Origin: an uncultured Butyrivibrio sp.
Lineage (GTDB): Bacteria; Bacillota; Clostridia; Lachnospirales; Lachnospiraceae
Assembly: GCA_947168935.1 (NCBI GenBank)
Contig: CAMVNV010000020.1
Location: 1-40,974 of the forward strand
Length of the DNA stretch: 40,974 nt
Direction of reading: 5' to 3'
Within the stretch, counting starts at the first letter, position 1. Each line of letters opens with the position of its first letter. The translations under genes were made by a program, and so were the position numbers. This document shows positions 1 through 40,974 of the stretch, piece after piece. The notes beneath the pieces are model-generated. The model ran no database searches and had not been told where the DNA came from. It saw only the letters and a program-made list of their open reading frames with translations.

Positions 1-18
1 CGGGCCTTTAATTCAAAG

Positions 19-37
19 TTGCGCCATTAAGGCGCAA
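19..37 (-). terminator. Possible weak terminator behind the first lipoprotein gene
   Basis: A 7-bp stem TTGCGCC/GGCGCAA with a 5-nt loop lies about 115 bp beyond the stop codon at 154. In the minus-strand transcript it is followed by ACTTTG rather than a clear U-tract, so it may be a weak terminator or only a 3'-end hairpin. Bases 38-153 hold nothing else that I can recognise. Confidence 0.4.
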
Positions 38-153
38 TTTCCTATTAAATAAAAATAGAACCACAAGAGTGATTCTATAAAAAATTTTAATATTTTTTAG
101 TATGATTTAAAACCTGTTATTTACGAATCTGTTCAACCTCATATGCTGTAATA

Positions 154-2130
154 TCAGTCTTCCTGGAATTTATAATAAACCCTTCCAAAGAAGTTCATCA
201 TACAAACATTATCATCATCAGGGCCTATTTCAAATGAGTCATAACGTGTGCCGTCAGATTTATACAAATAGTATATCCCCTGCTCATACTCGATATATCC
301 TGATATTTCACCTCCGGCTTCGTTATAGTGAGTGGTGAATGTCCCATTAGTATCAAACTCTATCCAGGTAGGAGCATCAACATCTTCAGTCACGAGATAC
401 CAGATCCCCGGAATCTTATCAGCTTGTTTTCCCTCTATGAGAAGTTCACTTTCTTTAAGATAGGAATCGTCAATTATCAATGCGCCAAGCGGAGTAATGC
501 CAAGTGGTGCAGTCTTTTTCATCCGTATCAGCTCATCTTCCATGTCTTTTACATCTGCAAGAGACATGCCATTGTACTCATCCGTGGAAATGAAATTTTT
601 TTCATCTCTGTCAAGATCAAAAGGTATAGTCTCATCGCTTCCATAAACCATTATTTCTGCATCGGCAACTGGTATGTAATACATAGGAAGAATCTGCCCT
701 TTTTTAGGAGTATAATACGCCCTTCCATACATCGAGTATTCACCGGCTTCTACGACTTCGCCATCCTTATAAGTGAACACATGAACAGCATTCCATGGAG
801 CAGTTCCATTAGCCACAGTAAGTTCCGGAATGTCATCATCATCTACATATATTAGTGAAAAAATGACGTCTTCTTCGCTTTCAGGCTTATCCTCTTCTCC
901 AAAATCTTCTGATAACTCTTCGGACATTGCAGGATGCTCCATGTAGTCAGAAAGAAAATAAGCATATGCAGCTATTTCTGCATTTTCATAAGATGCCGTA
1001 TTTTTGCCAACATCAGAAATCTTTTTTCCCTCAGGAAGAACTACCGGATCATCCGTGGGAGTTAACTGTCCATCTACAAGAATGAACTTACCCGAACTTA
1101 CATCATATCTTAGCCAGTTTGTGGCAGAACCACTGACACCCATAGATATTGTCTCACAGATCGTCCCGTCAGGATAAAGCTCTGCAATACCTCTGTACGG
1201 CGCGCCATAAGAGTACACTGCATCCCCATCGTGTGAATATATATCAACGATCGCACCATAATAAGTTATTATCAAATCGATCCAGTTATCATCGCCTATA
1301 TCATAGTAATGATATCTGACCTCGTCATTATTAGTTCCATTCGGCCAGCCATGATCGATGAGCGCGGTTTTAAATCCAATCGCATCAAGCTCATCTTGCG
1401 ATAATCCTTTATCCTGTGCCTCTTTGTAACGAAGAAGTACCCCATAGTATGGATCTACATCCGCATCTAATACTTCAATGCCTTCCAGAACGCGGATCGC
1501 ATTATTGCAGTCTGTAACGAATTCTCTCAGATCGTAAAACATATCCTTGATATTGTTATCATCGCCACCGCAAAAATACTCAACTTCTTCCAAAACCCTA
1601 TTATAAAAATCTTCACTTCTATATCTGCCGGATTCGTAATAATCCTTTAGCGCATAGTAAGTTCCATATATTATTGGGAAATTGCTCTCAAAGTTATTGC
1701 CAACATCTGTCCCAAACCAGAACTCATGAGCGTGCCCTATCTCTTCGCCTTCTTCTTGAATATCTTCATCGATGTCGTTTTCCAGGCGGTCCTGAACCCA
1801 GCTTCCAAAATTTACGCCTTCGTCATAGACCACACTTGATCCTACAGGGTTAGAAGCACGGAATACATCAAGGATGTCATCTTCTACTAATCCCTTAAGC
1901 GGATCTTCTGTGGTTTCAAATTCTGTGGTTTCAGATTCAGTATTTTCAGAAGAAGCTTCTGACGCGTCCTCAGATATACCGCTATCCTTAGGAACCTCTG
2001 GTTCATCCACAGATACACTTCTCTCATCGGGTGCTTCCTTGGTTCCAACATTGATCATACTTCCACAGCCAGAAAGCAGTGAGCATGTGATTGTAGATAT
2101 CAGAATCAAAGCTATTAATTTTCTACTCAT
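154..2130 (-). CDS. Surface lipoprotein of unknown function with acidic linker and C-terminal lipocalin-like segment
   Basis: I chose the start at 2130 (MSRKLIAL...) because AAAGGA lies 6 nt upstream; a longer frame with six more codons has no ribosome site. The product has about 658 residues. It opens with a lipoprotein signal peptide ending in LLSGC (Cys near residue 22), so it should be anchored outside the membrane. Next comes a Ser/Glu/Thr-rich linker to about residue 80, then an acidic, Tyr/Asp-rich body with no family I can name. The last 90 residues (GIWYLVTEDVDAPTWIEF... onward) look like a small beta-barrel or lipocalin-like domain, also suggested in the upstream gene by the shared TWIEF-x-x-x-G-x-F motif. 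It lies 18 bp behind that gene, so the pair is probably one transcript. Function unknown. Confidence 0.75.
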   Translation of the reverse strand: MSRKLIALILISTITCSLLSGCGSMINVGTKEAPDERSVSVDEPEVPKDSGISEDASEASSENTESETTEFETTEDPLKGLVEDDILDVFRASNPVGSSVVYDEGVNFGSWVQDRLENDIDEDIQEEGEEIGHAHEFWFGTDVGNNFESNFPIIYGTYYALKDYYESGRYRSEDFYNRVLEEVEYFCGGDDNNIKDMFYDLREFVTDCNNAIRVLEGIEVLDADVDPYYGVLLRYKEAQDKGLSQDELDAIGFKTALIDHGWPNGTNNDEVRYHYYDIGDDNWIDLIITYYGAIVDIYSHDGDAVYSYGAPYRGIAELYPDGTICETISMGVSGSATNWLRYDVSSGKFILVDGQLTPTDDPVVLPEGKKISDVGKNTASYENAEIAAYAYFLSDYMEHPAMSEELSEDFGEEDKPESEEDVIFSLIYVDDDDIPELTVANGTAPWNAVHVFTYKDGEVVEAGEYSMYGRAYYTPKKGQILPMYYIPVADAEIMVYGSDETIPFDLDRDEKNFISTDEYNGMSLADVKDMEDELIRMKKTAPLGITPLGALIIDDSYLKESELLIEGKQADKIPGIWYLVTEDVDAPTWIEFDTNGTFTTHYNEAGGEISGYIEYEQGIYYLYKSDGTRYDSFEIGPDDDNVCMMNFFGRVYYKFQED

Positions 2131-2148
2131 AGAATATCCTTTCAACAC

Positions 2149-3786
2149 TTATGGTGTATATGGTTCCTTGATCAGTATTACTTTTCCGTCCTCATCAAGA
2201 ACTATATTCATAAGCCTGCCACCCTCTATATCATACTCAGGTACATAAGAATTAAATTCCTCGATAGTAAGGAATCTGTGCATGCCATCCGGTGCATACT
2301 GGACGTAAATAACGCACTGCGATGAAATTTCATATTCGTCATAAACGCTATCGTATCCACCAATCTGATAATCATTATAAAAATCATCAGGATCAAGGCC
2401 GTACTCTTCTATCTTGTCAGTATCATCCTCAAATACAAACTCAACTTCATCGCCAAGGAGGCTTTGTCCCTGCCCACGTAAGCAGTATATCAAAAGCTCT
2501 GTGTATGGTTCTCCATCTGTTCCACCGGCACATGAAATCTCATCTTCCCTTCCGGAAAAAGTAAGTGATCCCAATGCCATGTATGCAGTCTCTGCATCTA
2601 TAACTTCACTGGCACTATGAACTTCCACTACGTATGCAAATACATACCTGTCGTCATCAATGTACGGGCTTATAAATCTGGCCTGATAAGATACATAGCT
2701 ATCACCGTCATAGGCGCTCCATATTGCCATCTTGGTCTTCAGACCATTGAGCCACTTCCAGTCAGGCTTGTATATCCACTCATCATTGTCATATTCGCCG
2801 CCATTGCCATATATGTTGATATATTCGTAGTCCATATCGCCATATATCTTTTGGATACATTCCTCTACATCAACATCAAAGCCATCATATTCAAAACAGG
2901 TATTAATGAATTTAATGTTACCATCTTCATCGGCGTCAATGCAGGTATAAGTGCCATCAGAATTTATTGTAAGCTCCTGATTAATAATTCCAGGGAGCTT
3001 TGCTTTGTTTTTGATGTATAGTTCATTTTTCCCAGAAACATTTCTTCCCGAAAAGCAGCCATCATCTGTAGAAATTACGTAGAATGGAAGATCCTGCGGA
3101 GCATCTGATACCCAGTCCATATCATAGCCAACAAGTGCTCCAAAGTCATTACCAAAGAGCCATGTATTAACATCATCCGGAAGTTCCTCTATATCTTTGC
3201 CCGGAAGATAAAAAGTCATTTCGGTAGAGCCATTTTCAAAGCCTTCAAGACCGCTGGCATTGGAATATTCCGAGGGTGCATTTGCAGGTACTTCATATGT
3301 AATCTCTTCTATGTCAGCCGTCCAGGTATACTGATCCACCTGCTTACACTTACCAAGCTGACCTGTAAAAGAACCATCTGTTTCACCATCTTCCTCGCCA
3401 TCTTCCGATTCTACATAGTAGTCTTTTAAGAAGGATCCGCTAAAAGAGCCATCTTCTTTAAACTCTATCCATGTCCTGTAGTTGCTATCATATGGGTTCA
3501 CAGAAGAAAGCTCAAACTCCTGTCCTGACAGTGCACTATAGAGGTCATATCCTTCCGTGCTCTGAGCTTCATCCGTTTCTTTTTCTTCCTCTTCTTTTTC
3601 AGATGTTTCTTCAGATGTTTCTTCAGACTTTTCTTCAGATTTCTCAGCGTCTTCCTCATCTGCATCTTTTTCGGACTTTGTTTCATCATTTTTATCAGAA
3701 ACAGTCAAAGAAGCACTTTTGCAACCCGAAAGCAGACAACATGTGATTGTAGACATCAGTATCAAAGCTATTACTTTTCTACTCAT
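2149..3786 (-). CDS. Surface lipoprotein of unknown function, twin of the downstream lipoprotein
   Basis: The start at 3786 (MSRKVIALIL...) is preceded by AAAGGAT at good distance; the seven codons further upstream are unlikely to be used. About 545 residues. The signal peptide ends in CLLSGC and is nearly identical, also at DNA level, to that of the following gene, while the rest is largely different. A long Glu/Lys/Ser linker (about residues 30-80) separates the lipid anchor from a beta-rich region with the motif TWIEF-x-x-x-G-x-F. The rest is acidic with no enzyme motif that I recognise. A candidate promoter lies 80-108 bp upstream, so this gene probably heads a two-gene operon. Function unknown; a surface binding role would fit but is a guess. 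Confidence 0.75.
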   Translation of the reverse strand: MSRKVIALILMSTITCCLLSGCKSASLTVSDKNDETKSEKDADEEDAEKSEEKSEETSEETSEKEEEEKETDEAQSTEGYDLYSALSGQEFELSSVNPYDSNYRTWIEFKEDGSFSGSFLKDYYVESEDGEEDGETDGSFTGQLGKCKQVDQYTWTADIEEITYEVPANAPSEYSNASGLEGFENGSTEMTFYLPGKDIEELPDDVNTWLFGNDFGALVGYDMDWVSDAPQDLPFYVISTDDGCFSGRNVSGKNELYIKNKAKLPGIINQELTINSDGTYTCIDADEDGNIKFINTCFEYDGFDVDVEECIQKIYGDMDYEYINIYGNGGEYDNDEWIYKPDWKWLNGLKTKMAIWSAYDGDSYVSYQARFISPYIDDDRYVFAYVVEVHSASEVIDAETAYMALGSLTFSGREDEISCAGGTDGEPYTELLIYCLRGQGQSLLGDEVEFVFEDDTDKIEEYGLDPDDFYNDYQIGGYDSVYDEYEISSQCVIYVQYAPDGMHRFLTIEEFNSYVPEYDIEGGRLMNIVLDEDGKVILIKEPYTP

Positions 3787-3865
3787 CGGATCATCCTTTC
3801 TACACAAATCATCAACGCTCAGCGAATACTAAACCTTTACTATTTAATGTTATTGGTATTACGTT

Positions 3866-3894
3866 TATATAGTGTCACCATATCAATAATACAA
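3866..3894 (-). promoter_or_regulatory. Candidate sigma-A promoter for the two lipoprotein genes
   Basis: Read on the minus strand there is a -35-like TTGTAT (3889-3894), a 17-nt spacer and a -10-like TATATA (3866-3871). It lies directly behind the terminator at 3895-3919 and 80 bp before the start codon. The match is moderate and was judged by eye. Confidence 0.45.
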
Positions 3895-3919
3895 CAAAAA
3901 AGGAGGTATCTCTACCTCC
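3895..3919 (-). terminator. Intrinsic terminator (distal) behind the chemotaxis receptor gene
   Basis: A 7-bp stem GGAGGTA/TACCTCC with a 4-nt loop is followed on the minus strand by TTTTTTG. It insulates the lipoprotein promoter from transcription coming from the solute-binding/chemoreceptor operon. Between it and the next hairpin (3920-4073) I see only T-rich DNA without a gene. Confidence 0.7.
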
Positions 3920-4073
3920 AAATTTCCACAGAACCAATATAAACTTCCTTGTTTTCTTCTTTTTCAAAAAATCAAAAATGCCCATTTTATGTCTCCATTA
4001 AAGGTTTTCACATTTTCATTTGATTACTTTTTTGTACCAGAAGAAAGGATATAGCCAAAGAGCTTACAGAAAC

Positions 4074-4116
4074 GAAAAATCCCATACAGTTAATTGCTGA
4101 AACTGTAGGGATTTTC
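4074..4116 (-). terminator. Strong hairpin terminator behind the chemotaxis receptor gene
   Basis: A stem of about 16 bp (GAAAATCCC-TACAGTT against AACTGTA-GGGATTTTC, one bulged base) with a 9-nt loop lies 90 bp past the stop of the chemoreceptor gene. T residues follow it on the minus strand. The stem is nearly symmetric, so it could stop transcription in either direction. Confidence 0.65.
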
Positions 4117-4136
4117 GATTCAAATTATTTTGTTAA

Positions 4137-4204
4137 GTACATGTACGGATTACAGGATGTAATCTGGACATGTCTAGAAATGCACGGATGCATTTCTATG
4201 TCCC
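4137..4204 (-). repeat. Dispersed hairpin array, copy A (UCC-loop palindromes), at the 3' end of the chemoreceptor gene
   Basis: Two small palindromes lie side by side: stem GAAATGCA/TGCATTTC at 4177-4196 and stem ATTACA/TGTAAT at 4149-4163. They are bracketed by GTACATGT/ACATGT arms. On the gene strand the loops read TCC (TCCG in one). The array starts 2-3 bp behind the stop codon at 4207. The same modules recur at 33007-33093 and, in decayed form, at 9729-9814, each time directly behind a stop codon. Confidence 0.75.
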
Positions 4205-4206
4205 AG

Positions 4207-5934
4207 TTACATCTTACTGAAGATCTTGGTCTCGTTATCCAGCTCACCTGCAATCTTCTGGTTTTCATCCATTCTCTTTGCGATATTGTCCATATCGTTA
4301 ACCAGAGTCTGGGTGCTTTCAGCAGCTGAGGAGACGCCTTTAACACCTTCGTCGATAGCTGTCGTGATACTGTTGATAGATCCTGCAATGTCTTCAAATG
4401 TTGACTTGAATCCTTCTGTCTTATTCGAGAAATCATTCATTACGGACTCAACATAATCTGCATTATCTTTATATTTTGCGCCGTCTTCACAGAATTTTTC
4501 AAACTCAGGCAAAATATATTCCTTGAGATATGCAACCAGCTCGTTGGCATTGTCAGAAAGATTATGAACCGCACTAACAACTATAGAGTTGATCTCCTGA
4601 ATATTACTTGCCGTCTGGCTACTATCCTGAGCAAGAGAACCGATCTCACTTGCAACAACAGCAAAGCCTTTTCCTGCTTCGCCGGCTCTTGCTGCTTCAA
4701 TTGAAGCGTTAAGTGAAAGAAGGTTGGTCTGATCAGCGATATTAAGGATCTCATCTGTAAGAGAGTTAACCTGATCAACGCTCTTACTGTCCTCGATAGC
4801 TTCGTTAAGAGCTACAAGGATCTTTTCAACTTTGGCATTGGTCTCGTTCATGTTGGCTCTTGCTGACTGTTCCATGGTGTTAGCATGTGCTTTCATTGTT
4901 CTTGAATACTCGTTGATCTCGTGGCTCTTCTTAGCCATTTCCTCAACTTCTTCTCTTACTGTCTCTGTGTTATTGTTAATGGTTCCGGCGCTATTAGCAA
5001 CTTCCTGCATGGTAGCGGAAAGCTCCTCTGTAAGTGCTGAAAGATCTGATGCACTACTGTTAGAGGTCTGTACGCTTCCCATAACATCTCCAACCACCTT
5101 GAACATAGAAGTAGAGTTATTGGTGATCATTGTGAAAATATCCTGCAGAAGTTCAATAAATGAGTTAATACCTGAACTAAGTGCTCCAATCTCGTCATCA
5201 GATTCTACAGTGATCCTTCTTGTAAGATCGCCTTCTCTTCTGTTGATACCATCAATGATATCCTGAAGTTCATCCTTAGCTCTGATAACAGGATGTATAA
5301 CATATCTCAGTACTATAAATGTTGCAATAGCTACTGCGATCAAGCTGATAATAATAACACCAAGACTTGCGAAGCTCGCATATCTGGTAGCAGCTGTAAG
5401 ATCAGCTCTTGCCACATTTGCATCTTCATTAAATGTAGCTATTATCGCATCAATATCTTCACTAAGAAGATTTGCACTATCTGCGACTTCGCCATTAGCT
5501 GTTGTATAGGCATCCTTGGTCTTCTGATTTGCGCTTTGTGCAAGAAGGACCTTAATGGAATCCTGGAAAGTCTTGTAATCCTGCTGCATCTTCTCGTAAT
5601 ATTCCTGATTACTTGCAGTTGTAAACTTGCTATAAGAAGCTATTGTTTCATCAAGTACCGCTTCTTCTGATTCAATATCTGCAATAACTGATGTCATGGT
5701 CTCAAAGTCAGTAGCAACAATATGAGAAAGCGCAAGAGCATGGATATCTTTGGAAGTCTGACCGATAGTATCAAGTTCTGTAATAGCTACCATGTACTCA
5801 TCTGCGATCTTGGATGCAGTGTTATTGACTCTTGCAAGATTAAAAAGTGCCATAACATTAGAAATAATGGAAACTGCCCCTAATAGTAGGACTGGAATCA
5901 ATATAAGTAATCGAATACTTCTTCTTTTCTTCAT
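4207..5934 (-). CDS. Methyl-accepting chemotaxis protein with extracellular helical sensor domain
   Basis: A 575-residue transmembrane chemoreceptor. Visible in order: TM1 (about 8-30), a helical extracellular segment (about 35-185) like a four-helix-bundle ligand domain, TM2 (about 188-211), a HAMP linker (about 212-265) and a long coiled-coil signalling domain. The signalling hairpin tip [20 protein letters not shown] (401-420) followed by [11 protein letters not shown] is the canonical site that contacts CheA/CheW. There is no C-terminal CheR-binding pentapeptide. The start has AGGAGGG just upstream. It begins 18 bp behind the stop of a solute-binding lipoprotein gene, so the two are surely co-transcribed, which suggests that the binding protein presents a ligand to this receptor. 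That link is inference; family assignment is very secure. Confidence 0.95.
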
Positions 5935-5952
5935 GATTCAACCCTCCTATCC

Positions 5953-7458
5953 TTAAGAATTATCTGAGGCTTCTTCATCGGTATCTTCCTCCGGTGATTC
6001 CTCAGCTTCTTCGCTTTGCTCTTCGGTATCTTCTTCAGAAGTCTCTGTATCTTCTGACTCTTCTGAATTTTCAGCATCTTCAGCTTCCTCTTCGGACGCT
6101 TCATCAACATCTTCTGCATCTTCAGAAGTTTCTTCTAAGTCTTCTGCTACTTCTTCGGCAGCTTCTTCAGAAGCATCTTCCTCTTCGACGATTTCTTCTC
6201 CAGTGATAGCTGAAACCATCTCATTTAGGAGTACTTGAAGTGTTTTACCCGAAGGATTGCCTTCACTCATAAGAGTTCCAAAATCAGCTGCAGGAGTCCA
6301 ATAGGTTCCGCCAACTCTCTGAAGGCTGGAGAACTCAGCCTGCTGCTGCAGTGCCTGAAGTGCTTTAGACTCAGCTACTTCTCCGGCTGCTGATGCATTG
6401 AGATTGGAAGGTCCCTGACCTCTCATTTCAAATCTTAAGGTCTGACTTTCTTCATTGGTCATAAAATCTGCAAAAAGAGTTGCCCATGCAAGATTTTCAG
6501 AATACGAATTAACACCAACAAGCTTATATCCAGCATAGCTAGCCATCTGAAGCTGCTGCCCTGCTACTGTATATGTAGGAAGTTTGCATGCTGCATAGTC
6601 ATCGCCCCAGGCTTCTTTAATGGAATTTTCATCCCATACGCCGCTTACACCCGCTACAAAAGTTCCATCAGCCGCACCACTGGCAAAGCCGGAATTGCTC
6701 ACACAGGTAAAAGCTTTATTAGTACCTATCTTAAGCATAGCCTCAGCAACATCTTCGCCTGTAATATTAGTTGTCTTTGAATTCCAGTTACAGTATGTAG
6801 AAATACCATCATCATTAAGGCCTATCTCCATATCTGTAAGGCCAAAGAATGAATACATATACCATCCGGAATTCATCTCCATGAAGACCTTCTTGCCCTG
6901 CCTTCCTGCAGCCAAAAGAAGTCCGTCCATAGTCTGAACATCCTCTTCGCTCAGATACGCCTTATTGTAATAAAGGAAATATCCGTTATCAGCAGTAAGA
7001 GGATATGCATAAAGCTTTCCGCCAACAGATGCAGCTTCACTTGCAGCAGCAAGGTTTCTTCCGGATATCTCCGAAGAATTCTCAACTTCTTTTAACACAC
7101 CGGAAGCTACAAAGGCCATAAGCTGGTCATCTGCAAATGTAAATACATCAGGAGCATTTAAAACATCTCCCAATATCTCATCCTTACAGTTTGACTCACT
7201 GTGAGCTTCAAAGGTGATATTCAATGTAGCCTGTGAACCATACTTACTCTTAAAATTACTGATTATCTGATTGATAAGATCTCCATCTTCTTCAGCTCCC
7301 CATACTCTGAGGTTAACTGTTCCTGATGGAAGGGCACCGTCTGCTTCTTCCTGCGGAGCTTCCTGCTGCGCAGTTTCCTGCGTTTTGGATCCGCATCCTG
7401 AAATAAGTACAGCCACCAAAAATAGAGACAACAAGATAGAAAGGAATTTCCTAACCAT
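5953..7458 (-). CDS. Family 1 extracellular solute-binding lipoprotein with long acidic C-terminal tail
   Basis: The start at 7458 (MVRKFLSILLSLFLVAVLISGC...) has AAGGAGGTC just upstream; a longer frame begins inside the leader hairpin and is rejected. About 501 residues. The lipobox LISGC gives a lipid-anchored protein on the outer face of the membrane. The body resembles maltose-type ABC binding proteins (early VNLRVWG..EDGDLINQIISNFKSKY; later LAWATLFADFMTNEESQTLRFEMRGQGPSN). The last 80 or so residues are almost only Glu, Asp, Ser, Ala and Thr, which is unusual for this family. No permease or ATPase gene is nearby; the next gene is a chemoreceptor. It may therefore serve sensing, or supply a transporter encoded elsewhere. 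Ligand unknown, probably a sugar. Confidence 0.88.
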   Translation of the reverse strand: MVRKFLSILLSLFLVAVLISGCGSKTQETAQQEAPQEEADGALPSGTVNLRVWGAEEDGDLINQIISNFKSKYGSQATLNITFEAHSESNCKDEILGDVLNAPDVFTFADDQLMAFVASGVLKEVENSSEISGRNLAAASEAASVGGKLYAYPLTADNGYFLYYNKAYLSEEDVQTMDGLLLAAGRQGKKVFMEMNSGWYMYSFFGLTDMEIGLNDDGISTYCNWNSKTTNITGEDVAEAMLKIGTNKAFTCVSNSGFASGAADGTFVAGVSGVWDENSIKEAWGDDYAACKLPTYTVAGQQLQMASYAGYKLVGVNSYSENLAWATLFADFMTNEESQTLRFEMRGQGPSNLNASAAGEVAESKALQALQQQAEFSSLQRVGGTYWTPAADFGTLMSEGNPSGKTLQVLLNEMVSAITGEEIVEEEDASEEAAEEVAEDLEETSEDAEDVDEASEEEAEDAENSEESEDTETSEEDTEEQSEEAEESPEEDTDEEASDNS

Positions 7459-7480
7459 TTTTGACCTCCTTGCCTTTAAT

Positions 7481-7560
7481 AAAAAAACGTGCCCTTTCAT
7501 TGGATGGCTAATCCATAAGAAAAGACACGCATTTCCATCGCTATCCTATTTATCGGACAG
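7481..7560 (-). promoter_or_regulatory. Terminator-like hairpin in the leader of the solute-binding/chemoreceptor operon
   Basis: On the minus strand a small hairpin CUGUCC/GGAUAG (7541-7560) is followed by an 11-bp stem CGUGUCUUUUC/GAAAGGGCACG (7488-7529) with an inner stem UGGAU/AUCCA, then UUUUUUU (7481-7487). The wobble pairs are G-U only in minus-strand RNA. It surely acts as terminator for the hydrolase gene at 7587. Only 22 bp separate the U-tract from the start codon of the next gene, which leaves no room for a promoter, so that gene may be reached by read-through. A GAUGG (in GCGAUGG) could pair with CCAUC inside the stem as an anti-terminator. It matches no riboswitch class that I know. 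Confidence 0.65.
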
Positions 7561-7586
7561 GCTGGTAAGAAGGATAATATAAAAAA

Positions 7587-9185
7587 TTATTTAAACATAT
7601 TAAGAAAATCTTTGATCTCATTAGAAAATTCTACAGGTAATTGTCCCTGAGGAGAATGTCCGCAGCCGTCTATAAGGCGCACCTCAACTACAGGAGCTGT
7701 TATGCTGTCAGCATACTCTTCAACAAGGCCAACCGGACATATCCAGTCGCAGGATCCTGATAAAAACAGTACCGGCACCTGATATACTTCCCGGGTATCA
7801 AGAACATTGAAATTCATCATATAGCTTCCAAGAGGCTTTTCAACAAGTTTTCCATATCTGTCACCGCCCATAGATGCTTCTATCTGGATCATATACCATC
7901 TGACATCGTCAACACCTGCAATAGGGCTTGATAAAGCGGCCAGTGTTGAAACATCCTTGGTTACAGTCTGAGGATGATATGGGCTTACAAGTATTCTAAG
8001 ATTCATAAGATTTACAACACTCATATCTGAAGAAAACTTAGCGTAAGCTTCTTCCATCTTAGAAGTATCATCGCCTCTTTCCTTAGCTATCTTCAAGGCA
8101 TCTTCATAGGAATAGGTCTCGCCGTAGTAGTCCTTTTCATTTACGCACTGACCAACGCCGATATAGGCAGATACCTTTTCAGGATGAGCAAGTACATACC
8201 TGCTGCCCAGCATAGTGCCATAAGAATGTCCAAGAATTATAACCTGGTCTTTGTTAAAACGATCGCACGCATAATCAACAAGAGCGTCAAGATCAGAAAG
8301 CTGAGCGTCAAAAGTCAGAGTTTCATTATCAGGATCAATATCCTCATTACGGAAGTAGGATCTGCCGCACCCTCTTTCATCCCAACTGATAACCGTATAC
8401 TCATCAGTAAGATAGTCCTGCCAGCAGTAATCTATAAAACCTGTAGGTGATCCAGGACCGCCGTGAAGAGATATGATAACGGGATTGTCTGTAGACTCAC
8501 CAATAATAGATACATACTCTTCCTGATCATTAAGCTTTACATAGATCTGCTCATTTATACCGTTTTTATAACGGATAAAATGTGAAAGCTGATTGATATT
8601 ACGCCATGCGATAAAGAATGTAAAGGAACCAAATATAGCTACAAGAACAAGAATACAGATCGTCTTTAAAATTCCAAGAAGTATTCTGAATATAAGTTTT
8701 CTCTTTTTCTTAGGACCATATACTTCTTTTCTATGAGCAAGATGAATACCGATATGGCCAATACCAAGGATGATGGAACCAATCAGCATCAGAATATTGC
8801 CGCCATAGATACCAAGAAGGAAGAAGGCAATAACAGGAAGAGTTGCTCCTGCTACAGGAATTCCCAGAATACCTTTATAAAAATCCTTCATTGTCTTTTG
8901 ACTTCTAAAATATCTGATCCAGAAAATCTCATAAAGGACCATGCACAAAAATGATATAAGAAGAACTACGCTCCAGAAATGAAATCCCTTAAAGTTAAAA
9001 TCTGAAAAGATCAAAGCAACGGGAGTTACAATAAACTCTCCCACGCGCTCTAACGTAAGCAGAACCTTATTTTCATTCACAACATATTTTTCATAATCTG
9101 TTGGCTTATTCCTGGTCCAGATAATATTTGGAACCATAAGCATCACAAGCCAAATCAGACCTATATACGAAAACCCAAAACTCAT
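7587..9185 (-). CDS. Membrane-anchored alpha/beta hydrolase (proline iminopeptidase-like)
   Basis: 532 residues in two parts. Residues 1-195 carry about six hydrophobic segments (near 5-20, 50-62, 70-92, 107-128, 130-148 and 168-193). The rest is an alpha/beta hydrolase. HGGPG (241-245) forms the oxyanion region, as in prolyl iminopeptidases (family S33). The nucleophile is Ser321 in GHSYG; the other triad members are probably Asp480 (SGSCDW) and His510 (GCGHSPQ). All catalytic residues appear intact. Family S33 enzymes release N-terminal proline or hydrolyse esters or lactones, so the substrate cannot be told from sequence. The start has GGGAGA upstream. It is a single gene with a terminator on each side. 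The multi-pass front half is unlike classical soluble PepI/PIP. Confidence 0.88.
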   Translation of the reverse strand: MSFGFSYIGLIWLVMLMVPNIIWTRNKPTDYEKYVVNENKVLLTLERVGEFIVTPVALIFSDFNFKGFHFWSVVLLISFLCMVLYEIFWIRYFRSQKTMKDFYKGILGIPVAGATLPVIAFFLLGIYGGNILMLIGSIILGIGHIGIHLAHRKEVYGPKKKRKLIFRILLGILKTICILVLVAIFGSFTFFIAWRNINQLSHFIRYKNGINEQIYVKLNDQEEYVSIIGESTDNPVIISLHGGPGSPTGFIDYCWQDYLTDEYTVISWDERGCGRSYFRNEDIDPDNETLTFDAQLSDLDALVDYACDRFNKDQVIILGHSYGTMLGSRYVLAHPEKVSAYIGVGQCVNEKDYYGETYSYEDALKIAKERGDDTSKMEEAYAKFSSDMSVVNLMNLRILVSPYHPQTVTKDVSTLAALSSPIAGVDDVRWYMIQIEASMGGDRYGKLVEKPLGSYMMNFNVLDTREVYQVPVLFLSGSCDWICPVGLVEEYADSITAPVVEVRLIDGCGHSPQGQLPVEFSNEIKDFLNMFK

Positions 9186-9225
9186 AACATAATCTCCCTA
9201 TCTATTTTATCGAAATAATTCTATG

Positions 9226-9263
9226 AAAAAATACGGACAGTGCATCATCAGCACCATCCGTAT
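9226..9263 (-). terminator. Intrinsic terminator behind the 75-residue protein gene
   Basis: Stem ATACGGA--GTGC / GCAC--TCCGTAT with a 7-nt loop, followed on the minus strand by a T-run (9225-9230). It lies 110 bp behind the stop at 9373 and 41 bp before the hydrolase start. Bases 9264-9372 contain no further feature that I can see. Confidence 0.7.
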
Positions 9264-9372
9264 TATTATATGTTTCCATCCTGCAAAAGTATATATTCAT
9301 AAAAGATAAATATAATATGCTATATCCATATTTTATGAACCATTCTCACATAAAGAATAACATAAAATTAAA

Positions 9373-9600
9373 TTATTTCTTAAACAATCCACCAGCAAGA
9401 TCCTTGATATCTCCAAGATCAAACTTGCCATCAGCAACAGTAGCCTGAATCTTCTTGATATCCTCTTCAGATACGTCGATGTTAACCTTCTTGAGAAGCT
9501 CAACACCCTGCTTGGCATCAGCTTTTGCGATCTGAGCCATAAGCTCTTTGTTACCATTGATCTTCTTCATGATCTCAGCAATGTCCAGAACATTTCCCAT
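9373..9600 (-). CDS. Small helical protein, weakly Nif11-like
   Basis: 75 residues from the ATG at 9600, chosen because GGAGGTAGATACT directly precedes it; the longer frame starting at 9669 lacks a ribosome site. The protein is predicted to be mostly alpha-helical: N-terminal helix MGNVLDIAEIMKKINGNKEL, then QGVELLKKVNIDVSEEDIKKIQ, and a C-terminal GDIKDLAGGLFKK. The spacing of leucines and the phrase VNIDVSEEDIKKI recall Nif11-type leader peptides, and a Gly-Gly occurs near the end. However, only LFKK follows the GG, and no lanthipeptide- or radical-SAM-type maturation enzyme is nearby. It has its own terminator and no operon partner. I regard it as an uncharacterised small cytoplasmic protein. 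Confidence 0.7.
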   Translation of the reverse strand: MGNVLDIAEIMKKINGNKELMAQIAKADAKQGVELLKKVNIDVSEEDIKKIQATVADGKFDLGDIKDLAGGLFKK

Positions 9601-9728
9601 AGTATCTACCTCCGCTAGTATAATAATATTTTTGATAAACCAAAGAGTAAGCCTCAAACTACTCTTCACCCCAAATTAAATACATAATAATTATAGGATT
9701 ATTCGCATAATAATTCTATATATTTTTA

Positions 9729-9814
9729 TGTACGGATGTAGTAAGTATCTAAATATAGAAGATATAGGACATATCTAGTACATGTTTAGAAATACATGGA
9801 AGTATTTCTTTGCA
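9729..9814 (-). repeat. Dispersed hairpin array, copy B (diverged), behind the second deacylase gene
   Basis: It ends 4 bp from the stop codon at 9819. The module GAAATAC/GTATTTC (9789-9808) is intact and a GTACATGT-like arm is present; the remaining modules (around TGTACGGATGTA at 9730) have decayed. It is recognisable by comparison with copies at 4137-4204 and 33007-33093. Confidence 0.55.
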
Positions 9815-9818
9815 CATA

Positions 9819-10742
9819 TCAGGGAATAATCTTAAACAATGCCGTATTCTTATAAGCCAGGGGACTGTCATATGCAAAAGCTATCACACCGTCATGATCT
9901 GCCTTAACTGTCTGTAACACCTGCGCAGTATAAGGGTCTGTAATATAGGCAATGATCTGCCCCTTGTGAACCTCTGCTCCCACCTTTGCAATTGAATCAA
10001 GAAAACCTGCATTACTTGATCTGATGGTTATAAACTTATCACTTTCTACCACCTTCGAGGGAAAAAAAGGAACGCTCTTGTACTCAATAACGCCTTCTCT
10101 TTCAAGGAAGTTAAGTACAGCATTTACGCCAAGGTTAGCGCTCTTTTTATCTATCTTTTCAGTACTTGAAGTATATATAGAAAAAGCTTCTGTATCCCAT
10201 ATCTGCCAGTTGTAATTAAGGGTAGTTGTATCAAAGGGTCTCGGCTTATGAAGAACTATATATGGAAGTCCAAACTTTCTTGCAAGGTCAACATTTTCAT
10301 TGCCTGTCTTCATCATTCTGACCTGGGGGATAAAATGTCCCGGCATATAAAATGATGCAAACTGGATTCCGTACTTATATTCCTTGACCACCTTAAAGAT
10401 TCCATCAGCTATTCTCTGGGTAGTCTCGCCAAGATCGTAGCCTGGGAACATTCTGTTTATGTCCGTATTATCAATGCTCCAGAATCTCTTTTTGATATTT
10501 ACAGAATAGGGATTTGCACAGGGGATCACCATTATGGACTTTCCCTTTTTGATCATCCCTGCTTCTTCTATCTCTTTTAATTTCTCTATAAGACGGCTGC
10601 AGACATATATCTGCTGATATTCATTACCTCTTAGGCTCCCTACAATGCAGACTGTCTTATTGCCCTCACCAAACTCGTATCCTGTAACTTTAAAATCGTC
10701 CCTATATAGCCCCTTAAAAGAGTATATCTCGCTCTTTTTCAT
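9819..10742 (-). CDS. AspA/AstE-type deacylase paralogue with degenerate metal site
   Basis: 307 residues, start preceded by GGGAGAT. The fold is that of succinylglutamate desuccinylase/aspartoacylase (M14-related), as shown by alignment by eye with the neighbouring gene: CIV..R/H-G-N/D-E near residues 32-41, IPCANPYS (73-80), DINRMFPG (94-101) and a C-terminal barrel-sandwich domain (VGAEVHKGQIIAYI...). The first zinc histidine is replaced by Arg38 (SLRGNE instead of GIHGDE), the second by about Ala129, and the catalytic Glu by Tyr. Only Glu41 and the substrate-binding NR pair remain. It is therefore probably not an active hydrolase and may be a substrate-binding or regulatory partner of the intact paralogue. 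It is the last gene of the six-gene operon. Confidence 0.85.
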   Translation of the reverse strand: MKKSEIYSFKGLYRDDFKVTGYEFGEGNKTVCIVGSLRGNEYQQIYVCSRLIEKLKEIEEAGMIKKGKSIMVIPCANPYSVNIKKRFWSIDNTDINRMFPGYDLGETTQRIADGIFKVVKEYKYGIQFASFYMPGHFIPQVRMMKTGNENVDLARKFGLPYIVLHKPRPFDTTTLNYNWQIWDTEAFSIYTSSTEKIDKKSANLGVNAVLNFLEREGVIEYKSVPFFPSKVVESDKFITIRSSNAGFLDSIAKVGAEVHKGQIIAYITDPYTAQVLQTVKADHDGVIAFAYDSPLAYKNTALFKIIP

Positions 10743-10793
10743 AAAGTATCTCCCAAATGATCCGAATTATATTGTTTTCCTAATATCAGAAAA

Positions 10794-11759
10794 CTATTTC
10801 TTATTTTCAAGAAGTACCTTTTTCCTAAGTATCCTTCCCATAAGAGACCCTTCATCAACTATAGGGTACTCTCTTACAGTGAACAAAAGCCCATCTTCAG
10901 GAGCTCTTACATCTTCAAGCACATCTCCTGACAAGGGACTTATTATCCTTCCAACAAGATCGCCTTTTTGAACCAAAGCGCCATACTCTTTTTCCTTAAT
11001 ATAGACTCCGGTACAGGATGCATTCAAAAAGCATACATCCGTTCCATCGCTGTCATGAGCAATGATAGGGCTTTTGATATTATCAACATCCCCCTGCCAG
11101 ATTTCAAGCTCTGACATTAGTGAAAAGATACCGCTAGTCAGCTGTTCTCCATATTCTTTGGTGATCCTCATGCCAACACCCATCTCCACAACGAGGGTTT
11201 TAGTACCTCTGCTGTTAAGCGAATAGGCCATGGTGGATTCTAGAACGGTGCTGTTACCATGGATCCAGACAAGGTCCATATTGGACTTTTGGGCAAGTGG
11301 CACAAGTTCATTAGCACTGACTTCATTGATCCTTATCTGGGGAACCTCTGTCAGGAATATGTTACTTGCGTGGATATCCAGAACGAGGTCTGCCCCTGTC
11401 AGTTCCTTAATGATCTCAGATGCCAGGTACTCGTTCATATCTCCATCAGTATTACCAGGGAAAATCCTGTTCATATCAAGATCAAAAGCAGGTATACCAC
11501 GAGTGATAGAATCTATACCAAAAGGATTCATGGCAGGATAGATATCTACGATTCCTGAAAGCTTGCCTGCTGCCTTTTTGATCTTCCTTGCAACTTCATA
11601 GCATACAAACTGTCCTTCAAGCTCATCACCGTGTATACCTGTGACGATACATATTCTCTTTTTGTTCTTATCTCCCGCTTCAAACCTGTGTCTTTTGATA
11701 AAAAAATCTTCGCCCACAGGAAGGGGAAATCTGACTATATCGCTTATTGTCTCAATCAT
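10794..11759 (-). CDS. Succinylglutamate desuccinylase/aspartoacylase family zinc hydrolase (intact)
   Basis: 321 residues. The metal site is complete: His43 and Glu46 in GIHGDE and His130 in LDIH. Asn97-Arg98 (DMNRIFPG) and Glu192 (VVEMG) fit substrate binding and catalysis as in aspartoacylase. Residues from about 230 form the barrel-sandwich domain (CTGVYIKEKEYGALVQKGDLVGRIISPL). Members remove acyl groups or cleave amide/peptide bonds at the end of small peptides. In this operon, behind an ATP-grasp ligase and a transglutaminase-like protease, it may trim or remove an amide-linked group. It starts 15 bp behind the transglutaminase gene and precedes the degenerate paralogue by 51 bp. No signal peptide, so cytoplasmic. 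Confidence 0.9.
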   Translation of the reverse strand: MIETISDIVRFPLPVGEDFFIKRHRFEAGDKNKKRICIVTGIHGDELEGQFVCYEVARKIKKAAGKLSGIVDIYPAMNPFGIDSITRGIPAFDLDMNRIFPGNTDGDMNEYLASEIIKELTGADLVLDIHASNIFLTEVPQIRINEVSANELVPLAQKSNMDLVWIHGNSTVLESTMAYSLNSRGTKTLVVEMGVGMRITKEYGEQLTSGIFSLMSELEIWQGDVDNIKSPIIAHDSDGTDVCFLNASCTGVYIKEKEYGALVQKGDLVGRIISPLSGDVLEDVRAPEDGLLFTVREYPIVDEGSLMGRILRKKVLLENKK

Positions 11760-11774
11760 AAAAAAGACCTACCC

Positions 11775-12560
11775 TTATATTTCATTAACTATCACTGATA
11801 TCTCCTGGGTCTGCTGTACATTACCTGTAAAGATACCCTGGTTTACAAGGCAGTCCCTGAAGTCTCTACCATTTGAGATCTTGATGTATTCGTCGCCTAC
11901 CATCTTGTTATTGGTAGGGTCAAAACCTATCCACTTCTTGTCATCCCACACTTCAACCCAGGCGTGGGAACGTCCTTCGCCTATCATCATGCCTGTTACA
12001 TATCTGCATGGGATCGACTGCATGCGGCATAGGGACAGCATTATGTGTGAATAATCCTGACATACGCCACATCCCAAGGTAAGAGCTTCTTCTGCAGTAG
12101 TCTCCATTTCAGTACAGCCCTGCTGATAAGTAAAGTTATTATGTAGAAAGGTCATTATCTCAAATGCTTTTTCTTTACTTCCTTTAATATTTTCAAGATC
12201 AATTCTCCTGGCAAATTCCTGTATCTCTTTTCCCGGAGTAGTGATCCTTGTCTGATATCTGAACATTCCCACCATATGAAGGTCTTTGGCATTTTCATAT
12301 TCATTAAGACCAGTCTCAACTTCACCGCATACGTCAAAGCCAAAGCATGTGTGGGTTCCTTTGGTATAGCCAAAAATTGTTATGTTTCCATGGGAATCAG
12401 TGTCTGTTCCCGTTATGTTGTCAGGAAATACCGATACGGATATGCGCCCTACTTTCTGAATATCCGTATCATGAGGTGTGCACTTTAGAGAAAATCTATG
12501 CTCTTTCACTTCTGAGCTGAACGAAAGCTTCATATGATATTCAAAATACAACCTTTTCAA
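11775..12560 (-). CDS. Transglutaminase-like cysteine protease
   Basis: 261 residues. The N-terminal part (LYFEYHMKLSFSSEVKEHRFSL) matches the beta-rich N-terminal region of bacterial transglutaminase-like proteins. The core holds a full Cys-His-Asp triad: Cys in GCGVCQDYSH, His in SHAWVEVW and Asp in GFDPTNN. Such proteins usually act as amide-bond proteases. The start appears to be TTG at 12558-12560, overlapping the TGA of the preceding gene (TTGA), with GGTGG upstream; the next ATG (12533) would cut into the conserved N-terminal strand and lacks a close ribosome site. Together with the alpha-E and ATP-grasp genes it forms the known co-occurring trio of predicted peptide-modification systems. 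Cytoplasmic, no signal peptide. Confidence 0.9.
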   Translation of the reverse strand: MKRLYFEYHMKLSFSSEVKEHRFSLKCTPHDTDIQKVGRISVSVFPDNITGTDTDSHGNITIFGYTKGTHTCFGFDVCGEVETGLNEYENAKDLHMVGMFRYQTRITTPGKEIQEFARRIDLENIKGSKEKAFEIMTFLHNNFTYQQGCTEMETTAEEALTLGCGVCQDYSHIMLSLCRMQSIPCRYVTGMMIGEGRSHAWVEVWDDKKWIGFDPTNNKMVGDEYIKISNGRDFRDCLVNQGIFTGNVQQTQEISVIVNEI

Positions 12561-13231
12561 TTTGTATCAACCACCAATCGCTCTACAGCATCTGTCAACG
12601 TGTCATAAGGAACATCATCGAGCTGAACAAGGTAGTTCACATGTGCAAGCGTCTTCATGCTGTATCTTATTTGACTTTTATCAATCCTGTTTGAAAGTCT
12701 TCTTGCTTCCCGCCTGAGCATATCAGGGTCTTTACCAAGTCTTGAATAAATATCAATTCTTTCGATCAGCTTACCGACTTTGATGATGTTTCTGATCTGC
12801 GACTCATCTATATCATCGTCGGCCATTCCCCAGAAGGCGGCTATATTATCAGTAACCTTCTGAAGTCCAAGTAGTGGTGCATTTGAAAGTGATGCCTGAT
12901 TCATGGCATATACAGCCAGCTGAATATATGAAAGCGACTCACTTCCGATCTCTTCTCTAAGCACTATCGCATTGTCATAAGCCCTCATAAGATTGGAAAA
13001 AATAGAGTTCTCATCTTCAAGGCTAAAGCAGTATTTCTGACTAAAGTCTTCCCTTGATTTATATATATTTGGTATATCCTGACTTTCACAGAACTTGCCA
13101 TACTCGATCTCATCAAAATCGATCATTGAATCGAACCTGTCTGCGAAGATTTTGATAGTGGTATAGACTCTTTCCGTATACCTCCCTAGCCAGAACAGTC
13201 TGTCGGTGTTTTCTATTGAGATAATACCCAT
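12557..13231 (-). CDS. Alpha-E domain protein (DUF403)
   Basis: 224 residues, all-helical. The N-terminal SIENTDRLFWLGRYTERVYTT matches the family hallmark (YWLGRYLER). Alpha-E proteins are commonly 300 residues or more, so this one is short. The family has no proven activity; it accompanies circularly permuted ATP-grasp proteins so often, sometimes fused to them, that it is thought to be a partner of the ligase. It overlaps the preceding gene by 19 bp and the following one by 4 bp, indicating translational coupling. The ribosome site GGAGGAGG lies 12 nt from the ATG, rather far. Confidence 0.88.
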   Translation of the reverse strand: MGIISIENTDRLFWLGRYTERVYTTIKIFADRFDSMIDFDEIEYGKFCESQDIPNIYKSREDFSQKYCFSLEDENSIFSNLMRAYDNAIVLREEIGSESLSYIQLAVYAMNQASLSNAPLLGLQKVTDNIAAFWGMADDDIDESQIRNIIKVGKLIERIDIYSRLGKDPDMLRREARRLSNRIDKSQIRYSMKTLAHVNYLVQLDDVPYDTLTDAVERLVVDTN

Positions 13232-14577
13232 GTATCTTTAAAACCTCCTCCCTGTGAAGAATTAACTATAAATGAATCCGGATTTCTGGAAAATCTTGTA
13301 AGGCCGCTCTTCCATACCATTGGCTCTTCTGCCATAAGTACAAAGGCTCTTAGGTCTGCCTTTCTTGGAACGAATTCTCCTTTTTCCATGATCTCTATAT
13401 CTACAAAGTCTATGACTTCCTGAGCTATGAACCTTCTTGGCTCTTTTTTTAGCATTGCTATGAATCTTGCCTTTTCTTCCCTGGTAAGCTTATTGCCAAA
13501 TACAACGCCGTAGCCGCCTGCTTCAGCAACATCTTTAAGAACAAGATCATCAAAGTGCTCAAGAACGTATTTCATATCATCTTTGTAGAAAGGAAGATAC
13601 GTAGGAGCATTGTTAAGAATAGGTTCTTCTCCAAGATAGTATTTGATCATCTTTGGAACAAAGTAGTAAATTCCCTTATCATCAGCAACTCCGTTACCAG
13701 GCGCATTGATGAGTGCCACATTTCCTTTTCTGTATATATCAAAAATATGAGGGATACCTATAACAGATCCTTCGTTAAAGCTCATTGGATCAAGGTATTC
13801 ATCTGAGATTCTTCTGTATACTGCGCCAACTCTTTCTTTTCTTCCGGAGTAGTCTATGAAATACAGATGGTCGTTTTCTACAATAAGCTCATGACCTGAT
13901 ACAAGATGAGCTCCTGTTTTTTCTGCAAGATAAGAATGTTCAAAGTATGCTGCGTTATATCTGCCAGGCGTAAGGATAACAGTATGACCGCCACAGCTTA
14001 CGTAGTCCATGGTATGACGGAGCATATCTGCATAATTTCTGTTATCTTCAATATGCTTACCTGTAAAAAGAGATGGATCGCTACGCCTTGTAATACTTCT
14101 GGCTATCATTGGATATGATGCTCCTGAAGGAATTCTTAGATTATCCTCAAGTATGTACCAGGTTCCATCCTTACTCTGAACAAGGTCTATTCCTGATATA
14201 TGTGAATAAACTCCCTTTGGAGGTACTATTCCCTCACACTGAGGAAGATACCCGCTTCCTGCATAAATAAACTCTTCAGGGATAACCTCATCTTTAATGA
14301 TCCTCTTATTACCGTAAATATCTGCAATAAAGAGATTCAGCGCCTTAACTCGCTGCTTTAATCCTTTTTCCAGATAGGCAAATTCAACGCTGTCAATGAC
14401 TCTTGGGATCATGTCAAAAGGGAAAAGCTGTTCTTTAAATTCATTATTCTTATAAATACCAAACTTAACACCATACCTTGCCAGCTGTTCGTTGACAACG
14501 TCTGTCCCTGCATACACCTCCATATCTTCTACCCGATCTCTTTTGCCACACATTTCCATGTAACTTATCATACTCAT
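13213..14577 (-). CDS. Circularly permuted ATP-grasp type 2 ligase
   Basis: 454 residues. The signature motifs are visible in order: GIDLVQSKDGTWYILEDN followed by LRIPSGASYPM (about 128-157), NAPGNGVADDKGIYYFVPKM (about 290-310), YLGEEPIL, VLKDVAEAGGYGVVFG (nucleotide-binding strand and glycine loop), ADLRAFVL, and the C-terminal NSSQGGGFKDTWVL. All are close to family consensus, so ATP binding and ligase chemistry are likely intact. ATP-grasp enzymes activate a carboxylate as acyl phosphate and join it to an amine; this branch is predicted to form amide bonds on peptides or proteins, or to make small peptides. The ATG overlaps the TGA of the preceding gene. It sits at the core of the operon. 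Confidence 0.93.
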   Translation of the reverse strand: MSMISYMEMCGKRDRVEDMEVYAGTDVVNEQLARYGVKFGIYKNNEFKEQLFPFDMIPRVIDSVEFAYLEKGLKQRVKALNLFIADIYGNKRIIKDEVIPEEFIYAGSGYLPQCEGIVPPKGVYSHISGIDLVQSKDGTWYILEDNLRIPSGASYPMIARSITRRSDPSLFTGKHIEDNRNYADMLRHTMDYVSCGGHTVILTPGRYNAAYFEHSYLAEKTGAHLVSGHELIVENDHLYFIDYSGRKERVGAVYRRISDEYLDPMSFNEGSVIGIPHIFDIYRKGNVALINAPGNGVADDKGIYYFVPKMIKYYLGEEPILNNAPTYLPFYKDDMKYVLEHFDDLVLKDVAEAGGYGVVFGNKLTREEKARFIAMLKKEPRRFIAQEVIDFVDIEIMEKGEFVPRKADLRAFVLMAEEPMVWKSGLTRFSRNPDSFIVNSSQGGGFKDTWVLSQ

Positions 14578-15851
14578 GCCCCCTTCCTTTTTGGCTTGTC
14601 CCAGTAAAACATATTGTTAAGCTTATGGATGATCTTGTTGCTATCTTCAAGATAGTAGTCCGCCTTGCTACGCTTATCATCACTTAAGCTAACGACTTTA
14701 TTTATTCCATAGTTTTCCTTCAGATAGTCAACCATATTCTCAACAGAGGCATTCTGGTTGTAGATCTTGAGATATGAGTATCCCTTATAGTCATCTGATG
14801 GATATGTGAGAAACTTAAGATCGTGGTCCATGCCAGCTTCCTCAAGTTCTGTTATTAGCCTGTCTATCCTGTCTGTCTTATCAATGCACATCATGTATAC
14901 GACGGGGTGCAGTTTTGGTCTTTCCTTATTCAGGTAATTTCTGTAAGGCGACTTATGCATCTTTTCATAAATATCTTTTTCCGCCATATTCTTAAGGTCC
15001 CTATAGTAGATGATAAGGACATCTTCAAGAATTACCGTTGTAAAGAGGTTAAAGCCTCTTTCGAATATAAAGTCCTCGATGGTCCCTGCGTGGGATGCTG
15101 ATATCACATAAACCTTTGGATATCTGTTCTCACTTGTGTCGTAAAGGATCGCACCGTCCATTGCTATAATGGGAAGTTTTAACTTTACACAGGGCATTGC
15201 TTCGAGAAAGCCTGCCGGTGTTCTCTTGGTCATAAAGGAAAGCTTAATGCCTGATTCAAGCATGTTCTGTATAGATACAAGTCCGTATGGAGTAACTCCT
15301 CCCTGCCTTTTGTCCATGGACTTATCTATATCTACGACAAAGAGATCTTTATCAGCCTTCCTTCCATGTATACGAATTGAATTAATAGTCAGACCTACAA
15401 AAATACCTATAAGTGTATCAAGACACCTGTCTATAACGAACAGATACGGATTTTCATCCGTCAGATGATTGACTACTATACTTAGAAATACAACGCAGGA
15501 AAAATACGAAGCTTTCTTTTGTCTTATTAAAACCGTGGTATATATAATTGGTATAAGAAGGGCTGATATAACAAAATAATGAAGGATGCCATTTCCTGTA
15601 TGGAACAGATTTAATTTAAAAAGAAGATACAAAAGTCCATATACAGCCCCGATCAAGGTTCCTATGGTCCTCTGGATGGCATTGCCCACTGTGTTCTTGG
15701 TCTGGTTCTGAATGCACCAAAGAACTGCAAGAGCCGAATAAAACGGAGCTCCGTGCCTGCCGCGTATAAGATATATGAGAAAACATATCAAAACGCCAAC
15801 CGCTGATTTAATTATTCTCATCCCAATATGCGGAAGTTTTGTTTTTCCCAT
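14574..15851 (-). CDS. FUSC-like membrane domain fused to HAD hydrolase
   Basis: 425 residues. Residues 10-160 hold five or six membrane helices with FUSC/aromatic-acid-exporter features (an early RGRHGAPFYSALAVLWCIQNQTKNTVGNAIQRTIGTLIGAVYG-like block, 31-72). From about 168 a Cof-type HAD phosphatase follows: motif I VVDIDKS with Asp174 and Asp176, motif II Thr208 (FMTKR), an IIAMDGAILYD block as in Cof proteins, and a late acidic motif SLSDDKRSKAD. Lys in place of the Gly after the second Asp is atypical, yet both aspartates are present. FUSC proteins export small aromatic or acidic compounds; a fused phosphatase may couple dephosphorylation to export. It is the first gene of the six-gene operon, suggesting that a product is made or processed here and moved across the membrane. 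Confidence 0.85.
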   Translation of the reverse strand: MGKTKLPHIGMRIIKSAVGVLICFLIYLIRGRHGAPFYSALAVLWCIQNQTKNTVGNAIQRTIGTLIGAVYGLLYLLFKLNLFHTGNGILHYFVISALLIPIIYTTVLIRQKKASYFSCVVFLSIVVNHLTDENPYLFVIDRCLDTLIGIFVGLTINSIRIHGRKADKDLFVVDIDKSMDKRQGGVTPYGLVSIQNMLESGIKLSFMTKRTPAGFLEAMPCVKLKLPIIAMDGAILYDTSENRYPKVYVISASHAGTIEDFIFERGFNLFTTVILEDVLIIYYRDLKNMAEKDIYEKMHKSPYRNYLNKERPKLHPVVYMMCIDKTDRIDRLITELEEAGMDHDLKFLTYPSDDYKGYSYLKIYNQNASVENMVDYLKENYGINKVVSLSDDKRSKADYYLEDSNKIIHKLNNMFYWDKPKRKGA

Positions 15852-15897
15852 ATCCCTAATAATCCCCCCGTTACAACTTTAAAAAGGTTATACACGG

Positions 15898-15980
15898 AAA
15901 ATGGCGCTTCGGATAAACCGAAACGCCATTGTTCCAATGTATATGCCCCTGTCATGGATCCTCTGCAGCACAAGATTATA
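15898..15980 (-). promoter_or_regulatory. Candidate promoter and leader hairpin of the ATP-grasp operon
   Basis: A perfect -10 TATAAT occurs on the minus strand at 15975-15980, although its -35 (CATGAT at 17 nt) is poor. Between it and the start codon lies a 12-bp hairpin AUGGCGUUUCGG/CCGAAGCGCCAU (15901-15929) followed by UUUU. Its one wobble is U-G only in minus-strand RNA. It could be an attenuator or a second terminator for the upstream genes. The remainder of 15852-16183 is AT-rich and empty apart from the next terminator. Confidence 0.35.
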
Positions 15981-16021
15981 ATGATATTACATCGAAGATC
16001 ATGACATATATATAAGAATAG

Positions 16022-16067
16022 AAAAAAAGAGGATGCATTGAATCGGTGCCTGATTCAAAACATCCTC
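16022..16067 (-). terminator. Intrinsic terminator behind the RelA/SpoT-like gene
   Basis: Outer stem GAGGATG/CATCCTC and inner stem GAATC/GATTC, followed on the minus strand by seven T residues (16022-16028). It lies 117 bp past the stop codon at 16184. Confidence 0.8.
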
Positions 16068-16183
16068 GTTTGTTTAAGTATAGCTAAAGAACATATATTT
16101 TTACAATATGGGATTTTTCACAATTTTCATTGATGCATATTAATAAAAGTTCATGTTTTTGACTATTATTATATGGCGTGATA

Positions 16184-17173
16184 TTAATCAATAACATCCG
16201 TATGAAACCTTGATAAATGCTCAAAAGGAAGGATCAATCGTCCTCTGTATAGGCCGCATCCGTCATTAATAAGGCTGTTATTTACTGCTCCAAACATGTT
16301 TACATCTACTTTGGAAAGGTCTAGCCCCTTTAAGAGAACGCCTCTTTTATAGGCTTCATCAAAGAATATGCACTTGCCTTCAGGAATATCTGACCTTGTG
16401 GTTCGCTCCTCTAGCTGACTCTTTTCATATACAGCATGATTGGCTGTTCCTATCTCAGCATAGTCATCCATCTCTTTAGTTCTGATCTGGACTTCTATGT
16501 AGCTTCTGCTCTCGTTATCAAAAAAGGTGATATGAAGAGACTTATAGCCGTACTTATTAGGACACTCAATATAATCCCTGTAATATGGCACTACCTTTGG
16601 ATTTAAAAGCTTTGAAGATGGATTCTTCATATCATTTGATACTTCTGCAGTAAAGCCCCTTTGCTCAAGGAAAGCAGGAAGGGCATTTGCTATCTCATAA
16701 ATAAATTTAAGCTCTTCTTCGTACCTGTCAGTTCCTTCATCAACATGCCACTTTGGAAGGGATACAACTATCCTGTAGGCGATGAGATCTCTAAAGTGCC
16801 TGCTTCGCTGCTTCATTTCTATTTCATCAGGGAATTTACCAGTTTCTTTGTAATAGTCAGTAACTTCCTCGACTATATATCCGTTGAATTTCTGCTCAGC
16901 TCTTATAAGGGACTTGATCCTTCCTTTAAAAGTGAAGGCAAGAAATGGATACTGCACTGTCATATACTTATAGAATTCTTTGATCCTTTGTGACTGGGAT
17001 GTGAGGAATTCGTTGTGCTCCAAGATTTCTTCAAGTTGCAGAAGAAAATTGCAGTGAGCTATATCTATGCTGTTACCGGATTCTATGGCGGATTTTTTAA
17101 GGTCGTGGGAATACTTTTGTATTATCTTAAGGACTGTATCCCCATTATATAAATAATCGTTTAATGATATCAT
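16184..17173 (-). CDS. RelA/SpoT-type nucleotide pyrophosphokinase domain protein
   Basis: 329 residues. The synthetase fold is evident: FKGRIKSLIRAEQKF (82-96, as RxKS), RDLIAYRIV (128-136), NKYGYKSLHITF (206-217, G-loop with Tyr210) and YIEVQIRTKEMDDYAEIGTANHAVYE (225-250). These match the ppGpp synthetase motifs, with Asp where most have His in the MHxxAE block. There is no HD hydrolase, TGS or ACT domain, so it is a synthetase-only protein, longer than classical small alarmone synthetases. It may make (p)ppGpp or transfer pyrophosphate to another acceptor. It begins 36 bp behind a PPDK-like gene and is preceded by AAAGGAGGAG. The operon pairing suggests a joint role. Activity is likely, substrate uncertain. 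Confidence 0.88.
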   Translation of the reverse strand: MISLNDYLYNGDTVLKIIQKYSHDLKKSAIESGNSIDIAHCNFLLQLEEILEHNEFLTSQSQRIKEFYKYMTVQYPFLAFTFKGRIKSLIRAEQKFNGYIVEEVTDYYKETGKFPDEIEMKQRSRHFRDLIAYRIVVSLPKWHVDEGTDRYEEELKFIYEIANALPAFLEQRGFTAEVSNDMKNPSSKLLNPKVVPYYRDYIECPNKYGYKSLHITFFDNESRSYIEVQIRTKEMDDYAEIGTANHAVYEKSQLEERTTRSDIPEGKCIFFDEAYKRGVLLKGLDLSKVDVNMFGAVNNSLINDGCGLYRGRLILPFEHLSRFHTDVID

Positions 17174-17209
17174 GAATCTCCTCCTTTGGGGCTTTTGAAA
17201 ACGCGACGT

Positions 17210-19765
17210 TCATGTATCAATTGCTTTATAGCATATTACATGTTCGTCTTTCATGTCGTTGCATAAGTAAAAGTTATTATCTGAAACATCAAATATGCGT
17301 ACAATGCCATCATCCATGATCTTTGAATCTTTAAGGAGATCCGGATTATAAACCAGGGTCTTATCGTTTTCAAAAATGGCATTATAGAGTATCCCTGATT
17401 CAACAAGGTCCTGGAAGAAGTGGCTTCCATAGGATAGCTCTGGATTATATCCGGCTCTTGAATCTGATATCTCGCAGATTGCGTCAAACTCGCTTATATC
17501 AGAAAAAGTTGTGGGTACTCCAAGTTCAGGGGATGATGTTCCAATTCTGCCGGGTGCCATAAGGACCATGTGCTTTCCTGTATTTCTCATCTTCCAGTTG
17601 AATCCGCCTATTACTCCTGCCACCTTGTACTTGTCCTGATATGGCATGTTGTAGTATTTAACAGGATCTACGTATACTATAGTGTCGAGTTTAATATTCC
17701 TTGACATACCCATAGCTGAACCTTTGCATTCAAATAGTATATTTTCTTTTTCTATGTTATCAGGCACAGTCATATCTACAGAATCTGCAAATACCTGCAG
17801 AGGCCTGCACTGAAGCATGTTTATGACATAGTCACCGTTTTCCGAAAGGTTAATGGTAAACTCAGTGTCTACTGGATAGTCATATTCTTTTTGTATAGTT
17901 TTTAAAATATTCTGAAGGTCCTTCATGAGGCCTTCTTTTCTTACAAGTCCCTGACATGAGATAAACTCTATATCTCGGTCCTGGCCCCTGTCTCTAAACA
18001 TTCTCTCAGCCTCAAAGTCGTGCTCTAAAAGTAGTCTTTTTAGATATGCCGGAAGAAGCTTATAGACTTTATCAAGGTCTACCTGCATGAGCTTTCTTTC
18101 AGCCCTGTTAATTAGTTCGAGCTTCTTCTGAGAATACTGGTGCTTTTCTGCCGAGTTGTTAAAAGAGGTTGCTGTAGGGTCAGAAAGACTTACTAGTCTT
18201 GGATAAGAGCCTTCCGTTCTGTCAACAGCTGATGTTCCAAGGCCCATTACTAGTCGCAGCATTCCAGCTTCCTGGTCAAGTGACTCCATAAACTTATATG
18301 GACTATAGGAATAGCCAACACCTGCTGCGCAGGGCATATAGTACTCTCCATAGTATGATCCGGAAACTCTCTGAACCAGAAGTGCCATCTGCTCATCTCT
18401 TGCCTGAAGACCGCGCCTACTTCTATAGTCAAGAGCTGACCTACTCATAGTGCTGGCATAAACTGTTCTTATGGCAATTTCAAATTCAAGAAGTCTTTGG
18501 TCCATGCTGCCTGAATTTGAACAGAAAACTGATTCGTATTTTCCCGCAAAGGCATTACCAAAACCGTCCTCAAGAATAGAACTTGACCTGACGATTATAG
18601 GGTCCTGTCCGTAATACTCAAGGAGCCTTACAAACTGCTCTTCCATGTCTCTTGAAAACTCGCCCTCATGGAGCTTTTCTGCAAACTCATCGGCTAGTGA
18701 GAAGAACTCCTCCTCGCTCCTTTGCCTTATACGAAGATCCCAGAATTTGTTCTTAACAATAAAGGAATAAAAGACGTCAGACCCTATGTAAAAAGAGTCA
18801 TGGGGCTCAAGTCTTTCATAAATATCAGGCTCTCTGTTTTCTATGATCTTTCTTGCAAGGAGCATTCCGCAGGCTTTACCGCCGATCATACCTGTACCGA
18901 TCATCCTGTTCTTAACTGCAAAGTAGTCTTCAGGAGTGAAGTTCCTCTTGATCATCTGGCGCATCTTCTCATCACGGGTCATCATGATGTTACACATACG
19001 GTTGCAGCTATCAGTAACGTCGTAGCCATTCTCATACATCATCTTGGTCTGGGCAAAAAATCTATCCCAGCTATCCATGTTCTCCGTATCAGAAGACTCA
19101 GCATCCTTAGCAAGAATCTGATAAAAGTGACTTGCCATAACACCGTCAAGGATCGGCTTAAAAGTACCATTTTCAGGCTCATACAGATGAGGCAGGAACA
19201 TAGTTTCAGAATATCTGTTCCAGACTTTGTCAGGGCGCACATAGATCCTCTTTTTATCAGAATATGCATCCAAAAATAGCTGCGTCGTATCTCTTATCTT
19301 GGCGATTGCCTGGAATGAATGCTTACCCCTTATAAGTGGGAAGAAAGCTACAGTATCAAGCACGAAAAGATATGGACAGGTTACCTGGAAAAAGTTACCC
19401 ATCATAAGATCAGTTGCCCATGCAGTCTGAAGTTCAGAAAGGCAGTCAAATACGTAGAAAGCTTCTCGGCCCTCTTTTCTTATGATCTCGTGTATCTCAA
19501 CAGTAAAGTTCTCAAACCTGTGGGATAGCTCGACGTTAACGATCTTTAAGCCTTCCTGCTCTGTAAAAAGAGGCTCGTGAGAAGCAAACCTAATATAGAT
19601 AAGATTCCTCTTATCCTTGATAGCCTGGTTAACATAGGGAGTTGCAAACTGCTTGAAGTCTTCAAGGCTGTCAACTCTCCAAACAACGTTGTCACCAAGC
19701 CTTATATTGTCAATTTTCTCATCCATCTGAGGTATTCCTGATAAGACCCTGTCAAAAGCAGCCAT
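17210..19765 (-). CDS. PPDK/PEP-synthase-type ATP-grasp protein with KaiC-like N-terminal domain
   Basis: The start at 19765 (MAAFDRVLSG) is preceded by AAAGGAGGCTAT; the frame runs 69 codons further up but without a ribosome site. 851 residues. Residues 1-170 look like a KaiC/RecA-type domain (LSGIPQMDEKIDNIRLGDNVVW, then a Walker-B-like FYVFD at 103-107), but the Walker A lysine loop is missing. From about 290 comes the PEP/pyruvate-binding ATP-grasp domain: GTGMIGGKACGMLLARKI (291-306) and IVRSSSILEDGFGNAFAGKYES (391-412), ending in NMLQCRPLQ (about 670). The phosphohistidine domain of true PPDK/PpsA is not recognisable and the PEP-binding barrel is absent. It probably phosphorylates something from ATP, or serves as a sensor; its neighbour is a RelA/SpoT-like protein. 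Confidence 0.85.
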   Translation of the reverse strand: MAAFDRVLSGIPQMDEKIDNIRLGDNVVWRVDSLEDFKQFATPYVNQAIKDKRNLIYIRFASHEPLFTEQEGLKIVNVELSHRFENFTVEIHEIIRKEGREAFYVFDCLSELQTAWATDLMMGNFFQVTCPYLFVLDTVAFFPLIRGKHSFQAIAKIRDTTQLFLDAYSDKKRIYVRPDKVWNRYSETMFLPHLYEPENGTFKPILDGVMASHFYQILAKDAESSDTENMDSWDRFFAQTKMMYENGYDVTDSCNRMCNIMMTRDEKMRQMIKRNFTPEDYFAVKNRMIGTGMIGGKACGMLLARKIIENREPDIYERLEPHDSFYIGSDVFYSFIVKNKFWDLRIRQRSEEEFFSLADEFAEKLHEGEFSRDMEEQFVRLLEYYGQDPIIVRSSSILEDGFGNAFAGKYESVFCSNSGSMDQRLLEFEIAIRTVYASTMSRSALDYRSRRGLQARDEQMALLVQRVSGSYYGEYYMPCAAGVGYSYSPYKFMESLDQEAGMLRLVMGLGTSAVDRTEGSYPRLVSLSDPTATSFNNSAEKHQYSQKKLELINRAERKLMQVDLDKVYKLLPAYLKRLLLEHDFEAERMFRDRGQDRDIEFISCQGLVRKEGLMKDLQNILKTIQKEYDYPVDTEFTINLSENGDYVINMLQCRPLQVFADSVDMTVPDNIEKENILFECKGSAMGMSRNIKLDTIVYVDPVKYYNMPYQDKYKVAGVIGGFNWKMRNTGKHMVLMAPGRIGTSSPELGVPTTFSDISEFDAICEISDSRAGYNPELSYGSHFFQDLVESGILYNAIFENDKTLVYNPDLLKDSKIMDDGIVRIFDVSDNNFYLCNDMKDEHVICYKAIDT

Positions 19766-19861
19766 ATAGCCTCCTTTATGTACCAAGTTTTGATCAAAAT
19801 GTTCCAAAACCAATACAGAACAAATATGAATTAACTTCCTACACAAAAAATCCATAAATAG

Positions 19862-19897
19862 AAAAAAGGCGCACAGCAATAATGCTGAAACGCCTTT
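19862..19897 (-). terminator. Intrinsic terminator behind the GH35 gene
   Basis: Stem AAAGGCG/CGCCTTT with inner CAGCA/TGCTG, followed on the minus strand by a T-run (19862-19867). It separates the beta-galactosidase gene from the PPDK-like gene. Confidence 0.8.
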
Positions 19898-19994
19898 GTT
19901 TTCTATTCTTATTGTATCAAATTCAATGAGATTAATAAATCTTTGATCTACATGATCTTCATGTTTTTTCAAAACTTCTTAATCCAAAACGGCT

Positions 19995-20098
19995 TTAGCC
20001 TGTCAAAAATTCATCAGATTCAAATCCCATATAGAAATCGTCTTTCATGTGTTCATCAGGGTGTTAAAATTCTCTATAGAAATCATCTTTCATCTGTG
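19995..20098 (-). repeat. Short direct duplication at the 3' end of the GH35 gene
   Basis: About 20 nt (ATGAAAGAyGATTTCTATA on the minus strand) occur twice, at about 20028-20046 and 20076-20094. The first lies in the coding end (MKDDFYREF, stop at 20064) and the second beyond it. The frame stays open after the stop: HPDEHMKDDFYMGFESDEF and a few residues more, to a second stop at 19995-19997. Confidence 0.7.
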
Positions 20099-22139
20099 CA
20101 AGTACAAGATATGCTTCCTTACCATATATAAGCCCTGCTGGAATTCTCCAAGGCTCGCCGCAGTAATAGTTATCTGCAACAAGCTCGCCATCAGCATATA
20201 TCTGAGATACATCGCACTGATCAGCTATCTCTACAAAACCTTCTGAATCTGAAACTTCAAGTTTGTACCACTCCCTGTCTCTAGGGCCTTCAATCATAAG
20301 CTCTTCTTCATACTTAGGTTTGAAAGGCTCTGAAACTTTGGTTTTAGAAAGTGTAGGTGCTGTAAAGTCTCTCTGAACATTTAAGGCTTCAAAAGCCTGA
20401 CCATTCCACTTCTTGTAAGAATAGCTTCCCTTCTGAATCGCATCAATAGCTTCGCCATTTGAATTATTTACATCAGATTCATATATATCTACGCCGCAGC
20501 CAATATATATTTTTCCAAAAAGTCTTCTAAGGTAAGAAGCTTCATTCATGTCGAGTGCTACAATAGTAAGTCCGTCATACTTTGTAACACTGCCAGGATT
20601 AACGACTATCTCATCGCTTTCTTCGAATTTGATCTTAAGATCAATTCCATCTACAGCCATGAAGAAGACTGTGTTATCGCTCTTACAGATGAGCTGCCCT
20701 GTAGCATACTCAAGTTTTTGACCTAAAAGATCTATACCAAAAGGAAGGATGAAGCTTACGCCGCTTTTAACTGTAAACTTAGGGAATACAACGCTTCCTG
20801 TATCGATCTCTACGTCTGAAAACTCATCCATGTCGGCAAGTCTCTGGTAGTTATTGATAAATACAAATCCGCCCTTGCCATCAGTTCTCATGCTATAGCG
20901 AAAGTTGTGAAGGTCATCAGGGTTGTGACCAGCATCAATGCTACTTCCAACATATTCCATTGGAGCAAGGATATCTCCAAAATTTCTAACAAAAAGATGA
21001 AGGAGGTTAAGGAGTCTGTACTGCTGCCTTGCTTCTCCATACTGAGTAAGGCATGTATGGAAATCGTAGTTAAGGATGGCATAATCATTAGGATAGCCTG
21101 TTGCTCTTGTTTCCTGAAGAGTTGAAAGTTTACCTATCTTGTTGGTTCCGCCGTGGTACATATAGTAACCAACAAGGTTATTGCCACAGCCAAGTTTAAC
21201 AAGTGACAGCGCATAAGCATCCATGCCGCTTACAACAGGTCTTCTGTGATGTGAAAAAGGAAGTCCTGATCCAAGCTCGCAGGTTGCAAATGGATACCTC
21301 TCATAAGGAAGCCTCCAGCCTGTATCATCCGCTTTTCCTATAATATCCATACCAACTGCCGCATCGTTTCTTTCAGGTTTGAAAATATAGTGCCATGACA
21401 GAGGAAGTTTCTTTGTATGCTGCTCCCAAGGAGCTTCAACATATGCTGCAAATACAGGTACAACGTCATCTACAGGGATCTTGGCTCCGTACAGACTGTT
21501 CCAACCGGTAACTGTATATAAAGGTGCATCATAGCCGATCTCAACTGCAAGATTTTTGAGCGCAAGAAGGTGATCAGGGCTGTCAACAAGTTCGTTCTCG
21601 ATCTGAACGCCGATTATAGGGCCGCCGTCCTTGTAGAAAAGTCCCTCGACTTCTTTATAAATGCGCTCATACCACTTACGAACGCAGGCCATGTACTGAT
21701 CATTATTGTCCCTAAGTTTAAAAGTCTTATTTAAAAGCCAGTCAGGGAATCCGCCATTTCGGCACTCGCCATGAGCCCACGGACCAATTCTTATAAATAC
21801 CTGGAGGCCTGCTCTTTGAGCATCTTCTATGAATTTCCTAAGGTCAAGATCGCCGGTAAAGTCGTATTGACCTTCGATCTCTTCGTGATATATCCAGAAA
21901 ACATATGAAGAAACAATTGTCACTCCACCTGCTTTCATCTTGCAAAGCTCTTTGTACCAGTTATCACTGTTATCTCTAGAGAAATGATATTCTCCCATAA
22001 CGCCGATAAAAGGCTTTGAATCTATCTCAAAGTACTTACTTGTAACATCAATTTTGACACCATCAGGGTTTACGCCGCCCATCTTCAGATGATTTCTAAG
22101 AACACTTTTTTCTTCATACTTTTTGAATTTGTATACCAC
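20064..22139 (-). CDS. GH35 family beta-galactosidase, cytoplasmic
   Basis: 691 residues. The barrel carries GH35 hallmarks: SYVFWIYHEEIEGQYDFTG (78-96), RIGPWAHGECRNGGFPDWL (117-135), GGPIIGVQIENEL (172-184) with Glu183 as likely acid/base, Glu288 (TCELGSG) as likely nucleophile, and YYMYHGGTNK (325-334). Beta-sandwich domains follow. The start is GTG (22137-22139) with GGAGGG 9 nt upstream; no in-frame ATG fits better. There is no signal peptide, so it would act on imported galactosides, for example galactan or arabinogalactan side-chain fragments of pectin, in line with the pectin locus 2-15 kb away. It has its own terminator. Its 3' end shows a small duplication. Substrate specificity is inferred, family is secure. 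Confidence 0.92.
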   Translation of the reverse strand: MVYKFKKYEEKSVLRNHLKMGGVNPDGVKIDVTSKYFEIDSKPFIGVMGEYHFSRDNSDNWYKELCKMKAGGVTIVSSYVFWIYHEEIEGQYDFTGDLDLRKFIEDAQRAGLQVFIRIGPWAHGECRNGGFPDWLLNKTFKLRDNNDQYMACVRKWYERIYKEVEGLFYKDGGPIIGVQIENELVDSPDHLLALKNLAVEIGYDAPLYTVTGWNSLYGAKIPVDDVVPVFAAYVEAPWEQHTKKLPLSWHYIFKPERNDAAVGMDIIGKADDTGWRLPYERYPFATCELGSGLPFSHHRRPVVSGMDAYALSLVKLGCGNNLVGYYMYHGGTNKIGKLSTLQETRATGYPNDYAILNYDFHTCLTQYGEARQQYRLLNLLHLFVRNFGDILAPMEYVGSSIDAGHNPDDLHNFRYSMRTDGKGGFVFINNYQRLADMDEFSDVEIDTGSVVFPKFTVKSGVSFILPFGIDLLGQKLEYATGQLICKSDNTVFFMAVDGIDLKIKFEESDEIVVNPGSVTKYDGLTIVALDMNEASYLRRLFGKIYIGCGVDIYESDVNNSNGEAIDAIQKGSYSYKKWNGQAFEALNVQRDFTAPTLSKTKVSEPFKPKYEEELMIEGPRDREWYKLEVSDSEGFVEIADQCDVSQIYADGELVADNYYCGEPWRIPAGLIYGKEAYLVLAQMKDDFYREF

Positions 22140-22182
22140 TTTATCATCCCTCCAAATTATTATTTAAGATGATAATAAAGCG

Positions 22183-22228
22183 AAAAAAATGTTTCGGCAA
22201 CGTTTCGCATATGTTGCAACATTATTGC
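22183..22228 (-). promoter_or_regulatory. Possible operator region upstream of the GH35 gene
   Basis: Two direct GTTTCG elements and an inverted GCAAC/GTTGC pair surround a central AACGTT, reminiscent of LacI/GalR-family operators. No regulator of that family is in the window, so this rests on pattern alone. Confidence 0.3.
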
Positions 22229-22269
22229 GTTAATGGGAGGCTATTTCAACAATCGTTTACCCTCCGCCA

Positions 22270-23352
22270 TCATAACAATCCCGCAAGGCGGTTGTCGGAT
22301 TCCATGATCCTGGCAGCTACCATCTTCTTTTGAGCAAGAGCTGCCTCGAAAAAACATCCTAAGTAAGTGTCGGATTTATTTTCGCTACCCATGTATTCCT
22401 CAATATGCTCATCCTTATTAAAATCAGAAATCTCTTCACCCGAAAGGCTCTCGCCAAAAGCCTTCCAGTCTGCAGAAGCATCAACCTGACGCTTAGCAAT
22501 TATTCCCCGTATCCTATCTATGTGTGGAGAAATCTTATCTGCATCGTAGGTTTCTTTTTGAAAATCATCTGTTTCCCCACGGAGGTATGACAATGCATAT
22601 ACCATCTGGGCAAATGCACATTCATAATCGTGCGGATTATCCTTTATGATTTCCCTGTATCCGCCCCATGCTGGTAGGTAAGCGTAGCGGATATAGCTGT
22701 AGTCTGGCAGGTGCCCCGCGCGTCCATGACCAAGATTCATGATTGAATTTTCATCGGACTGGTATACACTGCCAACATATACCGGCTTATCCACATCCTC
22801 TGAAGCTGATGGGTTATGCGAGAACTTTATCTGCCTGCGCTCCGGTTCTGATCCATCCCCTGGAAAAAGCTCATAAAAGTACCAGTTTGTGTTATTTATG
22901 ACCAGAGACGGTGTCCCTGCAAAATATGTATGAGCCCAGGTATCAGCAAGGACATGCATGGCTATACCTGCTGCTTCGCACCCCTTTCCACAAGCCAGCT
23001 TTACTGTATCTACAATAAGATCCCCGTTTGGTCCGCAGATCAGACGATACTTATCCTTATAATTCCGTGATCCTTTATCGACATCTGCATACAGATCCCT
23101 GGGCAGGAAATGGAATGACGACCATATCCTTGTTATGTCGCACAGGCCTATTGGATCTGTCCTTGCCTGCAACAGCTCTGCCTGGAGCTGTGTTGTGGCT
23201 GCCTGAGAAGGCCCGCCTGCTTTTTTCAACCAGGTGCGTGAGCAGTGATCCACTAGCTGTGCCGCATGGCATATATCGACGCTGCTTTTATGATCGTACC
23301 CCGCAAGTAATGCAGCGCTATAGGTTGCATAATAATGAAAATCTCCCTGCAT
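22270..23352 (-). CDS. DUF6765-like protein with His/Asp motifs recalling zinc-dependent phospholipase C
   Basis: 360 residues, helical, no signal peptide and no membrane segment. It begins MQGDFHYYATYSAALLAGY and carries AMHVLADTWAHTYFAG (about 131-146) and LGHGRAGHLPDYSY. Conserved His/Asp at these places resemble the metal ligands of the zinc-dependent phospholipase C/S1-P1 nuclease fold, and I recall the N-terminal DFH plus HxxAD..AH pattern from family DUF6765. The activity is not established. CAGGAGAG precedes the ATG. It lies 17 bp behind the DUF308 gene and closes a three-gene unit. The sequence is visibly richer in GC than its neighbours, which hints at a different origin. Confidence 0.7.
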   Translation of the reverse strand: MQGDFHYYATYSAALLAGYDHKSSVDICHAAQLVDHCSRTWLKKAGGPSQAATTQLQAELLQARTDPIGLCDITRIWSSFHFLPRDLYADVDKGSRNYKDKYRLICGPNGDLIVDTVKLACGKGCEAAGIAMHVLADTWAHTYFAGTPSLVINNTNWYFYELFPGDGSEPERRQIKFSHNPSASEDVDKPVYVGSVYQSDENSIMNLGHGRAGHLPDYSYIRYAYLPAWGGYREIIKDNPHDYECAFAQMVYALSYLRGETDDFQKETYDADKISPHIDRIRGIIAKRQVDASADWKAFGESLSGEEISDFNKDEHIEEYMGSENKSDTYLGCFFEAALAQKKMVAARIMESDNRLAGLL

Positions 23353-23369
23353 TTTTGCTCTCCTGCCAT

Positions 23370-23900
23370 CTAATCTATCGTAATCACCTGCTGGCGGCGG
23401 AATGTACTCGCAATACTCATGACTGCCGAAAAGATAAAACCAATAGCACAGACATCCACTACCCTTGTTCCGCTTCGCACGAGGATCAGGCTGCTAATTG
23501 CAATCAGCACCTTTACCACCCCCTCAAAAGTCTTAAGTTTCCAGGAGCTCTGAATCCCTCTTGCCTCATTCGCTCCAAGAAGATCTACAACACCCGAAAA
23601 GGCTAACATGCCTGCCAAGTACATAAGGACATACGCTCTTGGTACCCACACAAGGGAACCTGTAAATATCCCAAAATCAAAGAACAGTATTCCTCGAAAA
23701 AAGATATTCTGACCGCCTACCATGTGGCGTGCCATTCTAAAGTAGAACCAAAGCATACGTATTCCCTTTATCTCCAAAGCAAGAGCAAAAATGCCTATAA
23801 TGGCCATATATGCTTCTTCGCCAAAAACAAGCATTGTCACACCTACGATTATCATTGAAACAGCCAATAATACATTTCTTAATTTCTGCCAAATCGTCAT
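23370..23900 (-). CDS. HdeD/DUF308-like membrane protein
   Basis: 176 residues with about six hydrophobic helices (near 9-24, 28-45, 65-80, 85-105, 122-140 and 145-163), the pattern of the HdeD/DUF308 family. Helix-loop features such as AGMLAFSGVVDLLGANE fit that family. Its role here is unknown; HdeD-like proteins have been linked to acid stress in enterobacteria, which should not be transferred here. The ATG overlaps the end of the preceding gene by 4 bp, so translation is coupled. Confidence 0.7.
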   Translation of the reverse strand: MTIWQKLRNVLLAVSMIIVGVTMLVFGEEAYMAIIGIFALALEIKGIRMLWFYFRMARHMVGGQNIFFRGILFFDFGIFTGSLVWVPRAYVLMYLAGMLAFSGVVDLLGANEARGIQSSWKLKTFEGVVKVLIAISSLILVRSGTRVVDVCAIGFIFSAVMSIASTFRRQQVITID

Positions 23901-24469
23901 CGTTTTTTACTCCCAGCGTCTTCAAGTTTTCTTATTTTGTATGCAGCATATAAAATAGAAACATAGTTAATTGCTGCTGTTGTCTCCATTACGAAATAGG
24001 CAAAATCCACATTTCCACTCACATCCACCCCTTTTATCAGACTGTAGGCATTTGAAATCATGAAAAACACTGCAAATAAAGCGCTAAGCAAAGCCAATAC
24101 AAGATAAAAGCTTCTTTTCTTCTTTGCAGTCTGTCTTCCGGCTCGAAATGCGTTTAGTCCTATGTAAAGGTGATATAAAAACAAGGCCATACTAAACAGC
24201 AGGATTACCAGCAAAAAAACAGCCCACATGATGATATTTACTACATTCTCATATTTTGGATTTATAACAGACTCATCCATTTGAGACATAATATTGCCAA
24301 TAATCTTTGCGATTGTTTCTTCACCTAAGAAAAAACCTATAAATACCTTAATTACATCCCATAAGGACAAGGCAATTACCATGCCTCCGTTTAAAGCCAA
24401 AACATCCCTGTAGCGACGCAACTGAATCTGTATTCCTTCGTTTCTTGGTTTGTATAAAACAGAATCCAT
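23897..24469 (-). CDS. Membrane protein of unknown function with four or five helices
   Basis: 190 residues. Hydrophobic segments lie near 28-50, 82-105, 121-142 and 155-175. A long N-terminal amphipathic part (MDSVLYKPRNEGIQIQLRRY) and a basic loop RAGRQTAKKKR (about 112-122) suggest a cytoplasmic N-terminus. I do not recognise a family. AAGGAG lies in front of the ATG. It heads the three-gene unit with the DUF308 and DUF6765-like proteins, so the three may work together at the membrane. Confidence 0.65.
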   Translation of the reverse strand: MDSVLYKPRNEGIQIQLRRYRDVLALNGGMVIALSLWDVIKVFIGFFLGEETIAKIIGNIMSQMDESVINPKYENVVNIIMWAVFLLVILLFSMALFLYHLYIGLNAFRAGRQTAKKKRSFYLVLALLSALFAVFFMISNAYSLIKGVDVSGNVDFAYFVMETTAAINYVSILYAAYKIRKLEDAGSKKR

Positions 24470-24692
24470 TACAACGCTCCTTACTATTCACTCGTGTTTC
24501 AAAAATCAGACAATCCGAAGCAGAAAAAATCAGTCCAACACCCTAATACTAGAGTTGCGCAAAGTCGCATAAATACTCTATTTCTATTGTAATTGATACA
24601 GACTTATCAAGTCTACTTTCCAAGATGATTTTCGACTTTTTAAAGAAAATCTTTATATTGTATTTCGTCTTTTTTCTTTCCGGATTTGCTCC
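24470..24692. other. Intergenic stretch without gene
   Basis: Part of a 339-bp gap. It presumably carries the promoter of the membrane-protein unit, but I find no convincing -35/-10 pair and no repeat. The gap ends in the terminator at 24693-24734, followed by 74 bp of AT-rich 3' flank. Confidence 0.5.
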
Positions 24693-24734
24693 AAAAAAAG
24701 ATGTACACGAACTTCTCGGTCCATGTACATCTTT
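24693..24734 (-). terminator. Intrinsic terminator at the end of the rhamnogalacturonan gene cluster
   Basis: A 10-bp perfect stem AAAGATGTAC/GTACATCTTT, followed on the minus strand by a T-run (24693-24699). It lies 75 bp behind the acetylesterase stop codon. Confidence 0.8.
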
Positions 24735-24808
24735 AGAATTTATCCAATAAATCTCTTATGTGAAAGTATAATTCTTCGATTTCTATTATACATAAGCCGG
24801 ATACAATT

Positions 24809-26434
24809 CTATGCCCTAAATTCTATTATTCTGCTGGGTTCACTTTCCCTTCCGTCTTCGAATACCGCTGTAACCTTGACCTGATATACATCTGCTGCCG
24901 GAAGCATAAATGGAAGAACTGCTTCCGACTTCTTTTCACTTGAAGATACGCTCCTTAAGGGAAAAAACTGAAAGTCAACGGATCCCTTGCGGTATACATT
25001 GTAAGACGTTGCACCTTCAACATCATTCCAGATAAGAAGGAAGTTGGCGATCTTATTCTCGATATTAAGCTCCTGAAGAGAGAAGCCTGATGGAACCTCT
25101 TTATTTACAGGTTTTGGAATCGTATGTATAACCTTCTTCTGAGGCTCACTACCGAGATTTATTAGAGGCTTAAGTTTATCGATCTCTTTAAATCCCTCCA
25201 TATCAAGAAGTGCCCGGGCAACCATTCTTGCATAGACAAGTGCGCCATACTCCTGAAGATGAGTATTATCTGATACGCCATCTGCATAAGCTCCGTCAGG
25301 ATATGCGCCCGCTGGACACCACAAGTGAAGGTTCTTGGCTTCCTCGCCTCCAACCTTCTTCATATATTCATTGCTCATAAGGCACAGGTCTACTACAGGT
25401 ACATTCTCGCGCTTTCCCACTTCAAGCATCACATCCCTGTATTCCTTAAAAGACATAGGGAAATCCCCATTATTGTCATCGCAGTTTCTCCTTGAAACAG
25501 GAGTTACAAGAATCGGATAGATCCCGCGGCTTTTACAGGAGTTTATGTACTTCATAAGAAAAAAGTCAAAGTCTTCAGGACACACATACCTGTTTGGGCG
25601 AACCGCTGTAGCGTCATTATGAGCCCACTGGATAAAGCAATAGTCTCCCGGCCTTGCCCTCATAAGAAGCGCATTCCACTTGCCTTCATCTATAAAAGAA
25701 CGTGAACTTCTTGCGCCAATAGACCTATTTTCAATTGCTATACTATTTTTTTCATATACATGACACTGAGGATAGACTTTGTCATCAGACATGCATTCAT
25801 GTAGCTCTTCATCAGGGCAGAAATAGTTTTGAAAAACCTGCCCCCAGCCAGTCTGAGGATAATAAAACTTCTCATAAGTCTGAACTGTTGAGTCAGACGC
25901 AAGAAAGATATAAGGCTTATCTCCAGGAGTCTTATTAGGGCACTCTTTATACTCTATATCTTTAATATACAAACACCTATCCTTGGCATCATCGATGCAT
26001 GTTGCATCATCTGATACAAAGAACTGAAGGGATGTAACTTCATGTATGGAATATACAGTAAATGAAACAGACTTCTCACTATAAGGAAGAACCTCTTCAT
26101 CCCGGATCATGAGAACTTCATCTGCGTAGCAGTTAACACAAAGCGCTTCATCTCCAGGATTACTAAACGTAACAGTCCATTCTCCGTCTTTCAAACCAGT
26201 TTTATAGGAAAATAAGACACTGTTCACATAAGGATAGATGCCAAATCCTGTAACCTCAGTCTCCGTCCACATCCTGGACCTGATCTTATATGAACCGTCA
26301 GCTTGTTTTGATATATATTGATCGGTCTCAGAAGAAGCATTCTCAGCCTGTCTCGGGTAGTAAACACCCCCGCTCCAACCAGGCGCTTCACTCGGATAAG
26401 TTTTAAGACCTATCTTAAAATCTTGTATATTCAT
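24809..26434 (-). CDS. CE12-type SGNH esterase (rhamnogalacturonan acetylesterase-like)
   Basis: The start at 26434 (MNIQDFKIGL) follows GAGGAGCACA; an eight-codon longer frame lacks a ribosome site. 541 residues. Residues 1-165 form a beta-sandwich-like front domain. The SGNH hydrolase follows: Ser182 in LASDSTVQTY (block I), Gly240 (RSIGARSS, block II), Asn273 in QWAHND (block III) and Asp389/His392 in SDNTHLQ (block V). The last 100 residues are Fn3-like (VEGATSYNVYRKG). CE12 enzymes remove acetyl groups from rhamnogalacturonan I so that lyases can cut it. There is no signal peptide, so it acts on imported oligomers. It is the last gene of the pectin cluster, separated from the PL11 gene by a palindromic element. 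Confidence 0.9.
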   Translation of the reverse strand: MNIQDFKIGLKTYPSEAPGWSGGVYYPRQAENASSETDQYISKQADGSYKIRSRMWTETEVTGFGIYPYVNSVLFSYKTGLKDGEWTVTFSNPGDEALCVNCYADEVLMIRDEEVLPYSEKSVSFTVYSIHEVTSLQFFVSDDATCIDDAKDRCLYIKDIEYKECPNKTPGDKPYIFLASDSTVQTYEKFYYPQTGWGQVFQNYFCPDEELHECMSDDKVYPQCHVYEKNSIAIENRSIGARSSRSFIDEGKWNALLMRARPGDYCFIQWAHNDATAVRPNRYVCPEDFDFFLMKYINSCKSRGIYPILVTPVSRRNCDDNNGDFPMSFKEYRDVMLEVGKRENVPVVDLCLMSNEYMKKVGGEEAKNLHLWCPAGAYPDGAYADGVSDNTHLQEYGALVYARMVARALLDMEGFKEIDKLKPLINLGSEPQKKVIHTIPKPVNKEVPSGFSLQELNIENKIANFLLIWNDVEGATSYNVYRKGSVDFQFFPLRSVSSSEKKSEAVLPFMLPAADVYQVKVTAVFEDGRESEPSRIIEFRA

Positions 26435-26540
26435 TGTGCTCCTCGATTTTATCCTCATTATAGTAACAAAAGCTAATTCAGCAATTGCTAAAAGCTCTAA
26501 CTTCTCAATTCGAAAAAAGCATATACAATAGACTTTACGA

Positions 26541-26744
26541 GTGTCTGGATATTATAAATGATTTTCTAATCTATGAATGTGTTATTAAAATCCAGAGTAC
26601 TTTAGATGGATTTTTATATTCTGTTTTGGGGTCCGCATGTCTGAGCGAAGCGAGTTTCGGACCCCTAGAATATAAAAGTTCAGATAAAGTGCCTGGATTT
26701 TTTACACATTCATGATTCGAAAATCATTTATAATATCCAGACAC
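26541..26744. repeat. Long palindromic element, copy 1 (204 bp)
   Basis: The whole element is one imperfect inverted repeat with arms of about 90 bp, from GTGTCTGGAT at the left to ATCCAGACAC at the right. Its centre is an 8-bp stem GGGGTCCG/CGGACCCC enclosing a 22-nt loop that contains GAGCGAAGCGAG. Copy 2 lies at 37238-37443. The element sits 52 bp behind the PL11 stop codon and about 105 bp before the acetylesterase start. A small open frame crossing it on the plus strand is a by-product of the repeat. The flanks 26435-26540 and 26745-26796 hold no gene. Confidence 0.9.
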
Positions 26745-26796
26745 CGGCAAACCCTAAATATGCGTTTTTTCAAAATGCGAAGTTTGCGTCCCTGAT

Positions 26797-29265
26797 CTAC
26801 CTGGGTAGCTGCGGCATCACTTCGTCAAAGCGCATGTCGCTTGCGTAGTAATAACTTGTATAGCCCGGCTGATTGTAGCAGTTATTCTGCCATGCCACTC
26901 CGCATCTATACTGCACATCATGAAGCGGTGTAAAGAGCTTATGCTCTGTTATATCTGTATTTATATAGATCCTAAGAGCGCTGTTATCAGATAGCCTTAG
27001 TACTATTTCATCCCTGAAATCTCCAAACAGATCTGCCACAAGACAAGGATTACCCTTAGTTCCGTTATTAGTTGCCGTACCTTCCGGTATCAGCATCTTG
27101 CCATGAGTTATATCATTTATGATCCCGCTTTTTGAACTTGTCAGGTATTCCTTAGTATCAGTTACCTGAGTTGTAAGGTCCGGAGCAAAGTGAATATTCA
27201 TATTGGTAGATGGAGCCGGCACATCAAGTTTATCTCCCTTAACGTTATAAACATCATTGACCCATACCTGAAGACCTCTTTCTTCAGGGCATATGTCACC
27301 TATCATGCACCTTCCAAGATCAGATTCTGCATATTCTCCAAAATAAGCTTCTCCTGTTTCGGCATCTCTTAGCGCAAAGCCGTAAGGCGCAGCCTTAGCT
27401 CCTTCAAATACGTTGAATATCTCAAGTCCTGGTCTGTCAGGATCAATGTTAGCTACGTGCATGGCATCACCGTGACCAAACTTAGCGTATTGTCCGTTTG
27501 GAAGATAACCGTAACTACTATACAAAACGCTTCCATCATGATCTATGCAGCAGGCGCCGTATATTATCTCCTGATAACCGTCCCCATCTACATCAGCTGT
27601 AGACAAGCTGTGATTGCCCTGTCCTGCGATTATGCCATATACAGGATCTGTTCCTTTTTTCTCATGAGGATTGTCATTAAAAGGATTACTCATAGGAACA
27701 AAGCCAGAGTCTACGCTCCAAACTTCATTGAAATGTCCTTCAAAAAAGTCATAAGCTACGATCGTAGTCCTTGTATAATATCCCCTGCATATGATAAGAT
27801 ACGGCTTTTCGCCGTCGAGGTAAGCTACTCCAGAAAGGAACCTGTCCACGCGGTTGCAGGGCTCTATCCTGTTCATGGCATAGTCGCCCCACATAAGGCC
27901 ATCATCAACTCTTCCAAATTTAAATGGAATAGTTTCAAGCTCTCTGCCATCACCTGCAAACATGGTTAGATACTCAGGGCCATCATATATAAAACCTTCA
28001 AATTCGCGGAGCCTGTTCTTTTCACTTCTTGAAGGCGCGTATTCATCAAGGAAATAGTTTACAAGTTTAGCAGCATCTTCTTTGCTCAAAGGATATGAAT
28101 ACCTTACAGGAATATCAAAACATTCTTCTAAAGTAGGCGGCCAGTGCCCATTTACAACTTCAGGATGTTCATGCCAGTTCATAAAGACATCTATCAAATG
28201 CTCTTCATAGTCCTTTGCCGAGCACACGAAAGTTTCATCATGACATACTTTCCTTTCACCTTCACTACTTTTGATATACTCTTCTGGAAGTGTGATAAAA
28301 GAGCTTCCAGTCTCTTTTCCATCTACGCCGTAAAAGTGCATACAAGTACCAGGCGCAGTCTTTACAGCCATCTCCGCCTTTCCATCACCATCAAAGTCAT
28401 AAACCATAAACTGGGTATAATGGGCGCCTGCTCTGATATTTGGCCCCATATCAAGCCTCCAGAGGAGCCTGCCATCTAGCTTATAACAGTCAAGATATAC
28501 GTTACCTGTATAGCCCTTTTGAGATACATCTTTAGAATTTGATGGCTCCCATTTAACGATATACTCGTATTCGCCATCCCCATCTACATCGCCTATACTA
28601 ATATCATTAGCACTATACTCATAGTATTGGCCTTTAGGAGTAACTCCCCCTTCTGGGATCCTTAAAGGAATATCAAGAAAGTTTCTTCCGCTCTTCCAAA
28701 TAGATACGTGCTCAGCGTTCTTTTCAAGCTCTTTAAGTTCGTCTACACCAGGCTTTTCACCTGTCTTATAGGGAACAACGCTATAAACATCATTATCACT
28801 TCCATCGGTATCAAGATAGTTAGTACTATATGTAATATCAGCAATAACCTCTCCATTTCTGAATAAAGCAAAATCAGTTCCGGAAAGCCCTGTGTCTGTA
28901 AATCCAGATACTTCATCCTTAAAAAGTCTCCATGATACAAAGATGCCTTTTGCCGCCTTAACTGCAACTATCCCCCGGCCAATCTTTTCAAGCTGTTCAT
29001 GTAAAACTGCAGATACAGGCGTCTTTATTACATCACTATCCTCTAAAACCTCTCCATCTTTAAGTGCCTGAACCTTAACATAAAAAGGAATCCTTGGCAT
29101 CTTTTTAAGGATCCCGGAAAGCTTCTTCGTTTCAGGAAGAGCTTTAAAACTCATGGAATCCCTCTCCCTGTCTTTCCACATAAGCCTGTAGGAATCAGCG
29201 CCAGGCACCTCACTCCATGAAAAATGAATATTCTGATTGTCTATATCATCTAGTCTTAATTCCAT
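26797..29265 (-). CDS. PL11 rhamnogalacturonan lyase, intracellular
   Basis: The start at 29265 (MELRLDDIDNQN) follows GAGGGACAT; the longer frame would overlap the upstream gene. 822 residues. Fn3-like front modules (about 1-190) precede an eight-bladed propeller with calcium-binding Asp/Gly repeats: GDVDGDGEYEYIVKWEPSNS, YDFDGDGKAEMAVKTAPGT and ADVDGDGYQEIIYG, plus HYTQFMVYDFDGDG, all typical of PL11 (YesW/YesX type). These enzymes cleave the rhamnose-galacturonate bond of rhamnogalacturonan I by beta-elimination. It lacks a signal peptide and so resembles the exo-acting, cytoplasmic type; endo or exo mode cannot be proven from sequence. It lies 28 bp behind the DUF1961 gene. Confidence 0.93.
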   Translation of the reverse strand: MELRLDDIDNQNIHFSWSEVPGADSYRLMWKDRERDSMSFKALPETKKLSGILKKMPRIPFYVKVQALKDGEVLEDSDVIKTPVSAVLHEQLEKIGRGIVAVKAAKGIFVSWRLFKDEVSGFTDTGLSGTDFALFRNGEVIADITYSTNYLDTDGSDNDVYSVVPYKTGEKPGVDELKELEKNAEHVSIWKSGRNFLDIPLRIPEGGVTPKGQYYEYSANDISIGDVDGDGEYEYIVKWEPSNSKDVSQKGYTGNVYLDCYKLDGRLLWRLDMGPNIRAGAHYTQFMVYDFDGDGKAEMAVKTAPGTCMHFYGVDGKETGSSFITLPEEYIKSSEGERKVCHDETFVCSAKDYEEHLIDVFMNWHEHPEVVNGHWPPTLEECFDIPVRYSYPLSKEDAAKLVNYFLDEYAPSRSEKNRLREFEGFIYDGPEYLTMFAGDGRELETIPFKFGRVDDGLMWGDYAMNRIEPCNRVDRFLSGVAYLDGEKPYLIICRGYYTRTTIVAYDFFEGHFNEVWSVDSGFVPMSNPFNDNPHEKKGTDPVYGIIAGQGNHSLSTADVDGDGYQEIIYGACCIDHDGSVLYSSYGYLPNGQYAKFGHGDAMHVANIDPDRPGLEIFNVFEGAKAAPYGFALRDAETGEAYFGEYAESDLGRCMIGDICPEERGLQVWVNDVYNVKGDKLDVPAPSTNMNIHFAPDLTTQVTDTKEYLTSSKSGIINDITHGKMLIPEGTATNNGTKGNPCLVADLFGDFRDEIVLRLSDNSALRIYINTDITEHKLFTPLHDVQYRCGVAWQNNCYNQPGYTSYYYASDMRFDEVMPQLPR

Positions 29266-29293
29266 ATGTCCCTCTATTATTTTTATATAATTC

Positions 29294-29950
29294 CTACAAT
29301 TCAAATACCTTAAGATTTTTATATTCTCCGATCATTGGCGCAAGCTGCCTGAATCCTATCTTACCGCCACCAAGTAAGGGGCCGTAAGTCTCCCCATCAT
29401 CAACATATTCAAAAACCTTAAGATCGTTAATAGCAAAAGATACTGTATTGTCTTTCTTAACTACAGTTATGTGGTAATAATCCGCAACATCCGCTACATC
29501 AGGAATGGGATCTGCTCCCTGTGCTACCAGATAAAAGCCGTAGCTCTTTCTAAGATTACAGGTGTGGAACTGCCTTTCACCAGGCTCTTTTCTCCTGAAA
29601 TATGAGATGTGAAACGCATTGATATCCCCGTGATGATACTGAGAATATTCACCTGTTCTTGGATTAAGGCTACCATCAAAAAGGTCTTCTCCACCTATTC
29701 CTTTAGCTGCAAGAAATATCATTGCAAGCCCAGGCTCTTTAACGGGCCTAAAGTCCCATTCTATCTGAACATCAGAAGGAAACTCCCTATCGCACCAAAG
29801 AACGTAGTTTGCTTTCTGACCTTTATCAGGAGATAAGATGCTTTCAAGTCTCATACATCCACTGAAAAAAGATATTCCAGCCTTTCCTTCGAGGACAAAA
29901 TCCTTGATATCTTCTTCGCTGGCAAGTTTATTGTCGTATATCAATTCCAT
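29294..29950 (-). CDS. DUF1961 family protein (concanavalin-like fold)
   Basis: 218 residues, no signal peptide. The pattern (LASEEDIKDFVLEGKAGISFFSGCMRLES, VLWCDREFPSDVQIEWDFRP, SQYHHGDINAFHISYFRR, CNLRKSYGFYLVAQGADPIPD, GGKIGFRQLAPM) matches DUF1961 proteins, which adopt a lectin/glycosidase-like beta-sandwich and occur in pectin gene clusters. The conserved His-His and Arg residues suggest a sugar-binding or lyase function, not proven. It starts 3 bp behind the stop of the large lyase gene with GGAAGGCG as ribosome site, so it is translationally coupled. Confidence 0.85.
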   Translation of the reverse strand: MELIYDNKLASEEDIKDFVLEGKAGISFFSGCMRLESILSPDKGQKANYVLWCDREFPSDVQIEWDFRPVKEPGLAMIFLAAKGIGGEDLFDGSLNPRTGEYSQYHHGDINAFHISYFRRKEPGERQFHTCNLRKSYGFYLVAQGADPIPDVADVADYYHITVVKKDNTVSFAINDLKVFEYVDDGETYGPLLGGGKIGFRQLAPMIGEYKNLKVFEL

Positions 29951-29953
29951 ATA

Positions 29954-32893
29954 TTACGCCTTCCTAAATGCATTATTCGCATCTTCCTTTGTAAGTTCAA
30001 CCGCTTCACTAATTGTCTTCGGCAGTTCATCCTTTATAAAATCAAGTGCCATGATCACATTAAGACACCACTGGGATACAAAGTTGGTTGTGATCCACGG
30101 GATCTCAAGAAGGTGCTTTTTATTACCTGCATCAGCTACCTCGACAGTTTTAAAGCCATCTGTATTATTCTCAGCTAACAGACTAGAAAGAAGCGCTTTC
30201 CAGGTTCTTTTAGCACAGGCCCTTCCTTCTTTTTCATAGTCATCTATTCCATTAGTACCAGAATATTTAGAAATAGTAACCACGCCGCCGCGAAGCCTAT
30301 CTGCAGCATAAGCAGATAGCCCTGTAAACATAAATGGGAATGTATATTCTCTTTCTCCAAGAAGGTTTTCGCTTTCCTCAAGCTGTTTTTCTCTTGGAAG
30401 AAGTGCGAATCGGCCAAGTTCTACCAGCATCCTGGTAAACTCAGGATAGTCAAGAAGGTCCGCAACTTCAGTCCAAACGCTTGGAGCACCCATACATACC
30501 TGAAGATGTGTTCCGCCAGTTGTACGCTCGCCAATATAGCGAAGATGACAGCTTTCAGGATCAAACTCAAAGTCAGGACCTGAAGCCAACCTGAGAGGAG
30601 CTTTTTCAAGGTCATAGATTCCAGTCATGATCTTATCCTTATAACTCGAATCATTATTTCTCTCCCACTGCGTCATCCAGTTTGATACAAGAGATGACCA
30701 GTCAGGGCCGCTTCTTGCATGGCTATTAAATACCATGTCAGCTTTATCATAGAAGTCCCCAAGAGGGTCCCTGTTTATAAAGCTCTTTTCATTATCCTTG
30801 AGCTCATCAAAGATATCCTCAAGACGCCTGTCGCCAGTAAGGAAGTAAAAAACTCTGTGATGGTGCGCCATTGCAATTCGGGCTTCCTTACATGGGCATC
30901 CCCAGTGTCTTACATTGTGCCTTGAGCCAAGCCCTTTATATCTGCCAAAGTGATACATATCAACTTCGCTTGCATGTCTTGAAAGGTTCTGCGCCATATC
31001 AAAAGCGTCTCTTCTGCCTGTTCTTAAAAAATAGTTCCAAAGCCAGAGAGTCGGAACAAGCTCAGTATTATCCCAGGCATATCCACCTACATCGTATTTC
31101 CACTGGTGCCTAATCCTATCATAGGTATGCATGAAATCCCCGTAGTTAAAAAGGCCATACCAGTTTCTTTGATCCACTTCCTGTTTGTAAAAAGAAAATG
31201 CCTTATCAAGCTGGTCCTCAAGCCATCCCTCAAGCTCTGTATCTTTCGAAGGAAGTGACCAATAACCAAAGGCTCTAAGATCGTGATAGTCCTTAGGATC
31301 AGCAACATAGACCTGAGGCTTATTGATACTGTCAGTAAAGTCTAAAAGTTCTTCATCAGAAGCTATGATTTCGCTGCTAAAGCTAATAGCACACTCGCTT
31401 GTGCAGGCGATGCCCACAGGATCAGCTCCCTTATAGTCATAGCCTTCATAGCAAACCTGGTTATAGCCCCTGTTTGCATAGTGTCTGAAGTCATAGCTAG
31501 ATACGCTTGGACTATAAAACCAGGCAGTAGCCTTAACAGTATCGCCTGACAGGCCTTTAATCTCTATTTCTCCAGGATTTCTCTGCCAAAAGTCCCTTAT
31601 AGCTATCATTACGCTTCCGTTTTCGCTTCCAAATGAGCATCCACCTGTAGATCTTATCCCATGAAGAGTGTCTATATAGCACACATCTTCATCAGGAAGC
31701 TTTTTCTGGATCTTAAAATGCTGACTTGAATCCTGTATAAGGCTATAAGTATCCCAGTGAGGGCTGTTATCTGTAACAAAAACAATGTCTTTCTTAAGTA
31801 AGATAATCTTTTCGTCATATACGTCTTTATCTGATACATCTTCATTCGATAAATCTTTATTTATTAGACAGTCAGAAAATGTCTCTTCATAAATCAGGTC
31901 GCCACTTAACTGATGTTCATAAAGCGCCTCCGAAATTCTTGGTCTCCATGCCTGAAGCGGCATACAAAGTTCATGAAATACTCCGGCGTCACCTGTATAT
32001 TTTATGTGTCTGTTATATAAAGCCCCTGTCACAGGGCATTCAAATTCTATTCCAATGCCTTTTAAAAAGTCCTTATTTTCATCTCCATCATAGAGAAAAG
32101 TATGCTGAAATTTGATCCTTCCTCCATCACATCCCTCAATGAACATACGAATGATAAATGGAAACTTTGCCTCTTCCTCATCCTTCCCGCAGCAGCATAC
32201 ATGCTTACCTTCGAATTTTACAATTGTCTGAATCGGTCCCTTATCTTCAACAAAAATTCTTTCAATAACACCTGATAGGTTTTTGACCGTATAAGTCAAA
32301 TTTCCTTCTGTTTTTCCTGGTTCTTCTAATTTTAGAACTGGTTTTGCTTTTGCTAAAAGAAGCTTATTTCCTTTAGTTACAGTCTCGAACAGATATTCAG
32401 AGTCCTTATTTACTACAATCTTTAAATCTCCAATCTCTACAATGTAGCATTTATCAGTGTCTGACAATTCGTATACATCACAAAACTGCACAGACCCAGG
32501 AAGACTCAGTCGGTCAATAATACCATTCTGGTCAGAGCTGTCTTTTCCCTCAACAGATCCCGAAGAAAGATCTTCAAAATCCGTTTTTTTGGAAACTCCG
32601 CCTATATCTCCTGTTTCAGATCCCGAAGATTCCAAAAGGTCTTCAGCACATTCAAAGCTAACTTCTATATTTTCTTCAAGGCTCCTACAATCAGCTTCGT
32701 GGGCAGTCCATTTGATACTTCCATCAGGCCAGTAGGCAGTAACCCTTGACTGCATATATACTTCACTTCCGCTTTCATTTATACAGTGGAATACGACCTT
32801 ATCTTTTTGGCCAGAGGGTATCAAGCCCCTGTCCCATATACATCCAAAGCTAGCTATTCCTGTTTCTGTGTTTCTGAGTCTGTGCAGTTTCAT
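29954..32893 (-). CDS. yetA: PL26/YetA-like exo-rhamnogalacturonan lyase
   Basis: The start at 32893 (MKLHRLRNTETG) is preceded by AAAGG; the 18-codon longer frame would begin within a strong hairpin. 979 residues. The domain order is that of PcRGLX/YetA-like proteins: N-terminal RIFT-barrel-like domain (to about 290), a central beta-sandwich, and an (alpha/alpha)n barrel from about 560 (RNWYGLFNYGDFMHTYDRIRH; NVRHWGCPCKEARIAMAHHHR). PL26 members split unsaturated disaccharides from rhamnogalacturonan I ends. No signal peptide. The acidic insert near residues 95-125 (ESSGSETGD...) is odd. It is the first enzyme gene behind the transporter, 202 bp from the binding protein gene. The gene symbol follows the B. 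subtilis homologue; confidence in the family is high, in exact activity moderate. Confidence 0.87.
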   Translation of the reverse strand: MKLHRLRNTETGIASFGCIWDRGLIPSGQKDKVVFHCINESGSEVYMQSRVTAYWPDGSIKWTAHEADCRSLEENIEVSFECAEDLLESSGSETGDIGGVSKKTDFEDLSSGSVEGKDSSDQNGIIDRLSLPGSVQFCDVYELSDTDKCYIVEIGDLKIVVNKDSEYLFETVTKGNKLLLAKAKPVLKLEEPGKTEGNLTYTVKNLSGVIERIFVEDKGPIQTIVKFEGKHVCCCGKDEEEAKFPFIIRMFIEGCDGGRIKFQHTFLYDGDENKDFLKGIGIEFECPVTGALYNRHIKYTGDAGVFHELCMPLQAWRPRISEALYEHQLSGDLIYEETFSDCLINKDLSNEDVSDKDVYDEKIILLKKDIVFVTDNSPHWDTYSLIQDSSQHFKIQKKLPDEDVCYIDTLHGIRSTGGCSFGSENGSVMIAIRDFWQRNPGEIEIKGLSGDTVKATAWFYSPSVSSYDFRHYANRGYNQVCYEGYDYKGADPVGIACTSECAISFSSEIIASDEELLDFTDSINKPQVYVADPKDYHDLRAFGYWSLPSKDTELEGWLEDQLDKAFSFYKQEVDQRNWYGLFNYGDFMHTYDRIRHQWKYDVGGYAWDNTELVPTLWLWNYFLRTGRRDAFDMAQNLSRHASEVDMYHFGRYKGLGSRHNVRHWGCPCKEARIAMAHHHRVFYFLTGDRRLEDIFDELKDNEKSFINRDPLGDFYDKADMVFNSHARSGPDWSSLVSNWMTQWERNNDSSYKDKIMTGIYDLEKAPLRLASGPDFEFDPESCHLRYIGERTTGGTHLQVCMGAPSVWTEVADLLDYPEFTRMLVELGRFALLPREKQLEESENLLGEREYTFPFMFTGLSAYAADRLRGGVVTISKYSGTNGIDDYEKEGRACAKRTWKALLSSLLAENNTDGFKTVEVADAGNKKHLLEIPWITTNFVSQWCLNVIMALDFIKDELPKTISEAVELTKEDANNAFRKA

Positions 32894-32935
32894 AATAACC
32901 TTTCCATCGATGAAATCTTTAATTCCTTCGATATA

Positions 32936-32968
32936 AGGCACCGGCACCCTTTAAGGATACCGATGCCT
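32936..32968 (-). promoter_or_regulatory. Strong 15-bp RNA hairpin between the binding protein and lyase genes
   Basis: On the minus-strand transcript AGGCAUCGGUAUCCU pairs fully with AGGGUGCCGGUGCCU across a UAA loop; four pairs are G-U. On the plus strand these would be C-A mismatches, so the structure belongs to the minus transcript. No U-tract follows, so it is not a terminator; an mRNA processing or stability element is likely. It lies 43 nt before the lyase start codon. Confidence 0.65.
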
Positions 32969-32990
32969 TTGATCTGTTACATTTTTAAAC

Positions 32991-33006
32991 TTTTTTTCGT
33001 TTGCAT
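32991..33006 (-). promoter_or_regulatory. Possible catabolite-response (cre) site
   Basis: ATGCAAACGAAAAAAA on the minus strand matches the cre consensus WTGNAARCGNWWWCAW with one mismatch. It lies between the binding protein gene and the lyase gene. One match in AT-rich DNA may be chance. Confidence 0.3.
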
Positions 33007-33093
33007 ACAAATGCACGGATGCATTTCTATGTACGGGAATTACAGGATGTAATTCGTACATGTCCTGAAATGCATGGATGCATTTCAATGTAC
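33007..33093 (-). repeat. Dispersed hairpin array, copy C (three UCC-loop palindromes), behind the binding protein gene
   Basis: Three palindromes: AAATGCA/TGCATTT (33009-33026), GAATTACA/TGTAATTC (33037-33055) and GAAATGCA/TGCATTTC (33067-33086), joined by GTAC/ACATGT arms. The array begins 2 bp behind the stop codon at 33096. Modules are nearly identical to those at 4137-4204. Confidence 0.8.
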
Positions 33094-33095
33094 TT

Positions 33096-34706
33096 TTATC
33101 TCTGAGCGTTTACTTCTTCGATGATTGTGTCATAGCCCTGAGATCTGATGGAATCAAGTGTGCTCTTGAACTCTTCAAGTGTGATTGATCCGCAGATGTA
33201 CTGAGTTCTAGCTGCTGAAACCTGTTCATCAAGGTCAGCTCCAACCTGTGAATATGTCTCTGATCCTACAAGGTATGAAAGTGCAGGATTGAGTTCTGCA
33301 TAAGGAAGTGCTGCTGCATAAGCTGCATCCTGAGCTTCGTTGAACTTGTTAGTAGCGATCGGAATAGCACCTGTTGATGACTCTGATGAAGGAAGGAATG
33401 TAAGGAGCTGGTTGAGGCCCTTGTAGTTATTTGCAAGGTTTACTGCTTCTTCGTTCTCTGTCTCAGCATCAAGATCTACGATATAGCCGTCAGCGTCGTA
33501 CTCATAGTTGATGCCTTCAAGACCATACTGTGTAAGTGTGAGCATCTCAGGTGAGCAAAGTCTGTCAAGAAGTGTAAGAGCTGCTTCAATCTTCTCATCT
33601 GTATCAAGTGTTGTAGCTGAAAGTGTAAAGAAACCGTTATAACCAGCTGTTGCAAGTGTGTGGCCGTTAACTGCTCCGTAAAGAGTCATTGTTGCAGGCT
33701 CATCAGGATTTACAACTGAAGGTGTGTATGTCTCTTCTGCTTCGTAGTACTGCCAGATTCTCTTACCGGAATCAAGAACGTCGATGAATACGCCGTTTTC
33801 GCCTGTCTTACAGCCGTTTGACCAGGAGTCTGTTGGTCTTGAATAGAAGTCTGCAGGCATAAGGCCGTCATCATAAAGTCTCTTGATATAGTCTACAGCT
33901 TCGAAATACTCATCTGTTGTCCATACTGGAACGAGCTTTCCGTCTTTTTCCTGCCATCCGTTACCACAGCCAAACCATGTCTGGATGATATCAAATGGAC
34001 CTGTGTAAAGAGTCATCTCCATACCGATTGTATCGTCTACGCCGTTTCCATCAGGATCATTGTAGGTAAATGCATAGAGCATATTGTAAACATCTTCAGG
34101 AGTTGCATTTGCAGGAAGCTCTACGCCGAGCTTTTCTGCCCAGTCCTGACGATAGCTGAGTCCATAACGACCAACCACACGCGTACGAGGGAGGGCTATG
34201 AGCTGGCCGTTTACTGTAAGATTATCAGCAACTTCTTTTGAAAGCTGTGATAGGTAAGGGTATTTTTCCGAATCCCAGATGTAATTGTTAAGATCAACGA
34301 AAGCTCCGTTCTTAGCAGCTGATACAACGTCACCTGTTACTGTTCCGCCCCAGGACATGATCTGCGGCATTGTTGAAGGGCTTGTAAGTGCCAGTGAGTT
34401 CTTTTCAGAAAGAGCGTCATTAGCGTACCAGATAAGCTCAAGGTCCGCTCCGCAGTAATCTTCGATCTCCTGGATGATCTGATCTGCATATTCACCTGTT
34501 GCATTTACACCTGCGTTAACATCTATTACTGACCATGTGATTGTCTGACGCTCAGATGCGCCTGATCCATCAGAGTTTGTAACTACGCTGTCTCCAGAAG
34601 CCTGAGTACCTGTAGTTCCTGACTCTGTGGAAGTAGATCCCGAGCATGCTACAAGACCTAAAACCATTGCTGATGATAGTAACATGCTTACAACTTTCTT
34701 TTTCAT
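33096..34706 (-). CDS. LplA/YtcQ-like solute-binding lipoprotein of the pectin-oligomer ABC transporter
   Basis: 536 residues. Signal peptide MKKKVVSMLLSSAMVLGLVAC with lipobox and Cys21, then a Ser/Thr/Gly linker to about residue 50, then the binding domain. The length and features (ADLELIWYANDALSEKNSLALTS, IALPRTRVVGRYGLSYRQDWAEKLGV, AFTYNDPDGNGVDDTIGM, followed by two permeases of the LplB/LplC type) are those of LplA/YtcQ proteins, which capture oligosaccharides of the rhamnogalacturonan or galacturonan type. AAAAGGAGGATAAGTA stands before the ATG. It lies 64 bp behind the second permease gene. The hairpins behind it may raise its mRNA level over that of the enzymes. No ATPase gene is present; a shared MsmX-type ATPase elsewhere is expected. 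Confidence 0.9.
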   Translation of the reverse strand: MKKKVVSMLLSSAMVLGLVACSGSTSTESGTTGTQASGDSVVTNSDGSGASERQTITWSVIDVNAGVNATGEYADQIIQEIEDYCGADLELIWYANDALSEKNSLALTSPSTMPQIMSWGGTVTGDVVSAAKNGAFVDLNNYIWDSEKYPYLSQLSKEVADNLTVNGQLIALPRTRVVGRYGLSYRQDWAEKLGVELPANATPEDVYNMLYAFTYNDPDGNGVDDTIGMEMTLYTGPFDIIQTWFGCGNGWQEKDGKLVPVWTTDEYFEAVDYIKRLYDDGLMPADFYSRPTDSWSNGCKTGENGVFIDVLDSGKRIWQYYEAEETYTPSVVNPDEPATMTLYGAVNGHTLATAGYNGFFTLSATTLDTDEKIEAALTLLDRLCSPEMLTLTQYGLEGINYEYDADGYIVDLDAETENEEAVNLANNYKGLNQLLTFLPSSESSTGAIPIATNKFNEAQDAAYAAALPYAELNPALSYLVGSETYSQVGADLDEQVSAARTQYICGSITLEEFKSTLDSIRSQGYDTIIEEVNAQR

Positions 34707-34770
34707 TACTTATCCTCCTTTTAGTTAAAAGAAATTAATTTATATAATCAGTATTTCTTTTCTCAAATAA

Positions 34771-35673
34771 TTATCCCTTGACTGCTCCGACCATAACGCC
34801 CTTAGTGAAGTACTTCTGAACAAAAGGATATACGCACAGGATCGGTACTGTTGCTATTACTGTACAAGCCATCTTAACCGCTTTATCCGGAGGTGTTCCG
34901 TACATATCGAAGTCGTTGGCCATGTTGTCGACGATGGCTGATGACTGAAGGATGATGGAACGAAGCTGGATCTGGATAGGATACTTTTCTGCGCTCTGAA
35001 GATAGATCATTGATCCAAAATAGTCATTCCAAAAGCCTACGCCGTAAAATAGTGATATTGATGCGATTACAGGTTTTGATAAGGGAAGTGCTACTTTTGC
35101 AAAAATCTGCAGATCGTTGGCGCCGTCCATATAGGAAGCTTCATCAAGCTCTACAGGAAGTCCCTGGAAGAACTTTTTGATGATGATCATGTTAAATGGA
35201 CTTATAAGTCCGGGAAGAATCAGTGCTCCGTAGGTATCATAGAGACCATATGCCCTGTAAACGATGAAGGATGGGATCATACCGCCGCTAAAAAGCATTG
35301 TTATGATGACCATGTTCATTACAAAGTTTCTGCCTCTGAAATGTGACTTGGAAAGTGGATATGCAAAGGTCAGTGAAAAGAGCATGCACATCGTTGTTCC
35401 AACTGCTGTGAGGATTATGGAGTTCCTGAGTCCCCTTAAGATGTTTGCTGTTCTGATCGCATATTTGTATGCGTTAAGTGACCAGATTGTAGGAACTATG
35501 AAGAATGCCTTCTCCGTAAGTTCTTTTTCTGTGGCAAAAGATCCTGCGAATACATATAAGAAAGGAAGTATCGTGGATATTGCGATAAGGCCAAGAACTA
35601 CATATATGATCACGTCAACTATTCTGTCGCCAAGACTTTTCTTAACCTTAGCTCCGCTTTTTGACTTAGCCAT
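34771..35673 (-). CDS. Carbohydrate ABC transporter permease, LplC/YtcP-like
   Basis: The start at 35673 (MAKSKSGAKVKKSLGDRIVDVI) has AAGAAAGGAGGAGTAAC before it; the longer frame overlaps the upstream gene and lacks a ribosome site. 300 residues and about six membrane helices. The EAA loop reads LDEASYMDGANDLQIFAKVALPLSKP, which contacts the ATPase. The C-terminus FVQKYFTKGVMVGAVKG is typical of the LplC/YtcP group of CUT1 permeases. It starts 16 bp behind the first permease gene. Substrate inferred from context: rhamnogalacturonan-derived oligomers. Confidence 0.93.
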   Translation of the reverse strand: MAKSKSGAKVKKSLGDRIVDVIIYVVLGLIAISTILPFLYVFAGSFATEKELTEKAFFIVPTIWSLNAYKYAIRTANILRGLRNSIILTAVGTTMCMLFSLTFAYPLSKSHFRGRNFVMNMVIITMLFSGGMIPSFIVYRAYGLYDTYGALILPGLISPFNMIIIKKFFQGLPVELDEASYMDGANDLQIFAKVALPLSKPVIASISLFYGVGFWNDYFGSMIYLQSAEKYPIQIQLRSIILQSSAIVDNMANDFDMYGTPPDKAVKMACTVIATVPILCVYPFVQKYFTKGVMVGAVKG

Positions 35674-35689
35674 GTTACTCCTCCTTTCT

Positions 35690-36649
35690 TTAATAAACTC
35701 CGCTTTCACCAAACCACTTTGCAACGCGGTCAGATGTAAGTACCAGTACCATTCCTACGATCGCTTTGAACATACCAACTGCTGACGAGAAAGAATACAT
35801 TCCGTTCTTAATACCTTTTGTATAGATGTAAGTATCAAAAACTTCTGCTCTTGCAAGGTTGAGATCGTTTCTCATAAGGAAGATCTGCTCATAACCTGTA
35901 TTGAGAATTCCGCCAACTCTGAGGATCAGCATCATGATGATTGTTCCTCTGATTGCAGGAAGTGTTATGTGCCACATAAGTCTCCATCTTCCCGCACCAT
36001 CTACTCTGGCTGCTTCGTAGAGTTCCTGATCAACTCCTGACAAAGCTGCAAGGAATACGATAGTTCCGTATCCTGTCTCTCTCCAGATATCCTGTCCTAC
36101 GATAAGTCCCCAGAAGGTGGATGCCTTCGACAAAATATCAAAGGTGCTTCCAGTCAGGTTCTTAGCGATTATATTGAAGACACCATCTGTTACATTGAAA
36201 AGCTGATAGGTCAGAGATGCGATGATAACCCAGGATACGAAATGCGGGATATAAACCAGTGTCTGAACACATCTTTTGTATGCCATGTTCTTAACTTCAT
36301 TAAGAAACAGTGACAAGATGATCGGAGCCGGAAAATACAGTACCAGCTGCAATAAACTGATTCCCAGTGTATTAGTTAGTAGCTTTGGAAAGTCATTATT
36401 ACTAAAGAACTTAGTAAAATTCTGAAATCCCACCCAGGGGCTCCCCCACATACCTTTAAAAGGACTGTAATCCTTGAATGCAATGATAAGGCCTCCCATC
36501 GGCACATATCTGAACATGATCATGTAGATCAGTCCTGGCAATAGCAACAGATACAGCCATATATGCTGTTTAAAGTATTTGCTGTTGCTGGTCCTGTTGG
36601 CTTCATATTCCGAGCCATCAGGCAACTTGATCATTTTCTTCTTAGCCAT
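35690..36649 (-). CDS. Carbohydrate ABC transporter permease, LplB/YteP-like
   Basis: 319 residues, about six membrane helices. The N-terminus KQHIWLYLLLLPGLIYMIMFRYVPMGGLIIAFKDY is typical of LplB/YteP. The EAA loop is LYEAARVDGAGRWRLMWHITLPAIRG. AGAGGAGAGAAGT precedes the ATG. It is the first annotated gene of the transport-degradation operon running from here to 24809. A candidate promoter and a 36-codon frame lie directly upstream. Confidence 0.93.
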   Translation of the reverse strand: MAKKKMIKLPDGSEYEANRTSNSKYFKQHIWLYLLLLPGLIYMIMFRYVPMGGLIIAFKDYSPFKGMWGSPWVGFQNFTKFFSNNDFPKLLTNTLGISLLQLVLYFPAPIILSLFLNEVKNMAYKRCVQTLVYIPHFVSWVIIASLTYQLFNVTDGVFNIIAKNLTGSTFDILSKASTFWGLIVGQDIWRETGYGTIVFLAALSGVDQELYEAARVDGAGRWRLMWHITLPAIRGTIIMMLILRVGGILNTGYEQIFLMRNDLNLARAEVFDTYIYTKGIKNGMYSFSSAVGMFKAIVGMVLVLTSDRVAKWFGESGVY

Positions 36650-36660
36650 ACTTCTCTCCT

Positions 36661-36771
36661 CTATTTAGTTTTAAGATCAGCTGCGGACACAAATGACAAA
36701 CCCCTCTGTATTGCCCACAGCTCTTTTATGAATTCATCATAAGTCTGAGAAGTAGTAACATCTACAATCAT
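36661..36771 (-). CDS. Possible 36-residue open frame or gene remnant ahead of the permease gene
   Basis: The frame reads MIVDVTTSQTYDEFIKELWA and continues IQRGLSFVSAADLKTK, ending 11 nt before the permease ATG with its stop overlapping the permease ribosome site. The composition looks like a real protein C-terminus, but there is no good ribosome site (only GGT) and its ATG overlaps the best -10 box nearby. Either it is a leader peptide read from a promoter further up, or a remnant of a lost gene. I do not recognise a family. Confidence 0.3.
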   Translation of the reverse strand: MIVDVTTSQTYDEFIKELWAIQRGLSFVSAADLKTK

Positions 36772-36795
36772 ATTATTTTTACCAATTTACAACAA
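36767..36795 (-). promoter_or_regulatory. Candidate sigma-A promoter of the rhamnogalacturonan transport/degradation operon
   Basis: On the minus strand: TTGTTG (36790-36795), a 17-nt spacer and TATGAT (36767-36772), about 118 bp before the permease start. Spacing is ideal and the -10 fits 5 of 6 bases. It conflicts with the small frame 36661-36771, which would then start within the -10. Confidence 0.5.
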
Positions 36796-37237
36796 AAGCT
36801 ATAGCCTAGTTTTGTATAGAATGTATAAATGTATCATTTTCTAATCACATTATTTTTCAGTGAAAAGAAAATGATTAATCTGCGCAAACGCCAGTAACCA
36901 TGCACTTTCTAGTTATACAATAATCTGATTATTTTTATCCTCTTCATTTCATAGCAACTATAAAATCAATGCAAAAATCAAATCATAATACCAAATTAAA
37001 AACCTAATTGAAAATGATAATCTCCACCCCCAAATAATCACAACAAACAATTTGGCCAACTAGATAATCAAAAACACAAATATAAAAACGAAATGATACA
37101 CACTCAATCAAATAGCTAAGTGACCTGCTATTGATATAAAGTCACATAGTCTTGATCAAGCATGTATCATCCTATTATTACGTTTTTTTGAAGCTATCTA
37201 ACAATGTAGCCACGTTTAAGTCGCTTTGAATTTAACA
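36796..37237. other. AT-rich intergenic region with repeated GAAAATGATA motifs
   Basis: No gene found. The motif (G)AAATGATA/T occurs four times: 36831-36841 (minus), 36867-36877, 37010-37020 and 37089-37099 (plus, the last as CGAAATGATAC). Such repetition upstream of a regulated operon might be regulator sites, but in this AT-rich stretch chance is a real possibility. Confidence 0.35.
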
Positions 37238-37443
37238 GGTGTCTGGATGTTATAAATGATTTTCGAATCTTTTGAATGTGTTATTAAAATTCAGAGTGCT
37301 TTAGATGGACTTTTATATTCTGCTTGGGGTCCGCATGTCTGAGCGAAGCGAGTTTCGGACCCCAGAATATAAAAGCCCAGATAAAGTACCTGAATTGATA
37401 TAACACAATCAAGATGAGAAAATCATTTATAACACCAGACACC
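37238..37443. repeat. Long palindromic element, copy 2 (206 bp)
   Basis: Same organisation as copy 1 at 26541-26744: ends GGTGTCTGG/CCAGACACC, arms of about 90 bp, central stem GGGGTCCG/CGGACCCC and an identical 22-nt loop. Some differences from copy 1 occur on both arms at paired sites. It lies 21 bp behind the stop codon of the AraC-type regulator gene. Confidence 0.9.
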
Positions 37444-37464
37444 GATAAAACCAGCGACACTCCC

Positions 37465-39849
37465 TTACACCGGTCCATACATCAGCTTGCGGTATTTGCC
37501 AGGTGTGAGTCCTGTTCCCTTACTAAAGAATCTGATAAAGTTCTGAGCATTGGTATATCCAAGCTCCATTGCTATCTCAGAAACAGATTTATTCATCTGA
37601 AGAAGTTTTTTGGCTTCTTCTATCTTGTACTCTTCCTGATATTCACTAAAGGTCTTGCCTCTTTCAGCCTTCATGATCTTCCAGATATAAGTCGGAGTTA
37701 CGTTAAGCTCATCTGCGCACTGGTTAAGAGAGATATTACCTTTTGAATCAGCAAGCTTCTTCTCTATCTGCGCCATCATCTGGTAAGACTGGTTTTCAAG
37801 AAGCTCAAACCTCGCCTTAAAAACAGGATCTATAATGAGCTTTTTGAGATTCTTACGCACCCTTGCTATATCACCTGCTTCAACTATGCTGTGTTCAAGA
37901 GTCTGAATTCCATCTGTCCACAGATTAGTAACATCTATCTGCATATCCAGAGCCTGAACAAGGAATGAATCCATAAGCGATGTCAGATATATGGAAGCAA
38001 CATCCCACTTTCCTGTAGTTTTTATATTATTGGTAAATTCATCTATAAGCCTGTAGCAGGTACCTTTATCAAGGTCTTTCAAGGCATCACACAGGTCTTT
38101 TTCATACTTCTTAAGGTTTATTCCATTACCACTCGAAGGAACAGGTTTAATATAGAATCTGAAATCATGGTCTCCTACAGATCCGTTACCTATCCTTGAA
38201 GCCTGCAGACCATCATCCCCTGACACCTGAAGTGCAACATTAGAAACATCACTACTTTCAACATCCATAGTAAGAGCATATACACTTTCGTGATAAGCTC
38301 TTCCAAGATGCTTTCTCCTTGTATGTATCTCACTAACACCCATCAGGATGCTGTAACCACATTTTTCCAAAGCATACTTTTTAATGTCCTCATAATACGC
38401 TGATATCTGCTTCATGAGCTTTTCTTCTGATTCTGATGCAAATATACAGGTCAGAGTGCAGGAATCATAGATAAGAGGAAGCCAGGTGGTCTTAAGACTT
38501 TCTGGAAGATTTTCCGCAAGCATCAGGCATATTGCATCCTCATTGATCTCCTCAGCAGCCTCCTCCTGACCTTTTAAGTTAAGTATTATGGAGATAACCG
38601 CATAATAAGGATGCTCTGTAAGATTCAAAACCTTGATGTAATCATTCCACTCATCATCTGAAGTGATAGCGCTTCTTAGAATTCGCATCTCAAAGAGCTC
38701 TGATAGCTTTTCTTTATTCTGAAGAACAGAAAGGCTAAGAGCTTCCTTGTCGCTTTTAAGATTTTCAAACTGTCCCGCCAGATATTTAAGCTCATTACCT
38801 TTTACATCAGAATTGTCACTTTCAGTAACTTCTTTGATAAGCCTGTCAACCGGCTGGTAAAGAGCATTCCTTACACATACAAAGCCAAGGGCAGCAAATA
38901 TAAAAATAGCAATCAAAAACTCAATAAGAAGTTTAGAAGTAGCGCCGATTATCGTGTCATAGCTATAGGCAACATAATATCTCCATCCAAAATCTGCAGA
39001 AGTAGCCTGTGCTACAGTATAATCCTCACTATCTATGGACAGCTTATAAGCGTCCGTTCTTCCTTCATTACCAAAGCTCTTCATGCAGCTGTTACAAAAC
39101 TCAGAATTGTTAGAATAGATAACATTACCGTCCTGATCAAGAACAGTTACATACTGACCTGAAATATCTATCTCATCCCAGATCCACCTCTTCCACTCAT
39201 CCATATTTATGTTGACCTGGAAAAAGCCTCTTGATGTATATCTGCCGATCGGAAGATTTAAAACAAAGTTAAGTCCCTGAGTATCTGCAGTAAGTCTGTA
39301 ACCTGAATCCATGGAATCAGTAAGGATACCGCCCGGATTATAAACCCAGTTACCCTTATTGACCTTGGTGGAATTGTCCTCATACATCCTCTCGATCTCG
39401 TCCTGATTGATCATCTCCTGTATCTCATAGATACCCTTGGAGCTAATGACCCTTCCGTTATTACAATTGACCACCACATAACTATTAATATAATTTGGGA
39501 AAAGAGAATTGTTGCCAAAGGCGGCAGATATCTGCTTGTACCTGTCATAATCAGAATAATCAAGTTTGTTGTTCAAAAACCACTCGATATCTTCGTCCAT
39601 GGCAGAATACAAATAGTATTGTCTAAGGCTTTCAAGCCTGTCCTCAACCTCAGAGACCATATGGTCTGTCGTAAGCTGAGCCTCTCTTTCAGACATCTCC
39701 ATACTGTTGGTCCTTATGGCAAGAAATGAATTTATAACAAGGATTACCATGAAAAGACCAAGGAGAACACTGATACAAATGGTAACAAATAATTTATAGG
39801 AAATTCTTTGTGGAAGCATTGTTACAGAACGAAATGTTTGTCTATTCAT
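37465..39849 (-). CDS. AraC-family regulator with membrane-spanning extracellular sensor (YtdP/YesS-like)
   Basis: The start at 39849 (MNRQTFRSVTML) follows GAGAGGCTACTCTTT; the 12-codon longer frame lacks a ribosome site. 794 residues. TM1 lies at about 19-45, an extracellular sensor of the Cache type at about 50-295, TM2 at about 310-335 (LLIEFLIAIFIFAALGFVCV), then a linker and a C-terminal AraC HTH pair: ISLNQCADELNVTPTYIWKI and SEIAMELGYTNAQNFIRFFSKGTGLTPGKYRK. One-piece sensor-regulators of this type (YtdP, YesS in B. subtilis) sit next to rhamnogalacturonan transporters and likely activate them on sensing an outside ligand. Phased TTTGAC repeats lie 100-140 bp upstream and may be its own operator. 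Confidence 0.92.
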   Translation of the reverse strand: MNRQTFRSVTMLPQRISYKLFVTICISVLLGLFMVILVINSFLAIRTNSMEMSEREAQLTTDHMVSEVEDRLESLRQYYLYSAMDEDIEWFLNNKLDYSDYDRYKQISAAFGNNSLFPNYINSYVVVNCNNGRVISSKGIYEIQEMINQDEIERMYEDNSTKVNKGNWVYNPGGILTDSMDSGYRLTADTQGLNFVLNLPIGRYTSRGFFQVNINMDEWKRWIWDEIDISGQYVTVLDQDGNVIYSNNSEFCNSCMKSFGNEGRTDAYKLSIDSEDYTVAQATSADFGWRYYVAYSYDTIIGATSKLLIEFLIAIFIFAALGFVCVRNALYQPVDRLIKEVTESDNSDVKGNELKYLAGQFENLKSDKEALSLSVLQNKEKLSELFEMRILRSAITSDDEWNDYIKVLNLTEHPYYAVISIILNLKGQEEAAEEINEDAICLMLAENLPESLKTTWLPLIYDSCTLTCIFASESEEKLMKQISAYYEDIKKYALEKCGYSILMGVSEIHTRRKHLGRAYHESVYALTMDVESSDVSNVALQVSGDDGLQASRIGNGSVGDHDFRFYIKPVPSSGNGINLKKYEKDLCDALKDLDKGTCYRLIDEFTNNIKTTGKWDVASIYLTSLMDSFLVQALDMQIDVTNLWTDGIQTLEHSIVEAGDIARVRKNLKKLIIDPVFKARFELLENQSYQMMAQIEKKLADSKGNISLNQCADELNVTPTYIWKIMKAERGKTFSEYQEEYKIEEAKKLLQMNKSVSEIAMELGYTNAQNFIRFFSKGTGLTPGKYRKLMYGPV

Positions 39850-39883
39850 AAAGAGTAGCCTCTCGTTTCCTTGGGATATGCAC

Positions 39884-39925
39884 AAAAATGGGGATACTAT
39901 GCGAATTTACTTAACATAGTACCCC
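39884..39925 (-). terminator. Intrinsic terminator between the MFS and AraC-type genes
   Basis: Stem GGGGTACTATG/CATAGTATCCCC with a 13-nt loop, followed on the minus strand by ATTTTTG. It lies 111 bp past the MFS stop codon and only about 34 bp before the AraC-type start codon, so the promoter of that gene must overlap it or lie before it. Confidence 0.7.
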
Positions 39926-39951
39926 ATTATCCATTCTATTTCTAACCAATA

Positions 39952-39992
39952 TTTGTCTTATTTGACCAGATTTTGACCATATTTTGCCAAAA
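39952..39992. promoter_or_regulatory. Helically phased TTTGAC direct repeats upstream of the AraC-type gene
   Basis: On the plus strand TTTGTC (39952), TTTGAC (39961), TTTGAC (39972) and TTTGCC (39983) follow each other at 9, 11 and 11 bp. Two of them share the longer form TTTGACCA. One-turn spacing of direct repeats is what AraC-type proteins bind. It may serve autoregulation, or regulation of the MFS gene. Confidence 0.45.
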
Positions 39993-40035
39993 CTTTATCG
40001 CTTTACTATAGCATATTCCCTTCAATATTCTGCAA

Positions 40036-40935
40036 TTACTTTTCCTCTTTGAGTGAACCTATTTTCCCAACAAATATTACAGCTTCAAGTGACAAAAGGA
40101 AGAAAGCAGCTAAAGTCACCATAGTAGCTCTGATCGCTATGTTACCTGTAAGAACGCGCCCATAAAATCCTGCAAGAATTCCGGTAAGGGCCGTAAACAG
40201 AGCACCTCCTATTCCTGTTGCAGTTGTGATCATGGCTGTAGCCAAAGCTTTTCTGTTACCCGAAAATCTCATCAGAGTTGTAAGTACACTTGGATAAATT
40301 GCACCTGATGCAAAGCCAAGCGGGATGCAAAGGAGCATAGAAGGAATGCCACTGTTCATCATTGAGATCATGATCGTGACTACAGGAATTGTTATAACTG
40401 CAGCAAGAAGTATCTTTCTTGCATGCTTTGAAAAGATTCCAACCAGTACTCTCGACGGGATCATAACAGCCCAAAAGATTGAAAGAGCATAATTTCCATA
40501 AGGAGAATTCAATTCTTTGATAAAGAGCGTATCTACAAAATATGCAAAACCATTCTCGAATCCTACATAGATGCACATAACTACGCACAGGAGTAATACA
40601 CCCGTAACAATAAAGCCTGTATTGCCTTCATTAACTTCATCCACTGCTCCCGTAGCATCTTCAAACTTACTGTTTCTGCAGGCAAATACACCGGCAAAGG
40701 CGATCACAGAACCTATTGTCAGCATAATGAAGATCATTCTCCAGCTTATACCTCTGCTTAAATAAAATTCTACAAACAAAGGTGCAAGAAGGGCTCCAAG
40801 AGCATACATAGATGTCATAAAGCCTATTTTCTTTTTACCTGTTGCAGGATAAGACTCCGCCAGTGTTGCTATTGCTATAAACTGGAGAGCACTTGTTGTC
40901 AGACCCAGGAAGAATATACATGATGTGGGTGTCAA
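40036..40935 (-). CDS. MFS transporter, C-terminal part; N-terminal part missing (possible pseudogene)
   Basis: The readable frame gives about 299 residues from a TTG at 40935, with eight or nine membrane helices. It begins within what looks like MFS helix 4 (FFLGLTTSALQFIAIATLAESYP) and includes the loop GKKKIGFMTSMYALGALLAPLFVEF and the second six-helix half. Intact MFS proteins need about 100 more residues. In this frame a TAG lies at 40951-40953, only five codons before the TTG, and the residues above it do not look like MFS. Either the gene is truncated/frameshifted or the last bases of the window are unreliable. The TTG has no ribosome site. Substrate unknown; position beside the pectin locus allows a sugar role. 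Confidence 0.55.
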   Translation of the reverse strand: MTPTSCIFFLGLTTSALQFIAIATLAESYPATGKKKIGFMTSMYALGALLAPLFVEFYLSRGISWRMIFIMLTIGSVIAFAGVFACRNSKFEDATGAVDEVNEGNTGFIVTGVLLLCVVMCIYVGFENGFAYFVDTLFIKELNSPYGNYALSIFWAVMIPSRVLVGIFSKHARKILLAAVITIPVVTIMISMMNSGIPSMLLCIPLGFASGAIYPSVLTTLMRFSGNRKALATAMITTATGIGGALFTALTGILAGFYGRVLTGNIAIRATMVTLAAFFLLSLEAVIFVGKIGSLKEEK

Positions 40936-40974
40936 AAGTATAGAAACACCCTAAAAATGCACATTGATAACTTA

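Follow-up and report, generated by a model that had tools for sequence, protein, structure and literature searches.

We analysed a 40,974-nucleotide stretch of DNA (the window; positions 1 to 40,974 of contig CAMVNV010000020.1, assembly GCA_947168935.1) from an uncultured Butyrivibrio sp. of the Lachnospiraceae. It contains a run of six predicted ORFs, all on the minus strand (Table 1), which encode a FUSC-HAD membrane protein, a circularly permuted ATP-grasp ligase, an alpha-E protein, a transglutaminase-like protein and two proteins of the AspA/AstE type, here called AspA and AspB. The layout described in the initial annotation is confirmed by the ORF coordinates, which are unchanged, and by Pfam, where the main assignment of each gene lies above its cut-off: the junctions consist of overlaps of 4, 19 and 4 bp, followed by gaps of 15 and 51 bp. 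A strong minus-strand hairpin (16070-16025), not among the terminators listed by a simple terminator scan, sets the RelA-like gene apart from the FUSC-HAD gene, so that the latter plausibly heads the transcript.

Table 1. Genes and features of the operon region in the window.
Feature	Position	Strand	Remark	Evidence
Terminator-like hairpin	16025-16070	-	upstream of FUSC-HAD	-21 kcal/mol, z -5.7
FUSC-HAD membrane protein	14574-15851	-	variable accessory gene, first in operon here	FUSC_2, ArAE_1, Hydrolase_3
Circularly permuted ATP-grasp ligase	13213-14577	-	core gene 1	CP_ATPgrasp_2 E 4e-136; solved relative 3n6x E 4e-110
Alpha-E protein	12557-13231	-	core gene 2; short form, 224 aa	Alpha-E Pfam E 2e-16
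Transglutaminase-like cysteine enzyme (predicted)	11775-12560	-	core gene 3; TTG start	Transglut_core E 1e-22
AspA, predicted AspA/AstE-type zinc deacylase	10794-11759	-	core gene 4	AstE_AspA_cat E 3e-24
AspB, predicted AspA/AstE-fold pseudoenzyme	9819-10742	-	core gene 5	AstE_AspA_cat E 2e-13; residues lost
RelA/SpoT-synthetase-like gene	16184-17173	-	occasional neighbour	RelA_SpoT E 2e-13
PPDK_N-domain protein	17210-19972	-	occasional neighbour	PPDK_N E 1e-44

The ATP-grasp, alpha-E and transglutaminase genes form the trio recognized earlier in the window, and both Pfam and conserved residues uphold this assignment: the ligase is a type 2 circularly permuted ATP-grasp protein, next to which lie an alpha-E gene with the ER motif and a transglutaminase-like gene. 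In alignments restricted to near full-length rows, E20-R21 and E157-R158 of alpha-E are present in 98/98 rows, and C167, H199 and D214 of the transglutaminase, which we take to be its Cys-His-Asp triad, in 106/106. The ATP-grasp protein is the best-conserved core member by identity. The AlphaFold2 model of alpha-E is all-helical (pLDDT 89); no Foldseek match to it was found at E 0.001, and the VIA rows of the fold comparison are helical bundles that score under about 13, the value below which the tool advises caution with helical models.

The closest known system to the trio is the Anbu-type operon of Iyer et al. (2009), compared here through PMC5666114 and PMC6376114. Anbu was not found, in agreement with the initial annotation: 28 of 30 genomes have no proteasome-family match (E 0.001), counting the window's own genome (81% complete) and 27 of the 29 others searched that carry the ATP-grasp gene, and no match lies in or near the operon. 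The two exceptions, in G200 and G340, are on contigs other than those of the operon (a 184-aa frame, HslV-like in length; a match below the cut-off).

Of the 80 best relatives, 72 keep the order ATP-grasp, alpha-E, transglutaminase, AspA, AspB; most of the 80 are labelled as one family or near it, so that their loci share ancestry. The set is thus not confined to one strain. The identical order also occurs in the clostridial families f4, f13, f44 and f61, as well as in f101 and f122; the f122 loci, with an ATP-grasp identity of 40-41%, again have the AspA-AspB pair downstream of the trio, and the five genes of locus L250 are all confirmed by Pfam. Some relatives have lost several core genes jointly, and genes split in others mostly look like frameshifts or contig ends. 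In a sample of 200 genomes of the family, which overlaps with the 80 named loci and was counted separately, an intact trio is present in 25, all of which also carry the AspA-AspB pair (AspB in 25/25, expected 6.4, p = 5e-18; like the other co-occurrence p values from this sample, this one ignores kinship). Seven of the 32 ATP-grasp matches were partial genes or scars and were not counted as intact (G019, G025, G083, G094, G124, G169 and G037, whose gene is without an inner stretch), and an intact trio may be divided between contigs (G076, G114, G188). The covariation of the AspA-like pair with the trio, which the initial annotation had proposed, is therefore borne out. The reverse dependence is looser, as another 26 genomes encode AspB but have no intact trio, and for this reason the substrate of the pair may differ from the product of the trio. 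Counting strong matches (E below about 1e-70, which leaves out weaker AspA-like paralogues), AspA is never found without AspB (49/49 paired) and AspB is without AspA in 2/51 genomes. The conserved unit is thus five genes, with FUSC-HAD as an occasional neighbour only.

The two AspA/AstE-type genes had been taken for a pair of M14-related deacylases; the fold of AspB and the residues of AspA fit this description, but the residues of AspB do not. In AspA, H43, E46, H130 and E192, i.e., the HxxE...H zinc site and the catalytic glutamate, are all present in 25/25 trio-linked sequences, while H43 is variable in copies without the trio (His in 23/28). Its solved relatives are AspA/AstE-family proteins, DoeB among them, and the best curated model, the DoeB N-acetyl-diaminobutyrate deacetylase, matches far under its cut-off; the match of AspA to the CphZ profile is confined to its C-terminal part. 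With its catalytic residues intact, AspA is probably a zinc amide hydrolase. The fold of AspB matches DoeB and CphZ and is that of the AspA/AstE family, yet an arginine (R38) occupies AspA's first zinc-histidine site in 145/145 rows, position 128 is F, L or Y and never His (0/145), and position 189 is I, L, V, F or M and never Glu (0/145); the second zinc histidine and the catalytic glutamate are thus gone as well. These 145 rows comprise 139 distinct sequences and are not independent. Judged by these residues, the pair is an enzyme with a predicted pseudoenzyme and not two deacylases. Orthologues of AspB in f122, another family of the phylum, retain the zinc ligands and are without the catalytic glutamate, and the AspB of L250 is without the Glu only. 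Before the AspA/AspB tree was built, N-terminal residues were trimmed from rows longer than 345 aa, and outgroup rows were reduced to their matched region.

The FUSC-HAD protein, presented earlier as an exporter/phosphatase heading the operon, could not be retained as a defining member. Its full-length gene is found in the fetched flank of 5/80 relatives and the FUSC half alone in 4 more; it occupies the same position in L129 and is elsewhere or absent in other relatives. Matches covering both domains occur together with an intact trio in 10/200 genomes (expected 3.1, p = 1.5e-4). Of the 20 sequences compared, the window protein and three others have the nucleophilic Asp of HAD motif I (DxD); 15 carry Gly at this site and one carries Asn. 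All 20 retain the second Asp and the motif II Thr. Since the nucleophile is missing in 16/20 homologues, a phosphatase role of the HAD domain seems doubtful, and a working phosphatase is not supported as a general feature of these proteins.

As for other neighbours, an amino-acid ABC importer, made up of an SBP_bac_3 protein, an ATPase and two permeases, is encoded in the flanks of 8/80 relatives and of none of 28 AspA-AspB pair loci devoid of the trio. In 59/80 loci none of the five scored accessory sets turns up in the fetched flank, and many flanks are short, so that the importer link comes from a minority of loci, some of them closely related. The RelA-like gene is found in the flank of 6/80 relatives and near the core also in G340 and G398, which belong to two further clostridial families; as a general partner it was rejected (intact trio in 5/24 carriers, p = 0.16). 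A PPDK_N match occurs in 5/80 flanks, in three cases near full length. PADLOC returned no match for the six operon genes, for which reason we assign no role in defence, and one short weak match for the RelA-like gene.

We tentatively read the five genes, with somewhat less than even confidence, as an Anbu-less variant of the trio system that makes and cleaves a small polar amino-acid compound joined by an amide or isopeptide bond; AspA-AspB would form the hydrolase arm of this system. The ATP-grasp enzyme would join a carboxylate and an amine using ATP, with alpha-E as its partner or substrate holder, and the transglutaminase-like enzyme would cleave or transfer the bond so made. AspA may then split a final small N-acyl or isopeptide (e.g., beta-aspartyl) amino-acid unit, while AspB, which appears to retain the fold and fixed pocket residues but no longer a zinc site or a catalytic base, could be a non-catalytic subunit bound to AspA that shapes, gates or senses the substrate. 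The compound would most likely be a conjugate of polar amino acids that the cell makes or recovers in response to its amino-acid or nitrogen supply. The points we counted for this reading are the order in 72/80 relatives, the 25/25 co-occurrence, the recurrence in f122, the likeness to DoeB and CphZ, the importer in 8/80 flanks and nitrogen regulation elsewhere; among those counted against it, the bacteria behind the nitrogen data are distant ones, of which at least one has Anbu, and AspA is distant from DoeB.

Four other explanations were weighed. A ligase alongside two enzymes of amide-cleaving type would also suit protein or peptide tagging, a role proposed for the Anbu operon in PMC6376114. 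Here the ATP-grasp enzyme would attach single amino acids or short peptides to proteins, and the tag would be recognized by AspB and removed or trimmed by the transglutaminase and AspA. The failure to find Anbu and the small N-acyl amino acids or dipeptides used by DoeB and CphZ, the solved relatives with named substrates, make this rather doubtful. Pure scavenging, in which amide-linked amino-acid compounds of other organisms are imported and dismantled and the ATP-grasp enzyme re-ligates or activates a breakdown product, would agree with the importer set in 8/80 flanks and with accounts that the trio is induced under poor nitrogen, being NtrC-dependent in Burkholderia cenocepacia (PMC5491218) and higher with nitrate than with ammonium in Pseudomonas putida (PMC8050072), and that in marine metagenomes it is associated with domains of urea metabolism (PMC3597751). 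It is the ATP-consuming ligase, however, that is best conserved by identity; synthesis therefore fits better, and we regard scavenging as unlikely.

The scheme put forward in the initial annotation, of a ligase product trimmed by two amide hydrolases, then dephosphorylated and exported by FUSC-HAD, draws on the 4-bp overlap of FUSC-HAD with the ATP-grasp gene, the excess co-occurrence of FUSC-HAD with the intact trio (10/200 genomes against 3.1 expected, p = 1.5e-4) and the motif I Asp of the window protein, along with the second Asp and motif II Thr kept in 20/20. It appears very unlikely given the non-hydrolase residues of AspB, which speak against two deacylases in 145/145 rows, the full-length FUSC-HAD in 5/80 flanks (its FUSC half in 4 more) and the HAD nucleophile replaced by Gly in 15/20 and Asn in 1/20; on flank counts and nucleophile loss together, we rejected the exporter/phosphatase as a defining part. 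The idea that AspA-like and FUSC-HAD genes also occur apart from the trio proved true in part, for AspB in 26/200 genomes and for FUSC-HAD, which is often elsewhere. Mere co-inheritance by descent, with no functional link, could be suggested by the predominance of one family label among the 80 relatives, but the same order in f4, f13, f44, f61, f101 and f122 (at 40-41% ATP-grasp identity in the last) and losses that take out several core genes jointly render it highly improbable.

In going beyond the preferred reading of an Anbu-less make-and-cleave cassette, it is conceivable, though quite unlikely, that in gut Clostridia AspA-AspB is an enzyme-pseudoenzyme amidase which stands in for Anbu and closes a cycle of synthesis and breakdown of an undescribed isopeptide-type compound, serving as nitrogen reserve or signal, and that AspB is its sensor. 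If so, the pair would also be a candidate source of the isoaspartyl dipeptidase activity described in PMC10206079 as undiscovered in Firmicutes.

Gut bacteria related to Butyrivibrio carry five conserved adjacent genes with an apparent capacity, predicted from sequence, to make and break an amide-linked compound. With a hydrolase of a family with known small-molecule substrates instead of Anbu, this variant narrows the range of products and offers a direct assay. Moreover, a deacylase with a catalytically dead sister, and an intermediate stage in another bacterial family, would be a clear example of how a pseudoenzyme evolves step by step.

The accessible parts of the Anbu papers leave the trio without a confirmed role, and those of the trio and Anbu literature gave no substrate for any of its members. 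With the Anbu-type operon the cassette shares a type 2 circularly permuted ATP-grasp, alpha-E and transglutaminase, with ER motifs and triad conserved; in contrast, it possesses the AspA-AspB pair instead of Anbu, and the alpha-E of the window is short (224 aa versus a 294-position model). From the AspA/AstE-type deacylases DoeB (6twm), 3cdx, 2qj8 and 3na6 the pair is distant in sequence and differs by an AspB without two zinc histidines and the catalytic glutamate, as well as by near-constant AspA-AspB pairing. AspB shares the fold family of the cyanophycin dipeptide hydrolase CphZ (8ein, 8eip), which cleaves beta-Asp-Arg, whereas the catalytic part of AspA has no sequence match to it. The N-terminal membrane half of FUSC-HAD resembles FUSC/ArAE aromatic acid exporters above the Pfam cut-off; unlike them, the protein carries a C-terminal HAD domain, whose motif I nucleophile is missing in 16/20 homologues.

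All six genes of the proposed operon were found on the minus strand, with Pfam matches above the cut-off for every family: FUSC-HAD, the trio of ATP-grasp, alpha-E and transglutaminase, the deacylase AspA, and AspB, which shares the fold of AspA and lacks its catalytic residues. Junctions consist of overlaps of 4, 19 and 4 bp followed by gaps of 15 and 51 bp. A terminator-like hairpin separates FUSC-HAD from a RelA-like gene; thus, a single transcript of the six genes is possible.

AspB relatives were confirmed in at least 583 stretches of named genomes, of which the best 80 were retained for comparison. The nearest among the matches listed is L129 (80% identity), a contig that bears the label uncultured Butyrivibrio; Pseudobutyrivibrio records come next. 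Among these best 80 of at least 583 loci, 72 show the order ATP-grasp, alpha-E, transglutaminase, AspA, AspB, with all five genes encoded by the same strand and spanning no more than 6.5 kb. The remaining eight comprise five loci starting near a contig end (L146, L179, L186, L193, L194), two deletion forms (L151, L163) and the Treponema-labelled L134, where the core genes are spread out. In G442, the genome of L134, three of the four intergenic gaps in the core measure about 1.9 to 5.2 kb and look like sites of DNA insertion. The initial annotation envisaged a six-gene unit; the unit that is conserved comprises five genes, and FUSC-HAD is matched in the fetched flank of 9/80 relatives (five near full length, four the FUSC half alone).

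Features located by coordinates in the window, fetched loci (L) and sampled genome G442
Feature	Location	Observation
Six-gene operon	window 9819-15851	minus strand
RelA/SpoT-like synthetase	window 16184-17173	recurs near core in some close relatives
PPDK_N protein	window 17210-19972	recurs near core in some close relatives
FUSC half	L130:11986-12447	no HAD near core
FUSC half	L131:11985-12446	no HAD near core
FUSC half	L136:9073-9549	no HAD near core
FUSC half	L147:1446-1919	no HAD near core
Core of G442	L218:5390-14884, L219:64-1368	order and strand kept
Fused alpha-E and transglutaminase	L251:5561-7462	one protein, genome of same phylum; no AspA pair nearby
AspB orthologue	L247:2987-3970	zinc ligands kept, Met replaces catalytic Glu
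AspB orthologue	L250:11576-12565	zinc ligands kept, Met replaces catalytic Glu
Deletion scar	L060:8700-9065	ATP-grasp start joined in frame to AspB end
Deletion scar	L061:8231-8518	ATP-grasp start sole part retained; AspB remnant adjoins

The expectation that the AspA-like pair co-varies with the trio was borne out. Within the window's family, 25 of 200 genomes (the window's own among them) carry an intact trio, and all 25 encode AspB (6.4 expected, p = 5e-18, a value that kinship makes too small); ATP-grasp and the pair share a contig in 23 and lie on separate contigs in G076 and G114. Full-length ATP-grasp occurs in five of 245 genomes sampled class-wide, each with AspA and AspB beside the trio, and in nine of 348 sampled phylum-wide, where an AspA-type pair adjoins the trio in six and three yielded no such pair near the trio; the two samples share G000, G200 and G340. 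Neither AspB nor an ATP-grasp family match was found in three other genomes of the window's genus (class sample), and the system is therefore patchy.

Both FUSC-HAD and an intact trio are present in 10/200 family genomes (3.1 expected, p = 1.5e-4); they lie within 10 kb in G000, G060, G135 and G190, and far apart or on other contigs in the rest of the ten. FUSC-HAD and trio-less AspB coincide in one of the 200 (3.3 expected). Because L130, L131, L136 and L147 carry the FUSC half alone, the two halves are separable and the HAD part dispensable. FUSC-HAD precedes the core in some relatives and follows it in others, which suggests repeated joining. Among 20 HAD sequences, the nucleophile position holds Asp in 4 (including the window), Gly in 15 and Asn in one; the second Asp and the motif II Thr are present in 20/20.

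Other neighbors in the fetched flanks of the best 80 of at least 583 loci include a complete ABC importer for amino acids, made up of SBP_bac_3, two permeases and an ATPase (8/80), a cytidylate-kinase-like gene (9/80), a RelA-like gene (6/80, one cut at a contig end) and a PPDK_N match (5/80, three near full length). At least one accessory set, FUSC-HAD included, flanks 21/80 loci; among all 80, just 35 exceed 18 kb. The RelA-like gene showed no significant co-occurrence with the trio in the 200 family genomes (5/24 carriers, p = 0.16). It also lies near the core in G340 and G398, from two other clostridial families.

AspB without an intact trio was detected in 26/200 family genomes, partly through artefact or loss (contig break in G129; deletion forms in G037 and G124). 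Counting strong matches only, every genome with AspA also has AspB (49/49), and AspB lacks AspA in 2/51 genomes. Of 28 trio-less pair loci fetched, 18 (within L064-L093) contain purL, mostly directly behind AspB, and five have lost zinc His43 from AspA; FUSC-HAD, the importer set, RelA-like, cytidylate-kinase-like and PPDK_N genes were found in 0/28, whose stretches measure 5.6-18 kb and in most cases fall short of the full-flank named loci. Core loss proceeds by internal deletion, with scars at L060 and L061 and inner stretches missing from L057 and L058.

Within the family of L134's genome, 4 of 118 sampled genomes encode AspB, L134's own included. Two of the four carry the pair alone in the stretch seen, and G507 has the core, its ATP-grasp cut by the contig start, then FUSC-HAD. 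This distribution fits lateral transfer, Treponema being a record label. In G544 and G548 (L228, L229) of this family, which show the pair alone in the stretch seen, the catalytic Glu of AspA is Asp. Judged by their residues, the AspB orthologues at L247 and L250 would be an intermediate stage in pseudoenzyme evolution.

In the trio, an enzyme of ligase type is combined with a helical partner and with a cysteine enzyme, and AspA would add a putative zinc amide hydrolase. Solved relatives of AspA are AspA/AstE-family proteins, including DoeB, and passages of PMC5491218 and PMC8050072 describe nitrogen regulation of the trio in other bacteria. Because of these relatives, this regulation and the importer beside the core in a minority of loci, we favour a small polar amino-acid compound, amide- or isopeptide-linked, as the product, which we infer from these facts. 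No description of a trio-flanking AspA-AspB pair with a dead subunit and without Anbu was found in the literature searched, the trio's founding paper lying outside that search. The trio itself is already known, and the pair beside it, without Anbu, appears from its gene content to be a previously undescribed variant, within that literature, of the trio system.
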